Origin: Sulfitobacter sp. HGT1
GTDB taxonomy: Bacteria > Pseudomonadota > Alphaproteobacteria > Rhodobacterales > Rhodobacteraceae
Direction: 5' to 3'
Assembly (NCBI RefSeq): GCF_013282155.1
Contig: NZ_BLWI01000014.1
Location: 1-64,000 of the forward strand
Length of the DNA stretch: 64,000 nt
This document shows positions 1 through 64,000 of the stretch, in pieces (the first letter of the stretch is position 1; each line of letters opens with the position of its first letter). The notes beneath the pieces were generated by a model. The model saw only the letters and a list, made by a program, of their open reading frames with translations. It ran no database searches and was not told the DNA's origin. The translations under genes and the position numbers were made by a program.

Positions 1-294
1 TTTTAAGTGACATCCAACAGAGAGACTTCAGGCGCAGATTTACCCAAGCTTCGCAGCCGTTGGAGTTCGCCGCTGATTTCGGGACACTTTTGATGCGCAA
101 ACGCAGGCCCCGTAAATTTCGGAGCAAGGTCGGTATCAGGCGGATATTTAGACGCCCAACCCGGCGAAAATTTCCCGGAATAATTACGCCGAAAATACCC
201 GGCACTATGATCGCTTTTTGCTTCCCTGCATCGTCCAAAAAGGTACGAAATACGAGGGCACAATGGTTCTGCTCCCCTGCTCAAGGAGGAGCCC
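1..294. other. Upstream flank, no gene seen
   Basis: I see no convincing gene here; short frames on both strands lack start signals and family motifs. The stretch holds GC/AT-mixed sequence with loosely similar blocks around 166-205 (GAAAAT followed by CCCGG, twice). Its last part carries a strong Shine-Dalgarno, AAGGAGGA at 283-290, for the gene at 295. GCTCC at 271-275 could pair with GGAGC at 288-292 and partly hide that site. Confidence 0.5.
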
Positions 295-1368
295 ATGCCG
301 TCAATTTCACCCTTTCACCGTTTCGAAAAACTTTTGATGGAACGTGCACAAACTTGGCCAATACCTGGCTGCAAATCCCCGGCACCAATGTCACGCTGGC
401 AAGCGGCCAGTTTGTTACAAAAAGCAATCCGCCGGGGTGATGTACCGCGCGTCAAACTCGCAACCTCGTCACTTCTGCAATCTGACCCCGCCCGGCTTTG
501 GCGCAGGCTGGGGATTATCGCTTTTGAAGACATCGGGCTGGCAAACCTGTCTCTAGTGGGACAGGTCACTCTTGCACTGCAGGGAAAAATCTTCCGCCGG
601 TCGCTAGGCGGGGAGGCTCGCGTGGCATCGGGGCTAGCGACAGACCTTGCGTTATCCTCGAAAAGTCGCGCAGCGGATGACATGCTGTGTGTCATAGTTG
701 ATCACCCCAAAAGCTCGGACATAAGGCGAAAGCTGGCTGGGATGTCGGAGGAGAGATTATTGACAGTGGTAGCTGCCTGCCAAGATATGACGACCAGATG
801 TATAGCCGCCGATATGTGTGCAGTTAATTGCACAGAGCCAAAACATCTCTTTCTAGAGAAGTTTTTGAATGCCGCTGGGGTTGGCCCGTCAATAACGTGG
901 ATGGCGCAGGAAGGTAGCAAGCGCACTGGAACATTGCTGCCGTTGTTCATGGCGTTGCTGTCCCAGCAAAATGGCGTCAACGAATTTAATCCTGACGACG
1001 AAATGCCAGAAGAGATCGATATCGCAGGCCTTCCGGGTTGGGCGCTTGATATGTTTACCCGAGAAGGCAAGGCGAGCATTCGCCATCTTTTGGCGGGTCA
1101 AAGCGAGGCCGCAAGATATCTCCGGGATAGCTTCCCAGTAGCAGGCAGAACGCGGCTACTTGGGGAGGCTGTCTTTCGGGTGGAAAGTGGGTTGCTGCGA
1201 AATCGCAGCGATGGCCCAAAGGGGCAAATGCTACGTTCGCAAATGGAGCGTGAATGCCTTGGGATAGACCTAGACCAAGCAGATCAGTTGTTGAGGCTCA
1301 CGCGATCCGCAGTCCCAGACTTAAACGAATGCCGCAAATACATCATGGGGGGACCAAAGCATGGCTGA
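295..1368 (+). CDS. RarA/MgsA C-terminal-like protein paired with integrase
   Basis: A 357-residue cytoplasmic protein of unknown function. Residues about 30-90 (SRWQAASLLQKAIRRGDV, then FEDIGLAN) resemble the C-terminal helical region of RarA/MgsA clamp-loader-like ATPases, where alanine- and arginine-rich helices precede an 'EDIGLA' turn. There is no Walker A or B motif, so it is not itself an ATPase of that class. The start is chosen on AAGGAGGA five bases upstream. Its stop overlaps the start of the downstream tyrosine recombinase by 8 bp, which implies co-translation and a role alongside recombination or element maintenance (inference). A DNA-binding accessory protein is possible. The similarity is motif-level only. 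Confidence 0.6.
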   Translation: MPSISPFHRFEKLLMERAQTWPIPGCKSPAPMSRWQAASLLQKAIRRGDVPRVKLATSSLLQSDPARLWRRLGIIAFEDIGLANLSLVGQVTLALQGKIFRRSLGGEARVASGLATDLALSSKSRAADDMLCVIVDHPKSSDIRRKLAGMSEERLLTVVAACQDMTTRCIAADMCAVNCTEPKHLFLEKFLNAAGVGPSITWMAQEGSKRTGTLLPLFMALLSQQNGVNEFNPDDEMPEEIDIAGLPGWALDMFTREGKASIRHLLAGQSEAARYLRDSFPVAGRTRLLGEAVFRVESGLLRNRSDGPKGQMLRSQMERECLGIDLDQADQLLRLTRSAVPDLNECRKYIMGGPKHG

Positions 1369-2332
1369 GGATATGATCCTAACCCGGCATAATCCTTTCT
1401 TATCCCGGGTCACAAACGGTTCAAATTGCACCACCTTGAGAGGGGATGATGCGGTTGAGCACTTCATCCGCGAAAGCCTTTCGGAGAACACACGTCAGGC
1501 CTATCGGGCTGATCTGGCCCACTTCACAGTTTGGGGCGGTACACTCCCGGCTTCACCCGAGACAGTTGCACGATACCTTGCCGAACACGCCGAAATCCTT
1601 GCCCCTGCCACTCTCTCCCGCCGTGTTGCGACCCTAAGCAAGGCTCACGCGGCAAACGGCTGGCCGAACCCCTGCCGCAAGGAGTTGGTGCGCGCGACGC
1701 TGCGAGGGATCAAGCGGGTCAAAGGCACAGCGCAAGCTCAAGCACGGCCATTGCTGCGTGAAGACCTATTCTTGGTTCTGGACGCCTTAGAGGATGACCC
1801 TCGCTCTCTCAGAGATCGCGCATTGCTGCTGATCGGCTGGGCTGGGGGCTTCAGGTCTTCAGAACTTACCGGGCTAGACATCTCAGACATCGAAGATGTG
1901 CGCGAAGGCATAATCCTGCATCTCCGCCGCTCTAAGGCGGATCAGACAGGCCAAGGCCGCAAGGTCGGTATACCTTTAGGGAGGACACGTCACTGCCCTG
2001 TGGCGGCTCTCTCTGGATGGCGGCAAGCCCTCTCAGGGCCAGGTGGCAGGGTGTTCCGTCCCGTAGACCGTCACGGCAACGTGCGAGGTTCCACGCTGAG
2101 ACCAGATGCCGTTTCGACAATTCTCCGGGATCGGCTGGCTACGGCGGGGATCGAACCTGAGGGCTACAGCGGCCACAGTCTCCGCGCGGGTATTGCCACA
2201 AGCGCCATCAAAGCTGGGGTTCCCACATACAAGGTCCGCGCACAGACAGGTCATGCGTCCGACGTGATGCTGGCCCGATATGTTCGGGATGCTGGATTGT
2301 TTGATGGGAATGCAGCCGGGGCTTTGTTGTGA
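1361..2332 (+). CDS. Tyrosine recombinase / site-specific integrase
   Basis: A 323-residue tyrosine recombinase. Residues about 30-115 form the SAM-like, core-binding N-terminal domain (NTRQAYRADLAHFTVW). The catalytic domain shows the first arginine in GGFRSSELTGL, the HxxR box in GHSLRAGIATSA, and the nucleophile in MLARYVRDA near the C-terminus, so the active site looks intact. Enzymes of this family cut and rejoin DNA through a 3'-phosphotyrosine to integrate, excise or resolve DNA. It overlaps the preceding gene by 8 bp, and a MITE-like element begins 8 bp after its stop. It may mobilise the lower-GC segment that follows, but no att repeats were identified. No directionality factor is recognisable nearby. 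Confidence 0.9.
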   Translation: MAEDMILTRHNPFLSRVTNGSNCTTLRGDDAVEHFIRESLSENTRQAYRADLAHFTVWGGTLPASPETVARYLAEHAEILAPATLSRRVATLSKAHAANGWPNPCRKELVRATLRGIKRVKGTAQAQARPLLREDLFLVLDALEDDPRSLRDRALLLIGWAGGFRSSELTGLDISDIEDVREGIILHLRRSKADQTGQGRKVGIPLGRTRHCPVAALSGWRQALSGPGGRVFRPVDRHGNVRGSTLRPDAVSTILRDRLATAGIEPEGYSGHSLRAGIATSAIKAGVPTYKVRAQTGHASDVMLARYVRDAGLFDGNAAGALL

Positions 2333-2340
2333 GTTGGGCG

Positions 2341-2508
2341 GATTGTGTTGAAAAACTCTCCTTCAGCGCATTGGGCCCAAATTTGGCAGAACAAAATTCC
2401 AAAATATGGAAATTTCGGCGGCATTCCGGGGCGCAATTAGCTCGTCGGGGAACAGGTTTCCGCATTTCAGAAATTTGCAGTTGCAGCAAAGAGTTTTTCA
2501 ACACAATC
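2341..2508. mobile_element. MITE-like element, 19-bp perfect terminal inverted repeats
   Basis: The left end (2341-2359) is GATTGTGTTGAAAAACTCT and the right end (2490-2508) is its exact reverse complement. The 168-bp unit is directly flanked by GGCG on both sides (2337-2340 and 2509-2512), consistent with a 4-bp target duplication. The interior is AT-rich and encodes no convincing protein. This is the layout of a miniature inverted-repeat element moved in trans by a transposase. It lies 8 bp after the integrase stop. The rest of the gap to the next gene (2513-2646) shows nothing I can name. Confidence 0.7.
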
Positions 2509-2646
2509 GGCGAAAACCGGACTTTCGCTGCGGTGCGCAATGTAATTCGATGAGGTTCCAAAGCAGCCATTCACAGATCTCTGATTGCAGGCGAAAAAAT
2601 ATACCTACAAAGAGCTTATTTTTTTTCAAGCACTCGCGTAAGGGTA

Positions 2647-5600
2647 GTGCCCGTATCCTCCAACCTAGTGGCAGAATTCATGTTCCCTATATCGCCAATG
2701 CCCAAAAACCTTGAAGAGAACCAAAACACTGGAGCGTTTGAAGACTTAAGAAAGCAATACAAAGGTACCTTTGCTGTTTTGGAAGATTCGGACCCGCTCG
2801 CTACTGCACTTTCCTTCGCCGCTCTTTTGCTGAATGAAAACCTCCAAAGTTCCACTTATCGGATCGAGACCTTGGTCAATTTAGCTTTGGCGCTTGGTCG
2901 CGACAAAAACAGGCTCAAACAGAAGGATTTCCGCAGACTTTATGGGGACATGGAAAATGGCATCGTCGCTAGACAAGAAGATCCAGCTGAAGATGTGTTC
3001 GTAAGTAACATCAGCACTATGCGTGGCAATTTCCTCGTACTTGAGGGGCTAAGTGAAGGAACTGGATACTTCCTGCAGGTATTCATGCAATTGGTCGACA
3101 GTCTTCCCAAAAACGAAAGCTACGATGTGATTAGGGATCCAGTCTACGCACTGTTGACCTTGTCAAATGAAGCCTGCAAACGCGCCGGTTTGTCCAGAAA
3201 CCAGCTGGGGAACGAGAGACCACAGGCAAAGCTCACACCACAAGATGCTGAACGAATACCGGAGCTGAGAAAATGTCTTACGTTTAGCTCGGCAGATCTT
3301 GATGATCTGGGTATAAAGCTCGACGACCTTGGCGAGTTTGGATTTGGTCCATCAGCAAGAGCAAAACTCCTCAAACAGAACCTTCTTCACAACGACCTCG
3401 AACGTTGGCCCGTAGGCCATAAGGACAGCAATACTTTCCTGCTGCTTCCGACCGCAGTCAGCGGCAGCATTCGTCGCTTTGTTTTCGAGATGATTGTCAA
3501 AGCCTACGGGCTGGACACCTTCTTAAAGGCTTTAGCCTATGAGTACTCAAAGCGACTGAACTTGATACCTTTTCTCGGAGAATTTGGTCGAATTCAGCTA
3601 GAATTTACGCCCGCCGGTGACACTCTCATGGCAAGTGTGTTCCGCTGGGTGGACGACGGGAGAGCGCTTCACATTCTGTTTTTCATGGACAATCTGCGGG
3701 GCTTTGAAGAAACAGGGTTTGGCGGGTGGCACAAGGACCAGCCCAATACATCCGCCGCGATCCTCGATCACATTAAACTGGCTAAAGCGAAAGCTGAAGA
3801 AAGCGATGACTTCAAATCTGGCATAAGCATAATAGTAAACTGTGGCGTCGGGCGAGGCATCAATCTTGCTGCCAGCGTGTTCGAAGTTGAAGACTGGGAC
3901 GTAGACTTTCTCTCTGTGCACGACTTTGAAGTTCTTTCTAACAAGCACAGCTTTTCACCGATTTCACTATGGCGGCTGAAGGATGCTGAACGGCAGGTTT
4001 CGGGAGCTGGAATTGAACTCTTCAATATCAATGGTCTGCTCAATCTGATTGCTTGGCGAGAGCAACTTGGCGGCCACTTGGTACCACACAATCAGGTTCC
4101 AGATACCTTCGGGGACGGAGGTGCCGGTTTGATCATGGTCGATCAAAACGCGCTGCGCACATTGCGACATCAATCGAAACAAGAAGCCGATGTTCATTCT
4201 GCCTGCAAGCTTGATGGCAGTTGGACTTTGGTCAGACGCACGTCCAGCTCGTTGAGCGAAGAAGATCGATCCATTTCTCTATATGCAGACATGCTAAGCA
4301 ACGAGAGCCTTCCGGCGTTACTGTTCGAGGATCGGGGCATCGAATGGTGGACCCAGGTAAGTGGTGTTGAGGGTAGTCCGAGAGATGCGATCTCTGAACG
4401 TTGGAGGATGCTGTCTACATGGTTGCCTCGAATTGCCCAAGCATTTGGTGCACTTGAACAACAGCACAAACCGCCAAATCGATTGCAAATCAATGCAACC
4501 TTTGATGGTGCAATGGCTGGCCTGGCAGAGCAGCCTAAGCCGTTCTCAGAAAATGAGCTGAGGGAAACTCTTTCAGTAAGTGCTCAAACCGGCGAAGCGG
4601 TGGTAACCGTGAAAGCCAATCGCAGATTTGAAGATGCCTTCTTCAATGAAGATAATGTTGCCGAAAGAGCGTGGGTGAGGGCAGCTTGCCTCGGAGTTTC
4701 TCAACTCGCAGCTGAGCCGTTGGCCGCAGAGCAATTTGAGGATCTGCTAAACTTAATTGTTCCGAACAACCGTGTGCGTCAAACGCACGCCTTCCCTGCA
4801 GCGAGTTTTCGCGATTTTGTTCATCACAAACTCCCTCGAAAACCAGTATTCATAAACGATGCCGACACGAGCACTCTCAAGCTTTTCCTTGGTTGGAAGG
4901 TCCGTGACCGCAAACTGGGCGCAAACATACAAGGAAAAGCAGAGTGTACGGCCTATCTGCGCCAATTGGTTGAACTTCTCGAGAATAAGCTGATCGATTT
5001 CTTAAGAAAATTTGAGAAGAAGTCTGTTTTGCAAAGGCTTATCACTAACCATGAAGCTGCAATGTGCGACCAAGAGACTTGGAAAAGAACCGCCGCTGCT
5101 GTCAGTGCATTGCACGAGGAGAAAGGACGCGCATTGGAGGAAATACTCAAGCACCAGTCGAAGCTTAACGCAGTTTTTCAGTCATCGCGTGTTCTAGTCG
5201 AAGTTGCTAACTGCGTTTGCAGCCTCGACGATGGCGATGCGTTTGGCGAATTTGATCTCGCACAGTCCATGGCGATGATGATTGAGATTATTGAATTTGG
5301 GGGATGGTCTGACGCAATCCACTACGGCGCGATGGAACCAACACTTGTGGTGGCGGCGCTCGGCGATGTCCTAGCTAACCATGACTTTTTCGAGGAGGTT
5401 GTCGTCCCGTTCGGTCAAGCTGGTATGAAATCCAGAGTTGAGCGAAGCATTCAAGGTTATGGGGATCACTTTTTGGCACCTAAGGAAAAGACTGGCGAGC
5501 TGGATAAGGGGTTTTTGGCCGAAAAAGAACAGTTTTCAAAGGCATGGGAATGCGAGCTTGGCTTCCCTATTGAAGCACATGGAGCTTTTGTAGTTGCTTG

Positions 5601-6477
5601 TGAAGAGGTGGGGCTGGCCGAGGAAAAAGCGTGCTTTGTGGTTCGAAAGTCGGAGCTTACCCGGAGGGTTCTGGACCTAAAACCGGAACTGGAGCAGCAT
5701 TTGGATCAAATTTTTCATGAACTCTCTCTGCTCCCAAGATCAGACTGGAGGATCGCTCCTGAAGGATTTACTGATCTTGATCGCCAACCTTGGAAGTTCC
5801 GTCGTTTGCTAAGTGTCCTTCGGCGTCCATTGATCCAACTTAGCGACGTAGAGGATCCTGAAATCTATCTTTGGCCAGGGATGGTCGGCGATGGTGGTGA
5901 GTATACTTTCGTTCGGTACTGGGAAGCCGAATTCCGCGAAATTCAAATTCGCACGAAGGAAATGCTGCGTTGGAATGGTTCGGTGAAGGATAAAAGTAGC
6001 TTCAACGATCAAGTGGCTGGAAGGCTCCGTGAATTGGGTTGGACAGCAAAGTCAGATGTTGGCGTTACACAGATTTTGGGTCGATCTGAGGATGAGAAGT
6101 TCGGCAACATCAAGCGACTAGGTGACGTGGATGTTCTTGCATGGGACGAACAAAGTCGCCGCGTGATTGCTATTGAGTGCAAGGATCTTATGTACCGAAA
6201 GACGCCTGGAGAAATCGCCGAACAGTTGTCAAGTTTTCGAGGTGAATTGGATGCAAAGGGCAAACCGGACCTCTTGCTTAAGCATCTCAACCGAGCATCC
6301 GCCCTGCGTGGAAATCTTGATGAACTAAGAAAATTTACAGGGATATCCGATCCTACTTTGGAGGATTGCCTCCTTTTTAGCGGTCAGGTCCCCATGGGGT
6401 ACGCAAAAGAGGGTATCCGCAGCAAGGCAAATATGTTGCTTTTCGATCAAATAGGCACCCTAGCTTTGAACACATAA
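2647..6477 (+). CDS. Large protein with C-terminal PD-(D/E)XK-like nuclease domain
   Basis: A 1276-residue protein that I do not recognise as a named family. About 1100 residues, mixed helix and strand without membrane segments, precede a C-terminal restriction-endonuclease-like fold. In this fold GDVDVLAWD supplies D1160/D1162, and VIAIECKDL supplies the E1177-x-K1179 pair, with the spacing typical of PD-(D/E)XK nucleases. I infer a DNA-cutting effector, plausibly in anti-phage defence given the integrase and MITE upstream and a PLD-fold protein downstream. The base composition is clearly more AT-rich than the core genes. The start is uncertain: GTG 2647 gives the longest frame, ATG 2680 and 2698 are alternatives, and none has a strong ribosome site. 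A long coiled or repeat region is not obvious. Confidence 0.75.
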   Translation: MPVSSNLVAEFMFPISPMPKNLEENQNTGAFEDLRKQYKGTFAVLEDSDPLATALSFAALLLNENLQSSTYRIETLVNLALALGRDKNRLKQKDFRRLYGDMENGIVARQEDPAEDVFVSNISTMRGNFLVLEGLSEGTGYFLQVFMQLVDSLPKNESYDVIRDPVYALLTLSNEACKRAGLSRNQLGNERPQAKLTPQDAERIPELRKCLTFSSADLDDLGIKLDDLGEFGFGPSARAKLLKQNLLHNDLERWPVGHKDSNTFLLLPTAVSGSIRRFVFEMIVKAYGLDTFLKALAYEYSKRLNLIPFLGEFGRIQLEFTPAGDTLMASVFRWVDDGRALHILFFMDNLRGFEETGFGGWHKDQPNTSAAILDHIKLAKAKAEESDDFKSGISIIVNCGVGRGINLAASVFEVEDWDVDFLSVHDFEVLSNKHSFSPISLWRLKDAERQVSGAGIELFNINGLLNLIAWREQLGGHLVPHNQVPDTFGDGGAGLIMVDQNALRTLRHQSKQEADVHSACKLDGSWTLVRRTSSSLSEEDRSISLYADMLSNESLPALLFEDRGIEWWTQVSGVEGSPRDAISERWRMLSTWLPRIAQAFGALEQQHKPPNRLQINATFDGAMAGLAEQPKPFSENELRETLSVSAQTGEAVVTVKANRRFEDAFFNEDNVAERAWVRAACLGVSQLAAEPLAAEQFEDLLNLIVPNNRVRQTHAFPAASFRDFVHHKLPRKPVFINDADTSTLKLFLGWKVRDRKLGANIQGKAECTAYLRQLVELLENKLIDFLRKFEKKSVLQRLITNHEAAMCDQETWKRTAAAVSALHEEKGRALEEILKHQSKLNAVFQSSRVLVEVANCVCSLDDGDAFGEFDLAQSMAMMIEIIEFGGWSDAIHYGAMEPTLVVAALGDVLANHDFFEEVVVPFGQAGMKSRVERSIQGYGDHFLAPKEKTGELDKGFLAEKEQFSKAWECELGFPIEAHGAFVVACEEVGLAEEKACFVVRKSELTRRVLDLKPELEQHLDQIFHELSLLPRSDWRIAPEGFTDLDRQPWKFRRLLSVLRRPLIQLSDVEDPEIYLWPGMVGDGGEYTFVRYWEAEFREIQIRTKEMLRWNGSVKDKSSFNDQVAGRLRELGWTAKSDVGVTQILGRSEDEKFGNIKRLGDVDVLAWDEQSRRVIAIECKDLMYRKTPGEIAEQLSSFRGELDAKGKPDLLLKHLNRASALRGNLDELRKFTGISDPTLEDCLLFSGQVPMGYAKEGIRSKANMLLFDQIGTLALNT

Positions 6478-6497
6478 AATGCATAGTGAGTAAAGCT

Positions 6498-6845
6498 ATG
6501 ACTGAAAAAACTATTCTGGACTACTTCGGAACCGTTGACCGGCCCCAACGTCTTTATTGTGGCCTTTGCGAAAGACTGATGCACCTCGACTTCGTGCACT
6601 TGCAAGAGCGCACAAGGGCCAATTTCGAGGCCGCTGTCAACTCATCCAAACATTTTGCATACTCATCCTCCGCTGTCCCACAGCAGCCGCGTCCTCGCTG
6701 CCCTCATTCGCATTTTGAAAATCCTACACAAATGACCAAGGTCCGGTTTGACGGGGCGTGCAGCAGCATCCAACGCGACACTTGGACGGTCGGCTCAGGT
6801 CAGTCAGAACAAATAACCACTGATATGAGGTCAACATGCAACTGA
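6498..6845 (+). CDS. Small hypothetical protein with CxxC motif (doubtful)
   Basis: A 115-residue frame starting at ATG 6498 (GTG 6486 is an alternative), 20 bp after the large nuclease gene. The N-terminal half looks protein-like and contains YCGLCERLMH, a possible half zinc site. The C-terminal half, after about residue 55, is compositionally odd and may be non-coding read-through of a broken gene. Its last 10 bp overlap the start of the PLD-fold gene. It could be a coupled small partner protein or a decayed remnant; no function is assigned. Confidence 0.3.
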   Translation: MTEKTILDYFGTVDRPQRLYCGLCERLMHLDFVHLQERTRANFEAAVNSSKHFAYSSSAVPQQPRPRCPHSHFENPTQMTKVRFDGACSSIQRDTWTVGSGQSEQITTDMRSTCN

Positions 6846-8182
6846 TGATGGGCGGCATTAACGGAAACTATCTCACCAACATCACGCTGAATGCGGCGAC
6901 TGAGACGCAAGAGGTTTTGGCAGCGGTCGCATACGTTACGGAAATGGACCTTCTGTTCGACTGGTGTTGGAACAACGGTATCCCGCTTAAGTTTTACGGT
7001 CGCCTCGACGAAGGCGTTCCAGTCAAACCTTCCATCCTATCGACGTTCCTGGATCGGAAATCTGCAAGATTCCAATGCCGTCTCGTTCAGCATCACCATG
7101 CAAAGGTAATCTGGTGGCGCGAATACGGCCTGTATATCGGCTCTGCGAACCTCACCGCGAGTGCCTGGTACAAGAACGTCGAAGCAGGGTGCTTCTTTCC
7201 GGAAGCAGAAATCACCGACGAGATGGCGGACGATATACTTGAACTCTTCAACGTGCTCGATCGGAACTCGACGCCGCTGACGGAGGAGTTGCTCGCCGTC
7301 ATGCTGAAGCGTGCAAAGCAGATAGCCAGCTCGAAGCCGCCTTCTGAGGAGTTCTGGAATAGCCCCAGTTTCAACAAATGGTCGGGGCTCGTTCAAACCG
7401 GGAAGAAAAAGGCCACGGACCGCCGACGCGCCGCATTTCTGGAGGAGTGGCATTCAACGCTTCAACAGCTTCGTGACATCGGAAATCTTGTGAGCAAGCC
7501 TGAGAACAGACCTTCATGGGTCGACGCGGATGCGCCAGCCGGTGCTCAAGGCGACCAATTCCTACATGCACATTATTACCAACGCACCTTTGATGGACGC
7601 AGAGCACTCTATACCGAGCATTTCGAACGGAACAGGAAGAACCCTGATACTGCGGTCGCCGAAGCCATAAGCTGGTGGCGTAGCCTCTCAAAAGCTCCTT
7701 GGGAAGAAGACGTAATGTTGAATTCTACCGCCCCTATGCTTCGGGAGGCGCTCACTGCCGAGGCCATCGACGAAATGGACTATAGCGATTTTCGTGAGGT
7801 CTGCATGGGCATACATTCCATCAAGGATTACGCCCGACGAGTGGCCAACAAAGCTGTCGGTCTTCGAGAGGACGGGACAAAGTACACGATACCAGAAAAG
7901 GTCGACGCGCTCTCGAAACGGATTTGGGGCGACAAGTCCGCAGGCGGCAACGACGTTAAGCAGCTCCTGAACTTCATCCTATATAGCGGTGCAGAGGCGC
8001 AATTGCCGGAGCGCCTCTGGACCGCTGTTCATGACCCGAAATGGAAAATCGAAGGCCTCGGAATCAGCGCTTTGGGCGAACTCGTCGGTTGGGCACTACC
8101 GGATCGTTTCCCACCCCGGAACGGACGAACATCGAAATCTCTTATGTCTTTGGGCTATGACGCCACAGTCCACGTTAGATGA
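6836..8182 (+). CDS. Phospholipase-D-fold (PLDc) nuclease-like protein
   Basis: A 448-residue protein. One HxK half-site is visible, H88-A89-K90, followed by GLYIGSANLT (G102, N105), the HKD-type arrangement of PLD-superfamily nucleases, which usually need two half-sites and so act as dimers. The C-terminal end (PPRNGRTSKSLMSLGY) resembles a tail seen in various defence-associated proteins, as far as I can recall. The start is supported by TGAGGTCAAC just upstream. It is the third gene after the integrase and follows the PD-(D/E)XK protein in the same direction. The frame ends in TGA at 8180-8182, but the next 33 codons in frame stay open and look amphipathic, so the gene may be truncated by a nonsense change. 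Confidence 0.75.
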   Translation: MQLMMGGINGNYLTNITLNAATETQEVLAAVAYVTEMDLLFDWCWNNGIPLKFYGRLDEGVPVKPSILSTFLDRKSARFQCRLVQHHHAKVIWWREYGLYIGSANLTASAWYKNVEAGCFFPEAEITDEMADDILELFNVLDRNSTPLTEELLAVMLKRAKQIASSKPPSEEFWNSPSFNKWSGLVQTGKKKATDRRRAAFLEEWHSTLQQLRDIGNLVSKPENRPSWVDADAPAGAQGDQFLHAHYYQRTFDGRRALYTEHFERNRKNPDTAVAEAISWWRSLSKAPWEEDVMLNSTAPMLREALTAEAIDEMDYSDFREVCMGIHSIKDYARRVANKAVGLREDGTKYTIPEKVDALSKRIWGDKSAGGNDVKQLLNFILYSGAEAQLPERLWTAVHDPKWKIEGLGISALGELVGWALPDRFPPRNGRTSKSLMSLGYDATVHVR

Positions 8183-8489
8183 CTTAAGCTACAACAGATC
8201 TTCGACGCGGCTCTATCGATTTTGCATGACTGCTTCGGCGAAGCTGCAATGCAGCGTGATGCTGCTGGATCAATGTTCGGTTAAGACCGTTTCCAACAAA
8301 GACGGCGTGGACAACCCCTCGCCTCATGAATCCTGACCATGACATAGTTCTGCTTCGGAAACGGAAGCGCAATACGCACGAAAATTGGTGGGAAAAAATC
8401 GATGGAAAACTGTTCAACATTGCGATGAGCTGGTAGCAATTGATACGTTAGGTGGAATAAATGTAGATGCTGGAAAGGCTGGATACGAA
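8183..8489 (+). other. Gap holding a possible lost C-terminus of the PLD gene
   Basis: Reading on in the PLD frame past TGA 8180-8182 gives 33 sense codons with a regular helical pattern (LKLQQIFDAALSILHDCF and onward) up to TAA near 8281-8283. This may be the former C-terminus of the preceding gene. The remainder up to the next start holds no gene that I can support. Confidence 0.3.
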
Positions 8490-8831
8490 TTGAAAGTCAC
8501 ATGGCTATCCAAGATCGCGGTGTTCATAACACTGGCGTCACCGTGCTGGGCGGCTCAAGACCCCGTGGTAGTTTCCTGTAAGTTTCAAAACCTTCCACTG
8601 ATGCAGTTTATATTTCGAGGAAACTCTTCCGAAGAAATTAGCACTGTTCAGATTGGCGACCGAGTCCCGTTGCCCCTAACGATTGGGTCGATGTTCATAT
8701 CCGCTACTGATGATCGAACAGGCACTATGTATCAGTACGTGTTGCGCGAACCAGCGAACGTTGATGTCTGGCAGCAGGGTGCCAGCAACCAACTGAACTT
8801 TTACGGCGAATGTATATCCAGCTTGAGATGA
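8490..8831 (+). CDS. Small secreted protein of unknown function
   Basis: A 113-residue protein read from TTG 8490. This choice is supported by the classic signal peptide it produces (MKVTWLSKIAVFITLASPCWA, cleaved before AQD) and by the purine-rich GGAAAGG 11 bp upstream. A longer frame from ATG 8385 would bury the signal peptide. The mature part has two cysteines (VSCKF and GECISS near the end) that could form a periplasmic disulfide, and looks beta-rich. No known family is recognised. It faces the convergent Excalibur gene. Confidence 0.5.
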   Translation: MKVTWLSKIAVFITLASPCWAAQDPVVVSCKFQNLPLMQFIFRGNSSEEISTVQIGDRVPLPLTIGSMFISATDDRTGTMYQYVLREPANVDVWQQGASNQLNFYGECISSLR

Positions 8832-8893
8832 AGCGATAAGAACATCGGGATGCAGACCGGACTTACTTCCACAATGGAAATGTGTTTTCGGGG

Positions 8894-9196
8894 CTAACGA
8901 CAACCAAGCTCCTTTCGGAAAGCGTTCACCCGTTCAAGGTTTTTACTTGAGCTCTGCCCACACTGCTTTTCGCATGGCACACCATCGTTATCACCATCAG
9001 CGCGAGCGTACCCACATATACACCATTGATAAACGGCTTCCTTGCAGCTGCTTACCTGCCCGCAAGTTTTCCCGCAGGAGTAGGCTTGGGCCAATTTGAA
9101 CTCACCCGCGGCACTTTCTGGAACCTCATCCGGATAAGCAAAATTTGGCCTCAAGGTGAGGAGTGCGAAACCGACAAGAATATGTATTATATGCAT
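8894..9196 (-). CDS. Secreted Excalibur-domain protein
   Basis: A 100-residue exported protein. The start at 9196 gives a signal peptide (MHIIHILVGFALLTL and onward); an upstream ATG at 9235 has no ribosome site. The mature domain contains TCGQVSSCKEAVYQW followed by DGDNDGVPCE and a further cysteine, the cysteine-bounded DxDxDG calcium-binding loop of the Excalibur family. Such domains are usually found on extracellular or periplasmic proteins, often beside nucleases. It lies 13 bp downstream of the TolA-like gene on the same strand and is probably co-transcribed. The precise function is unknown. Confidence 0.8.
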   Translation of the reverse strand: MHIIHILVGFALLTLRPNFAYPDEVPESAAGEFKLAQAYSCGKTCGQVSSCKEAVYQWCICGYARADGDNDGVPCEKQCGQSSSKNLERVNAFRKELGCR

Positions 9197-9209
9197 GAAA
9201 CGGACTCTC

Positions 9210-10193
9210 TTACTCAATCCGCATCCTCTCTGCATTGAACATTAAAGTCATTTCCTTCCAGGCGTCAAACTTCTCAGCCGGTAGTGGGAAGCCCCTAGCA
9301 CCACATCTTATAATACTGCGACGGGCAGCTTCGAAAGCTTGGGTTACGGCAGCTTCTGAGCCGCCAAAACTGCTAGCAAGTTGTATGGAACCAGCGATAG
9401 GCGTACCGTCCGGTTTCATAGCCATCTCGACCGTGACCGTGGTGCGGAGTGCCTCGGACGAAAGGGATCCTACGGTCCAGCAAGCAGACACCGCTAAGAG
9501 GAACGCTTGCTTTTCTTCAGGAGACAACGAAGCCTCGCTAGGCAGATATGGCGCAGTCGGTGCTGCCAACCGGTGATCCAACTCATCAGGTACGCCATTT
9601 GTTTCTAAGTTTCGCCCTTTTGCAGGTTCTGAGAGCTCAGGACTGATGGGCTTTGGCTTTGGCGTTTCAGCAGATTGGATAGGCTCAGAGGACGAAGCTT
9701 CTCTATCAAAAGCTCCTTGGGCTTCTAATAGCAGAAGCAAGCCAGCTACGGCATCGAGAGACGATTTCGAAACCTTCCGGGGAGATTCAGACCCGCTGCC
9801 CCAAGGCAGAATGGCAGCTTTCATTGCGCTATCGCTACAAAATGCTTCAACGTGAAGCTTTTCTCCGTTTATCAGCATTCTGAACTGAGCGACTGGCCCT
9901 CGGCTGTCCTCAAAAATTTTGACGGAAGAGAAGGAAAGTATGTTTGCCATCACCGTTCCAGCGTTAATCGATACTTGTAGGAAACCAAGGCACGCACTGT
10001 TCGAAGAGAATTCTCTACCTTCTACAGTCGACTTCATGAAATCATCGAATTTCTCAGGAGCACCCTCGATTAGCTCCCCACCCTTCTCCATTGCGCTGCT
10101 ACCCAGACCCAAAAGCAGGCTTCTCCCCAGATCCTGAGCTCCAACAGGGAAAGAGACCACGACCGCAAACGCTAGCGGCATCAATATTTTCAA
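9210..10193 (-). CDS. Periplasmic protein with TolA/TonB C-terminal-like domain
   Basis: A 327-residue exported protein. TTG at 10193 is taken as start because GGGGGA lies six bases upstream and it yields a signal peptide ending in VGA-QD. The middle (about 155-215) is rich in S, P, E and K and probably disordered. The last 95 residues (SACWTVGSLSS, SFGGSEAAVTQAFEAARRSI, CGARGFPLPAEKF, MTLMFNAERM) match the layout of the alphaproteobacterial TolA/TonB C-terminal domain, including the cysteine pair. It lacks an N-terminal membrane anchor, so it is not TolA itself. It heads a two-gene unit with the Excalibur gene. Confidence 0.7.
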   Translation of the reverse strand: MKILMPLAFAVVVSFPVGAQDLGRSLLLGLGSSAMEKGGELIEGAPEKFDDFMKSTVEGREFSSNSACLGFLQVSINAGTVMANILSFSSVKIFEDSRGPVAQFRMLINGEKLHVEAFCSDSAMKAAILPWGSGSESPRKVSKSSLDAVAGLLLLLEAQGAFDREASSSEPIQSAETPKPKPISPELSEPAKGRNLETNGVPDELDHRLAAPTAPYLPSEASLSPEEKQAFLLAVSACWTVGSLSSEALRTTVTVEMAMKPDGTPIAGSIQLASSFGGSEAAVTQAFEAARRSIIRCGARGFPLPAEKFDAWKEMTLMFNAERMRIE

Positions 10194-10659
10194 ACTTTTT
10201 CCCCCACAAAGATCGACATGACAGGCATTACTCTATCTCGAATAAAATGATATTTGCATAATCCTGCTGACGGAACAAAGCCCACATTTTTTATCAAACT
10301 TTGCATCGCTCTCCTGCTAGCAAGTTTTCACTGACTAACGGGAGAGGCCGCAAGCATCGCGCATCACAATTATCGCAACAGTTTGACTGGCGCACTCAGG
10401 CCTGCTCAGAGGGACTGAGGAGGACAATCCATCCGACAAATACTTGCTTTAAGCTCCTCGGATGTACTTTTTGAATTCGTCCTTGAAGTGGTTTACAAAA
10501 CTGGTTAACTTTAATGTGGCCATGCTGGCTTAACACACTGGAAAATATAAGTTTTGGGATTTTTAGCGGATCACCCGCTAGGCTCCACCATTACCTTTGC
10601 ATCATATCCCGGACACGCTCCGCCATCTTGGCTAACGGCTGGTATGTTCCCCACTAAAA
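10194..10659. other. Long intergenic region at island boundary
   Basis: About 470 bp without a supported gene. Its composition changes from the AT-richer left segment to the GC-richer core to the right. A 24-codon minus-strand frame around 10451-10525 looks protein-like but is too short to call. No direct repeat marking an attachment site was recognised. Confidence 0.5.
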
Positions 10660-10717
10660 TTGTGTCGCGGCAGATTTATGATAATCTTTTCCGCGCCAAC
10701 ACTAGACGACTGGTCCA
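10660..10717 (+). promoter_or_regulatory. Putative promoter and TetR-family operator
   Basis: A possible sigma-70 promoter: TTGTGT at 10660-10665, a 16-bp spacer, TAATCT at 10682-10687. Just downstream, TAGACGACTGGTCCA at 10703-10717 is an imperfect palindrome (TAGAC facing GTCCA), similar in form to operators of NemR-like TetR repressors. It sits between the promoter and the TetR start at 10738, which suggests autorepression. Inferred from sequence only. Confidence 0.4.
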
Positions 10718-10737
10718 TTACTTCCTATCTGCCCCTC

Positions 10738-11331
10738 ATGGCAGAGCAAAAGAAATCAGACCTCACGCGACAGAAAATCCTGACCTCCGGCCGTGCGCTG
10801 ATCAGCAAGCACGGCTTTGGCGCGGTCGGGCTGGCGCGAATCCTCAAGGAAAGCGGCGTACCCAAAGGGTCGTTCTATTATTACTTCCCCTCAAAGGAAG
10901 CATTCGGCCACGCCCTGCTGACCGACTATGTCGCCGATTACCTTGCGCGGATTGACGCGCTTTGCGCCACCCAAGGGTCCGCCCATGACAAGCTGACCGC
11001 CTTTTGGACGGCGTGGCTGACGCAGGCGGGGTCCGAAGGCATTGCCAGTCAATGTCTGGTCGTCAAACTGGGGGCCGAAGTCGCCGACCTGTCCGAAGAC
11101 ATGCGGCAGGTGCTTGATAAGGGCGTCACCGCCTTGGTCAACAGAATCGCCGCGCTGCTGATTCTAGGGGCGAAAGACGGCTCCCTGATCGCCGTCGACG
11201 ATCCACAGGCAACCGCCCAAATGCTTTATGCAAAATGGCTGGGGGCCGCGATTCTTGCCAAACTGTCGCGAAATGAAATCCCGCTCAGACAGGCGCTGTC
11301 AGAGACGAACAAAACCCTTTCAAAATCCTAA
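10738..11331 (+). CDS. TetR/AcrR-family transcriptional repressor
   Basis: A 197-residue regulator. The N-terminal helix-turn-helix is clear: GFGAVGLARILKESGVPKG followed by SFYYYFPSKEAFGHALL. The C-terminal half (about 70-197) is the ligand-binding helical domain. The start MAEQKK at 10738 is preferred over in-frame 10660, which would extend the protein through the promoter and operator. It precedes an MDR-family oxidoreductase by 22 bp in the same direction. This is the usual arrangement of a repressor sensing an electrophile or quinone and controlling its detoxifying reductase (inference from NemR-like systems). Confidence 0.85.
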   Translation: MAEQKKSDLTRQKILTSGRALISKHGFGAVGLARILKESGVPKGSFYYYFPSKEAFGHALLTDYVADYLARIDALCATQGSAHDKLTAFWTAWLTQAGSEGIASQCLVVKLGAEVADLSEDMRQVLDKGVTALVNRIAALLILGAKDGSLIAVDDPQATAQMLYAKWLGAAILAKLSRNEIPLRQALSETNKTLSKS

Positions 11332-11353
11332 TTTAAAGAAAAGAGACACCGCT

Positions 11354-12334
11354 ATGAAAGCTGCAATCCACGATACATTCGGCGAACCAATTGAAGTTCT
11401 GAAAGCCACTGAAATCGACGCACCAACCCCGGGCGCTGGCGAAGTTTTGGTCAAAATGACCCTGTCGCCGATCCACAACCACGATCTGTGGACGATCCGC
11501 GGCACCTATGGCTACAAGCCCGATCTTCCCGGTGCCATCGGCGGGTCCGAAGCGCTTGGCACGATTGAAGCCGTTGGTGCGGGCGTTGATGCCCTAATGA
11601 TTGGCAAACGCGTCTCAATCGCGGGCGTTCACGGCACTTGGACCGAATATTTCCTAGCCCCTGCCGATGGCGTGCTGCCCCTGCCCGATATGATCTCTGA
11701 CACGGCGGGTGCGCAGCTGATCGCGATGCCGTTCAGCGCCATTTCCCTGCTGGAAACCCTGAAGGCGAAAAAAGGCGACTGGATCATCCAGACCGCCGCA
11801 AACGGCGCTGTTGGCAAGATCATGGTGACGCTGACCAAAGCACGTGGCATCAATCTGTTGAACCTCGTGCGCCGCGACGAGGCCGTGCAAGAGTTGACGG
11901 ATATGGGCATCGAAAACGTCCTGTCCACATCCGGTGCCGATTGGCAGAAAAAGGCGCGTGAAATTGTCGGCGATGCTGGCGCGGTATCAGCCATTGATTC
12001 TGTCGGTGGCGATGTATCGGCTGATCTGGTTGATCTGCTGGGCGTTGATGGCGAACTGGTTGTTTTCGGCACTGCCACAGGCGCGCCAATGCCGCTGTCG
12101 TCGGGCGCGTTGATCATGAAGCACATCACCGTCAAGGGATTTTGGGGTGCGCGCATCAGCAAGGAGATGGACCCGGCTGAGCGCAAACGCCTGATCACCG
12201 AACTGGTCACCTTGGTCGCCAAAGGCGACTTGGTGCTGGAAGACGGCGGGGTCTTTGCGATTGATGACGTGTCTGACGCCATGAAAGCCGCCCTGACACC
12301 GGGCCGCGCGGGCAAGGTGATGATCCGCGGCTAA
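11354..12334 (+). CDS. MDR-family zinc-type alcohol dehydrogenase-like / quinone reductase
   Basis: A 326-residue NAD(P)H-dependent oxidoreductase of the medium-chain superfamily. The N-terminal GroES-like domain covers about 1-120 and the Rossmann domain about 121-270. AANGAVGKIMV corresponds to the nucleotide-binding turn. The cysteine and histidine zinc ligands of true alcohol dehydrogenases are missing, so it is closer to quinone oxidoreductases or 2-enoyl thioester reductases. The start at 11354 follows AAAGAGA. It is in tandem with the TetR regulator, which probably controls it, and is followed by a strong terminator. The substrate is unknown. Confidence 0.8.
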   Translation: MKAAIHDTFGEPIEVLKATEIDAPTPGAGEVLVKMTLSPIHNHDLWTIRGTYGYKPDLPGAIGGSEALGTIEAVGAGVDALMIGKRVSIAGVHGTWTEYFLAPADGVLPLPDMISDTAGAQLIAMPFSAISLLETLKAKKGDWIIQTAANGAVGKIMVTLTKARGINLLNLVRRDEAVQELTDMGIENVLSTSGADWQKKAREIVGDAGAVSAIDSVGGDVSADLVDLLGVDGELVVFGTATGAPMPLSSGALIMKHITVKGFWGARISKEMDPAERKRLITELVTLVAKGDLVLEDGGVFAIDDVSDAMKAALTPGRAGKVMIRG

Positions 12335-12354
12335 CCGTTAAGCTCAGAAAAACG

Positions 12355-12394
12355 AAAGCCCGGTCTCTGGAAACTTCCAAAGGCCGGGCTTTTT
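12355..12394 (+). terminator. Rho-independent terminator
   Basis: The stem AAAGCCCGG (12355-12363) pairs with CCGGGCTTT (12384-12392), with an inner TGGAA/TTCCA stem, ending in a run of T. It closes the TetR-oxidoreductase unit and also faces the 3' end of pobA. Confidence 0.85.
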
Positions 12395-12417
12395 CATTGG
12401 TGCCGTGTGTATCCGGC

Positions 12418-13587
12418 TTAGAATGGCAAGCCGATGTAATTTTCGGCCAGATCGCGCCGCGCTGTTTCGCTTTGCGACAGGTGGCTTAGGGTTGCCTTGC
12501 GCATCTGCGCGGCAAAGCTGTCTTCGCCGTCGAACCGGTGCAGCATTGTCGTCATCTGCCAGCTAAAGCGCATTGCTTTCCAGATCCGCGCCAGCGCCCG
12601 ATCAGCATAGGCATCGACACCGGACATGTCCTTTTTCTTGAGCGCCGCGATCAACGCGTCATGCAGATAATACACATCCGACGCGGCCAGGTTCAGCCCC
12701 TTGGCCCCCGTGGGCGGCACGATATGGGCAGAATCGCCGACCAGAAACAGATTGCCCCACCGCAGGGGTTCACTGACAAACGACCGCAGCGGCGCGATGG
12801 ATTTTTCGATCGACGGACCGGTCACCAAAGCATCGGCGGTTTCCTTTGGCAGGCGCATTTTCAACGCCTCCCAGAAACGGTCATCGCTCCAGTCTTCGAC
12901 TTTGTCGGTCAGCGGGGCCTGCACATAATACCGCGACAGGTTTTCATTGCGCATGGAGGCGAGCGCAAAACCATGGCGCGAATTGGCATAAATCAGTTCG
13001 TGATTGGCAGGCGGCGTGCGCGACAGAACGCCGAGCCACCCGAACGGATAAACCCGTTCGAATTCCTCGCGCTTGTCGGCAGGGATGGTTTGGCGGCTGA
13101 CCCCGTGAAATCCGTCACATCCCGCGACATAGGCGCAGTCGACACGATGACGCGCGCCATTCAGGCTGTATTCGACAAAGGGCGCGTCGGTTGTAACGTC
13201 GCTAATGACCACATCTTCGACATCGTGAATGATCGTGGTGCCCATCGTATCCTGCGCGTCATACAGATCGGCGGTGACTTCGGTCTGGCCATAGACCATT
13301 ACCTTTTTGCCGGTCAGTTCGTGGAAATTGATCCGCACCATCAGATCATCATCGGTCAGATAGCAGCCTTCGTGCGGCAATCCTTCGCGGTCCATGCGAT
13401 GACCCACGCCTGCCTCGCGCAACAGATTGACCGTTCCATCCTCAAGCACGCCAGCACGGATGCGCGCCAAAACCCGCTCACGGCTGGTGCGCTCCAGGAT
13501 CACGGTATCGACGCCGGCCCGGTTTAAAAGCTGCGACAGCAACAGGCCGGATGGCCCCCCGCCAATAATGACGACTTCGGTTTTCAT
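12418..13587 (-). CDS. pobA: 4-hydroxybenzoate 3-monooxygenase
   Basis: A 389-residue flavoprotein hydroxylase that converts 4-hydroxybenzoate to protocatechuate with NADPH and O2, feeding the beta-ketoadipate pathway. Motifs in order: IIGGGPSGLLLSQLL (FAD dinucleotide fold) at the N-terminus, CDGFHGVSR (DG motif), and GDSAHIVPPTGAKGLN (FAD ribityl contact). The length matches the family. The start at 13587 (MKTEVVIIGG) has AAGGGG upstream; the longer frame to 13653 would run into the divergent regulator's promoter. It is divergent from an AraC-type regulator 93 bp away, the usual pobA-pobR arrangement. Confidence 0.95.
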   Translation of the reverse strand: MKTEVVIIGGGPSGLLLSQLLNRAGVDTVILERTSRERVLARIRAGVLEDGTVNLLREAGVGHRMDREGLPHEGCYLTDDDLMVRINFHELTGKKVMVYGQTEVTADLYDAQDTMGTTIIHDVEDVVISDVTTDAPFVEYSLNGARHRVDCAYVAGCDGFHGVSRQTIPADKREEFERVYPFGWLGVLSRTPPANHELIYANSRHGFALASMRNENLSRYYVQAPLTDKVEDWSDDRFWEALKMRLPKETADALVTGPSIEKSIAPLRSFVSEPLRWGNLFLVGDSAHIVPPTGAKGLNLAASDVYYLHDALIAALKKKDMSGVDAYADRALARIWKAMRFSWQMTTMLHRFDGEDSFAAQMRKATLSHLSQSETARRDLAENYIGLPF

Positions 13588-13680
13588 AGTGCTGCCCCTT
13601 TGGATGAATTCAAACAGATGTACCCCCAGCCTTGCATTGCGTGAATGGACCAATTGCGCAATCTCTGGTACTTATCGTGC
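13588..13680. promoter_or_regulatory. pobA-pobR divergent control region
   Basis: The 93-bp divergent intergenic region contains ATTGCG twice (13636-13641 and 13653-13658), the second inside the palindrome ATTGCGCAAT (13653-13662). These are candidate binding sites for the AraC-type regulator. The assignment is by position and symmetry only. Confidence 0.3.
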
Positions 13681-14538
13681 ATGACGCAAATGGCCCTTAT
13701 CCCTGATTATCAACTTTATGGAGAGACCGAGGCCTTTCCTGATGTGGTACATTGCGAACATATCAAAGACCGCGCCCCCGAGCATGGCTGGCACATTGCC
13801 CCGCACCGCCATGCCCAATTGGCCCAGGTGTTTTTCATTCAAACAGGCCGCGCAAAGGCCGTGGTTGACGGGCTGGATTTTGATTTATCCGATAACCAGC
13901 TCTTCTATGTCCCTGCGCAGGCCGTTCACAGTTTTGCCTTTGCCCCGAACACCCAAGGCATGGTTCAGTCCTTTCCGGTCTCCATTCTCCGCAGCATTCT
14001 ACCCGCAACCGAAGATGTGGCGCGGGGTCTGTCCTTGCCGTTTGTCGCGACCCCCGATGCGACATTGCTGGCCCTGATGGCCTTGCTCGACCGATCATTG
14101 GCAGACGCTCTGCCCTATCGAACCCAGACAGCGGTCGGGCTGGCCCATGCGGTGTTGTCAAAGACAGCCGCGCTTGGCCCCGCCCCCAGTGGTCAGGAAG
14201 GGACGAAACGCGATGACAGGCTGGCGCGTCTTGACCAGTTGATTGCCGAACATCAAACCGCAGGCTGGCGCGTGCGGGACTATGCGGCGCAAATGGGCCT
14301 CAGCACCGGACACCTAAGCCGCCTGTGCCGCACAACCAACGGCATGTCGGCATCAGCCTATATCGAGGCAAGCACAATCCAGGAAGCCTGCCGCCTGCTG
14401 GCCTTTACCCAACTTACGGTGGCCGAAGTGGGTTACAGGTTGGGGTTTGCCGATCCGTCCTACTTCTCCCGACGGTTTCGGGCGCTCCAGGGGCAGACGC
14501 CCTCGGCCTATCGTCAGCGGTTTGTCAGCCAACCCTAG
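13681..14538 (+). CDS. pobR: AraC-family regulator, probable PobR
   Basis: A 285-residue regulator. The N-terminal cupin sensing domain covers about 1-150 (APHRHAQLAQVFFIQTG). The C-terminal double helix-turn-helix covers about 190-285 (YAAQMGLSTGHLSRLCR, then VAEVGYRLGFADPSYFSRRF). It is transcribed away from pobA, which supports a role as 4-hydroxybenzoate-responsive activator, as for PobR proteins of the AraC type. The start at 13681 (MTQMALIPDY) is preferred over 13645 because it leaves the divergent promoter free. The name depends on context. Confidence 0.85.
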   Translation: MTQMALIPDYQLYGETEAFPDVVHCEHIKDRAPEHGWHIAPHRHAQLAQVFFIQTGRAKAVVDGLDFDLSDNQLFYVPAQAVHSFAFAPNTQGMVQSFPVSILRSILPATEDVARGLSLPFVATPDATLLALMALLDRSLADALPYRTQTAVGLAHAVLSKTAALGPAPSGQEGTKRDDRLARLDQLIAEHQTAGWRVRDYAAQMGLSTGHLSRLCRTTNGMSASAYIEASTIQEACRLLAFTQLTVAEVGYRLGFADPSYFSRRFRALQGQTPSAYRQRFVSQP

Positions 14539-14714
14539 GCCGACCGAAACGCGCCTAAAATTTGTGCACGCGTCAAAAAAACAGCCCGATTATTGGCCGA
14601 CAGGTTCTGTTTGCCATCGCCCCCACTGCGAATCCCGCTAACCATAATCTGGTTTTTAACGCCACCGCGGAGGGGCCCATCAACATCGCATCCCATACCG
14701 ATCTGGCATCACAG

Positions 14715-15518
14715 GTGCAGACCCAGCCCCGTGCGTTGGGCACGCTGCGCGTGGTCAGCAAAACCTATGGCGCTGCCTCTGTTATTGGCGATCTGTATCA
14801 ATCGGGATGCCTCAAGGCGCTGTTTCCCCGCGCGAATGCGGCAGGATTGACCGGCGTATTCCTGAACACCTCGGGCGGCATGACGGGGGGCGACCGCCTG
14901 TCGATCGACGCCGAGGCCGGTACGGGCAGCCGTCTGACATTGACCTCGCAAGCCGCCGAACGCGTCTATCTGGCCCAACCCGGCGCACCCGCACGGCTGA
15001 CCACGACCCTTAACGTCGCAAAGGATGCGCGCATTGACTGGCTGCCGCAGGAAACGATCCTGTTCAACGGGTCCGCGCTGCACCGCCGGCTGGAGGTTGA
15101 TCTGGCCCCCGATGCCACGTTCTTTGGGGTGGAACCGCTGGTCTTTGGCCGTGTATCGATGGGCGAGACCCTGACCAAGGGCAGCTTTGCCGACAACATC
15201 ACCCTTCGCCGCGATGGTGTGCCAATCTTTGCCGATGCCGTGCGCCTGTCAGGCGATATTGCAGCGCAACTATCCGGCCCGGCCACCGCACGCGGCCAGT
15301 TCGCCATGGCCAGCGTCATCTATGCCGCCACCGATGCCGAAGCGGCGCTGAACCCCCTGCGCGCGCTGCTTCCGAAAACCGCCGGGGCCAGCCTGATCCG
15401 GCCCGGCGTGCTGTATGCGCGCGTTCTTGCCCCCGACAGTTACATCCTGCGCCAGTCCTTGGTGCCGATCATTGCCCGCCTGCAGGGCGCGGCCCCACCC
15501 AAAACATGGATGCTTTGA
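14715..15518 (+). CDS. ureD: Urease accessory protein UreD
   Basis: The scaffold for nickel insertion into urease, acting with UreF and UreG. Family landmarks: [19 protein letters not shown], then [33 protein letters not shown] and [14 protein letters not shown] 14715 gives 267 residues and starts just before the conserved [10 protein letters not shown], which fits the family length. The frame stays open upstream to TTG 14562, so a longer form (318 residues) is possible. The extra segment contains an AACCA-N5-TGGTT palindrome near 14640 and looks like promoter DNA. It is the first gene of the urease operon and ends 1 bp before ureA. Confidence 0.88.
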
Positions 15519-15519
15519 C

Positions 15520-15822
15520 ATGCAGCTAACCCCCCGTGAAAAAGACAAACTCCTGATCGCCATGGCAGCCGAGGTCGCCCGCAAGCGCCTGGCCCGTGGC
15601 GTGAAACTGAACCACCCCGAAGCCATCGCCCTGATCACCGACACCGTCGTCGAAGGCGCGCGTGATGGCCGCAGTGTCGCCGACATGATGCAGGCCGGTG
15701 CCCAGGTCATCACCCGCGACCAATGCATGGAAGGCATCCCCGAGATGATCCACGACGTGCAAGTCGAAGCCACATTTCCCGACGGCACCAAGCTGGTCAC
15801 CGTCCACAATCCTATCCGCTAG
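15520..15822 (+). CDS. ureA: Urease gamma subunit
   Basis: A 100-residue structural subunit of nickel urease, which hydrolyses urea to ammonia and carbamate in the cytoplasm. Typical gamma-subunit sequence: [57 protein letters not shown] and the terminal VHNPIR. It lies immediately after ureD and 12 bp before a small membrane-protein gene. Confidence 0.97.
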
Positions 15823-15834
15823 AAAGGCCCCGAT

Positions 15835-16020
15835 ATGAAACATCTGATGATCCTGCCCGCGCTGCTTTTGGCCTCTCCTGCCCTTGCCCACCCCGGTCTG
15901 CACCTTGCACCCCACGGTGCCGAATGGATGCCGGTTTTCATGGGTCTGGCCGTGATCGGCACCGCTGCCGCCATCGCCCTGCGCGCCCGTCTCAAAGCCA
16001 AAGCGGCGGCAGGCAAATGA
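15835..16020 (+). CDS. Small His-containing membrane protein inside urease operon
   Basis: A 61-residue protein between ureA and ureB. It has an N-terminal signal-like segment ([18 protein letters not shown]), a short histidine-bearing stretch ([10 protein letters not shown]), a second hydrophobic segment ([16 protein letters not shown]) and a basic tail. Its stop overlaps the ureB start (ATGA), so it is certainly translated with the operon. The role is unknown; the histidines and location invite a nickel- or pH-related membrane function, but that is inference. Confidence 0.75.
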
Positions 16021-16322
16021 TCCCCGGCGAAGTCTTTTGCGCCGAGGGGGACATCACCCTGAACGCAGGCCGCGACGCGATCACGCTGATGGTCGCCAAC
16101 ACCGGCGACCGCCCCGTACAAGTAGGCAGCCACTATCATTTCGCCGAAACCAACCCCGCATTGGATTTCGACCGCGCCGCCGCACATGGCTGCCGTCTGG
16201 ACATCGCGGCAGGCACCGCCGTGCGTTTTGAGCCCGGCCAGCGCCGCGAGGTTCAACTGATCCCGCTGGCAGGTGATCGCAAGGTTTTCGGTTTCAACGC
16301 CGCAGTGATGGGCGCGCTTTAA
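16017..16322 (+). CDS. ureB: Urease beta subunit
   Basis: A 101-residue structural subunit that packs with UreA and UreC. It begins [19 protein letters not shown] and contains [30 protein letters not shown] and a C-terminal FGFNAAVMG, all typical of UreB. The start overlaps the stop of the small membrane-protein gene by 4 bp. A 25-bp gap with GAGGAAAGAG leads to ureC. Confidence 0.97.
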
Positions 16323-16347
16323 CGCGCAAAGAGGAAAGAGATCGACC

Positions 16348-18057
<1,710 letters not shown>

Positions 18058-18065
18058 GGCCCGAT

Positions 18066-18518
18066 ATGACCGACCTTACCCCCGCCCACACCATCAAGCG
18101 CAGCGGCCATTGGGATGATGCCCATGACTGCTGTGTGCTGACCTATGACGAACGGTTCCTGCGCCGCAAACGCCTGCTGACCGCCCGTAACCAAGGGTTC
18201 CTTGTCGATCTGCCGCATACGGAATCGCTGAACCACGGGGATGCGTTCCAACTGGAAGACGGCAAACTGATCGAGGTCATCGCGGCCGAGGAAGCCTTGC
18301 TAGAGATCACCGGCGACGATCTGGTGCGGCTGGCGTGGCATATCGGGAACCGTCATTGCCCCTGTCAGGTCGAACCGACACGTCTGCTGATCCAGAACGA
18401 CCACGTGATCCGCGACATGCTGGGCAAGCTGGGCGCGACCCTGCGCGATGTGTCGGAACCCTTCATTCCCGAAGGCGGCGCCTATGGCCACGGGCGCACC
18501 CACAGCCACGCGCATTGA
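18066..18518 (+). CDS. ureE: Urease accessory protein UreE (nickel chaperone)
   Basis: A 150-residue nickel metallochaperone that delivers Ni to the UreDFG complex. It shows the UreE core (LTYDERFLRRKRLLT, NHGDAFQLEDG, LAWHIGNRHCPCQVEP, DHVIRDMLGKLGA) and ends in a short histidine-rich tail (HGRTHSHAH), modest compared with the long His tails of some UreE proteins. It sits between ureC and ureF, whose start overlaps its stop by 1 bp. Confidence 0.96.
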   Translation: MTDLTPAHTIKRSGHWDDAHDCCVLTYDERFLRRKRLLTARNQGFLVDLPHTESLNHGDAFQLEDGKLIEVIAAEEALLEITGDDLVRLAWHIGNRHCPCQVEPTRLLIQNDHVIRDMLGKLGATLRDVSEPFIPEGGAYGHGRTHSHAH

Positions 18519-19153
18519 TGCAGACACAGGCGCTGATAACGCTGGCCCAATGGCTGTCGCCCAGTTTTCCCATTGGCGCGTTCAGCTATAGCCACGGGCT
18601 GGAAATGGCCGTGCATGATGGCACGATCCATGAGGCCACGTCCCTGCAAGCGTGGCTTGGCGGCATTATCACCCACGGCGCTGGCCGGACCGACGCGATC
18701 CTGCTTGGCGCTGGCTACCGTGGCGAAGGGGTGAAGGACGTTGATGCGCTGGCGCGTGCCTTGGCACCGTCATCAGAACGGTTGACTGAAACCGCACAAC
18801 AGGGCGCTGCCTTTGTGCGGGTGGTCAATGACGTCTGGGGGCATGACCTGCCTGACCTGACATTGCCCGTGGCATTCGGTGCGGCCTGTGCGGCGCAAGG
18901 ATTGCCGTTGCAAGACGCGGCCCAGATGTTCCTGCATGCTTTCGTCAGCGCGCTGGTCTCTGCCGCGATCCGGGCCGTGCCTTTGGGGCAAACCGACGGG
19001 CAACGTGTGATCACCGCCCTTGCCCCCCTGTGCCAGCAGACCGTGGAAACCGCGCTGACCCAGACCATTGACGACATCGGCAGCGCCTGTTTTCTGGCCG
19101 ACATTGCCTCGATGCAACATGAAACGCTTTACTCAAGGATGTTCCAGACATGA
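18518..19153 (+). CDS. ureF: Urease accessory protein UreF
   Basis: A 211-residue helical protein that regulates the UreG GTPase during nickel insertion. Characteristic segments: [21 protein letters not shown] at the N-terminus and [13 protein letters not shown] in the C-terminal half, ending in the usual hydrophobic cap. The start ATG 18518 overlaps the ureE stop (TGATG), and a longer in-frame start would lie inside ureE. Its stop overlaps the ureG start by 4 bp. Confidence 0.95.
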
Positions 19154-19779
19154 CCTCACCTCATGGCCCTTTGCGGATCGGAATCGGCGGACCTGTTGGT
19201 GCGGGTAAAACCACGCTGACGGCTGCCCTGTGTCGGGCCATGCGTGACCGCTGGTCCATTGGCGTGATCACCAACGACATCTACACCCAGGAAGACGCCG
19301 AAGCGTTGATGCGGATGCAGGTGTTGCCCCAGGACAGAATCATCGGGGTCGAAACCGGCGGCTGCCCGCACACCGCAATCCGCGAGGATGCGTCGATCAA
19401 TCTGGCCGCTGTCGCACGGATGCAGGAGCGACACCCCGATCTGGACTGCATCCTGATCGAATCGGGCGGCGACAACCTGTCGGCCACATTTAGCCCCGAA
19501 CTGGCCGACATCACTTTATATGTCATCGACGTGGCCGCAGGCGAGGAAATCCCCCGCAAGGGCGGCCCCGCAATCACCAAGTCGGACATCCTGATCATTA
19601 ATAAAACAGACCTCGCGCCCTATGTCGGGGCGTCGTTGGATGTGATGGACCGTGACGCGAAACGTATGCGCGGCGACCGCCCGTTTGTCTTTGCCGCGAT
19701 GAAATCAGACAAGGGCGTGGCCGAGGTTCTGGACCTGATCGTGAAAATCGGTGGATTACAAATGGTTCCCGCCGATTAA
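19150..19779 (+). CDS. ureG: Urease accessory GTPase UreG
   Basis: A 209-residue SIMIBI-class GTPase that powers nickel delivery to urease. The P-loop [11 protein letters not shown] lies at residues about 13-23. [26 protein letters not shown] (with the Cys-Pro-His nickel site), [15 protein letters not shown] and [10 protein letters not shown] (guanine specificity) follow. It is the last gene of the operon. No urea or nickel transporter genes are present in the window. Confidence 0.98.
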
Positions 19780-19912
19780 CAATTTGTAACAAAAGCGGCG
19801 GATTTTTGCCGTTGGTTAACGGACTGCTTTGATCTTTGTCAAAAATCGACAAAAGTCGCCCGAGCTTTGCGGGGACGGTAAAGCACAGGCTAACAACCAT
19901 CGGGGACAGCAA

Positions 19913-20530
19913 ATGAGCGTGAAACACGCCTTGGCGACAAAATTCGGCATTCCATTTCTTCTGGTAGGCATGCTTTTCGCTGCTGGCTGCGCGCGCGCAC
20001 CGGCCGAGCTTCAGACCATTTCCTCGGCTGGGATTAACCCCGATCTTCACGCCATGGCGATTCAGGAAGTACGCGCCTTGCAATCCAAAGGGGCCCGCGT
20101 CTGGTGTGTGCCCTTTGCGCGCAACGCCAGTGGCGTGAACATCCGCGGCAATGCGAACACCTGGTGGAACCAGGCGAACGGGCAATACGCCCGCGGCAAG
20201 AAACCAGCTGTTGGCGCGGTCATGGCGTTCAAAGGAACACGTCGAAATCCTATGGGCCATGTTGCTGTGGTATCCGAAGTGGTTTCCCCCCGCGAGGTTC
20301 TGGTCGACCACGCCAATTGGAAGCGCAACAAGATCTCCCTGCGGATGAGCGTGATCGACGTGTCTGCGGGCAACGATTGGTCCGATGTCCGTTTGGAAAG
20401 CCAGTCCGACTCTTACGGCAGCGTTTACCCGATCAATGGCTTCATCTACCCCGAAAACACGTTTCATCCCAAAGCTGACAACGCGCCCAAGCCTGTCTTT
20501 GCTTTCATGGGTGCGCCTGCAAAATCCTAA
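19913..20530 (+). CDS. CHAP-domain lipoprotein (putative peptidoglycan hydrolase)
   Basis: A 205-residue protein. The start at 19913 gives a lipoprotein signal with lipobox FAAGC. The CHAP-type cysteine peptidase domain follows: catalytic cysteine in VWCVPFAR, WWNQA, GAVMAFKGT, catalytic histidine in MGHVAVVSEV, then VLVDHANW. CHAP domains cleave amide bonds in peptidoglycan, so it probably acts in the periplasm anchored to a membrane. GGGGACAG precedes the start. Its stop overlaps the convergent dnaE2 stop by 4 bp. The exact bond cleaved is unknown. Confidence 0.85.
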   Translation: MSVKHALATKFGIPFLLVGMLFAAGCARAPAELQTISSAGINPDLHAMAIQEVRALQSKGARVWCVPFARNASGVNIRGNANTWWNQANGQYARGKKPAVGAVMAFKGTRRNPMGHVAVVSEVVSPREVLVDHANWKRNKISLRMSVIDVSAGNDWSDVRLESQSDSYGSVYPINGFIYPENTFHPKADNAPKPVFAFMGAPAKS

Positions 20531-23500
20531 TGAAAATCACGTGACTTTGGTATCACCCGCACATCGCGCGGGTGTTGCCTGGGGGCGACCTGTCCGGGGA
20601 TCGGATGGGTCGGGTGATCGCCGCGCACGGTTGTCTGCGGCACGCGTTCGGCGCTAAGCCGGTCCAGCCGGTCAGTGCGGTTCTCCAGCCGGTCGGCCAC
20701 CACATGGATCACCCGCCCGTCCGTCTGCATCCGCCCATGCACCACCAGCAGCCGCGCCGACATGATGACGGGGCGGTAATGTTCGAACAGCTTGGGCCAG
20801 ATCACCAGATTGGCCACACCTGTTTCGTCCTCTAGCGTAATAAAGCACACGCCCTTGGCGCTGCCCGGTTTTTGCCGCACCAGCACCAGCCCGGCCAGCG
20901 ATACTTTTCGCCCGTGGTTCAGACTTGGCAAATCCCCTGCGGCAATGAACCCCTGCTTGCGCAAACTCCTGCGAAAAAAGCTGATCGGATGCGCCTTAAG
21001 CGACAGGCGCAGCGTCTGGTAATCGGCCACCACCTGTTCGGCTTGCGGCATCGCGGGCAAGAGCACGGGCGGTTCCGCCCCTTCATCGCGGGCATCGGCA
21101 TGGGTGAAAATCGGCAGATCGGGCGCGTCTTTCAACGCCTGCGCCTGCCACAGCGCCTGACGCCGGTCGATCCCCATGTTGCGCATCGCGTCTGCCTCGG
21201 CCAGCTTGCGGATCTGGCCACGATCCAGCCGCGCACGGTTTTTCAGGTCGGCCACATCGACATAGGGCCGGTCGCGGGCATCCATGATCCGCGCCGCCGC
21301 GTCTTCACGCATCCCGTCGACCTGCCGCATCCCCAAGCGCAGTGCAAAGCCATCAGCAGACGGTTCCAGCGTGCAGTTCCAGTCGGAATAATCCACATCA
21401 ACGCCGCGCACCTCGACCCCGTGTTCACGGGCATCGCGCACGATCTGCGCGGGCGCATAGAACCCCATCGGCTGGCTGTTCAGCAGCGCACAGGCAAAGG
21501 CCGCCGGATAATGGCACTTCATCCAGCTCGACACATAGACCAGCTTGGCAAAGCTGGCCGCGTGGCTTTCGGGAAAGCCGTATTCACCGAACCCCTTGAT
21601 CTGGTCAAAACAGCGCTGCGCGAATTCGGGGTCATAGCCACGCTCGGTCATCCGCCCGACCATTTTGGTTTGCAGCGTTTCAATCGTGCCGCGCGACCGG
21701 AAGGTTGCCATCGCCTTGCGCAATTCGTTCGCTTCCTTGGGCGAGAATTTCGCAGCATCAATCGCGATCTTCATCGCCTGTTCCTGAAAGATCGGCACCC
21801 CCAGCGTCCGCCCCAGAATCTTCAGCAACTCGTCCTGCGGATGCTCAGGCCCCGGTGCCGGATAGCTGACACCTTCCTGCCGTTGGCGGCGGCGCAAAAA
21901 CGGATGCACCATATCGCCCTGAATGGGGCCGGGGCGCACGATCGCCACCTCGATCACCAGATCATAGAACACACGCGGGCGCAGCTTGGGCAGCATCGCC
22001 ATCTGCGCCCGGCTTTCCACCTGAAACACCCCCAGACTGTCCCCCGCGCACAGCATGTCATAGGTCGCATCATCATCCGGCGGGACGGTCGCCAGTTCCT
22101 TGTCATCGTTGTAATGCGCCCGCATCAGGTCAAAGCATTTGGCAATGCAGGTCAGCATCCCAAGTGCCAGAATATCGACCTTGAAAATCCCAAGCGCGTC
22201 GATGTCATCCTTGTCCCATTCGATGAAACTGCGGTCGGGCATGGCCCCGTTGCCGATGGGCACCATTTCGGTCAGGGGGCGTTCGGTCAGGATGAACCCG
22301 CCCACATGCTGGCTCAGGTGGCGCGGCATGCCGGTCATTTCCCGCGCCAACATCAATACGCGGCGCAGGTACGGGTCCGACAGGTCCATCCCTGCTTCCT
22401 TGACGCGATCATCCCCCACCGATGCCTCGAAACTGCCCCAGACGGTGCTGGCCAGCTTGCTGGTCACATCCTCGGACAGCCCCATCGCCTTGCCCACCTC
22501 GCGGATGGCGGAACGGGGGCGGTAATGAATCACCGTCGCACAAAGCCCCGCCCGCGTGCGACCGTATTTGGCGTACATGTACTGGATCACTTCCTCGCGG
22601 CGCTCATGTTCGAAATCAACGTCAATATCGGGCGGCTCGTCGCGCTCCTCGCTTAAGAACCGTTCGAACAGCACGTCATGTTCGGCAGGGTCCACCGCCG
22701 TGATGCCAAGACAGAAACAAACGGTGGAATTGGCGGCAGATCCGCGCCCCTGACACAGGATCGGCGGCTGCGCATCCTGGCGGGCAAAGCGCACGATGTC
22801 GTTGATGGTCAGGAAATACCGCGCGATCTTCTTGGACCGGATCAGCGCGAATTCCTTTTCGATGATTGCCTTGATCCGGTCGGGCACGCCTTGCGGGTAA
22901 CGCACGGCGGCCCCCTCCCAGGTCAGGCGCTCCAACTCCTCCTGGGCGGTGCGTCCCTCTGGCACGATCTCGTGCGGGTATTCATATTTCAGATCATCCA
23001 GACTGAAGGTACAGGCATCCGCCAGCCTGCGCGTTGCCGCAACCGCATGGGGCCAGGCGGCGAACAAACGGCACATCTCGGACGGCGGTTTCAGATAGCG
23101 TTCGGCATTCGTTTGCAGCAGAAACCCCGCCGTATTGATCGTGCGCCCCTCGCGGATGCAGGTCATGACGTCCTGCAAGGGGCGGCGGCTGGCGGCGTGA
23201 TACAACACGTCATTGGTGGCCAGTATTCCCAGCCCGTGCGCCTTTGCGATGCGATCCAACTGGTTGATCCGCGCCACATCATCACCACGGTACAGATACG
23301 CCGCCCCCACATGCCGCAGCCCCGGCAAGACCCGCAGCAAGCGCGGCAATCCGGCCTCGAACACCTGCAACCCCTCGGGTGGCATCACGATCAGCTCAAG
23401 GCCCTCGGCATGATCCGCGACCATCTCAAGCGTCAGATGGGTGGTGCCCTTTTCCTGCCAGCCGCCATCGACATCGGCCATCTTGCCCTTGGACAGCAAC

Positions 23501-23838
23501 GTAGACAGCCGCGCATAGGCATCCCGGTCACGGGGATAGGCCAGCAGATCGGTGCCACACATCAGCACCAACCTTGCACCAATGATGGGCCGTATCTTGG
23601 CTTTCGCCGCCTCGGAATACACCCGAACCACACCGGCCAAGGTATTGCGGTCCGCAATCCCCATCGCGTCATAGCCCAGCAGATTGGCAGTCGCCGTCAG
23701 ATCAACCGCATCCGACGCGGCGCGCAGGAACGAGAAACAACTGGCCACCCCCAGCTCCACATAGGGGCTGGGCGGATGCCATTGAAACGGGTCTTCAGCC
23801 TCGATCGTGCGGCGTGGCAGGGCGTCATTCTGCGGCAT
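20527..23838 (-). CDS. dnaE2: Error-prone DNA polymerase DnaE2 (ImuC)
   Basis: A 1103-residue C-family polymerase for translesion synthesis. The PHP domain is N-terminal (YVELGVASCFSFLRAASDAV). The catalytic palm carries PDIDVDF with the two metal-binding aspartates. A helix-hairpin-helix region and a C-terminal OB fold (VSLAGLVLVRQKPGS) follow. Replicative DnaE proteins are longer; this length fits DnaE2. It lies 60 bp downstream of imuB on the same strand, giving the standard imuA-imuB-dnaE2 cassette, which is induced by DNA damage and makes UV- and drug-induced mutations. Expression is expected from the LexA box upstream of imuA. Confidence 0.97.
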   Translation of the reverse strand: MPQNDALPRRTIEAEDPFQWHPPSPYVELGVASCFSFLRAASDAVDLTATANLLGYDAMGIADRNTLAGVVRVYSEAAKAKIRPIIGARLVLMCGTDLLAYPRDRDAYARLSTLLSKGKMADVDGGWQEKGTTHLTLEMVADHAEGLELIVMPPEGLQVFEAGLPRLLRVLPGLRHVGAAYLYRGDDVARINQLDRIAKAHGLGILATNDVLYHAASRRPLQDVMTCIREGRTINTAGFLLQTNAERYLKPPSEMCRLFAAWPHAVAATRRLADACTFSLDDLKYEYPHEIVPEGRTAQEELERLTWEGAAVRYPQGVPDRIKAIIEKEFALIRSKKIARYFLTINDIVRFARQDAQPPILCQGRGSAANSTVCFCLGITAVDPAEHDVLFERFLSEERDEPPDIDVDFEHERREEVIQYMYAKYGRTRAGLCATVIHYRPRSAIREVGKAMGLSEDVTSKLASTVWGSFEASVGDDRVKEAGMDLSDPYLRRVLMLAREMTGMPRHLSQHVGGFILTERPLTEMVPIGNGAMPDRSFIEWDKDDIDALGIFKVDILALGMLTCIAKCFDLMRAHYNDDKELATVPPDDDATYDMLCAGDSLGVFQVESRAQMAMLPKLRPRVFYDLVIEVAIVRPGPIQGDMVHPFLRRRQRQEGVSYPAPGPEHPQDELLKILGRTLGVPIFQEQAMKIAIDAAKFSPKEANELRKAMATFRSRGTIETLQTKMVGRMTERGYDPEFAQRCFDQIKGFGEYGFPESHAASFAKLVYVSSWMKCHYPAAFACALLNSQPMGFYAPAQIVRDAREHGVEVRGVDVDYSDWNCTLEPSADGFALRLGMRQVDGMREDAAARIMDARDRPYVDVADLKNRARLDRGQIRKLAEADAMRNMGIDRRQALWQAQALKDAPDLPIFTHADARDEGAEPPVLLPAMPQAEQVVADYQTLRLSLKAHPISFFRRSLRKQGFIAAGDLPSLNHGRKVSLAGLVLVRQKPGSAKGVCFITLEDETGVANLVIWPKLFEHYRPVIMSARLLVVHGRMQTDGRVIHVVADRLENRTDRLDRLSAERVPQTTVRGDHPTHPIPGQVAPRQHPRDVRVIPKSRDFH

Positions 23839-23898
23839 CGCCTTGTCCCTTTATGGGAGAGCGGGAGGGATGTGGCCGCAGGTGCAGGTCTGCGGTCC

Positions 23899-25443
23899 TC
23901 ATGCGAAAACACCGTGCAGAAACCACAGCGGGTCGCCGCCACGCCCGTCGCCCAACACACCCTGCCGGTAAATCCAGAACCGCCGCCCGTCCTGTACCTC
24001 GACCTTGTAATAATCGCGCAGCCGCGTGCCGGGCTTGTCGCGCCACCATTCCGGCGCGATCCTTTCCGGCCCCTCGAACCGCGCCATGTGATAGGCCACG
24101 CGCCGCCATTGAAACCGCGCGGGCGGGCCTTCGGGCACGGCATAAAGCACGGTGACTTCCTCGGCCGGGTCCAGCAGACGCAAGGGGCGTTCCCGGGTCA
24201 TCTCGGGGGCCACCGCAGCGCTATGGGCAATCGCGGGCACGCGGGTTTCGACCCGTTCGGGCAGATGGCTTTGCACCCATGCGGACCATGTGATTTTCTC
24301 GGGGCCCAACCGCGCCGTCAGCCGGTCCAATAAAGCCGCCACATCGCGCCCCGCATCGCGGCTGCCGTCCAGATGGTCCTGATGCAACGACAGCGGTTCA
24401 ACCCGCAGCGCCTCGAGCGTCAGCAGATCGAACCCGAAACCGGGGTCGATGCCATCCAGCTTGCCGGTCAGCAGCCGCAGCAGATGCGCCGGATCGCGCG
24501 TCGCTACGGCGGTTCTTACATCGCGGCTGCGCCATTCGCCGTCGACGCGGTAGATCGTCAGCCGCAACACCCGTGCGCCCTGTTCCCCCTTGGCCAGATC
24601 GGCACATAGCGCATCAGCCAGCGCGGGCAGTTGCGGTACCGGATCAATCACCGGCTCGGGCAGGCGCACGCGGGCCAGCCAGACCTGCGCATCCGGCGGC
24701 GCGTTCAGCGGATCGGCAGCGCGGCCCGTGGCGCGGTCCAGCAACACCAGCGGATTGCGATCTTCGGCCAGCCCCGAAAACCGCCGCATCAGCGCCACGC
24801 GCGGTACATCCGCCAGCGCGCCGATGGTTTTCAACCCCAGACGCGTCAGCAGCCGCAGCATGTCATCGCTTAACCGCAACGCCGCCACAGGCAACGGGGC
24901 AAGCTGCGCCATCATCGTATCCTTGTCACACACCACAGACGCAGGCCCATGGCGCGCCAGCATTTGCGCGGCCCCGCGCGTGGGGGCCATGGCCAGCCGT
25001 ACGCTGAGCCCCTGCATCTTGAAACGTGTGGCCATGTCGCGCAGCATCGCGGCTTCGCCCCCGAACAGATGCGCGGCCCCTGTGACATCCATGACGATGC
25101 CATCCTGACCATCGCGTACCGTCCACGGGCACCAGCGCCGCGCCCAATGGGCCAACCGTTCCAGCAGCTTGTAATCGCCCGCCGCATCCGCCCGTTCCAC
25201 ATGCAAGTCGGGATAGATCGCCTGCACATCGACCACACGTGCGCCCCCCGCGATGCCCAGCGCGCGCGCCGTTGCGTTCATCGCGTGAATGACAGGACCA
25301 TGGGCCCCTTCGCGCACCAGCACCACGGGCACATCATCCGCCGGTGGCGTGCGATGCTGGGTGATGATCCGCCGCCAGCGTTCCATCGCCAGGTCCGGGA
25401 AATAGACCGAGACGATCCGCGGGTCGCCCTGCTGCCCTGTCAT
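23899..25443 (-). CDS. imuB: ImuB, catalytically inactive Y-family polymerase homologue
   Basis: A 514-residue protein that links DnaE2 to the sliding clamp. The N-terminus VSVYFPDLAMERW replaces the acidic metal-binding motif of active Y-family polymerases, as usual in ImuB. VMDVTGAAHLFGGEAAM and LARHGPASVV follow, and the C-terminal region contains DYYKVEVQDGRRFWIYR. The start ATG 25443 (MTGQQGDPRIVSV) is chosen on homology; longer in-frame starts lie inside imuA. It overlaps imuA by 110 bp in another frame, unusually long for this cassette. Confidence 0.93.
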   Translation of the reverse strand: MTGQQGDPRIVSVYFPDLAMERWRRIITQHRTPPADDVPVVLVREGAHGPVIHAMNATARALGIAGGARVVDVQAIYPDLHVERADAAGDYKLLERLAHWARRWCPWTVRDGQDGIVMDVTGAAHLFGGEAAMLRDMATRFKMQGLSVRLAMAPTRGAAQMLARHGPASVVCDKDTMMAQLAPLPVAALRLSDDMLRLLTRLGLKTIGALADVPRVALMRRFSGLAEDRNPLVLLDRATGRAADPLNAPPDAQVWLARVRLPEPVIDPVPQLPALADALCADLAKGEQGARVLRLTIYRVDGEWRSRDVRTAVATRDPAHLLRLLTGKLDGIDPGFGFDLLTLEALRVEPLSLHQDHLDGSRDAGRDVAALLDRLTARLGPEKITWSAWVQSHLPERVETRVPAIAHSAAVAPEMTRERPLRLLDPAEEVTVLYAVPEGPPARFQWRRVAYHMARFEGPERIAPEWWRDKPGTRLRDYYKVEVQDGRRFWIYRQGVLGDGRGGDPLWFLHGVFA

Positions 25444-26068
25444 AGCTTGCCATCCAGACACCGGGCGCGCGGCCACGGGCGCGGAACAAATCCGCCTCCC
25501 ATATCGGCATGCCGGGGGCTTGGGCATTGTACCGGTTGCCGCCCGAAGGCCGCGACCGCAGCCGCCAGCGTTCGCGCGCCGCACTGAGCGCGCCGTGATC
25601 GCCGGACCGGATCAACCACAAAGGCACCCCCGAACTTTCCGCCCGTAGCGCCAGCCGTTTGGTGGCGGTGAAACTCAGCACCTCGGGCGCGCCGTGAATT
25701 TCGCCCACCACCGCAGACAGGCCCGCGCAACTCGCCCCTTCCTCCATCGCCCACAGAACATCGCGGGGATGGCTGACCTCGACCCGCAGGATGTTGCCGT
25801 TGAAGCCAAAGTGCCGCAACGCAGCCCCGTAAAGCCGCCCGTTTTCGCGCCGCGACATGCGGTCTTGAATCCACATCACCGGGTCCTTGCTGTCGGGCAG
25901 ACACGCCAGCACAAACCCCGTCGCCGCCGCATCGAAGGGCGCGTCGGGCAGCGCGTCGCGCAGGATGGCACCGCCCATAGGTGGGGCCATATGCCGGTCC
26001 GGTACGTCCTTCGTCAGGCGCTTGCCAGACAGGGAAATCACTGGGGTAAATTGGGAATCGGGTTTCAT
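25334..26068 (-). CDS. imuA: ImuA, RecA-like SOS mutagenesis accessory protein
   Basis: A 244-residue protein of the ImuA (SulA-related) family, which binds RecA and ImuB and modulates mutagenic repair. Recognisable segments: PFDAAATGFVLACL, VMWIQDRMSRRENGRLYG, RVEVSHPRDVLWAMEEG, FTATKRLALRAESSGVPLWLI and RWRLRSRPSGGNRYN. The start at 26068 has GGAGG six bases upstream. The protein seems to end by family standards near the ImuB start; the last 36 residues are read from DNA shared with imuB. A LexA box lies just upstream. Confidence 0.9.
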   Translation of the reverse strand: MKPDSQFTPVISLSGKRLTKDVPDRHMAPPMGGAILRDALPDAPFDAAATGFVLACLPDSKDPVMWIQDRMSRRENGRLYGAALRHFGFNGNILRVEVSHPRDVLWAMEEGASCAGLSAVVGEIHGAPEVLSFTATKRLALRAESSGVPLWLIRSGDHGALSAARERWRLRSRPSGGNRYNAQAPGMPIWEADLFRARGRAPGVWMASYDRAAGRPADRLGLFPGPGDGTLAADHHPASHATGG

Positions 26069-26082
26069 GCATCCCTCCATAT

Positions 26083-26097
26083 GTTCACTTTTTGTTC
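26083..26097 (-). promoter_or_regulatory. LexA (SOS) box upstream of imuA
   Basis: GTTC-N7-GTTC on the plus strand (26083-26086 and 26094-26097), that is GAAC-N7-GAAC reading into imuA. This is the direct-repeat LexA motif known for Rhodobacter and other alphaproteobacteria. It ends 15 bp before the imuA start codon, where a bound repressor would block transcription. Confidence 0.88.
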
Positions 26098-26215
26098 TAC
26101 ATGAAAAGGGCAGGTTTGACGAGGCTGATTTCAACCCTGCCGGTCAATTTCAGCTAAGCCCAAGCAATCCTTTTATATTCTGAACTTCGCAGGCCAAAAG
26201 GTGGCGGCAGCACTA

Positions 26216-26749
26216 TCACAGATGTGAAGGCCAACGCGTCTCCTTGAAAAAGATATCACGCCTTTGGGCAAAAGCGGCTAGGGCAAGCAAATCATTCAGC
26301 TGGTCCACTTCGGCAACGGACAAAGGCGCAAGCACGCTTTCATTCCGGTGCAAAACCTCTTGCAGGATGCGTTCGTTCACCATGTGGCCCTTGGGCGTTA
26401 CACTGATTATCGTCGCACGGGCATCTTGGACATCAGGTTCAGATTTAATCAGCGCTTTGCCAATCAGCACCTTTATCAGACGGCTGAGCTGGCTTTTATC
26501 CATCACCAGCAATTCGGCCATATCCCCCGCCCGCATCGAATCATGGGCATGCGCCACAGCCAAAAGCCACCATTCATTCAGGCCGAGGTCGAACATCCGT
26601 TCCATCCAATGTTGACCTGCACATGTGTTGATTGCTGTCAGGCGGGCAATGCGAAAAGTCACGACATCCACAACCGACGACACCTCCGGGTGCTTGGTCA
26701 ACCGGGGTATAATGAAGCCTGCATCGCGATGATCATCGCTTAATGCCAT
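26216..26749 (-). CDS. MarR-family transcriptional regulator
   Basis: A 177-residue winged-helix regulator. LGLNEWWLLAVAHAHDSM precedes the recognition region AELLVMDKSQLSRLIKVLI; the wing follows (DARATIISVTPKG), then a dimerising helix pair. The start at 26749 is preferred because AAGGCGGAAAG lies directly upstream. It is divergent from the DEAD-box helicase gene. TGAC-N3-GTCA at 26811-26821 in the shared intergenic region is a symmetrical site that it could bind. The ligand and targets are unknown; MarR proteins commonly sense phenolics or oxidants. Confidence 0.85.
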   Translation of the reverse strand: MALSDDHRDAGFIIPRLTKHPEVSSVVDVVTFRIARLTAINTCAGQHWMERMFDLGLNEWWLLAVAHAHDSMRAGDMAELLVMDKSQLSRLIKVLIGKALIKSEPDVQDARATIISVTPKGHMVNERILQEVLHRNESVLAPLSVAEVDQLNDLLALAAFAQRRDIFFKETRWPSHL

Positions 26750-26934
26750 CTTTCCGCCTTTGGATGGCAGATACCACAAAAGCGGCCTCCGGTCCGGAAT
26801 TCACAGGTTTTGACAAAGTCATGTACATTCGGGACGCAAACGATTAGGGACGGGCGCAACACTCGGCTGGCGTGCGCGCCACTGCCGTGCCGCGCGCATT
26901 TAAGCCGCCCTTTTTAATCAGTCAGGACTTACCG

Positions 26935-29109
26935 TTGATCCAAACCATCGCAGACGCGCTTGCCAAACAAGGCTATGAAACGCTCACACCCGTACAACAG
27001 GCGGTCACAGATCCGGCCCTTGCCGACGCTGACCTCTTGGTATCCGCACAAACCGGATCAGGCAAGACCGTTGGCTTTGGTCTGGCGATCGCGCCAACCT
27101 TGCTCGGCGGCTCCGAGAAATTCGGCCATGCCGGTGCCCCCCTTGCGCTGATCATTGCCCCCACCCGGGAACTGGCCATGCAGGTCAGCCGCGAATTGAC
27201 CTGGCTTTATGGCCCGGCCGGCGCTGTCGTCACCACCTGTGTGGGCGGCATGGACACGCGCACCGAACGGCGCGCACTGGACCGCGGCGCGCATGTTGTT
27301 GTCGCAACACCGGGCCGCTTGTGCGACCACATCAAGCGCAACAACATCAACCTGTCGGACATCCGCGCCGTGGTGCTGGACGAAGCCGACGAAATGCTGG
27401 ACCTCGGATTCCGGGACGAGCTTGAATTCATCCTTTCGGAAGCCCCCGAAGAACGCCGCACGTTGCTGTTCTCTGCGACAGTTCCTGCCGCGATTGCCAA
27501 GCTGGCGAAATCCTATCAGCGCAACGCACAGCGCGTCGAAACCATCGGCGAGGCCAAGCAGCACACCGATATCGAATACCGCGCCCTGACCGTGCACCCG
27601 CGCGACACGGAAAACGCAATCATCAACGTGCTGCGTTTCTACGAGGCGAAAAACGCCATCGTATTCTGCAACACCCGCGCCGCTGTGGCGCGCCTGACCA
27701 CACGCTTTACCAACCGTGGTTTTTCGGTCGTGGCGCTGTCGGGCGAGCTGTCGCAATCCGAACGTACCAACGCGCTGCAAGCGTTGCGTGACGGCCGCGC
27801 CCGCGTCTGTATCGCGACGGATGTTGCGGCACGCGGTATCGATTTGCCCAACCTCGAACTGGTGATCCACGCCGATCTGCCGTCGAACTCCGACACGCTG
27901 CTGCACCGCTCCGGCCGCACGGGCCGCGCGGGGCGCAAAGGTGTGTCCGCCCTGATCGTGCCTGCAAAACTGCGCAGCAAAGCCAACCGCCTGATCGGTG
28001 GTGCCAAGCTGAAAGTCGAATGGGCCAACCCGCCCTCGGCCGAAGAGGTCAACGCCGAAGATGAAAAGCGTTTGCTGGCTGATTCCGCATGGTCCGATCC
28101 GATCCCTGAAGATGCGGTGGGTTTCGTCGCCAATCTGGTGGAACAGTTCAGCGCCGAACAACTGGCGACAGCTTTTGTGAACCTCTACCGTGCGCGTCAA
28201 TCCGCACCGGAACAGCTGGCCGAACCCGGGACACCTGCCGATGAAAAGCCGCGTGGCGATTTTGGCCCGTCTGTGTGGTTCTCGATCTCTGTCGGGCGCA
28301 ACCAGGACGCAGAACCACGCACCATCCTGCCGATGATCTGCCGCATGGGCGATCTGACCAAGGATGACGTGGGCGCGATCCGTGTGCAGCCCAGCCATAC
28401 CTTTGTCGAAATCCTGGCCACCTCCGAGGCCAAGTTCGTCAATGCGCTTGGCCCCGATATGAAAGTCGAAGACGGTGCAATCGTCACCAAGCTGGACAAG
28501 GCACCTGACCTGTCGCGTGGTCCCAAGCCCGGCGGCCGCGGCCCCAAGCCTGATCGTGGCCCCAAGCCCGACCGCGGCCCCCGCCCCGAACGTGCGCCGC
28601 GCCCGGCCTATGACCCCGATGCCCCAAGCGCACCGTACAAACCCCGCGCCGAAACCGCAGAAGCGCCTGTCGCCTACAGCGAAAAACCGCGCGGCCCAAA
28701 GCCACAGGGCGAAAAGCCACGCGGTGACAAACCCAAGTTCGAAAAACCCCGCGCCCCCAAAGGTGAACGGCCGCCAAAGTCTCACAAGACAGAACGCACC
28801 CCGATGAAAGCCGGCGCAGCGCCCAAGCCAAAGTCGAACCCGAAACCAGACGCCTTTGAAAAGCCCGCAGGCAAGCCAAAGGCCAAAGCGGTCTGGAAGA
28901 AAGAGAAATCCGACGCGCCACGCGGTGATGCAAAGCCAGCGGCAGACAAGCCGTTCAATGCGCGCGCAGCTGATCCGTCCAAGCGTTTCGTGCCCCCGAA
29001 CAAGCTGGGTCAGGCTGGCGGCAAACCAAAGGGCGGCAAGCCTGCTGGCAGACCAAAAGGCGGCGAAGGTGCACCCAAACGTGCAAAAAGCAGCTTCCGC
29101 CCCAAATAA
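26935..29109 (+). CDS. DEAD-box ATP-dependent RNA helicase with basic C-terminal tail
   Basis: A 724-residue RNA helicase. Motifs in order: Q-motif near YETLTPVQQAV, AQTGSGKT (I), PTRELAMQV (Ia), VLDEADEMLDLG (II), FSATVP (III), and HRSGRTGRAGRKG (VI). Residues after about 440 include a DbpA-like RNA-binding module (VWFSISVGRNQDAEPRTILP, HTFVEIL), then about 200 residues of low-complexity K/P/R/G-rich sequence with repeated GPKPDRGP units, probably a disordered RNA-binding tail. TTG 26935 is taken as start: it has AGGA seven bases upstream and gives the usual family N-terminus. GTG 26872 is an alternative. It probably acts in ribosome assembly or cold adaptation like DeaD/CsdA. Confidence 0.9.
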   Translation: MIQTIADALAKQGYETLTPVQQAVTDPALADADLLVSAQTGSGKTVGFGLAIAPTLLGGSEKFGHAGAPLALIIAPTRELAMQVSRELTWLYGPAGAVVTTCVGGMDTRTERRALDRGAHVVVATPGRLCDHIKRNNINLSDIRAVVLDEADEMLDLGFRDELEFILSEAPEERRTLLFSATVPAAIAKLAKSYQRNAQRVETIGEAKQHTDIEYRALTVHPRDTENAIINVLRFYEAKNAIVFCNTRAAVARLTTRFTNRGFSVVALSGELSQSERTNALQALRDGRARVCIATDVAARGIDLPNLELVIHADLPSNSDTLLHRSGRTGRAGRKGVSALIVPAKLRSKANRLIGGAKLKVEWANPPSAEEVNAEDEKRLLADSAWSDPIPEDAVGFVANLVEQFSAEQLATAFVNLYRARQSAPEQLAEPGTPADEKPRGDFGPSVWFSISVGRNQDAEPRTILPMICRMGDLTKDDVGAIRVQPSHTFVEILATSEAKFVNALGPDMKVEDGAIVTKLDKAPDLSRGPKPGGRGPKPDRGPKPDRGPRPERAPRPAYDPDAPSAPYKPRAETAEAPVAYSEKPRGPKPQGEKPRGDKPKFEKPRAPKGERPPKSHKTERTPMKAGAAPKPKSNPKPDAFEKPAGKPKAKAVWKKEKSDAPRGDAKPAADKPFNARAADPSKRFVPPNKLGQAGGKPKGGKPAGRPKGGEGAPKRAKSSFRPK

Positions 29110-29117
29110 GCGATATC

Positions 29118-29145
29118 AAAGCACGCGGTTCACGCCGCGTGCTTT
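29118..29145 (+). terminator. Strong hairpin after the helicase gene
   Basis: AAAGCACGCGG (29118-29128) pairs perfectly with CCGCGTGCTTT (29135-29145) across a 6-base loop. There is no long T run, but the position 9 bp after the helicase stop fits a transcription terminator or mRNA-stabilising hairpin. Confidence 0.65.
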
Positions 29146-29200
29146 GCACATCCAGCCTTCAGCAACACACGACAGCAACAGACAACGCCCGAAAAGCCGC

Positions 29201-29245
29201 CCGGAATTTTCAAAAATTCCGGCCCGTTTTCTTTGAAAGAAAACG
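29201..29245. repeat. Two tandem palindromes upstream of tpa
   Basis: CCGGAATTTT (29201-29210) faces AAAATTCCGG (29213-29222). Two bases on, CGTTTTCTTT (29225-29234) faces AAAGAAAACG (29236-29245) around a single G. The two near-perfect palindromes are back to back in the gap between helicase and tpa (29110-29412), which otherwise holds the helicase hairpin and the tpa control region. Confidence 0.6.
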
Positions 29246-29291
29246 CCATCAAGCCGCTGATGTTTTCTAAACCGTCGCGGCTCCCTGTCAT

Positions 29292-29373
29292 TTGGACCTA
29301 AAGATAGGTGCCGACTGGCCCTACTGTACCCTTCCCATTTGCGCTGATGTCATATCAAACTAGGCTGTATAAT
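29292..29373 (+). promoter_or_regulatory. tpa promoter with putative TauR direct repeats
   Basis: TTGGACCTAA (29292-29301) and CTGGCCCTAC (29315-29324) are direct repeats starting 23 bp apart. They resemble the CTGGACYTAA repeats that, as I recall, TauR of Rhodobacter capsulatus binds upstream of tpa. A perfect TATAAT at 29368-29373 without a good -35 box fits an activator-dependent promoter. Confidence 0.5.
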
Positions 29374-29412
29374 CACGCCTATACCCATCCTCATATTCGA
29401 AAGGTCAGCCCC

Positions 29413-30804
29413 ATGGACGGCACATTCAACGAGAACGACATCTCCCGTGTGGTCGAGGCCGACCGCGCCCATATCTGGCACCACCTGAGCCAGCATAAAC
29501 CCTACGAGACAACCGACCCCCGCATCATCGTCGAAGGCAAGGGCATGCGCGTCTGGGATCAAAAGGGCAAAGAGCATCTGGATGCCGTGTCCGGTGGCGT
29601 CTGGACCGTCAACGTCGGCTATGGCCGCGAAAGCATCGCCAATGCCGTGCGCGACCAGTTGATCAAGCTGAACTATTTCGCAGGCTCTGCCGGGTCGATC
29701 CCGGGGTCGATCTTTGCTGAAAAGCTGATCGAAAAAATGCCGGGGATGAGCCGGGTGTACTATTGCAACTCTGGCTCCGAGGCGAACGAGAAGGGCTTCA
29801 AGATGGTCCGCCAGATCGCTCACAAGCGCTATGGCGGCAAAAAGCACAAAATCCTGTACCGTGATCGCGATTATCACGGCACGACCATCGCCTGCCTGTC
29901 CGCTGGCGGTCAGGATGAACGCAATGCGCAATACGGCCCTTTCACCGACGGGTTCGTGCGCGTGCCCCATTGCCTCGAGTATCGCAAATTCGAACAGGAC
30001 GGTGCGCCCGATGAAAATTACGGCGTTTGGGCGGCAGACCAGATCGAAAAGATCATCCTTGCCGAAGGCCCCGATACCGTTGGCGGGCTGTGCCTTGAAC
30101 CCGTGACCGCAGGCGGCGGCGTGATTACGCCCCCCGATGGCTATTGGGAGCGCGTGCAGGAAATCTGCCGCAAGTATGACATCCTGCTGCACATCGACGA
30201 AGTCGTCTGCGGCGTGGGGCGCACCGGCGAATGGTTCGGCTATCAGCATTACGGCATCAAGCCCGACATGGTGACGATGGCCAAAGGTGTTGCCTCGGGC
30301 TATGCCGCCATCGCCTGCCTTGTGACCACCGAAGAGGTGTTCAACATGTTCAAGGACGATGCCAGCGATCCGATGAACTACTTCCGCGATATTTCGACCT
30401 TTGGCGGCTGTACTGCCGGCCCAACGGCGGGCATCGAAAACATGGCGATCATCGAGCGTGAAAACCTGCTGCAGAACACCACGAACATGGGCCACTATAT
30501 GCTTGAGCAGCTCGAAGAGCTGTCGGACAAATATTCGGTCATCGGTCAGGTGCGCGGCAAAGGTTTGTTCCTTGGGGCAGAACTGGTTCAGGACCGCAGC
30601 ACACGCGAGCCGGTCGTTGAAAAGATGGTGCAGGCCGTGGTGGCCGATTGCATGGCCCAAGGGGTCATTATCGGTGCCACCAACCGTTCCTTGCCGGGCA
30701 AGAACAATACGCTGTGCTTCAGCCCTGCCCTGATCGCCATGAAAGACGATATCGATGAAATCATCGCAGCGGTCGATGGCGCGATGGGACGTGTGTTCGG
30801 GTAA
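29413..30804 (+). CDS. tpa: Taurine--pyruvate aminotransferase
   Basis: A 463-residue class-III PLP aminotransferase that transfers the amino group of taurine to pyruvate, giving sulfoacetaldehyde and alanine. Motifs: VSGGVWTVNVGYG, YYCNSGSEANEKGFKM (cofactor phosphate), DRDYHGTTIA, LHIDEVVCGVGRTGEWF (Asp to pyridine N) and MAKGVASGYA with the Schiff-base lysine K291. The start at 29413 follows the promoter; an earlier in-frame ATG at 29308 would overlap it. The substrate is assigned from nearby tauR and xsc; on sequence alone it could be another omega-aminotransferase. Confidence 0.93.
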   Translation: MDGTFNENDISRVVEADRAHIWHHLSQHKPYETTDPRIIVEGKGMRVWDQKGKEHLDAVSGGVWTVNVGYGRESIANAVRDQLIKLNYFAGSAGSIPGSIFAEKLIEKMPGMSRVYYCNSGSEANEKGFKMVRQIAHKRYGGKKHKILYRDRDYHGTTIACLSAGGQDERNAQYGPFTDGFVRVPHCLEYRKFEQDGAPDENYGVWAADQIEKIILAEGPDTVGGLCLEPVTAGGGVITPPDGYWERVQEICRKYDILLHIDEVVCGVGRTGEWFGYQHYGIKPDMVTMAKGVASGYAAIACLVTTEEVFNMFKDDASDPMNYFRDISTFGGCTAGPTAGIENMAIIERENLLQNTTNMGHYMLEQLEELSDKYSVIGQVRGKGLFLGAELVQDRSTREPVVEKMVQAVVADCMAQGVIIGATNRSLPGKNNTLCFSPALIAMKDDIDEIIAAVDGAMGRVFG

Positions 30805-30930
30805 CGCAGGGAGGCAATCAAACGCCGCCCCCGACAATCCACATGGCTATTTGTTGCCGACCGCTGAAATTAGGCTGGAACTTTATTCGACACGCTGCGT
30901 TTATCCAGTGAACGTAAACCGGAGAATACC

Positions 30931-31188
30931 ATGAAAAAGTTTTTGATGATCCTGCCACTGCTTGGCGCAGTTGCAGCCTGTGACACACAAAACCAGTCCG
31001 CCTTGACTGGTGCAGCCGCGGGAGCCGCTTTGGGTGCCGTCGTTTCCAACGACAGTGACCGCACAAAAGGTGCCGTTCTTGGCGGCCTGGCTGGTGCAGC
31101 TGCCGGTGCCTACATCGGTCGCGGCGCGAACGGTCAGTGCGTTTACCAGAACTCTGCTGGCCAGCGCTACACGGCTGCTTGCCCATAA
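30931..31188 (+). CDS. Small glycine-zipper lipoprotein
   Basis: An 85-residue lipoprotein: signal peptide with lipobox VAAC (cysteine 17), then two glycine/alanine-zipper segments (GAAAGAALGAVV and GLAGAAAGAYIG) that may pack in a membrane, and a C-terminal domain with two cysteines (QCVYQNSAGQRY, then AACP). Similar proteins sit in the outer membrane and are often stress-linked, but the role is unknown. It lies between tpa and tauR with its own Shine-Dalgarno (CCGGAG) and its own terminator, so it is probably a separate unit. Confidence 0.75.
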   Translation: MKKFLMILPLLGAVAACDTQNQSALTGAAAGAALGAVVSNDSDRTKGAVLGGLAGAAAGAYIGRGANGQCVYQNSAGQRYTAACP

Positions 31189-31220
31189 GCGCTGCTGCTT
31201 AAAGCACAGACAAACAATCA

Positions 31221-31248
31221 GGCCTCGGCATTTGCCGGGGCCTTTTTT
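31221..31248 (+). terminator. Rho-independent terminator
   Basis: GGCCTCGGC (31221-31229) pairs with GCCGGGGCC (31234-31242, one G-U pair) around a 4-base loop, followed by six T. It ends the lipoprotein transcript before tauR. Confidence 0.92.
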
Positions 31249-31283
31249 GTGGGGCTGACGGATAATGCCAGATTGCACCGCAG

Positions 31284-31293
31284 CTAAGTCCAG
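31284..31293 (-). promoter_or_regulatory. Putative TauR half-site before tauR
   Basis: CTAAGTCCAG reads CTGGACTTAG on the minus strand, one base from the CTGGACYTAA TauR repeat. It ends 15 bp before the tauR start, where binding could produce autorepression. A single copy, so moderate support. Confidence 0.4.
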
Positions 31294-31308
31294 CCTAGGC
31301 TCGATGCC

Positions 31309-32772
31309 ATGGCGCTTCCTGTTGAAACATTTTTTTTGCACCCCGACGCACAGGGCACACTGCAACAGCAGATCCAGCAGATGATTGCCCAAGGCATCTT
31401 GACCGGACGCTTTGGCACAGGCGAGAAATTACCCTCCACGCGGAAACTGGCAGCGCATCTGGGGATCAGCCGGATCACGGTGACCATCGCCTATACCGAG
31501 CTGTTGGCGAATGACTACCTGACCTCCAGGGGGCGATCCGGCTATTATGTTTCGGAAAACGCGCCCGCCCCGCCGCAATTTACCCCCGCTGAAAACACCC
31601 CCGATGCCGTCGATTGGACACGCGCCATCGGGCAGCGGTTTAGCGGCGGCGTGACCCCGATCAAACCACAGGACTGGGCCAGCTATCGGTATCCGTTCAT
31701 CTACGGGCAGGCGGACCCGACATTATTCGATCATGCCAACTGGCGGCTTTGTGCGCTTCAGGCCTTGGGGCAGCGCGACTTTACGGCGTTGACGACAGAT
31801 TACTATGATCAGGACGATCCCAAGCTGATTGAATTCATCGCCCGCCATTCCCTGCCACGGCGGGGGATATCGGCCCGACCCGAACAGATATTGATCACGC
31901 TGGGGGCGCAGAATGCTTTGTGGCTTACCGCGCAGGTTCTGCTGACCCAACGCCGCCGCGCCGCACTTGAGGACCCCTGCTATCCCGCACTTCGGGATAT
32001 CTTGACCCAATCGCGCTGCCACATGTCGCCCGTGCAGGTGGATCAAGAAGGGCTGATACCCGATGCCATTCCCGACGATACCGATGTGATATTTACCACC
32101 CCCAGCCACCAATGCCCCACCACCGCGACCATGCCCATGGCACGGCGTCGGGCTTTGCTGGACCGCGCCCGCGCTTTGGATGCGCTGATCGTCGAGGATG
32201 ATTACGAATTCGAGATGTCGTTCCTGAAATCCCCCTCACCCTCGCTCAAATCGCTCGATCAGGACGGGCGCGTGATCTATGTCGGCAGCTTTTCGAAATC
32301 GCTGTTTCCCGGTCTGCGCCTTGGCTATCTGGTCGGCTCCGAACCGTTCATCCGCGAGGCGCGCGCCCTGCGTGCATCCGTCTTGCGGCATCCGCCGGGG
32401 CATATCCAGCGCACGGCTGCCTATTTCCTGTCGCTGGGTCACTACGACGCGCTGGTCCGCCGGATGAGCAACGCTCTGCATAAACGCCGCACGGTGATGG
32501 AGGACGCGATCAAGGCAAACGGGCTGCAAATCGCAGGGCGCGGTGCCTATGGCGGGTCGTCTTTCTGGATGCGCGCGCCGGATCACATCCGCACCGATGA
32601 CCTGGCCATGCGCTTGCGCGCGAAATCCGTGCTGATTGAACCCGGTGCGCCATTTTTCAACGGCGACGCGCCACCGCAAAATTATTACCGACTTGCCTAT
32701 TCGTCGATCCCGGCCGCGCAAATTGCTGCCGGTATTGCCCATGTGGCCCAGGCAATCGGTGGCCGTGGCTAA
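31309..32772 (+). CDS. tauR: MocR/GntR-type regulator of taurine catabolism
   Basis: A 487-residue MocR-subfamily regulator. The N-terminal GntR winged helix covers about 1-75 (KLPSTRKLAAHLGISRITV). A class-I aminotransferase-like domain covers about 100-480, with the PLP lysine in VGSFSKSLFPGLRLGYLV. The family uses PLP as sensor and rarely keeps transaminase activity. Its place between tpa and xsc matches TauR, the activator of taurine genes in Rhodobacter. TauR-like repeats precede tpa and tauR. Other MocR proteins would look similar, so the name rests on context. Confidence 0.9.
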   Translation: MALPVETFFLHPDAQGTLQQQIQQMIAQGILTGRFGTGEKLPSTRKLAAHLGISRITVTIAYTELLANDYLTSRGRSGYYVSENAPAPPQFTPAENTPDAVDWTRAIGQRFSGGVTPIKPQDWASYRYPFIYGQADPTLFDHANWRLCALQALGQRDFTALTTDYYDQDDPKLIEFIARHSLPRRGISARPEQILITLGAQNALWLTAQVLLTQRRRAALEDPCYPALRDILTQSRCHMSPVQVDQEGLIPDAIPDDTDVIFTTPSHQCPTTATMPMARRRALLDRARALDALIVEDDYEFEMSFLKSPSPSLKSLDQDGRVIYVGSFSKSLFPGLRLGYLVGSEPFIREARALRASVLRHPPGHIQRTAAYFLSLGHYDALVRRMSNALHKRRTVMEDAIKANGLQIAGRGAYGGSSFWMRAPDHIRTDDLAMRLRAKSVLIEPGAPFFNGDAPPQNYYRLAYSSIPAAQIAAGIAHVAQAIGGRG

Positions 32773-32871
32773 ACTGGCCTTATCCAGCCGCTGCTGCTGG
32801 CCCTAACCCGTATGCGCTCCACCGCCTACTGTGCCTGTAAATCAAAATCACCTCCAAGGATGCCCCCCGAC

Positions 32872-34650
32872 ATGAAGATGACCACCGAAGAAGCCTTTGT
32901 GAAAACCCTTCAGATGCACGGCATCGACAACGCGTTCGGGATTATCGGGTCGGCGATGATGCCGATCTCTGACATTTTCCCTGACGCGGGCATCACATTC
33001 TGGGATTGCGCCCACGAAGGCAGCGCCGGCATGATGGCAGACGGTTTCACCCGCGCGACCGGCAAGATGTCGATGATGATCGCGCAGAACGGTCCCGGCA
33101 TCACCAACTTTGTCACGGCTGTGAAAACCGCCTATTGGAACCACACGCCCTGCCTGTTGGTCACACCCCAAGCCGCGAACAAGACCATCGGCCAAGGCGG
33201 CTTCCAAGAGATGGAGCAGATGAACCTGTTCGCCGATTGCGTCGCCTATCAGGAAGAAGTCCGCGACCCGTCGCGCATCGCCGAAACCCTGAACCGTGTC
33301 ATCATGCAGGCCAAACGCGCCTCGGCCCCCGCGCAGATCAACGTGCCGCGCGATTTCTGGACCCAAGTGATCGACATCGACCTGCCCGAAATCGTGGCGT
33401 TCGAGCGTCCCTCGGGCGGTGAAGTGGCCATCACCAAGGCGGCAGAGTTGCTGTCGAATGCCAAGTTTCCGGTGATCCTGAACGGTGCCGGCGTGGTGCT
33501 GGCGCAAGGCGGGATCGAGGCAAGCAAGCTGCTGGCCGAACGCCTGTCGGCACCCGTGTGTGTCGGCTATCAGCACAACGACGCCTTCCCCGGCGGGCAT
33601 CCGCTGTTTGCGGGGCCGTTGGGCTATAACGGGTCAAAGGCGGGGATGGAGCTGATTGCGAAAGCCGATGTCGTTCTGGCCCTTGGCACGCGGTTGAACC
33701 CGTTTTCGACCCTGCCCGGCTATGGCATTGACTACTGGCCCAAGGACGCCAAGATCATTCAGGTCGATATCAACCCCGACCGCATCGGCCTGACCAAAAA
33801 GGTGACCGTTGGCATCGTCGGTGACGCCACCAAAGTTGCCACCGCGCTGCTGGCCAATCTGTCGGAATCCGCTGGCGATGAGGGGCGCGAGGACCGCAAA
33901 GCCACCATAGGTGCCACCAAGTCGAAATGGGCGCAACAACTGTCCGGCATGGACCACGAAGACGACGATCCAGGCACAACCTGGAACGAACGCGCGCGCG
34001 CGGACAAACCCGACTGGATGAGCCCCCGCATGGCGTGGCGTGCGATCCAATCCGCGCTGCCTGCCAATGCGATCATATCGTCCGACATCGGCAACAACTG
34101 CGCCATCGGCAACGCCTATCCATCGTTTGACGAGGGCCGCAAATATCTGGCCCCCGGTCTGTTCGGCCCCTGTGGCTATGGCCTGCCCGCCATTGTCGGG
34201 GCCAAGATCGGTTGCCGTGATGTCCCTGTTGTGGGGTTTGCCGGCGATGGTGCCTTTGGCATTTCGGTCAATGAACTGACGGCGATTGGCCGCGGCGAAT
34301 GGCCCGCCGTGACCCAGGTCGTGTTCCGCAACTACCAATGGGGTGCTGAAAAGCGCAATTCGACCCTGTGGTTCGATGACAACTTTGTCGGGACCGAGCT
34401 GGACGAACAGGTGTCCTATGCTGGCATCGCGCAGTCGTGCGGTTTGCAGGGCGTCGTGGCGCGGACAATGGACGAACTGACCGCCGCGCTGAACAAGGCC
34501 ATCGACGACCAGATGAACCACGGCAAAACCACCCTGATCGAGGCGATGATCAATCAGGAACTGGGCGAACCCTTCCGCCGTGACGCGATGAAGAAACCCG
34601 TATCGGTCGCGGGCATCAGCAAAGACGACATGCGCGCCCAGACGGTCTAG
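32872..34650 (+). CDS. xsc: Sulfoacetaldehyde acetyltransferase
   Basis: A 592-residue thiamine-diphosphate enzyme that converts sulfoacetaldehyde and phosphate to acetyl phosphate and sulfite in the cytoplasm. Motifs: FGIIGSAMMPISDIFP, the ThDP glutamate in CAHEGSAGMMADG, and the Mg-ThDP signature GDGAFGISVNELTAIGRGEW ending at RNYQWGAEK. The start MKMTTEEAF at 32872 is the conserved N-terminus; AAGGA lies about 15 bases upstream. CTGGCCTTAT at 32774-32783 is a weaker TauR-like box. ackA follows 3 bp after the stop, so the acetyl phosphate is probably used for ATP formation. Confidence 0.97.
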   Translation: MKMTTEEAFVKTLQMHGIDNAFGIIGSAMMPISDIFPDAGITFWDCAHEGSAGMMADGFTRATGKMSMMIAQNGPGITNFVTAVKTAYWNHTPCLLVTPQAANKTIGQGGFQEMEQMNLFADCVAYQEEVRDPSRIAETLNRVIMQAKRASAPAQINVPRDFWTQVIDIDLPEIVAFERPSGGEVAITKAAELLSNAKFPVILNGAGVVLAQGGIEASKLLAERLSAPVCVGYQHNDAFPGGHPLFAGPLGYNGSKAGMELIAKADVVLALGTRLNPFSTLPGYGIDYWPKDAKIIQVDINPDRIGLTKKVTVGIVGDATKVATALLANLSESAGDEGREDRKATIGATKSKWAQQLSGMDHEDDDPGTTWNERARADKPDWMSPRMAWRAIQSALPANAIISSDIGNNCAIGNAYPSFDEGRKYLAPGLFGPCGYGLPAIVGAKIGCRDVPVVGFAGDGAFGISVNELTAIGRGEWPAVTQVVFRNYQWGAEKRNSTLWFDDNFVGTELDEQVSYAGIAQSCGLQGVVARTMDELTAALNKAIDDQMNHGKTTLIEAMINQELGEPFRRDAMKKPVSVAGISKDDMRAQTV

Positions 34651-34653
34651 GGC

Positions 34654-35736
34654 ATGGCGGGCACCCATATCCTTGTGATCAATGCAGGGTCGTCTTCGAT
34701 CAAGACGGCCTTGTTTGACGGTGATCTGGCCGAAGTCCTTCGGATCGAGGCGACAGGCATTGGCGGTATCGGTGCGGTCAAGACGGGCGCGGCCTCAGAA
34801 CCTGCCGATCTGCCCGATAATGCCGCAGCGTTGGCCGCCATCTTTGACGCGCTGTCACGGCAGGGCATTACCCTGACCTCACTACGCGCTGTGGCGCACC
34901 GCGTTGTGCATGGCGGCACCGCGCTAACCGCCCCGCACCGCATCACACCCGCCATTCGCCAAGCCATCGTCGATTGCATCCCGCTTGCCCCGTTGCATAA
35001 CCCGCATCATCTGGCAGCGATTGACGCGGTTTCAGCGCTTGCCCCCGACCTGCCGCAATGCGCCAGTTTCGACACGGCGTTTCACGCCACGATTCCCGAC
35101 CTCGCCCGCCGCTATGCCCTGCCGGACCGCCCCGATCTTGCCGGGCTGCAACGCTACGGGTTTCACGGCACCAGCTACGCCGCCCTTGTGCGCAACCTGC
35201 CCCAGCAAAGCGGCACCCTGCCCAAACGCTTGCTGGCGTTTCACCTTGGCAACGGCGCGTCTGCCTGTGCGATCCTTGACGGCCAAAGCGTGGCCACCAC
35301 GATGGGCTATTCGCCGCTATCGGGCCTGACCATGGGCACACGGGTAGGAGAGATCGACGCAGGTGCCGTGCTGCGCCTTGTCCGCCAACTCGGGCTGGAT
35401 CAGACTGAAACCCTGCTGAACCATCACTCCGGTCTTCTGGGGCTATCCGGCATCAGTTCAGACATGCGGACACTTGAAAACAGCGACACCCCCAAGGCCC
35501 GCTTTGCCATCGACCATTTCTGCTATTGGGCCGCCCGTCAGGCGGGGTCGTTGATCGCGGCCATGGGCGGGCTGGATGCTGTGGCCTTTACGGGCGGCAT
35601 TGGCGAAAACTCTGCCCTGATCAGGACTGCTGTTCTTGACAAGCTGTCATGGATGGGAAAGTTTCCCAGCTATACCGTTGCTGCGCAGGAAGAAATTCAG
35701 ATCGCCGGCGAAGCCAACGCCCTGCTGACCACCTGA
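34654..35736 (+). CDS. ackA: Acetate kinase
   Basis: A 360-residue kinase, shorter than the usual ~400. It interconverts acetyl phosphate plus ADP and acetate plus ATP. Motifs: VINAGSSSIKTALF (phosphate 1), AVAHRVVHGGTAL, GFHGTSYAAL, HLGNGASACAI, MGYSPLSGLTMGTRVGEID and FTGGIGENSALIR (adenosine). It begins 3 bp after xsc and ends 15 bp before soeA, suggesting one transcript. Many taurine clusters carry pta at this point; here ackA would harvest ATP from Xsc-derived acetyl phosphate. Confidence 0.95.
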   Translation: MAGTHILVINAGSSSIKTALFDGDLAEVLRIEATGIGGIGAVKTGAASEPADLPDNAAALAAIFDALSRQGITLTSLRAVAHRVVHGGTALTAPHRITPAIRQAIVDCIPLAPLHNPHHLAAIDAVSALAPDLPQCASFDTAFHATIPDLARRYALPDRPDLAGLQRYGFHGTSYAALVRNLPQQSGTLPKRLLAFHLGNGASACAILDGQSVATTMGYSPLSGLTMGTRVGEIDAGAVLRLVRQLGLDQTETLLNHHSGLLGLSGISSDMRTLENSDTPKARFAIDHFCYWAARQAGSLIAAMGGLDAVAFTGGIGENSALIRTAVLDKLSWMGKFPSYTVAAQEEIQIAGEANALLTT

Positions 35737-35751
35737 GAAAAGAGAGCAAGG

Positions 35752-38583
35752 ATGACGCATAAGCAACCCGTTCTTGACCTTAGCCCGCCCGTATCCGACG
35801 AGATCCGAAAAACCACCTGCTATATGTGCGCCTGCCGCTGCGGCATTAATGTCCATATGAAGGCCAACGGCGACGGCGACATGAAGGTCGCCTATATCGA
35901 AGGCAACCGCGACCATCCCATCAACAAAGGCGTCCTATGCGCCAAGGGCAGCGCCGGCATCATGCAGCACAATGCCCCCGCGCGGCTGCGCAAGCCGCTC
36001 AAACGTGTGGGCGAACGCGGGTCAGGCGAATTCGAGGAAATCGAGTGGGACGAGGCATTGCAAATCGCGACCGATTGGCTGGCCCCCATTCGTGCCGAAG
36101 CCCCTGAAAAGCTGGCGTTCTTCACGGGCCGCGATCAATCGCAAAGCTTCACATCCTACTGGGCGCAAAACTTTGGCACGCCGAATTACGCGGCGCATGG
36201 CGGGTTCTGTTCGGTCAACATGGCGGCGGCAGGCATCTATACGATGGGCGGCGCGTTCTGGGAATTCGGCCAACCCGACTGGGACCACACCAAACTTTTC
36301 ATGCTGTTCGGCGTGGCCGAGGATCACGACAGCAACCCTATCAAGATGGGCATCGGCAAGATCAAGGCACGCGGCGCGCGGGTCATTGGCGTCAACCCGA
36401 TCCGCACCGGCTATAACGCCGTGGCGGATGATTGGGTCGGCATCACACCGGGCACCGACGGGCTGTTCATTCTGTCGATGATCCACTGCCTGATGAAGGC
36501 CGGGCGCATAGACCTTGATTACCTCGCACGGTTCACCGATGCGCCGGTGCTGGTAAACGGCGACCCTGCATCGCCCGACTTTGGCCTGTTCCTGCGCGAT
36601 GCAAACGGCAACCAACAGGTGATCTGCCGCAAGACCGGCACGTTGACCGCCTTTGACCAACCCGGCGTGCGGCCTGATCTATCCGCCACCCATGTTGTCG
36701 GCGACATCACCCACCGCCCAGTCTTTCACCACATGGCCGAAAAATATCTGACCGAAGATTACACCCCCGAAGCTGTCGCCGACCGCTGCGGTATCCCTGC
36801 GAAACGCATCCGCGCCATCGCCGCAGAAATTGCCCGTGTCGCCTTTGACGAAGCGTTCGAGCTGGACCACGAATGGACCGACTTCCGGGGCGACGTTCAC
36901 AAGACCATGACCGGCCGGCCGGTGTCATTCCACGCCATGCGCGGGATTTCCGCCCATGCCAACGGGTTCCAGACCTGCCGCGCGCTGCATACACTCCAGA
37001 TCATCCTTGGCACGGTCGAGGTGCCCGGCGGCTTTCGCTTCAAACCGCCCTATCCCAAACCCGCAACCGCGCACCCCAAACCCCATTGCGGCGTGACGCC
37101 CGGCAAACCGCTGGACGGCCCGCATCTAGGGTTCGTCCAAGGCCCCGCCGATCTGGCGCTGAAACCCGACGGAAGCCCCGCCCGCATCGACAAGGCCTTC
37201 ACCTGGGAAAACCCGATGAGCGCCCATGGCCTGATGCATATGGTGATCTCGAACGCCCATGCGGGGGATCCCTACAAAATCGACACGCTGTTCCTGTATA
37301 TGGCGAATATGTCGTGGAATTCGTCGATGAACACCGGCGGCGTGATGCAGATGCTGACCGACAAGGACGCAAGCGGCGATTACGTAATCCCGCATGTCAT
37401 CTACTCGGATGCCTATAGCTCGGAAATGGTCGCCTTTGCCGATCTGATCCTGCCCGACACAACCTATCTGGAACGCCACGATTGCATCAGCCTGCTGGAC
37501 CGCCCGATTTCCGAGGCCGGTGCCGCCGCCGACGCGATCCGCTGGCCCGTGGTGGAACCCGACCGCGATGTGCGCGGGTTTCAATCGGTACTCTGCGATC
37601 TGGGCGCGCGGCTTGGCCTGCCCGGTTTTGTCGATGACACAGGTGGCCAGAAATACGCTGACTACGCCGACTATATCGTGAACCACGAACGCCGCCCCGG
37701 CATCGGCCCGCTGGCGGGGTTTCGCGGCGCGGATGGCACCGATACCGGACACGGTGCGCCAAACCCCGATCAACTCGACCGCTATATCAAGAACGGCGGC
37801 TTCTTCACCCATCACATCCCGGATGGCGCGCAATATTACAAACCCTGGAACACCGCCTATCAGGATTGGGCGGTGCAAACCGGCCTGTTCGACGCCCCGC
37901 AACCCTATCTGTTTTCGCTCTATGCCGAACCGCTACGCCGCTTCCAGCTCGCAGCCGAAGGGCACGGCGACCGCCAGCCCCCCGACCACCTGCGCGCACG
38001 CATCAAACACACCATGTCACCCCTGCCGATCTGGTATGAAACCGACCAACAGGGCAACGATGGCTTTACCATCACCGCGCTGACCCAACGCCCCATGGCA
38101 ATGTACCACAGCTGGGGCAGCCAGAACGCGTGGCTGCGCCAACTCCACGGCCACAACCCGCTTTATGTCCCCACCAAACTGATGCGCGAACACGGCCTGT
38201 CCGATGGGGACTGGGCGCGCGTCACCTCCCCCCACGGCGAAATCACCGTGCCGGTCCTCGAAATGGCGGCGCTGAACGACAACACCGTCTGGACATGGAA
38301 CGCCATCGGCAAACGCAAAGGGGCCTGGGCGCTCGGTGATACCGCCCCCGAAGCCACCAAAGGGTTCCTTCTCAACCACCTGATCCATGAACTGCTCCCG
38401 CCCAAAGGGGACGGGCTGCGCTGGTCCAACTCCGATCCAATCACCGGCCAGGCGGCCTGGTTCGACCTCAAAGTCAAAATCGAAAAAGCCCCCGCCCAGT
38501 CAGAATCCAAACCCGCCACCCCGAAACAAAAATCGCCGGTCCCGGCCGCCGCCCGAAACCTCGCCTGGAAAACCACCGACTAA
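35752..38583 (+). CDS. soeA: Sulfite dehydrogenase SoeA, molybdopterin catalytic subunit
   Basis: A 943-residue molybdopterin-guanine-dinucleotide oxidoreductase of the DMSO-reductase superfamily. The N-terminal [4Fe-4S] site is C23-x2-C26-x3-C30 with C63. There is no Tat signal, matching the cytoplasm-facing SoeABC sulfite dehydrogenase that oxidises sulfite to sulfate and passes electrons to quinone. The C-terminal MGD-binding domain (about 760-900) is followed by a K/P/A-rich tail. It is the start of a soeA-soeB-soeC set directly after xsc-ackA, which explains removal of the sulfite made by Xsc. Related thiosulfate or polysulfide reductases are excluded mainly by context. Confidence 0.9.
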   Translation: MTHKQPVLDLSPPVSDEIRKTTCYMCACRCGINVHMKANGDGDMKVAYIEGNRDHPINKGVLCAKGSAGIMQHNAPARLRKPLKRVGERGSGEFEEIEWDEALQIATDWLAPIRAEAPEKLAFFTGRDQSQSFTSYWAQNFGTPNYAAHGGFCSVNMAAAGIYTMGGAFWEFGQPDWDHTKLFMLFGVAEDHDSNPIKMGIGKIKARGARVIGVNPIRTGYNAVADDWVGITPGTDGLFILSMIHCLMKAGRIDLDYLARFTDAPVLVNGDPASPDFGLFLRDANGNQQVICRKTGTLTAFDQPGVRPDLSATHVVGDITHRPVFHHMAEKYLTEDYTPEAVADRCGIPAKRIRAIAAEIARVAFDEAFELDHEWTDFRGDVHKTMTGRPVSFHAMRGISAHANGFQTCRALHTLQIILGTVEVPGGFRFKPPYPKPATAHPKPHCGVTPGKPLDGPHLGFVQGPADLALKPDGSPARIDKAFTWENPMSAHGLMHMVISNAHAGDPYKIDTLFLYMANMSWNSSMNTGGVMQMLTDKDASGDYVIPHVIYSDAYSSEMVAFADLILPDTTYLERHDCISLLDRPISEAGAAADAIRWPVVEPDRDVRGFQSVLCDLGARLGLPGFVDDTGGQKYADYADYIVNHERRPGIGPLAGFRGADGTDTGHGAPNPDQLDRYIKNGGFFTHHIPDGAQYYKPWNTAYQDWAVQTGLFDAPQPYLFSLYAEPLRRFQLAAEGHGDRQPPDHLRARIKHTMSPLPIWYETDQQGNDGFTITALTQRPMAMYHSWGSQNAWLRQLHGHNPLYVPTKLMREHGLSDGDWARVTSPHGEITVPVLEMAALNDNTVWTWNAIGKRKGAWALGDTAPEATKGFLLNHLIHELLPPKGDGLRWSNSDPITGQAAWFDLKVKIEKAPAQSESKPATPKQKSPVPAAARNLAWKTTD

Positions 38584-38619
38584 CCCTCGGTTCTCTGGCT
38601 CGAAAATATCCCGGGGGTA

Positions 38620-38635
38620 TGGGGGCTGGCCCCCA
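38620..38635. repeat. GC-rich hairpin between soeA and soeB
   Basis: TGGGGG (38620-38625) pairs with CCCCCA (38630-38635) around CTGG, within an 80-bp gap beginning with CGAAAATATCCCGGGGGTAT. This phrase recalls dispersed intergenic repeats of Rhodobacterales. It could tune the soeA to soeB mRNA ratio. Confidence 0.5.
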
Positions 38636-38662
38636 CTCCGACACCAGCAAAGCAAACCACAC

Positions 38663-39409
38663 ATGACCGAATTGCCACTACAGACCCGGAAAAAACTCGG
38701 CCTCGTGATCGACCTGGATACCTGCGTCGGCTGCCACGCCTGCGTGATCTCGTGCAAAGGCTGGAACACCGAAAATTACGGCGTACCGCTGTCCGATCAG
38801 GATGCCTACGGCGCAGCTCCTTCTGGCACGTTTCTCAACCGGGTGCACAGCTACGAGGTCCAGCCCGACACCGGACCCGCGCAACTGGTGCACTTCCCGA
38901 AATCCTGCCTCCATTGCGAGGACGCGCCCTGCGTCACCGTCTGCCCCACCGGTGCCAGTTACAAGCGCGTCGAGGACGGCATCGTGCTGGTCAACGAATC
39001 CGACTGCATCGGGTGCAGCCTGTGTGCATGGGCCTGCCCCTACGGCGCCCGAGAGCTGGACCAGGCCGCAGGCGTGATGAAAAAATGCACCCTTTGCGTC
39101 GATCGCATCTATAACGACAACCTGCCCCAAGAAGACCGCATTCCCGCCTGTGTGCGCACCTGCCCTTCGGGCGCGCGGCATTTCGGCGATCTGGGTGATC
39201 CTGACAGTGACGTCAGCCAGTTGGTCGCAGACCGAGGCGGTGTTGATCTGATGCCGGAAATGGGTACAAAGCCGGTGAACAAATACCTGCCCCCCCGCCC
39301 CAAAGACCAGATGCCCGACATCGACGTGCTTGCCCCGTTTTTGGCCCCCGTCGCCACCGAGGCCAAAGGGTTCCTGGGCTGGCTTGACCGCACCTTGGAT
39401 AAAATCTGA
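38663..39409 (+). CDS. soeB: Sulfite dehydrogenase SoeB, iron-sulfur subunit
   Basis: A 248-residue electron-transfer subunit with four cysteine clusters for [4Fe-4S] centres: CVGCHACVISCKGWN near the N-terminus, CLHCEDAPCVTVCPTGA, CIGCSLCAWACPYGA and CTLCVDRI with CVRTCPSGARHFG. It would pass electrons from SoeA to the membrane subunit. The start at 38663 (MTELPLQTRKKLG) is clear from the cluster spacing. Its stop overlaps the soeC start by 1 bp. Confidence 0.94.
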   Translation: MTELPLQTRKKLGLVIDLDTCVGCHACVISCKGWNTENYGVPLSDQDAYGAAPSGTFLNRVHSYEVQPDTGPAQLVHFPKSCLHCEDAPCVTVCPTGASYKRVEDGIVLVNESDCIGCSLCAWACPYGARELDQAAGVMKKCTLCVDRIYNDNLPQEDRIPACVRTCPSGARHFGDLGDPDSDVSQLVADRGGVDLMPEMGTKPVNKYLPPRPKDQMPDIDVLAPFLAPVATEAKGFLGWLDRTLDKI

Positions 39410-40281
39410 TGCATCCTGCCCCGTCCGTCATCTTTTTCAGCGTGTTTTCCGGCTTGGGCTTTGGCCTGCTGTTCTGGCTGGGCTTGGGCTGGCCTTCGTC
39501 CACGGGCGTCGTCGCCTTTGTGTTTTTTGCAATCGCCTATCTGCTGGCTGTGGGCGGGCTGATCGCCTCGACCTTCCATCTGGGCCAACCCAAGCGCGCG
39601 CTCAAGGCCTTCAGCCAGTGGAAGACAAGCTGGCTGAGCCGCGAGGCGATCTGTGCGGTGGCGGCGTTGATCCTGATGGCGGTCTATGGGGCGGGGGCTG
39701 TATTCTATAATCAACACTGGCGCGTGATTGGCGTGTTGGGTGGGCTGCTGTCGCTCGGCACCGTTTTCACCACATCGATGATCTATGCCCAGATCAAGGC
39801 GGTGCCGCGTTGGCACATGCCGCTGACACCGCTCAACTTCCTATCCCTCTCGGTCGCGGGCGGCGCATTGCTGGCGGGGCAGGTCACATGGGCGCTATGG
39901 TTGATCGCGATCGCGGGCGGCATCCAGCTGGCCACATGGGTCATCGGTGACACCCGTTTTGCGGCCTCCGGCACCACCCTCGCCAGTGCCACGCAGCTTG
40001 GTGGCATTGGTCAGGTCCGCGCGTTCGAACCGCCGCACACCGGCACCAACTTTTTGTTGCGCGAATTCGTTTATGTGATCGGGCGCAAACATGCCTTCAA
40101 GCTGCGGGTGATCGCCCTGCTGCTGATGTGCGTGGTGCCAGTCATTCTGTTGCTGGTCCCGTTTTCGCATATGGCTGGCGGGCTGGCCGTCCTTGCGCAT
40201 GTGGCAGGTGTTCTGACAGCACGCTGGCTGTTCTTTGCCCAAGCCGAACATGTGGTCGGCCTGTATTACGGCAAACGTTAA
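39409..40281 (+). CDS. soeC: Sulfite dehydrogenase SoeC, membrane anchor
   Basis: A 290-residue DmsC/NrfD-class membrane subunit with about eight hydrophobic helices, starting MHPAPSVIFFSVFSGLGFG. STFHLGQPKRALKAFSQWKTSWLSREA is the conserved DmsC loop. It anchors SoeAB and passes electrons to the quinone pool. It is the last gene of the sulfonate module, closed by a large hairpin at 40283-40320. Confidence 0.93.
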   Translation: MHPAPSVIFFSVFSGLGFGLLFWLGLGWPSSTGVVAFVFFAIAYLLAVGGLIASTFHLGQPKRALKAFSQWKTSWLSREAICAVAALILMAVYGAGAVFYNQHWRVIGVLGGLLSLGTVFTTSMIYAQIKAVPRWHMPLTPLNFLSLSVAGGALLAGQVTWALWLIAIAGGIQLATWVIGDTRFAASGTTLASATQLGGIGQVRAFEPPHTGTNFLLREFVYVIGRKHAFKLRVIALLLMCVVPVILLLVPFSHMAGGLAVLAHVAGVLTARWLFFAQAEHVVGLYYGKR

Positions 40282-40282
40282 A

Positions 40283-40320
40283 ATGGCGGCGCAAGGTGGG
40301 GTTTCACCTTACGCCGCCAT
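40283..40320. terminator. Bidirectional terminator between soeC and dapA
   Basis: ATGGCGGCG (40283-40291) pairs with CGCCGCCAT (40312-40320), and inside it AAGGTG (40293-40298) pairs with CACCTT (40305-40310). The long hairpin lies between the convergent soeC and dapA genes and could end both transcripts. Confidence 0.75.
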
Positions 40321-40340
40321 CACTTCAAACTAGGCAGGTC

Positions 40341-41216
40341 TTAGGCCAGCAGCCCGGCGTGACGCAGGCCTGCGTTCACCAATGCCTTGGTGTCTTCTGT
40401 CAGAGGTATAAGCGGCAAACGCACCTCCGCAGAACATAAACCCAATTGGGACATCGCGTATTTCACGCCAACCAAACCCGGCTCGGTAAAGATCGCCTTG
40501 TGCAGCGGCATCAGCTTGTCCTGAATGGCCAGTGCAGCCGCGTAATCACCGGCAAGGCAATGCGCCTGCATCTGGCTTAGCAGTTTGGGCGCGACATTCG
40601 CAGTCACCGAAATACAGCCGACACCGCCTTGGGCGTTAAACCCGTGCGCTGTGGCATCCTCGCCCGAAAGCTGGATGAAGTCCGGCCCGCACAGCATCCG
40701 CTGGTCACAGACCCGCGCCAGATCACCAGTGGCATCCTTGACACCGATGATGCGCGGCAACTTGGCCAGCTCCGCCATCGTCTCGGGGGTCATATCCACA
40801 ACCGAACGGCCGGGGATGTTGTAGATGATGATGGGCAAACCGCAGGCGTCATGGATCGCGGTGAAATGCGCGATCAGACCCGCTTGGGTCGGCTTGTTAT
40901 AATAGGGTGTGACAACCAGCACCGCATCGGCACCGACAGATTCCGCGTGCTTGGCCAGCCGGATGCTTTCAACCGTGTTGTTGGACCCCGCCCCTGCAAC
41001 AACAGGGATGCGTCCGGCAGCGGCCTTGACGACCTCGGCCACAACGGTTTCGTGCTCGGCATGGGTCAATGTGGGCGATTCACCGGTGGTGCCAACCGGG
41101 ACCAGCCCGTTCGACCCTTCGGCAATATGCCACTCAACCAGTTTCTTGAGCGTGTCCAAATCCAGCGCGCCGTTCGTGAACGGCGTGACGAGTGCAGGCA
41201 GAGAACCTTGTAACAT
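40341..41216 (-). CDS. dapA: 4-hydroxy-tetrahydrodipicolinate synthase
   Basis: A 291-residue TIM-barrel aldolase that condenses pyruvate and aspartate semialdehyde, the first committed step to lysine and diaminopimelate. Motifs: [21 protein letters not shown] (proton-relay tyrosine), [10 protein letters not shown] and [11 protein letters not shown] with the Schiff-base lysine. The start at 41216 ([13 protein letters not shown]) has AAGGAG upstream and matches the family N-terminus. It is divergent from the lytic transglycosylase gene, both serving cell-wall metabolism. Confidence 0.96.
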
Positions 41217-41337
41217 ATGCACGCTCCTTTTCTTGCGTTGCTGGGCTGGGCGCCCGATTGCTGACTGGCGGCAACGTGAGTTGAAACCCAAGCGCCTTAC
41301 AGTATGTTGCAAGGCTGTAGCCTTTGATCACTAGGAA

Positions 41338-43311
41338 ATGCAAGAGATGACACGCGCCGCACTGACGCTGATACTGCTATTCGGCCTTGCATTTCCGGCG
41401 CTGGCAGAACGCCCGCGCCCGCTGGGATGGGCGATGGACGCCGTGCGGACGGGCAGTTGGGACAATGCTGCACGGATCGCACAACGCGATGGCGCGGTGG
41501 CTGTCGACATCATCGAATGGCACCGCCTGCGGTCCGGTTTGGGCACCTATACTGATGTCACGGCATTTCTAAAACGGCGACCCGACTGGCCCGGAGAAGA
41601 CTATCTGCGCATGAAATCCGAAAATGCCGTGATTGCCCAGGGTGATGCGGCCGTGTTGGATTTCTTTCAGGGCAGGCCCCCGCAAACGCCGGTGGGGGTG
41701 CTTGCCTATGCCACCGCATTGAAGAACGCCGATCGTATCGGAGAGGCCGAGGCACGGCTGGTTCTTGCCTGGCGCACCATGCCGATGGACGCGGTTTCGC
41801 AGGCCCTGTTCGTGGCAGATCACGACCGTTTGCTAAAGCCGCATCATGCCGCGCGTCTGGACGAGATGTTATGGCAGGGCGCGCAGGCCGAAGCGCGGCA
41901 AATGTTCGATCTGGTCAGCGACGCCGACAAGGCGCTGGCCGAAGCACGGATCGCCCTGCAAAACCGCAGGGGCGATGTGAACGAGCTGATCAATGCCCTG
42001 CCCGCCAGCAAGGGTGGTGATGCGGGTTTGCAGAAAGACCGCTTTGAATGGCGCATCCGCAAAGGCTTCGAAGACAGCGCCAAGGATTTGCTGCTGTCCC
42101 AATCCGTCAGCGCCGCTGCCCTTGGCCAGCCCGCCGCATGGGCAAACCGCCGCCGTGCGCTGGCCCGCGACGAAATGCGCAACGGCGATCCGAAACGCGC
42201 CTATCAAATGGCCTCGCAGCATTTCCTTGAGGAAGGCTCGCATTTTGCCGATCTCGAATGGCTGTCCGGCTATATCGCCTTGCGGTTCCTCAAGGACCCA
42301 AAGCGCGCGTTGACCCATTTCAAGGCCCATGACGGTGCTGTTGAATCCCCCATCAGTCAGGGGCGTGCGGGCTATTGGCAGGGCCGTGCCTTGCAGGCCA
42401 TGGGGGATGCCGAAGGCGCTGCCAAGGCCTATGCCCAAGGTGCGAAATTCCAGTCATCATTCTATGGATTGCTGGCCGCCGAACGCGGCGGGCTGGCCTT
42501 TGATGAAACTTTGGCGGGCGAAACACCGAAACAGGATTGGCGCGGTTCCGCACTGGCCCAAGCGCCGCTGTTTCAGGCCGGAATGTTGCTTCAGGCCTCA
42601 GGAGAGCTGAGCATGGCAGAGCGGTTCTGGACCCATCTGGCGGAACAACTGCTGGCCGATGATGCGGCCCTGTTGGGTCAGGCCGCGATTGACATTGGCC
42701 AGCCCCATCTGGCGGTGATGATCGGCAAACGCGTGGCACAGCGCGGCATCACCATCGCCGCGCCCTATTACCCGCTGCATTCCGCGATCAAGCTGGACCT
42801 GAACATGGCCCCCGAAATGGTGCTGGCGATTGCGCGGCGCGAAAGCGAATTTGATCCGGTGGTGCAAAGCCATGTGGGCGCGCGCGGATTGATGCAGTTG
42901 ATGCCCGGCACCGCCGACGATGTGGCGCGTGATCTGGGGATCAGCGCGCTGCACACAACCGACCGCTTGACTGCCGACCCCGATTACAATGCGCGGCTGG
43001 GGTCGGAATATCTGTCGCAGATGGCAAAAAGGTTCAATGGCAATGTCGTGATGGTGTCTGCCGCTTATAACGCCGGCCCCACGCGGCCACCGCGCTGGAT
43101 GGATGATTATGGCGACCCGCGCGAAGGCGACATTGATATCGTCGACTGGATCGAGATGATCCCGTTTCGCGAAACCCAGAACTATGTGATGCGCGTCACC
43201 GAAAGCTTGCCGGTCTATCGGGCACGGCTAGGAAAAGATCCCCTGCCGCGCCCCTTTACCGAAGAACTGACCGGATCAACGTTGCTGCCGTTCACGCCAA
43301 AAGGTGAATAG
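41338..43311 (+). CDS. Soluble lytic murein transglycosylase (Slt-type)
   Basis: A 657-residue exported enzyme that cleaves the glycan backbone of peptidoglycan, forming 1,6-anhydro ends. It has a signal peptide (TLILLFGLAFPALA), a long alpha-superhelical domain (about 30-470), then the GH23 catalytic domain: IARRESEFDPVVQSHVGA with catalytic Glu (E502), GLMQLMPGTA, NARLGSEYL and AAYNAGP. ATG 41338 has AGGA close by; ATG 41347 is an equal alternative. Its last 36 bp overlap the convergent DMT transporter gene. Confidence 0.93.
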   Translation: MQEMTRAALTLILLFGLAFPALAERPRPLGWAMDAVRTGSWDNAARIAQRDGAVAVDIIEWHRLRSGLGTYTDVTAFLKRRPDWPGEDYLRMKSENAVIAQGDAAVLDFFQGRPPQTPVGVLAYATALKNADRIGEAEARLVLAWRTMPMDAVSQALFVADHDRLLKPHHAARLDEMLWQGAQAEARQMFDLVSDADKALAEARIALQNRRGDVNELINALPASKGGDAGLQKDRFEWRIRKGFEDSAKDLLLSQSVSAAALGQPAAWANRRRALARDEMRNGDPKRAYQMASQHFLEEGSHFADLEWLSGYIALRFLKDPKRALTHFKAHDGAVESPISQGRAGYWQGRALQAMGDAEGAAKAYAQGAKFQSSFYGLLAAERGGLAFDETLAGETPKQDWRGSALAQAPLFQAGMLLQASGELSMAERFWTHLAEQLLADDAALLGQAAIDIGQPHLAVMIGKRVAQRGITIAAPYYPLHSAIKLDLNMAPEMVLAIARRESEFDPVVQSHVGARGLMQLMPGTADDVARDLGISALHTTDRLTADPDYNARLGSEYLSQMAKRFNGNVVMVSAAYNAGPTRPPRWMDDYGDPREGDIDIVDWIEMIPFRETQNYVMRVTESLPVYRARLGKDPLPRPFTEELTGSTLLPFTPKGE

Positions 43312-44175
43312 GCCAGCGGCGACAATCAGCATGGCACCGATGGCGACATTGGTGCGCACGTCTTCGCCAAAAATGCTGATGCCGATGATGCTGGCAAAAA
43401 CCAGTTGCAGATAGGCAAAGGGCTGGACCGCACTGGCCGCCGCGACCTCGTAACAGCGGATCAACAGCCAATGGCCCGTGACCCCCGTGATGCACAGGAG
43501 TCCCATGTATATCCAGTCGCTCGGGATCATCGGTTCCCAGAACCAGATCCCTGCTGCTGTCATCGCGACCGACCCCGTGACCCCCGTCCAGAAAAAGCTG
43601 GTTGCGGTCTTGTCCTTGCGACCGACATAGCGGGTCAGCAAACCGTAAACCGCGAACATGGCCGCCGCGACCAACGGGATGACTGCGGCAGGGTCAAAGA
43701 CGTTCATCCCCGGTTGCAGAATGATCAACACGCCGATGAACCCCACACCGATCGCCAACCAACGCCGCCACCCCACGCTTTCGCCCAAAATGGGGCCGGA
43801 CAATGCCGCCACCAACAGCGGATAGCAGGTAAAGACCGCGTGGCTTTCCACCAAGCCAAGGATCGTAAAGGCGGCAATCATCACGCAAATCTCGGCTGCC
43901 AGCAGAAGGCCGCGAATGGTTTGCAAAACCGGTTGGCTGGTCTTGGCCGCCGCCCGCAGACCGCCGGCGTTCCGCTTGGCAATTGCGATGACAAAGGCGG
44001 CAAAGAACCAATAGCGGATCATCACGACCATCAGCACGTTATATTCCGACGCAAGATGCCGCGACAGCCCGTCCTGGACCGCGAAGACAAAGGTCGTCAG
44101 CACCATCAATGTAATGCCCAGCGGAATGTTGTTTGACTGTGCCGCGGCGGCGGCTTTGTTGGTGGCGCGGCTCAT
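43276..44175 (-). CDS. DMT-superfamily transporter (EamA domains)
   Basis: A 299-residue inner-membrane protein with about ten hydrophobic segments and two EamA repeats (GITLMVLTTFVFAVQDGLSR near the N-terminus; PFAYLQLVFASIIGISIFGE in the second repeat). Such proteins usually export small metabolites or amino acids; the substrate is unknown. The start overlaps the mnmD stop (ATGA), so the two are co-transcribed. The 3' end overlaps the transglycosylase gene. Confidence 0.88.
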   Translation of the reverse strand: MSRATNKAAAAAQSNNIPLGITLMVLTTFVFAVQDGLSRHLASEYNVLMVVMIRYWFFAAFVIAIAKRNAGGLRAAAKTSQPVLQTIRGLLLAAEICVMIAAFTILGLVESHAVFTCYPLLVAALSGPILGESVGWRRWLAIGVGFIGVLIILQPGMNVFDPAAVIPLVAAAMFAVYGLLTRYVGRKDKTATSFFWTGVTGSVAMTAAGIWFWEPMIPSDWIYMGLLCITGVTGHWLLIRCYEVAAASAVQPFAYLQLVFASIIGISIFGEDVRTNVAIGAMLIVAAGLFTFWRERQQR

Positions 44176-44843
44176 GTGCGGACCGCCTGCGTCATGTGGC
44201 GTTTGCGACCGTACCCTTGGGTGCGTTGCACCGCAAAACCCGCCGTCTCGAGCGCGCGCCTGACCGCACCTGCCGCCGTATAGGTCGCCGCTGTGCCAAA
44301 GGGCCCGGTGTGCCGGAAGACCGCGTTCAACAGATCAGGCTCCCATAGCTCGGGGTTTTTGGCCGGCGAAAAACCATCAAGAAACCACGCATCGGCCAAC
44401 CCCTTCCAACGTGGCACGGTCAGTCGCGCGTCACCGATGATTACCTCGACCTCCAAACCGGGGAATGACATTTTGCCGCCCTTAGGGGTCCATGCATCCA
44501 GCAATGCATCGCGTTTGCCATCAAAACCGGGAAAGGTTTCATGCGCCTTTGCCATATCATCGCGCGACATCGGATAGGCCTCGAACGACGTGAAACTCAG
44601 CGTGCCCTTGATGCCTGAGCGCGCCCAGGCATCCCAAACAACCAGCAAATTCAGCCCCGTGCCGAACCCCAGTTCGCCAATGCGGAACCCGTCGCGGAAC
44701 CGGCGGGGCAGATCGTTGCCTTGCAAAAACACATGGCCGGTTTCTGCGACGCCATCCTCAAGGCTGAAATATGGATCGTCAAACATAGAGGACACCGGCA
44801 CGCCGCTGTCTTTCCATTCAATATCAGCTGTCTGGTTCTCCAT
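44172..44843 (-). CDS. mnmD: MnmD-like tRNA wobble-uridine methyltransferase
   Basis: A 223-residue SAM-dependent methyltransferase matching the methyltransferase half of MnmC, which completes 5-methylaminomethyl-2-thiouridine at tRNA position 34. Motifs: FRIGELGFGTGLNLLVVWDA (SAM-binding loop), FTSFEAYPMSRDDMAKA and DAWFLDGFSPAKNPELW. The start at 44843 (MENQTADIEWKDS) has AAGG upstream; the longer frame to 44918 would overlap the divergent FAD gene. The oxidase half lies as a separate divergent gene 61 bp away instead of being fused as in E. coli MnmC. Confidence 0.88.
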   Translation of the reverse strand: MENQTADIEWKDSGVPVSSMFDDPYFSLEDGVAETGHVFLQGNDLPRRFRDGFRIGELGFGTGLNLLVVWDAWARSGIKGTLSFTSFEAYPMSRDDMAKAHETFPGFDGKRDALLDAWTPKGGKMSFPGLEVEVIIGDARLTVPRWKGLADAWFLDGFSPAKNPELWEPDLLNAVFRHTGPFGTAATYTAAGAVRRALETAGFAVQRTQGYGRKRHMTQAVRT

Positions 44844-44904
44844 GACGCGGCCTTGTGCTATCTGAAATTTTGAAAACACTGCGCAAAAAGGGCAAGGATT
44901 AGCA

Positions 44905-45936
44905 ATGGTCGAAATCACAATACGGGGCGCGGGGATTTTTGGCTTGTCGGTGGCCTGGGCCTGCGTCAGGCGCGGTGCTGCGGTTCAGGTGATCGACCCT
45001 TTTGGCCCGGCATCAGGCAGCAGCGGCGGGATCGTCGGCGCGCTGGCCCCGCATGTGCCCGAAAAATGGAGCGCCAAGAAAGCGTTTCAGCTCGATAGCC
45101 TGTTGATGGCCGAAGGGTTCTGGCACGAGGTCGAAGCAATCGGCGGCGCGAAATCCGGCTATGCCCGAAAAGGCCGATTGCAGCCGATCCTGAATGACCG
45201 CGGTATCGAACTGGCGCACCGCCGCGCAGAGACTGCGCAAGAATTCTGGCAAGACAACGCCGTCTGGCAGGTGCTTCAGGCCAAAGATGCCGACTGGGCA
45301 CCGGCAAGCCCGACGGGATGGTTGATCTACGACAGCCTCAGCGCGTTGATCCACCCGCGCCAGGCCTGCACTGCGCTGGTCATGGCGTTGCAGGCCAAAG
45401 GCGTCACGATCCAAGCGGAAGCGCCCGATCAGGGTCAGGTCTTGTGGGCGACAGGCGTGGCGGGATTGACCGACATGTCAGCCCGATACGACCGCGTGGT
45501 CGGGGCGGGGGAAAAGGGGCAAGCCGCGTTGCTGGCCCATGACGCGCGCGGATTGCCGCAACTTTTTGCCGATGGTGTGCACATCATCCCGCATAGCGAT
45601 GGCACCGTCGCCGTCGGATCAACAACCGAGCGGTATTTTGACAACGCCGACCAGACCGACACGCAGCTGGATGATGTCATCGCCAAGGCCCGTTCCGCCG
45701 TTCCTGCGTTGGCATCGGCGCAGGTGATCGACCGCTGGGCCGGACTGCGCCCCCGCAGCCACAGCCGCGCGCCGATGTTGGGGGCTTGGCCCGACAGGCC
45801 CGGTCATTTCATCGCCAACGGCGGCTTCAAGATCGGGTTCGGCATGGCCCCCAAAATATCCGAGGTGATGGCAGACCTGCTGCTGGACGGATCCGATGCG
45901 GTTCCCGACGGGTTTCGCGTCACAGACAACCTTTAG
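44905..45936 (+). CDS. FAD-dependent oxidoreductase, MnmC oxidase-like (DAO family)
   Basis: A 343-residue flavoenzyme with an N-terminal dinucleotide fold (IRGAGIFGLSVAWACVRRG), GGIVGALAPHVPEKW, and a C-terminal FAD cap (IDRWAGLRPRSHSRAPMLG, FIANGGFKIGFG) as in the DAO-type oxidase half of MnmC. It could convert the carboxymethylaminomethyl form at tRNA U34 to aminomethyl, feeding the adjacent MnmD-like enzyme. A general D-amino-acid or glycine-oxidase-like role is the alternative. It is divergent from mnmD; its stop overlaps the convergent MaoC gene by 4 bp. Confidence 0.8.
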   Translation: MVEITIRGAGIFGLSVAWACVRRGAAVQVIDPFGPASGSSGGIVGALAPHVPEKWSAKKAFQLDSLLMAEGFWHEVEAIGGAKSGYARKGRLQPILNDRGIELAHRRAETAQEFWQDNAVWQVLQAKDADWAPASPTGWLIYDSLSALIHPRQACTALVMALQAKGVTIQAEAPDQGQVLWATGVAGLTDMSARYDRVVGAGEKGQAALLAHDARGLPQLFADGVHIIPHSDGTVAVGSTTERYFDNADQTDTQLDDVIAKARSAVPALASAQVIDRWAGLRPRSHSRAPMLGAWPDRPGHFIANGGFKIGFGMAPKISEVMADLLLDGSDAVPDGFRVTDNL

Positions 45937-46715
45937 GCGGTTGCCACCATACATTGCCGCCCGTCCGGCCCCTGCACCCACAGATCGCGGCCGTTTCGGC
46001 ACAGCGTGGCGGTTTCGTGATCCATCAGCGGCGATGTCGCGCGAAAGCTGAATTCCGCAAGCGGCCCCAGCTCCGTTTGCGCTTTGAGCATCAGCAATTG
46101 CGCCAATAGCGGGCCATGGACGACCAACCCGTCATACCCTTCGACGTCGCGGGCATAGTCCAGATCATAATGGATGCGATGGCCATTGAACGTCAGCGCC
46201 GAATACCGAAACAGCAAGGTCGAGGTAAAGCTGACACGATCCATCGTTTCGGCATCTTTGCGCGCCACGGGCGGGACAGGTTTTGGCGCGACGGGATCTG
46301 CATCCTCGCGGTACACCAGATCCTGCCATTCCGTCACGCACAGCGCATCGTCTTGCCAAATCTCGTGGCGCAATGTGACAAACCCCAACGGCCCGCTGCG
46401 GCCATCCTTGCGCTGGTGGCGTTCGCATACCGTGCGCTTTTCAGCCGGCGTGCCTGCGGTAATGGGACCGTGAAAATTCAACCGTCCGCCGGCCCACATC
46501 CGCCGGGGCAACCCCATGTCAGGGATCAGACCGCCAACCTTGGGGTGGCCATCGCGCCCCAACGCCTTTGGGGGTTCAGGGTCCCAGAAATAAAGCTGAT
46601 GAAAGAACGGCGGAAGCGGATCGCCCGCACAAAGGGTTGCGTCGTGCCCCAATGCGACTTGAAATGCCGAGGCGCGGGCACTGTCCATCACATCCTGTTT
46701 ACGTTGTTCTGTCAT
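45933..46715 (-). CDS. MaoC-like hydratase/dehydratase (mesaconyl-C4-CoA hydratase-like)
   Basis: A 260-residue double-hotdog protein. The C-terminal half carries FRYSALTFNGHRIHYD followed by GYDGLVVHGPLLAQL, the active-site pattern of FAS1/HTD2-type dehydratases, including mesaconyl-C4-CoA hydratases. The N-terminal half (GLIPDMGLPRRMWAGGRLNF) is the degenerate hotdog. It probably hydrates or dehydrates a branched or short acyl-CoA. No pathway partners lie nearby, so the exact substrate is open. Confidence 0.8.
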   Translation of the reverse strand: MTEQRKQDVMDSARASAFQVALGHDATLCAGDPLPPFFHQLYFWDPEPPKALGRDGHPKVGGLIPDMGLPRRMWAGGRLNFHGPITAGTPAEKRTVCERHQRKDGRSGPLGFVTLRHEIWQDDALCVTEWQDLVYREDADPVAPKPVPPVARKDAETMDRVSFTSTLLFRYSALTFNGHRIHYDLDYARDVEGYDGLVVHGPLLAQLLMLKAQTELGPLAEFSFRATSPLMDHETATLCRNGRDLWVQGPDGRQCMVATA

Positions 46716-46756
46716 AGGCGCAGTATCCGTTTTGAAGGGTCACATAAGGAATCGTC

Positions 46757-47173
46757 ATGCAACATTCGGAAATTCAATGCCGCGTAAGAGAATTGGATCA
46801 CCTTGTTCTGACGGTTGCAAGCATACCTGAAACCGTGCGATTCTACACCCAAGTCCTAGGGATGCGCGGCCAGCAATTTCAGGTGGCCGATGGCAGCAAA
46901 CGCTGGGCGCTCCGGTTCGGGCAATCCAAAATCAACCTGCATCAAAAAGGGCGTGAATTCGACCCCAAAGCCGCGCAACCTACCGCAGGGTCCGCCGATC
47001 TTTGTTTTCTGACCGATGCCCCGATTGCAGACTGGATCAGACATCTGACAATTCACGGGGTCCAGATCGAAGACGGCCCCGTGCCCCGATCAGGGGCCAC
47101 AGGGCCGATCACATCGCTTTATATCCGCGACCCCGACCGCAACCTGATCGAGGTAAGCGTGCCAACCGTCTAG
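46757..47173 (+). CDS. VOC-family (glyoxalase/dioxygenase-fold) protein
   Basis: A 138-residue protein of the vicinal-oxygen-chelate fold. Possible metal ligands are the histidine in LDHLVLTV, the histidine in INLHQKGREF and the glutamate in NLIEVSVP. VRFYTQVLGM is the conserved first-module helix. Members include glyoxalase I and fosfomycin-resistance enzymes; the reaction here cannot be told. Its stop overlaps the convergent FMN-reductase stop by 4 bp. Confidence 0.85.
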   Translation: MQHSEIQCRVRELDHLVLTVASIPETVRFYTQVLGMRGQQFQVADGSKRWALRFGQSKINLHQKGREFDPKAAQPTAGSADLCFLTDAPIADWIRHLTIHGVQIEDGPVPRSGATGPITSLYIRDPDRNLIEVSVPTV

Positions 47174-47712
47174 CGGTTTATCTCGGCGCGCAGCGCTTCC
47201 ATCAACTGGGTCAGTTCTTTCACGTAGATCTCTCCGGTGAGATGCCCGTTTTCATCAAATGCGTTGGAACTGTTGGCCAGATGAATTTCGGGACCCTGCA
47301 AAATGCGCGGGCGGAACGGCACCATGAAGCTGCGCAAAATCAACTGGGCGCGTTCACCACCTGCACGGCCTGCGGCGGCAGACATCACAGCCAAGGGCTT
47401 GCCGCTCCAGGGTGTGCCTTCAACCCGGCTGATCCAGTCCAGCGCGTTTTTCAAAACACCTGACGGGCCTTTGTTATATTCGACTGTCGAAATCAGCACC
47501 GCATCAGCCGCCGCAATCTGGTCTGCCACGGTTTGCACAGCAGCTGGAACCCCTGTCGCCTCTTCTTCGTCGGCATCATACAGCGGAAACCGGATATCGG
47601 CTTCGGTATAGGTGCAATCGCCAAAAAGCCGGGCGGCCTCGGACAGCAGCATCGAATTTGTCGATCCTTTGCGCAGCGATCCGGAAATACCAATAAGGTT
47701 CAGCTTGGCCAT
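47170..47712 (-). CDS. NADPH-dependent FMN reductase (ChrR/SsuE-like)
   Basis: A 180-residue flavodoxin-fold enzyme. GISGSLRKGSTNSMLL is the FMN phosphate loop, STVEYNKGPSGVLKNALDWI contacts the flavin ring, and GKPLAVMSAAAGRAGGERAQ follows. The start at 47712 (MAKLNLIGISGS) is preferred because the longer frame to 47790 adds a spurious hydrophobic leader. Relatives reduce FMN, quinones or chromate; the physiological role here is open. Confidence 0.9.
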   Translation of the reverse strand: MAKLNLIGISGSLRKGSTNSMLLSEAARLFGDCTYTEADIRFPLYDADEEEATGVPAAVQTVADQIAAADAVLISTVEYNKGPSGVLKNALDWISRVEGTPWSGKPLAVMSAAAGRAGGERAQLILRSFMVPFRPRILQGPEIHLANSSNAFDENGHLTGEIYVKELTQLMEALRAEINR

Positions 47713-47764
47713 GGGTGACGATCCTTTGAATGAATATGCTGTAACGTGAACTGTGGCGAACCAC

Positions 47765-47794
47765 GCAAAAAGCAAGAGGGCAAAAAGCAAGAGG
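47765..47794. repeat. 15-bp perfect tandem repeat
   Basis: GCAAAAAGCAAGAGG occurs twice head to tail (47765-47779, 47780-47794), running into the adjacent terminator. On the minus strand it supplies the T-rich tail after the terminator stem. Probably a slippage duplication. Confidence 0.8.
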
Positions 47795-47817
47795 CCCCGG
47801 CGGGTTACCGGAGCCTC
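47791..47817 (-). terminator. Terminator of the OmpA lipoprotein gene
   Basis: GAGGCCCCGG (47791-47800) pairs with CCGGAGCCTC (47808-47817) with one mismatch. In the minus direction the stem is followed by TTGCTTTTTG. It lies 23 bp after the ompA-like stop. Confidence 0.8.
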
Positions 47818-47839
47818 TGTTCGCTAAACCTGTCAGATA

Positions 47840-48508
47840 TTAGGCCGCGTTGGGAAGGATAACGATTTCGACACGACGGTTCTGCGCCTTGCCAGCAGCA
47901 TTCAGGTTGCTTGCAATCGGCTGGCTTTCACCGCGACCGACCGAACGGATACGCCCGCCCGGAACACCATTGCCGATCAAAACGCTCGCGACCGCGCGTG
48001 CGCGACCTTCGGACAATTGCTGGTTATACGCTGCATCGCCGTCACTGTCTGTGTGGCCGATGATCTGCAAAGTGGAATTGCTATAGATATTCACGTTGCG
48101 CGCCAATGCTGCCAGATCGTTCTGCATACCCGCCTGCACAGTGGTGCTGTCTGTTGCGAACAGGATATCCTGTGGCAAGGTCACAATCAGACGGTCACCG
48201 GTGTTGGTGATGATCACGTCACTGTCCAGCTGCCGGCGCAGATCTGCCTCTTGCTTGTCCAGCGAATAGCCGATGCCAGCGCCGATAGCGCCGCCAGCCA
48301 ATGCACCCACCAAAGCGCCATCGGCACGGTTACCGTCACCTTTGGACAGGGCACCGATAACGGCACCCGCGCCCGCGCCGATCAGTGCGCTGTTGCGTGT
48401 GTTTGCGTTTGGATCATTGGGGTTGCCACCGATCGGACCGGGTTCACAGGCGCTTAGGGCCAGAACACTGGTCAGGGCGACGGCGATTGTGGTTTTCGAA
48501 AAAGTCAT
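47840..48508 (-). CDS. OmpA-family lipoprotein with glycine zipper
   Basis: A 222-residue outer-membrane lipoprotein. Signal peptide with lipobox LSAC; glycine-zipper segment about 40-85 (ALIGAGAGAVIGAL, GALAGGAIGAGIGYSL); OmpA-type peptidoglycan-binding domain about 105-220 (LFATDSTTVQ, IIGHTDSDGDAAYNQQLSEG, RAVASVLI, RRVEIVILP). This is the layout of the YiaD family. It probably tethers the outer membrane to the wall. The start at 48508 gives a proper signal peptide; earlier in-frame starts do not. Confidence 0.92.
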   Translation of the reverse strand: MTFSKTTIAVALTSVLALSACEPGPIGGNPNDPNANTRNSALIGAGAGAVIGALSKGDGNRADGALVGALAGGAIGAGIGYSLDKQEADLRRQLDSDVIITNTGDRLIVTLPQDILFATDSTTVQAGMQNDLAALARNVNIYSNSTLQIIGHTDSDGDAAYNQQLSEGRARAVASVLIGNGVPGGRIRSVGRGESQPIASNLNAAGKAQNRRVEIVILPNAA

Positions 48509-48628
48509 AATATCTTTCTGCCTTAGTTGGGGCCCCGTTCGGGCGAGGCATGTAGCACTCAACTCCCTACACGACCTCAGGTTCCCGATAAACTGGCGCG
48601 ATACTGCCGATCGGCACCAACCCGCTTA

Positions 48629-49501
48629 TCAGCCGGCATCTGCCCGCGCGGATTCATAGGCCAGCATAGCCCGTTTGACGGGGATGCCCCAGTGATACCC
48701 CCCCAAGCCGCCGGATTTGCGCAGGGCGCGGTGACAGGGGATCAACCAACTGATCGGGTTGCGCCCGACAGCCGTTCCCACCGCGCGCACCGCCTTGGGT
48801 GTGCCGATGGTTTGCGCGATCTCGGAATAGGTTGTGACATTGCCGGACGGGATGCTCAGCAATGCCTCCCACACCTTTATCTGGAAGGGGGCACCAATCA
48901 GATAAATCGGGGCCTTGCCGCTGCGACCATCCTGCGCGCCAAAGGCCGTCTGGACCCAGTCGTGCAAAAGGCCGGGGTTTTCGATGAAACTGGCACCCGG
49001 CCAGCGGCGGCACAGATCTGCCATCGCTTCGGCTTCGCCCATCTCGGCCGAGAAAGCGAGGCCGCATATCCCGCGGTCCGTTCCCATGACCAGGGCTGGG
49101 CCAAAGGGGCTGTCAAACCACCCCCACGAGATCACCAACCCCTCCCCCTTGCGGGCGAATTCGCCGGGGCTCATGGCCTCCCAACGCAGGAAAAGATCAT
49201 GTAGCCGCCCTGACCCCGACAGACCCAGTTCATGGGCAGCCCCAAGGGTGGTAAACCGGTCGCGCAGCAGGTCTTTGGCGTGGTCCAGCATCAGGTATTG
49301 CTGATAGCGCTTGGGCGACACCCCCACCCACCGCGAGAAAATCCGCTGGAAGTGCGGCGCGCTCATCCCCATTTCGCCGGCGATCTGATCCAGCGCCAAG
49401 GGGTCGGCGGCGCGATCGATCAAATCAATCGCGCGGCGCATCACACCATAGTGATAGCCATCTTCTGGGTCGTGAATCGGGGGGGTGCAATCATGTGTCA
49501 T
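48629..49501 (-). CDS. Methylated-DNA--cysteine methyltransferase with AraC HTH
   Basis: A 290-residue two-domain protein. The AraC-type helix-turn-helix at about 20-115 includes MSAPHFQRIFSRWVGVSPKRYQ. The O6-alkylguanine transferase domain at about 130-285 includes PFQIKVWEALLSIPSGNVTTYSEIA, AVRAVGTAVGRNPISWLIPCHR (acceptor cysteine) and GGLGGYHWG. It lacks the N-terminal zinc domain of full Ada, so it cannot sense methyl-phosphotriesters in the classical way. It repairs O6-methylguanine by suicide transfer and may still bind DNA as a regulator. Confidence 0.93.
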   Translation of the reverse strand: MTHDCTPPIHDPEDGYHYGVMRRAIDLIDRAADPLALDQIAGEMGMSAPHFQRIFSRWVGVSPKRYQQYLMLDHAKDLLRDRFTTLGAAHELGLSGSGRLHDLFLRWEAMSPGEFARKGEGLVISWGWFDSPFGPALVMGTDRGICGLAFSAEMGEAEAMADLCRRWPGASFIENPGLLHDWVQTAFGAQDGRSGKAPIYLIGAPFQIKVWEALLSIPSGNVTTYSEIAQTIGTPKAVRAVGTAVGRNPISWLIPCHRALRKSGGLGGYHWGIPVKRAMLAYESARADAG

Positions 49502-49561
49502 GCTCCCAAACTAGGGTCTGCACAGGCGTCTAGCGACCCGAAACTTGCGGCAAACGCATCC

Positions 49562-50191
49562 TCAGGCGGCCAGCAAATGCAAAAGCGATTCTTCGGGGCT
49601 CAGCAAATCACGCAGAAAACGCGCCTCTTGATTGGTGAGACACATGCGCGGGGTTGTGGTTTCCGCGTCAAATATCCTGCTCGCGCGGCGGACTGCGGGG
49701 GGCACATCCAGCATCCACGCCATATTTTGCCCTGTCGTCTCTGCCCAGATACCGCAGGTCATGATCAGCTCGTGTCGTTCTGTGATAATGTGATGATAGC
49801 TTAACGCCGGTGCGCCAAGTTCAACACGGGGCCCGCGACGCCGTGACATTGCCCCGATTTCCGCCATTGCTTCGTTATGGCCGAAATGCAGCGCCACGCG
49901 CGGGGATGCGACAAGCACGCTGTGATGCGGCGACAGGCGCAAAGGCTCTGCCAAGCCATCGGGTGCTGCGCTGTCGCGGGGCCGAAGATGCAAGGGCGCA
50001 GGCAGCGGAAGACCATCCGGCCCGATGCCCCGCGACCGTTTGATCGCCAGTATGCGTTGGGCACCGTGATCGCGGGTAATGACGTAATCCCCCGATTCGA
50101 TCCATTCTACCGGTAATTCACCATCCAGTGTCATGATCATCGCCCCCGGCCCAAAGCCGGAGACCTTTGAAAACATCAATTCAACCGACAT
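49562..50191 (-). CDS. Hint-domain protein lacking the N-terminal cysteine
   Basis: A 209-residue protein whose first 150 residues follow the Hedgehog/intein (Hint) pattern common in roseobacters: GPGAMIMTLDGELPVEWI, GDYVITRDHG, then RLSPHHSVLV, which corresponds to the TxxH-like block. In typical members the first block begins with a cysteine followed by PGT; here it reads GFGPGAM, so the nucleophile seems lost. The C-terminus (LTNQEARFLRDLLSPEESLL) is helical. The start at 50191 is chosen over 50215. Function unknown. Confidence 0.75.
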   Translation of the reverse strand: MSVELMFSKVSGFGPGAMIMTLDGELPVEWIESGDYVITRDHGAQRILAIKRSRGIGPDGLPLPAPLHLRPRDSAAPDGLAEPLRLSPHHSVLVASPRVALHFGHNEAMAEIGAMSRRRGPRVELGAPALSYHHIITERHELIMTCGIWAETTGQNMAWMLDVPPAVRRASRIFDAETTTPRMCLTNQEARFLRDLLSPEESLLHLLAA

Positions 50192-50348
50192 CACGCTTTC
50201 CTTTCTTAGGGTCAAAGGCCCGTTTCACACGCCCAATCTAGGGCCTGAGAAAGCAATCTAGCGAACAGAATGTGCAAAAGTGGTAAATGGCGCAGCTTGC
50301 CTGCAGCCAGTCTTGCCCTGATTGCAAATTCATCCCATACCAAGGGTC

Positions 50349-50993
50349 ATGGCCAAGCCCCTTGATTATCATACCATCCGCGAGATCTTTACCCGCTTTC
50401 AGGCAGCCGATGCCGAACCCAAAGGCGAGCTTGATCACACCAATGTCTATACCTTGCTGGTTGCAGTCGCGCTGAGCGCGCAGGCAACTGATGCGGGTGT
50501 GAACAAGGCGACGAAATCCCTGTTCGAAGTGATAGAGACGCCCCAGCAGATGCTGGACCTCGGGTTGGAAGGTCTGATCGAACATATCAAATCCATCGGA
50601 TTGTTCCGCCAGAAAGCCAAGAACGTCATCAAGATGAGCCAGATTCTGGTTGATGAGTATGACGGCATTGTGCCCAACAGCCGCGCCGCGCTGCAATCCC
50701 TGCCCGGTGTCGGGCGCAAGACGGCCAATGTCGTGCTGAACATGTGGTGGCATTATCCCGCACAAGCGGTCGATACGCATATCTTTCGCGTCGGCAACCG
50801 CACACGTATCGCGCCCGGTAAAACTGTCGATGCCGTTGAACGCGCCATCGAAGACAATATCCCCGTTGATTTCCAACAACACGCCCATCACTGGATGATC
50901 CTGCACGGCCGTTATCATTGCAAAGCGCGCAAGCCGCAGTGCAGAACCTGCATCATCCGTGATCTCTGCCCCTATGAGGACAAAACCGAATGA
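50349..50993 (+). CDS. nth: Endonuclease III (DNA glycosylase/AP lyase)
   Basis: A 214-residue base-excision repair enzyme removing oxidised pyrimidines. The helix-hairpin-helix LPGVGRKTANVVLN contains the catalytic lysine; AVDTHIFRVGNR contains the catalytic aspartate; the C-terminal C-x6-C-x2-C-x5-C holds the [4Fe-4S] cluster. The start at 50349 (MAKPLDYHTI) is the family N-terminus. Its stop overlaps the start of the PfkB kinase (ATGA), so the two are co-translated. Confidence 0.97.
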   Translation: MAKPLDYHTIREIFTRFQAADAEPKGELDHTNVYTLLVAVALSAQATDAGVNKATKSLFEVIETPQQMLDLGLEGLIEHIKSIGLFRQKAKNVIKMSQILVDEYDGIVPNSRAALQSLPGVGRKTANVVLNMWWHYPAQAVDTHIFRVGNRTRIAPGKTVDAVERAIEDNIPVDFQQHAHHWMILHGRYHCKARKPQCRTCIIRDLCPYEDKTE

Positions 50994-51979
50994 CCCAATA
51001 TGAAGTGGTTGGTATCGGCAACGCCGTTGTCGATGTAATCTCGCATGCCGATGACGCGTTTCTTGCCGACATGAACATCGAAAAAGGCATCATGCAATTG
51101 ATCGAGCGTGACCGCGCCGAAGACCTGTATGGCGCGATGAACGACCGCCTGCAAACCCCCGGTGGGTCGGTTGCCAACACGATTGCCGGCATCGGTGCGC
51201 TTGGCCTGCCGACCGCATTTATCGGGCGTGTGAATGACGACCATCTGGGCCAGTTCTATGCGCAATCCATGATCGACGGCGGCACGGATTTCGTGAATGC
51301 CCCCGCTGCGGGTGGTGATCTGCCGACCTCGCGGTCGATGATCTTTGTATCGCCAGATGGTGAACGGTCGATGAACACCTATCTGGGCATCTCGACCGAT
51401 CTGGGGCCTGCGGATGTACCGGATGCTGTCGCGTCCTCGGCCAAGATCATGTTCCTCGAAGGATATCTGTTCGACAAGGATCAGGGCAAACAGGCTTTTC
51501 TTGAGGCGTCGCGTCTGACCCGCGCTGCGGGCGGCAAGGCCGGCATCGCGATTTCCGATCCTTTCTGCGTTGACCGTCACCGCGACGATTTCCTGCGCAT
51601 GATCGCCGACGAACTGGATTACGTCATCGGCAACGAGGCCGAAATCAGATCCCTGTTTGAAACCGACGATGTCGAAGAAGCGCTGACCAAGACTGCTGCG
51701 ATGTGTAACATAGTTGTGTGCACGCGGTCGGGCGATGGCGTCACGCTGATCCGCGATGGCGAACGTGTCGATGTGCCGGTGACCAAAATCACCCCCGTTG
51801 ATGCGACAGGTGCCGGGGATCAGTTCGCTGCGGGTTTCCTGTATGGCATGGCCACAGGTCGCGATCTGGAAACCTGCGGCAAGATGGGCCACATCTGCGC
51901 AGCCGAGGTTATCAGCCACGTTGGCCCGCGTCCCCTGGTCGACATCATGACCCTGTTCAAAGAACAAGGGTTGGTCTGA
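50990..51979 (+). CDS. PfkB-family (adenosine kinase-like) sugar/nucleoside kinase
   Basis: A 329-residue ribokinase-fold enzyme. VVGIGNAVVDVIS at the N-terminus, GGSVANTIAGIGALGLPTAFIG (first PfkB signature), YVIGNEAEIRSLF, and DATGAGDQFAAGFLYG with the catalytic aspartate and anion hole. The sequence is nearer to adenosine kinases than to ribokinase, but the substrate is not certain. It overlaps nth by 4 bp and is followed 3 bp later by a GNAT gene. Confidence 0.92.
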   Translation: MTQYEVVGIGNAVVDVISHADDAFLADMNIEKGIMQLIERDRAEDLYGAMNDRLQTPGGSVANTIAGIGALGLPTAFIGRVNDDHLGQFYAQSMIDGGTDFVNAPAAGGDLPTSRSMIFVSPDGERSMNTYLGISTDLGPADVPDAVASSAKIMFLEGYLFDKDQGKQAFLEASRLTRAAGGKAGIAISDPFCVDRHRDDFLRMIADELDYVIGNEAEIRSLFETDDVEEALTKTAAMCNIVVCTRSGDGVTLIRDGERVDVPVTKITPVDATGAGDQFAAGFLYGMATGRDLETCGKMGHICAAEVISHVGPRPLVDIMTLFKEQGLV

Positions 51980-51982
51980 TCA

Positions 51983-52576
51983 ATGCTGGGTGATGGTTAT
52001 CATGATGTGCCCGATGGCAAACTGGCGATGGTCGTCACCCATCTGCAAATGCACGCGGCAGCCCCCACACGTGCGGTGTCCCTGCCCCAAGGTATAACCC
52101 TGCGGCAGGTCACCCCGACGCTTGACTGGTACCGCGACATTTTCAAACGCGTCGGTGCGCAAGACTGGCTGTGGTTCGGGCGGCTCGTGATGTCGGACGC
52201 CGAATTGAACGCGATCCTCACCGATCCCGATATGGCATTTTACACGCTCTCCAAGGACGGTCAGGACGAAGCCCTGCTTGAACTGGATTTCCGCCAGCCC
52301 GGCGAATGCGAGCTGGCCTATTTCGGGCTGACCTCGAAACTGATCGGCGCGGGGGCGGGGCGTTATCTGATGAACCATGCGATTGCGACCGCCTGGGCCA
52401 AGCCCATCACCCGCTTTCATGTCCACACCTGCACGATCGACAGCCCGCAGGCCGTGGCATTCTATATTCGCAGCGGGTTCACGCCCTATCGCCGTCAGAT
52501 CGAAGTTGCCGACGATCCGCGGCTGACGGGCATGTTGGGGCGCGATGCCGGCCCGCATGTGCCGATCATCGGCTAA
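51983..52576 (+). CDS. GNAT-family N-acetyltransferase
   Basis: A 197-residue acetyltransferase. CELAYFGLTSKLIGAGAGRYL is the acetyl-CoA-binding strand and loop (with GAGAGR), followed by VHTCTIDSPQAVAFYIRSGF, the characteristic C-terminal region. It is the third gene of the nth-pfkB-GNAT unit. The substrate is unknown. Confidence 0.87.
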   Translation: MLGDGYHDVPDGKLAMVVTHLQMHAAAPTRAVSLPQGITLRQVTPTLDWYRDIFKRVGAQDWLWFGRLVMSDAELNAILTDPDMAFYTLSKDGQDEALLELDFRQPGECELAYFGLTSKLIGAGAGRYLMNHAIATAWAKPITRFHVHTCTIDSPQAVAFYIRSGFTPYRRQIEVADDPRLTGMLGRDAGPHVPIIG

Positions 52577-52585
52577 AGCGGGCGC

Positions 52586-53470
52586 TTAGCCCATCCGTTC
52601 GGATGCATATGATCCGGGCGATGCCGGGAACACGACTGTCTTGTTGCCGTTCAAAAACACGCGGCGGTGAATATGCGCGTGAATGGCGCGGGCCAGAACC
52701 TGGCTTTCGACATCGCGGCCCAGTGACACGTAATCATTGGCGGATTGCGCATGGGTGACAACCACGATGTCCTGTTCGATGATCGGGCCTTCATCCAGAT
52801 CGGCGGTCACATAATGCGACGTTGCCCCGATCAGTTTCACCCCGCGCTGGAACGCCTGCTTATAGGGATTCGCCCCCTTGAAGCTGGGCAGGAACGAATG
52901 GTGGATGTTGATGATCCGCCCCGACATCTTTTGGCACATCTCGTCTGACAAGATCTGCATATAGCGGGCCAGCACGATCAGATCGGCCCCTGCCTCCTCG
53001 ACCACCGCCATAATCCGCGCTTCGGCATCGACCTTGTTTTCGGCGGTGACCTTGATGCAGTGGAACGGGATATCGTTGTTCACGACGACCTTTTGATACT
53101 CCATATGGTTCGACACCACGGCGACGATGTCGATCGGCAGCGCGCCAATGCGCCAGCGGTACAGCAAATCGTTCAGGCAATGGCCAAAACGCGAGACCAT
53201 GATCACGACCTTCATCTTTTCGGTCTGGTCGTGAAAGTCATACGTCATGTCAAACGGGCTGGCCGTGGCCGCAAACCCTTCGGCCAATTTGCCCAGATCG
53301 ACGGCATCATCGCTTTCAAAGCTGACCCGCATAAAGAAGTTGCCGGTTTCCTTGTCGTCGAACTGGGCACTGTCGGTGATGTTGCAGGCGTTGTCGGCAA
53401 GGTAATTCGCAATCGCGGCGACGACCCCGCGGGTCGACGGACAGGTAACGGTCAGTGCAAAGTTTTTCAT
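52586..53470 (-). CDS. purU: Formyltetrahydrofolate deformylase
   Basis: A 294-residue enzyme hydrolysing 10-formyl-tetrahydrofolate to formate and tetrahydrofolate, balancing one-carbon pools. The N-terminal ACT domain is at about 1-85 (FALTVTCPSTRGVVAAIANYL). The formyltransferase domain includes KVVIMVSRFGHCLNDLLYRW, NIHHSFLPSFKGANPYKQAF and TADLDEGPIIEQD with the catalytic Asn-His-Asp set. The start at 53470 is the family N-terminus. The gap upstream to rppH (53471-53678, about 200 bp) has no recognised feature. Confidence 0.96.
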   Translation of the reverse strand: MKNFALTVTCPSTRGVVAAIANYLADNACNITDSAQFDDKETGNFFMRVSFESDDAVDLGKLAEGFAATASPFDMTYDFHDQTEKMKVVIMVSRFGHCLNDLLYRWRIGALPIDIVAVVSNHMEYQKVVVNNDIPFHCIKVTAENKVDAEARIMAVVEEAGADLIVLARYMQILSDEMCQKMSGRIINIHHSFLPSFKGANPYKQAFQRGVKLIGATSHYVTADLDEGPIIEQDIVVVTHAQSANDYVSLGRDVESQVLARAIHAHIHRRVFLNGNKTVVFPASPGSYASERMG

Positions 53471-53678
53471 GGTCGAGGTCCTGTCACAAAAGGGGATCGG
53501 CATCAGGCACCGACAAGGCTGTGTTTGCCCATGCCGGGGGCACCGTCAATATGCCCACGGGCAAATGCACGGCCAAAGACACCTCACACAGGGGATGTAT
53601 CGCGCCAATGGTTTCCGATCATGCACAATGGTCGAAATCCGCTACGAAACGGGCAGTCTGGAAAAACCAAAAGGGGGC

Positions 53679-54170
53679 TTAAGCCGCCCCGATATAGGGC
53701 CGGAATGCCGCGACGACAGCTTCGTACACCTCGCGTTTGAACGGCACGATGTTGGCGACCAGATCGTCAACGGGCAACCAGCGCCATTCCGAGAACTCCT
53801 GATGATCCGTCTTCAGGTCGATCTCGTCATCAGCGCCGTGAAACCGCAACAGAAACCATTTCTGCTCCTGACCGCGATACCGCCCCTTCCAGATGTTCGG
53901 CACCAGATCATGGGGCAGATCATAGGGCAGCCAGCCTTCGGTCTGGGTCACGACAGACACGGAACTCGGCCGAACACCGGTTTCTTCCTCAAGCTCGCGC
54001 AGGGCGGCGACCTCGGCGTGTTCGCCTTTTTCAACGCCGCCTTGGGGCATCTGCCACGCGTCCTGATCGCGGTCGCGGCGCTGCCCGACAAAGACATGGC
54101 CATCCGCATTGATCAGCATCACACCCACGCAAGGACGGTAGGGCAGTTTGGCGATTTCTTCGGGGGTCAT
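53679..54170 (-). CDS. rppH: RNA pyrophosphohydrolase (Nudix)
   Basis: A 163-residue Nudix hydrolase that removes pyrophosphate from the 5' end of mRNA and starts decay. The Nudix box [20 protein letters not shown] followed by TG is intact. [14 protein letters not shown] at the N-terminus, AWQMPQGG and [10 protein letters not shown] are typical of RppH. The length fits alphaproteobacterial RppH. Confidence 0.95.
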
Positions 54171-54276
54171 GGGGCGGGCCTTTGGGTTGCATCGGTTCAG
54201 CGCGGACCTAGCACAAAAGCCGCCCCCATGTATATTGGCTTACGCAGCGTTGTGCGTGACAGACGCCAACGCTTAA

Positions 54277-56349
<2,073 letters not shown>

Positions 56350-56408
56350 TATTGCCCCTTTGCCTGTAGGATGCGAAACTCCGCCCTGAGCAGTTAAGGG
56401 CGGACCGC

Positions 56409-57350
56409 ATGCCGATTTGTGTTTTTGATATTTTTGCCGATGGCACCACGTCCGTTCCGACCGAGACCAACCTGACGGGGCCGGGTGTGTACCGCTGGTG
56501 GCATTTCGATCTGACCGACGAGATGCTTGAACCTTGGGTGCGCGAACATCTGCATGAAATCCCCGCCGGATCGCTGATCCAGAAACAAACGCGCCCGCGC
56601 TGTGACCGGTTTGACGGCGGTTTGATCCTGAACCTGCGCGGCATCAATATGAACGCAGGTCAGGACGCCGATGAAATGGTGTCTGTGCGGATGTTTGTTG
56701 AAACAGGTCTGCTGATCACCGTGCGCCGCAAAAAGGTCTTTGCCATCGACGCGATCCGCCAATTGGCCGAAGCACAAAACGCCCCGCCCAGCCCGGCCAA
56801 GTTTCTTGAGGATCTGGTGCGGCGGTTGACCCTGCGGGTTCAGGAACATGTGGCAAGCATCGACGAACAGGCGGAGTTCTTTGAGATCGATCTGGAAGAC
56901 AAAGAAACGCCGATGCCGCATGAATTGCCCGAAATCCGGCGCAGCGTGATCCGGTTGCGGCGCTATCTTGATCCGCAACGTGCCGCCCTGAGCAAGCTTG
57001 CCGCCCTTGATATACCGCTGATCCCCCAAGCCAGCCAGCTGGAGCTGCACGAACAAGCCAACAGCGCGCTGATCGCGGTGGAGGAATTGGACGAGCTGCG
57101 CGAGCGCCTTGTGTCGGTGCAGGAAGAACATGATGCCAATGTCGCCCAGCGTCAGGCGCGGCACGGCTATGTGCTGTCTGTGGCCGCAGCCATCTTCCTG
57201 CCGCTGGGTTTTCTGACCGGGCTGTTCGGCGTGAACGTTGGCGGGATGCCCGGCACCGGTCACCCGTGGGCCTTTGCCGCCCTGTGCCTGTCGATGACGG
57301 CCCTGGCTGTGCTGATGTTTGCGTTGCTCAGATGGGTGCGCTGGATCTAA
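56409..57350 (+). CDS. ZntB-type zinc transporter (CorA family)
   Basis: A 313-residue inner-membrane transporter. The cytoplasmic N-terminal domain covers about 1-245, with long helices. Two C-terminal membrane helices flank the pore signature GLFGVNVGGMPG, where GVN replaces the GMN of CorA magnesium channels, typical of ZntB. It probably moves zinc. Preceded by a 59-bp gap after fadH. Confidence 0.88.
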   Translation: MPICVFDIFADGTTSVPTETNLTGPGVYRWWHFDLTDEMLEPWVREHLHEIPAGSLIQKQTRPRCDRFDGGLILNLRGINMNAGQDADEMVSVRMFVETGLLITVRRKKVFAIDAIRQLAEAQNAPPSPAKFLEDLVRRLTLRVQEHVASIDEQAEFFEIDLEDKETPMPHELPEIRRSVIRLRRYLDPQRAALSKLAALDIPLIPQASQLELHEQANSALIAVEELDELRERLVSVQEEHDANVAQRQARHGYVLSVAAAIFLPLGFLTGLFGVNVGGMPGTGHPWAFAALCLSMTALAVLMFALLRWVRWI

Positions 57351-57497
57351 AGCCCCCCGTTGGCGGGCATTGTTTCAATGTTTCCCTGCCGCGAACGATC
57401 CATGCAATGACCTTGCTACTGTCCCACCTCTGCCGTGATCCTGCCCGATTTGGGCACCATACCATTCCCAACGCAGATGATTGAAAAGGGGACGGCA

Positions 57498-58403
57498 ATG
57501 GACCGCCTGACAGAAATGGAAGCATTCGCCACAGTTGTGGATCAGGGTGGTTTTACGGATGCCGCCAAAAAGATGGGCATCTCGAAGTCCGCCGTATCAA
57601 AACACGTCTCCTCGCTTGAGGCACGGCTTGGTGCGCGATTGCTGAACCGGACGACCCGCCGGGTCAGCCCCACAGAAATCGGCCTTGCCTATTACGACCG
57701 GGCCCGCCGCGTATTGAACGATGCAGGCGAAGCAGATGCGCTGGTCACGTCGATGCAATCGGCCCCCTCCGGCCTGCTGCGTATTTCGGTCGCAACGGAT
57801 TTCGGGGTGAACCACCTGTCGCCTGCCCTCTCCGGTTTTCTGGAAGAATTCCCCGACATCACCGTCAACATGGTGCTGAACAACCGCTATGTTGAACTGA
57901 TCAGCGAAGGCTTTGATATGGCTGTCCGCATCGGAGAGCTGGAAGACAGCACCCTGCGGGCCCGCAAGCTGACCGAAACCACCAAACGCATGATCGCCAG
58001 CCCCGGCTATTTCGAGAAATACGGCCGCCCTGAAAAGATCGACGATCTGAACGATCACAAGCTGCTGCATTATTCTAACCAATCCAGTGGTAACATGTGG
58101 AAGCTGACATCCCCCTCGGGCGAGAAGCGTCAGGTGCGCACCGCTGGCTGGCTTTCGGTCAATGACGGTCAATCCTTGCTGAACGCGGCTATTTCCGGTC
58201 TTGGCATCGCCTATCTCCCCAGCTTTTTATATGCCGACGCGATGGAAAAAGGCTTGGTCGAAGACGCCATCCCTGATTTGCCGCTGGAAACCCAAGGCAT
58301 CTATGCCGTGTACCCGCCCGGCCGGTTCACCCAGCCCAAAGTACGCGCCTTTATTGATTTTCTGGTCCATGCCTTTGCCGACAAAGGCCCAACAGACTGG
58401 TAA
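57498..58403 (+). CDS. LysR-family transcriptional regulator
   Basis: A 301-residue LysR regulator. The winged helix at about 1-60 shows GGFTDAAKKMGISKSAVSKHVSS. The substrate-binding domain follows (VNHLSPALSGFLEEFPDITV). The start at 57498 (MDRLTEMEAFATV) with AAAAGGGGACGG upstream is standard; the longer frame is not needed. No divergent target gene is evident, so the regulon is unknown. Confidence 0.92.
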   Translation: MDRLTEMEAFATVVDQGGFTDAAKKMGISKSAVSKHVSSLEARLGARLLNRTTRRVSPTEIGLAYYDRARRVLNDAGEADALVTSMQSAPSGLLRISVATDFGVNHLSPALSGFLEEFPDITVNMVLNNRYVELISEGFDMAVRIGELEDSTLRARKLTETTKRMIASPGYFEKYGRPEKIDDLNDHKLLHYSNQSSGNMWKLTSPSGEKRQVRTAGWLSVNDGQSLLNAAISGLGIAYLPSFLYADAMEKGLVEDAIPDLPLETQGIYAVYPPGRFTQPKVRAFIDFLVHAFADKGPTDW

Positions 58404-58433
58404 CCCCGAACACCACATCCCCTCGGTGCACTT

Positions 58434-58488
58434 GATCTGATTTCATCAGATCGCCCTCGCTCGCTGAAAGGCCAGCGGGGGATTTTTT
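58434..58488 (+). terminator. Double hairpin terminator after the LysR gene
   Basis: GATCTGA (58434-58440) pairs with TCAGATC (58446-58452), then CTCGCTG (58460-58466) pairs with CAGCGGG (58473-58479, one G-T pair), followed by TTTTTT at 58483-58488. The second hairpin is a good Rho-independent terminator. Confidence 0.8.
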
Positions 58489-58564
58489 GCTGTGGAATTT
58501 CAGGCAAGGATCGCAATCCAGCGTCTATAGGGCGAATGGCAAAATCTTTGTTGTCAGGATGGGA

Positions 58565-59497
58565 TCAGCCGGGCGTTGTTAACAATACCACCTCGACCCT
58601 GCGATTGGCCTCGCGGCCTTCCGGCGTCAGGTTGGATGCAACAGGGGCAAGATAGCCCATGCCTTCGGCATCCATCTGCGCAGCGGGAACATCAAAATTC
58701 TGGATCAGCCTGTCGCGTACAGCAACTGCCCGACTGCGCGACAAGGCGATATTCGCGTCAAGCCCACCGACACTATCGGTATGCCCTACAAGCGCCACGC
58801 GCGCCGTTGGCTGGTCTTTCAGAAACGCCGCAAGCTGCCCCAGCGCAGCGTCGCCCGCTGCACCCAAAGTCGCCGTGCCGGATTTGAAATCAAGCCCCGA
58901 CAAAACCGCATGTCCCTGACCAAGCAACGCATCGACCAGACCGTTGCCGCCTGCAGCAATCACAGGCCCTGTGGCATCGGCAACCGGAACATCGGCTTCG
59001 CCTTCCGAAATGGCCTGAATAATCTGGACATAGGCCGACGAAGACGCCGTGCTGGCAAGCACCGTCACAACAGAGGTCGGGGCCGATAGCGGACCCTGCA
59101 CAGCGGTGACAAACTGATAGGACCGGATGTTGACGTACATGTTCGGACCCGGCAGCGTCTCGGTCGCAAAGCGAAAGTCGAAACCACCACAGGCCGCAGC
59201 GCTACATTCAAGCACCACGTCGTACCCTGCCGCCTCAAGCTGCGACCGAAGCGGGCGCAGCACTTGCAGCGGCGTCAGGCCCGCGGCCTCCAGCCTCCAG
59301 GCCTGTCGGGCGACGGACCCCTCAACCGTTACCGTATCAAGGGTTCCGTCCTGAAACGTGCTGATGGGTGCGGCATAGCTGTCGGGACTGGTGTTCCGTT
59401 CAACCGTCAGGCGCGCGATTTGCGGCAGCGATAGCTCTATCGCGCCGGCTTGGGTCGCCAAGACCAGCCACAGCAAACCAGCGCAACGTATCATCAT
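58565..59497 (-). CDS. OmpA-domain outer-membrane/periplasmic protein
   Basis: A 310-residue exported protein with a signal peptide (GLLWLVLATQAGA). The N-terminal domain (about 20-170) is of unknown fold, resembling bacterial DUF-type domains fused to OmpA, with two cysteines in LECSAAACGGF. The C-terminal OmpA domain (about 195-305) shows FKSGTATLG, VALVGHTDSVGGLDANIALS and RRVEVVLLT. It may bind peptidoglycan. Its start overlaps the upstream AhpD-like gene stop (ATGA), ending a four-gene operon. Confidence 0.9.
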   Translation of the reverse strand: MMIRCAGLLWLVLATQAGAIELSLPQIARLTVERNTSPDSYAAPISTFQDGTLDTVTVEGSVARQAWRLEAAGLTPLQVLRPLRSQLEAAGYDVVLECSAAACGGFDFRFATETLPGPNMYVNIRSYQFVTAVQGPLSAPTSVVTVLASTASSSAYVQIIQAISEGEADVPVADATGPVIAAGGNGLVDALLGQGHAVLSGLDFKSGTATLGAAGDAALGQLAAFLKDQPTARVALVGHTDSVGGLDANIALSRSRAVAVRDRLIQNFDVPAAQMDAEGMGYLAPVASNLTPEGREANRRVEVVLLTTPG

Positions 59498-60063
59498 CTG
59501 AATTGCGCGTGATAGCCCTCGTTGGGCTTCATGTTGGTCGCACTTGCCACGCGGTTGGTCATGTTGAAAAACGCCGCAACCGACGCGATGTCAAAGATAT
59601 CACGGTCCGTGAAACCCACATCGCGCAGGGCCTGCCGGTCGGCCTCGGTGGTTTTGGCGCTGGCCACTGTCAGGTTTTCGGAAAATTCCAGCATCGCGGT
59701 TTGACGTGCATCCAGATCGGCCACGCGCCAGTTCATCACCATCTGTTCGCCCAGGATCGGATTGCCAGACAGTTGCCGCACCGCAGCCCCGTGCGCGGTC
59801 AGGCAATAGTAGCATTTATTCACTGACGACACGACGACCGCGATCATCTCGCGCTCAAGCTTGGACAGGTTCGACGCACCCAGCATCAGATCGTTGTACA
59901 TCGCGGTAAAGCTGTTCAGCTTGTCGATATCAAACGCATAAGTCTGCAAGACATTCGGGATCATCCCCAGCTTTTCCTGGCAGACATCAAAGTATTTCTG
60001 TGTCGCTTCGGGCAGCGGATCGACCATTGGCAGGTCAAGGGCGGTTGGGGCGTCTTTGGCCAT
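59494..60063 (-). CDS. Peroxidase-related AhpD-like protein (carboxymuconolactone decarboxylase family)
   Basis: A 189-residue helical protein. The redox motif CYYCLTAHG has the CxxC plus histidine of AhpD-like peroxidases, preceded by LEREMIAVVVSSVNK. It resembles alkylhydroperoxidase-type proteins of about 190 residues and would reduce hydroperoxides with an unknown thiol donor. It is the third gene of the cinA-GNAT-ahpD-ompA operon, with overlap of 4 bp to the OmpA gene. Confidence 0.88.
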   Translation of the reverse strand: MAKDAPTALDLPMVDPLPEATQKYFDVCQEKLGMIPNVLQTYAFDIDKLNSFTAMYNDLMLGASNLSKLEREMIAVVVSSVNKCYYCLTAHGAAVRQLSGNPILGEQMVMNWRVADLDARQTAMLEFSENLTVASAKTTEADRQALRDVGFTDRDIFDIASVAAFFNMTNRVASATNMKPNEGYHAQFR

Positions 60064-60075
60064 CTTGTGGCTCCT

Positions 60076-60789
60076 TCAATCAGGGGATTGGCGGTAATGA
60101 TAGTCGCCCACATGGGCAAAGCCTAGCCCTTGATACAGCCGGTTTGCAGGCGCATTTTCCTTTGTGCAAAGAACCGCCAGATGGGTCGCCCCACGGGCCT
60201 GCGCCCACAGTGCCGCGCGGCGCATCATCCATTTTGCGACGCCCATGCCGCGCTGGTGTTCCAGCACCTCGACGGCATGAACCATGCACACCCCGTCGTG
60301 GATCGCGGCAAAAGCCACGCCGCCGGGCTTTTCCTTCCAGCGCGACAAGATTGCTGTCTTTTGCGCGGCGCGGCGCATCACGTCGATGCGGGCCGGACCG
60401 ATGCCGCCTTTGGCCCAAATCTCGAGCATGATCGCCAGCGGTTCCCAGATCTCGAAGGCGGTCACCGGCGGGATCGGCACATCGGTCAGCTTTTCAACGG
60501 GCAGGACATACATATTGACGGGATCGATGATCTCATAGCCTCGCGCTGCCAGTTCGGCGTCCAGCGCTTCATCGCCTTGCCGGATCATGAAAAGCGGCGT
60601 TTGCCCCAATGCGCGCATGGCGGCTTCGGCAACTCCGATATCGGCATCATCGGCCACACGCGTCGCGGCCGAAGCACGCTTGCCCCCGCCTTGACCATCG
60701 CGCAAGGTCCAGCCGTTTTCTGTCCAACGTCTTGCGGCGGGCCATGTCTGGTCAACACCTTCGTACAGCTGTGGAATATCAGGCGTCAT
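60076..60789 (-). CDS. GNAT-family N-acetyltransferase
   Basis: A 237-residue GNAT protein. The C-terminal half shows VCMVHAVEVLEHQRGMGVAK (acetyl-CoA loop RGMGVAKWM) and NAPANRLYQGLGF. The N-terminal half is a degenerate GNAT-like region. The substrate is unknown. It overlaps the CinA-like gene by 4 bp and is 12 bp from the AhpD-like gene. Confidence 0.87.
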   Translation of the reverse strand: MTPDIPQLYEGVDQTWPAARRWTENGWTLRDGQGGGKRASAATRVADDADIGVAEAAMRALGQTPLFMIRQGDEALDAELAARGYEIIDPVNMYVLPVEKLTDVPIPPVTAFEIWEPLAIMLEIWAKGGIGPARIDVMRRAAQKTAILSRWKEKPGGVAFAAIHDGVCMVHAVEVLEHQRGMGVAKWMMRRAALWAQARGATHLAVLCTKENAPANRLYQGLGFAHVGDYHYRQSPD

Positions 60790-61505
60790 GGAAAAGCGGC
60801 CTCCAGAGTTTTCACGGCGGCGTCGATCTCGGCCTGAATACTGCCACGGATCACGATATGCGCACCGTATTTGCCGTCTTTTTGAAACGGATACGACCCG
60901 ATCGACAGGGCTGGATAATCCTTGGCGATCTGCCCCAATGGCCCCGCGATATCGCCTTCGCCCCGATCAATCCGTAGGGTTGCGCTGATCAGGGGGGCAC
61001 CGCCAGTCAGGGTGGGCAGAACCGACGCGACCATCGCCTCGAACACAGATGGAACGCCCGCCATCACATGCACGTTCTCAAGCTTGAAACCGGGTGCTGA
61101 TGAAACGGGGTTGTCGATCAAGGTCGCATCATCGGGGATGCGGGCCATGCGCAACCGCGCCTCGTTCAGGTCGGTCCCTGACCGGGCGTAATGGGCTGCC
61201 AGAATTGCGCGGGCATCGTCGCGCACGTCGATATGTTTGCCAAAGGCCGCCGCGATGCAATCAGCCGTAATGTCGTCATGCGTCGGACCGATGCCGCCGC
61301 TGGTAAACACGTTATCATAGGCTTTCGACATGGCCTGAACGGCTGCAATAATCGTGCCGTGTTCATCGCCGATCACGCGGACCTCTTTCAGGTCGATCCC
61401 CACACTGGTCAATTGCCCTGCAAGATGGTGCATGTTGCTGTCGCGTGTGCGCCCGGACAGGATTTCATCGCCGATGACGATCATAGCTGCGGTGGGGTTT
61501 GGCAT
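60786..61505 (-). CDS. CinA N-terminal (MoCF) domain protein
   Basis: A 239-residue protein equal to the N-terminal domain of CinA, the molybdopterin-binding or ADP-ribose pyrophosphatase-like fold. VIGDEILSGRTRDSN and FTSGGIGPTHDDITADCIA are diagnostic. The C-terminal nicotinamide-nucleotide amidase domain is absent, as in many alphaproteobacteria where it is separate. It begins the operon on this strand and is divergent from sfsA. Confidence 0.92.
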   Translation of the reverse strand: MPNPTAAMIVIGDEILSGRTRDSNMHHLAGQLTSVGIDLKEVRVIGDEHGTIIAAVQAMSKAYDNVFTSGGIGPTHDDITADCIAAAFGKHIDVRDDARAILAAHYARSGTDLNEARLRMARIPDDATLIDNPVSSAPGFKLENVHVMAGVPSVFEAMVASVLPTLTGGAPLISATLRIDRGEGDIAGPLGQIAKDYPALSIGSYPFQKDGKYGAHIVIRGSIQAEIDAAVKTLEAAFP

Positions 61506-61553
61506 TGGCCTGTCTCCTTGAGGGGGCTATGATAGAGGTATAGGTCACACCCT

Positions 61554-62258
61554 ATGCGCTTTCAAACTGAACTTGTCCCCGCCCGCCTGATCCGCCGCTA
61601 CAAACGGTTTCTGGCCGATTGCACGCTTGACGATGGCCGCGAGGTCACGGCCCATTGCGCGAACCCCGGATCAATGATGGGGCTGGCCGAACCCGGCATG
61701 CGGATATGGCTGGAACCCAACGACGATCCCAAACGCAAGCTGAGCTATGGCTGGCGGCTGGTTGACCATGAAAACGGGCATTTCACCGGCGTTGATACCG
61801 CGCTGCCCAACCGCGCGGTCAAATCGGCCTTGATGGCGGGGCTGGTGCCGGCGCTGGCGCAATACGGCACCGTCAGACCAGAGGTGAAATACGGTGAAAA
61901 TTCGCGGATCGATTTCCTTTTAACGCAGGCCGGTTTGCCCGACGCCTATGTGGAGGTGAAATCAGCGACCCTTTCGCGCACCCCCGGCTTGGTGGAATTC
62001 CCCGATAGCGTCACCGCCCGCGGTGCCAAGCATCTGAACGAGTTGGCCCGGATGGCCGAATTGGGGCACCGCGCCGTTTTGCTGTATTTGGTACAGCGCA
62101 CGGATTGCACTGCGTTTTCCGTGGCCGCCGATATTGACCCGACCTATGCCGCCGCTTTTACGGCTGCCCGCGCCGCTGGGCTGGAAACATTGATCATTAG
62201 CACCCATATATCCCCCGAACAGGTCACTTTAGGCACTGAGTTACCCCTAAAGGGTTGA
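61554..62258 (+). CDS. sfsA: SfsA family DNA-binding / sugar-fermentation stimulation protein
   Basis: A 234-residue protein. Family blocks: RRYKRFLADC, AHCANPGSMMGL, NSRIDFLL, AYVEVKSATL and FPDSVTARGAKHLNEL. The ExK region suggests a nuclease-like fold, but the biochemical role of SfsA is not well established. The start at 61554 follows a short divergent region shared with the CinA-like gene. The stop is 60 bp before map. Confidence 0.94.
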   Translation: MRFQTELVPARLIRRYKRFLADCTLDDGREVTAHCANPGSMMGLAEPGMRIWLEPNDDPKRKLSYGWRLVDHENGHFTGVDTALPNRAVKSALMAGLVPALAQYGTVRPEVKYGENSRIDFLLTQAGLPDAYVEVKSATLSRTPGLVEFPDSVTARGAKHLNELARMAELGHRAVLLYLVQRTDCTAFSVAADIDPTYAAAFTAARAAGLETLIISTHISPEQVTLGTELPLKG

Positions 62259-62318
62259 CCTACACTGGCCCTTGGACCATCCCGAACGAAACAGTTTAGA
62301 CCTACGGAGATACCGGTG

Positions 62319-63134
62319 ATGAATGAACACCGAGGACGCCAGACAAAAGACGGCATTCGCATTTACGACCCATCGGATTTTGCAGGTATGCATGCCGCCG
62401 GCAAACTTGCCGCGCAGATTCTTGATGATATCGCCGCGCATGTTTTCGTTGGTCAAACCACAGGGGCCATCGACGGCCTGATCACCCAGATGGTCGAGGA
62501 CGCAGGTGCCAAATCTGCCACGATCGGCTATAAGGGCTATCAGCATGCCAGCTGTATTTCGATCAACCACGTTGTCTGCCACGGCATCCCCGGTGACAAA
62601 AAGCTGAAAGACGGCGACATCCTGAACATCGACGTTACGGTGATTGTGGATGGCTGGTTTGGCGATACGTCCCGGATGTATGTCGCAGGCAAACTGGCCC
62701 GCAAGGCCGAGCGTTTGATCGAAGTCACTCATGACGCATTGATGCGCGGCATCGAAGTCGTCAAGCCCGGCAACACCTTCGGCGACATCGGCCACGCGAT
62801 CCAAAGCTTTGTCGAAAGTCACCGGATGAGCGTTGTTACAGATTTCTGCGGGCATGGTCTGGGCCGCGTGTTCCACGCCCCGCCAAACGTACTGCACTAT
62901 GGCCGCCCTGGCACCGGGGCCGTTCTGGAACCGGGCATGTTCTTTACCATCGAACCGATGGTGAATCTGGGCCGCGCCGAAACCAAGGTGCTGGCAGATG
63001 ACTGGACGGCGGTCACCCGCGACAAATCGCTATCGGCGCAGTTTGAACATTCCATCGGTGTGACCGAAACGGGTTTCGAGATTTTCACCCTGTCGCCCGC
63101 CGGAAAATTCCATCCGACCTATTCGCAAGATTAA
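62319..63134 (+). CDS. map: Type I methionine aminopeptidase
   Basis: A 271-residue enzyme that removes initiator methionine from nascent proteins. The metal ligands are visible: two aspartates in NIDVTVIVDGWFGDTSRMY, histidine in CGHGLGRVFHAPP, and glutamates in FTIEPMVNLG and QFEHSIGVTE. ATG 62319 lies eight bases after GGAGA, so it is preferred over GTG 62316. Its stop overlaps the convergent pssA stop by 4 bp. Confidence 0.96.
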   Translation: MNEHRGRQTKDGIRIYDPSDFAGMHAAGKLAAQILDDIAAHVFVGQTTGAIDGLITQMVEDAGAKSATIGYKGYQHASCISINHVVCHGIPGDKKLKDGDILNIDVTVIVDGWFGDTSRMYVAGKLARKAERLIEVTHDALMRGIEVVKPGNTFGDIGHAIQSFVESHRMSVVTDFCGHGLGRVFHAPPNVLHYGRPGTGAVLEPGMFFTIEPMVNLGRAETKVLADDWTAVTRDKSLSAQFEHSIGVTETGFEIFTLSPAGKFHPTYSQD

Positions 63135-63892
63135 GCTTTGCGTTTGGCCAGCTTGAGTTCAATCACGGCCCACAAGACGCTGCCCGCATAGGCAAAGCAG
63201 CAGATCACAAGTGTGGTCCAGGGAAAGCTGACCAAACAGGCGATAAAGCCGGTAAAGAAGATCAGGAAATAGGTCACGTTGCTGCGCGAAAAGCTGACCG
63301 ATTTGAACGACCATGTCGGGATGCGGCTGATCATGACCCAACCGACCAGCACGATGTACAGGCACGCCAGTAGATCCGGCATCGCGGCACCGGGGCCGAA
63401 CGCATAGGGCAGATAGATCGGAAGCATCACCAGCATTGCGCCCGCCGGCGATGGCACGCCAGTAAAATACCCGCCATCGTCCAACGTGGTTTTGGTACGC
63501 GAATCGACGTTGAACCGTGCCAGACGCATCACGCAGCAGATTGCGAACACCAAAACGGCAAGCCAACCCGCACGGTAGGAATCCTGCAGGCCCCAGAAAT
63601 ACACCACCAAGGGGGGGGCCACGCCAAAGTTGACGAAATCCGCGAGGCTGTCCAGCTCGGCGCCGATTTTGCTGTCGCTGCCCAGATAGCGTGCGGCGCG
63701 CCCGTCCATGCCATCCAGAATACTGGCCAGCGTGATCAGAAACACCGCCAATGCGAATTTACCCTCGGCCCCGAAACGGATCGCTGAAATGCCTGCGCAA
63801 ATCGCCGCAATGGTCAGCATGTTTGGCAACAACTGAAGCAATGAAAACTCAGCTTTCGCTTTTTCTGTGGGCGCGGGGGTTTGTTCAGTCAT
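63131..63892 (-). CDS. pssA: CDP-diacylglycerol--serine O-phosphatidyltransferase
   Basis: A 253-residue inner-membrane enzyme making phosphatidylserine. The CDP-alcohol signature DG-x2-AR-x8-G-x3-D-x3-D is complete in the segment DGMDGRAARYLGSDSKIG and the following ELDSLAD. About seven hydrophobic helices. It lies directly after psd (the stop and start adjoin), so phosphatidylserine is made and decarboxylated by products of one operon. Confidence 0.95.
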   Translation of the reverse strand: MTEQTPAPTEKAKAEFSLLQLLPNMLTIAAICAGISAIRFGAEGKFALAVFLITLASILDGMDGRAARYLGSDSKIGAELDSLADFVNFGVAPPLVVYFWGLQDSYRAGWLAVLVFAICCVMRLARFNVDSRTKTTLDDGGYFTGVPSPAGAMLVMLPIYLPYAFGPGAAMPDLLACLYIVLVGWVMISRIPTWSFKSVSFSRSNVTYFLIFFTGFIACLVSFPWTTLVICCFAYAGSVLWAVIELKLAKRKA

Positions 63893-64000
63893 TTACGACA
63901 GCTCTGCCAAGACGGTTTCGCCAGCCACCATTGTCTGGCCAATGCTGACCTTGGGTTCGACACCTTCGGGCAGATACACATCCACACGCGACCCAAAGCG
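63893..64000 (-). CDS. psd: Phosphatidylserine decarboxylase, 3' end only
   Basis: The last 35 residues of a minus-strand gene cut by the window edge: [13 protein letters not shown], then [15 protein letters not shown]-like sequence (here [16 protein letters not shown]). The FGS segment is the self-cleavage site that forms the pyruvoyl group in Psd. Its TAA is directly next to the pssA start codon, giving the psd-pssA order expected for phosphatidylethanolamine synthesis. Confidence 0.88.

Follow-up and report, generated by a model that had tools for sequence, protein, structure and literature searches.

A perfect inverted repeat lying directly behind an integrase gene raises the question of whether it belongs to the integrase or is a mobile element in its own right and, if mobile, what moved it. 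The repeat occurs near the start of a 64,000-nucleotide stretch of DNA from Sulfitobacter sp. HGT1, the whole of which we analysed and refer to as the window. The original prediction, made from the letters alone, had read it as a MITE-like element that would depend on a related element elsewhere in the genome. Our analysis indicates that the feature is very probably an IS1182-family MITE of 168 bp, moved in trans by the IS1182-type transposase of an insertion sequence (IS) with matching ends. The features concerned are as follows.

1361..2332, plus strand: tyrosine recombinase gene (PF00589), a neighbour outside the element
2329..2520, no strand: insertion site, joined flanks GTGAGTTG[GGCG]AAAACCGG, which fits the clan's 20-bp palindromic target
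2337..2340, no strand: left target duplication copy GGCG, 4 bp, from the sequence
2341..2359, plus strand: left terminal inverted repeat, 19 bp, the first 18 bp of which also cap IS1182-family ISs
2360..2489, no strand: non-coding interior, 130 bp, common to the 168-bp family
2490..2508, minus strand: right terminal inverted repeat, 19 bp, the reverse complement of the left arm
2509..2512, no strand: right target duplication copy GGCG, 4 bp, from the sequence

The predicted anatomy was borne out in full. The arms of the 168-bp unit at 2341-2508 are exact reverse complements across 19 bp, and GGCG brackets the unit on both sides. The integrase stop ends at 2332, four bases before the left GGCG, and the element starts eight bases past that stop. 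As had been anticipated, the unit is too short for a transposase: no open reading frame of at least 60 amino acids is contained in it, and the listed frames cross its borders. With the flanks included, an inverted-repeat search returns 22-nt arms at 95% identity. When the 64 kb were scanned for arms of at least 16 nt lying up to 600 bases apart, this unit alone had separate arms, the other two of the three pairs being overlapping palindromes. Its G+C content is 45%, against 59% for the window. The element thus combines the usual attributes of a MITE, being short with terminal inverted repeats, devoid of a transposase gene, flanked by a target duplication and capped by ends common to autonomous ISs. 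Dispersed copies, a further attribute, are found across the group, with one copy in its own genome.

That genome (3.8 Mb in 34 contigs, estimated to be 99.96% complete) holds the 18-bp end, allowing up to three mismatches, at the element's own two ends and at two further single places. Matches to the 168-bp element at E ≤0.001 occur in 13 of 98 genomes searched, its own included, all of the same genus. In six of these besides its own (G003, G009, G011, G023, G025 and G051, with several in G023) the matches span at least 154 bases, and four Sulfitobacter plasmid records also carry the element. Clustering by interior yields a family of 21 distinct members including the window copy, 18 of them exactly 168 bp long, with mean identities to the window copy of 0.89 in the terminal repeats and 0.72 in the interior. 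Fifteen members come from the same genus (13 from the searched genomes and two from named plasmids); the remainder come from Celeribacter and Roseovarius records, two further genomes of Rhodobacteraceae (three copies) and one viral contig.

Conservation within the family is uneven, which bears on whether the host may have put the element to use, for example as an mRNA-stabilizing hairpin for which two conserved inner blocks were kept. When identity to the window copy is taken in 12-bp bins, two blocks stand out, one at about 2377-2400 and one at about 2473-2496 that extends into the right repeat: element positions 37-60 and 133-156 reach 0.81-0.92, the last of these bins (ending at 156) taking in part of the right repeat, and other inner bins lie at 0.57-0.77. 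However, conservation in a spreading family can stem equally from common descent or from binding of transposase or host factors, and the four plasmid copies that were looked up are spread over three loci and do not share their neighbouring genes. We regard co-option by the host as very improbable.

Still less probable is that the inverted repeat belongs to the integrase unit, as an attachment or recombination site, a terminator or an RNA element on the integrase transcript. Its closeness to the integrase stop invites this idea, and its RNA has a good predicted fold (-61 kcal/mol, z -4.4), with the terminal repeats forming the outer stem. Against it, three integrase homologues (L184, L185 and L189) have no such end within four mismatches in the 3.2-4.0 kb examined, and none of the four plasmid copies whose neighbours were looked up adjoins an integrase, which argues against an integrase-linked site. 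An Rfam search of 1300-3000 gave no match up to E 1, and a simple scan of the plus strand over 2200-2800 found no intrinsic terminator; we rejected a structured RNA and an integrase terminator on these grounds. A chance origin can be dismissed outright, as base composition alone would give the window about 0.0002 pairs of perfect 19-bp arms at distances up to 600 bp (about 1e-6 with the 4-bp duplication added), yet 20 other copies of the family exist.

The genes around the element offer observations of their own. The recombinase gene is overlapped by that of a 357-amino-acid protein (the two lying within 295-2332) whose match to MgsA_C (PF12002) is weak and falls below the cut-off. By eye, the recombinase homologues L184, L185 and L189 seem to have a partner-like gene upstream, with unrelated DNA downstream, and the recombinase and its overlapping partner possibly form a mobile two-gene module. 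On the other side, 2647-6477 adjoins the element and encodes a 1,276-amino-acid homologue of the anti-phage protein Upx, scoring 822 bits against NF042954 (below the cut-off of 1900) and 758 bits against the PADLOC Upx model. Downstream of it, 6836-8182 encodes a 448-amino-acid protein that has a PLD-like domain and matches DrmC weakly. Urease genes, with matches to UreD, urease alpha and UreF, lie at 14562-19153.

The reading of the repeat as a MITE points to a source of transposase, and the ends identify a candidate. A scan for the 18-bp end, with one genome per species and at least 120 stretches, followed by pairing of the ends, gave short elements together with elements of about 1.5-1.6 kb. 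A matching end on both sides (at most four mismatches per end and seven in all) is present in 41 distinct elements of IS size, 1505-1617 bp long, and IS1182 elements so capped occur both within the genus and outside it. Three transposases tested, all from such long elements, carry DUF772 and DDE_Tnp_1 domains and score 397.8, 396.8 and 406.5 bits against the IS1182 model NF033551, whose curated cut-off is 270. Transposases of this kind were found at E ≤1e-100 in 12 of 60 genomes, all 12 in the same genus, which accounts for 36 of the 60. A search of the element's own genome at E 1e-100 found no intact IS1182 transposase, and the sole trace there is a 97-residue fragment with 65% identity. Judged by its ends, the putative helper is an IS1182-family IS, not found in intact form in this genome. 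An internal-deletion derivative of such an IS was also considered and rejected, since the BLASTN comparison of the MITE interior with the 41 IS-sized elements returned one 19-nt match at E 0.07, which is chance level.

The original prediction is thus upheld as to the MITE, now placed in the IS1182 family, and is not borne out as to a related helper in the same genome, where one copy of the element and only the transposase fragment were found. It had named a single copy genome-wide, no IS with matching ends and no empty site in relatives as findings against a MITE. The first two of these three describe the element's own genome, and the MITE reading survives because relatives carry further copies, matching-end IS1182 elements and, for a plasmid copy, likely empty sites. 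As the single copy in a genome with only a fragment of an IS1182 transposase, the window copy looks stranded.

A firmer tie to the IS1182 transposase comes from the insertion sites. Among 190 distinct MITE and IS sites, 118 have a 4-bp duplication, 13 a 5-bp and one a 3-bp duplication, and 58 have none; shuffling the right flanks leaves a mean of 21.7 sites with a 4-bp duplication. Decay or mispaired ends could explain the 58 sites without a duplication of at least 3 bp. Duplications of 5 bp in place of 4 bp are seen at the flanks of L362, L363 and L368, for example. GGCG/CGCC, the duplication found in the window, is the second commonest 4-bp duplication in the clan (27 of 118), and GGCC, CGCC, AGCC and GACC, with strands pooled, together make up 103 of the 118.

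Around the duplications we found a 20-bp palindromic target consensus, CCGCTATG[GGCC]CAAAGCGG; 25 IS sites and 56 sites of MITEs that lie outside the largest cluster give similar consensuses. The target profiles were restricted to sites whose 4-bp duplication is exact. When the profile is built from the 25 IS sites and nothing else, 90% of 92 MITE sites rank in the top 1% of all 20-mers in the window, and the joined site of the window element itself ranks in the top 0.1%; with a profile of 117 sites that excludes it, this site, which is weakly palindromic, ranks in the top 0.04%. The symmetry is confined to the consensus, as covariance between the two halves of the dyad was not above that of shuffles. 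Judging from these profiles, the shared target is a better tie between the MITEs, the window copy included, and the IS1182 transposase than the ends alone. Palindrome targeting by some IS1182 members is already in print (PMC5678879, citing Siguier et al.), and this 20-bp consensus was not met in the limited literature that we searched.

Some elements abut one another 4 bp apart with one target copy in common (L007/L161, L011, L088, L103 and L193). These are five junctions among 196 distinct insertions at which a second element starts exactly 4 bp off, and no other spacing from 0 to 8 bp was seen between abutting elements in that set. Four of the five involve the 168-bp family. The neighbour is IS-sized in L007/L161, L088 and L103 and a second copy of the 168-bp family in L011. 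It seems that an insertion can take as its target the duplication that an earlier one created.

The suggested comparison with empty sites succeeded in part. For the window locus there was none, as neither the plasmid collection nor 198 family genomes gave a homologue that spans the site, and the integrase homologues G149, G014 and G103 have unrelated DNA downstream and no such end in the stretch examined. Likely empty sites were found for another copy. The plasmid copies of S. indolifex and SK025 lie behind a conjugative-transfer gene, and 135 plasmid records match the sequence obtained by joining the two flanks of the S. indolifex copy. Many of the matches listed stop at the junction; the four records chosen for comparison have matches that pass it by 7-12 bases. 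These four are without an element end in the 1.1 kb examined, and their alignment continues through the junction, where the target stands once, similarity fading soon after. They are likely, though not certain, to be empty sites of the S. indolifex copy.

We therefore favour the following course of events for the IS1182-family MITE in the window. A full IS with matching ends would provide in trans a DDE transposase of the IS1182 type, which would recognize both terminal repeats and move the element, and insertion into the GGCG-centred site four bases past the integrase stop would duplicate GGCG. As the genome yielded no intact source IS, this copy would either have come in together with the surrounding DNA segment or have transposed from a helper that was later lost, and it is probably immobile now. 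Anatomy, shared ends, shared target and related copies are direct observations, and empty sites for another copy add support less firmly. What we infer is the mobilization in trans, to which the shared target profile points indirectly, and its direction.

Beyond the 168-bp family, IS1182-ended MITEs with unrelated interiors fall into narrow length classes about 10 bp apart, at about 128, 147, 158-160, 168, 178, 188-191 and 218 bp. Across 150 distinct elements of 120-225 bp, the lengths 162-164, 171-173, 180-187, 193-198 and 200-211 are empty. Clustering of interiors by BLASTN gave 35 clusters, reduced to 30 by profile-search merging at E 0.01. The 27 clusters with a median below 240 bp have a best period of 10.0 bp with an R of 0.76, a value not reached once when a smoothed null was drawn 20,000 times, and all 30 clusters give an R of 0.73 at 10.0 bp. 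The 23 clusters below 200 bp, which include the 148-bp class as a manual addition, have their best period at 10.15 bp (R 0.74; 0 of 20,000 draws). Ends are weaker or unchecked in this 148-bp class (L348-L350) and in the long elements (268, 378 and 502). Were each size class a single ancient family, the support would shrink or disappear: P is 0.005 over 11 classes, of which two have weak ends, and collapse to eight size classes gives no support for periodicity (P about 0.21). Control lengths from 26 related ISs reach an R of up to 0.43; thus, relatedness alone gives some signal, and shared ancestry may account for part of the spacing.

An advance prediction, that new interiors would lie within 1.5 bp of 10n+8, had only moderate success on 20 plasmid regions retrieved afterwards. 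Fifteen of these hold a short element, with just two new interiors, one of 167 bp that fits and one of 170 bp that narrowly misses. Of 13 distinct elements there, one of them identical to an element already in the set, seven lie within 1.5 bp of 10n+8 and six are off by 2-3 bp, where chance would place about three in ten. We hold tentatively, and with slightly less than even confidence, that IS1182-ended MITEs survive only at helical-turn spacing, with the transposase pairing their ends over looped DNA in a fixed rotational phase.

Further searches outlined the reach of the ends. An end search across the class had a low yield (7 of 385 genomes); in 17 genomes of another family ends occurred in three, with no short pair; and in the phage collection the one match, 16 bases long and within a gene, is probably due to chance. 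A variant of the end that has C at position 5 and G at position 16 is present, exact over 17-18 bp, in 832 plasmid records, most of them from enterobacteria. A 160-bp MITE with the same ends (L358:1801-1960), on the Cupriavidus metallidurans plasmid pMOL30, adjoins a tyrosine recombinase gene, perhaps by coincidence.

In itself, the element is ordinary mobile-DNA debris that leads to a widespread and little described clan of IS1182 mini-transposons. The interest of the clan lies in its sharply defined palindromic target and, less surely, in its regular length spacing. If the length rule is true, natural sequences by themselves reveal how a transposition complex is arranged in space, and the rule would be checkable with simple length variants. 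It would then be the bacterial counterpart of the 10.2-bp length periodicity of the internal eliminated sequences of Paramecium, explained in the paper that describes it by looping of the ends in the excision complex (PMC3464196); that paper also cites length experiments with bacterial transposons. Our limited literature search found no comparable length rule for bacterial MITEs.

Compared with known systems, the MITE shares its terminal repeats, its kind of 4-bp duplication and its palindromic target with IS1182 ISs (NF033551). These differ in being 1.5-1.6 kb long with a transposase gene, and their interiors have no BLASTN match to the MITE interior above chance. IS1272, also of the IS1182 family, has palindromic targets as the clan does; it reportedly replaces a stem-loop (PMC5678879), whereas the clan described here leaves a canonical 4-bp duplication. 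In Methanosarcina acetivorans, IS1182-type MITEs (ISMac2) of 160 and 169 bp are described with terminal repeats of apparently 25-26 bp (PMC3852290); by that description they are likewise short and IS1182-related, with sizes that match two classes, and differ in their archaeal host and longer repeats.

The closest published element that we found is MITEPye1 of Paracoccus yeei, and from its published description we take the window element to be a further member of that kind. MITEPye1 is a non-coding element of 159 bp with 18-bp terminal repeats like those of the IS1182 element ISPye18 and with 4-bp direct repeats; it is intergenic, with one to three copies per chromosome and a predicted hairpin RNA, in a Rhodobacterales host (PMC11578231). 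IS1182-type terminal repeats and 4-bp direct repeats are both present in the window element, which is also non-coding and intergenic, is present in one copy, is predicted to form a hairpin RNA and resides in a Rhodobacterales genome. It differs in its 168 bp, in having no intact IS1182 found in its genome and in a family that spans several genera; the likeness is one of description. An intact IS1182 partner in the same genome does not strictly define this kind, because the MITEPye1 paper reports intact ISPye18 in two P. yeei strains and related ISs in others (PMC11578231). The published lengths of IS1182 MITEs, 159, 160 and 169 bp as given in these descriptions, fall into the length classes of the clan described here.
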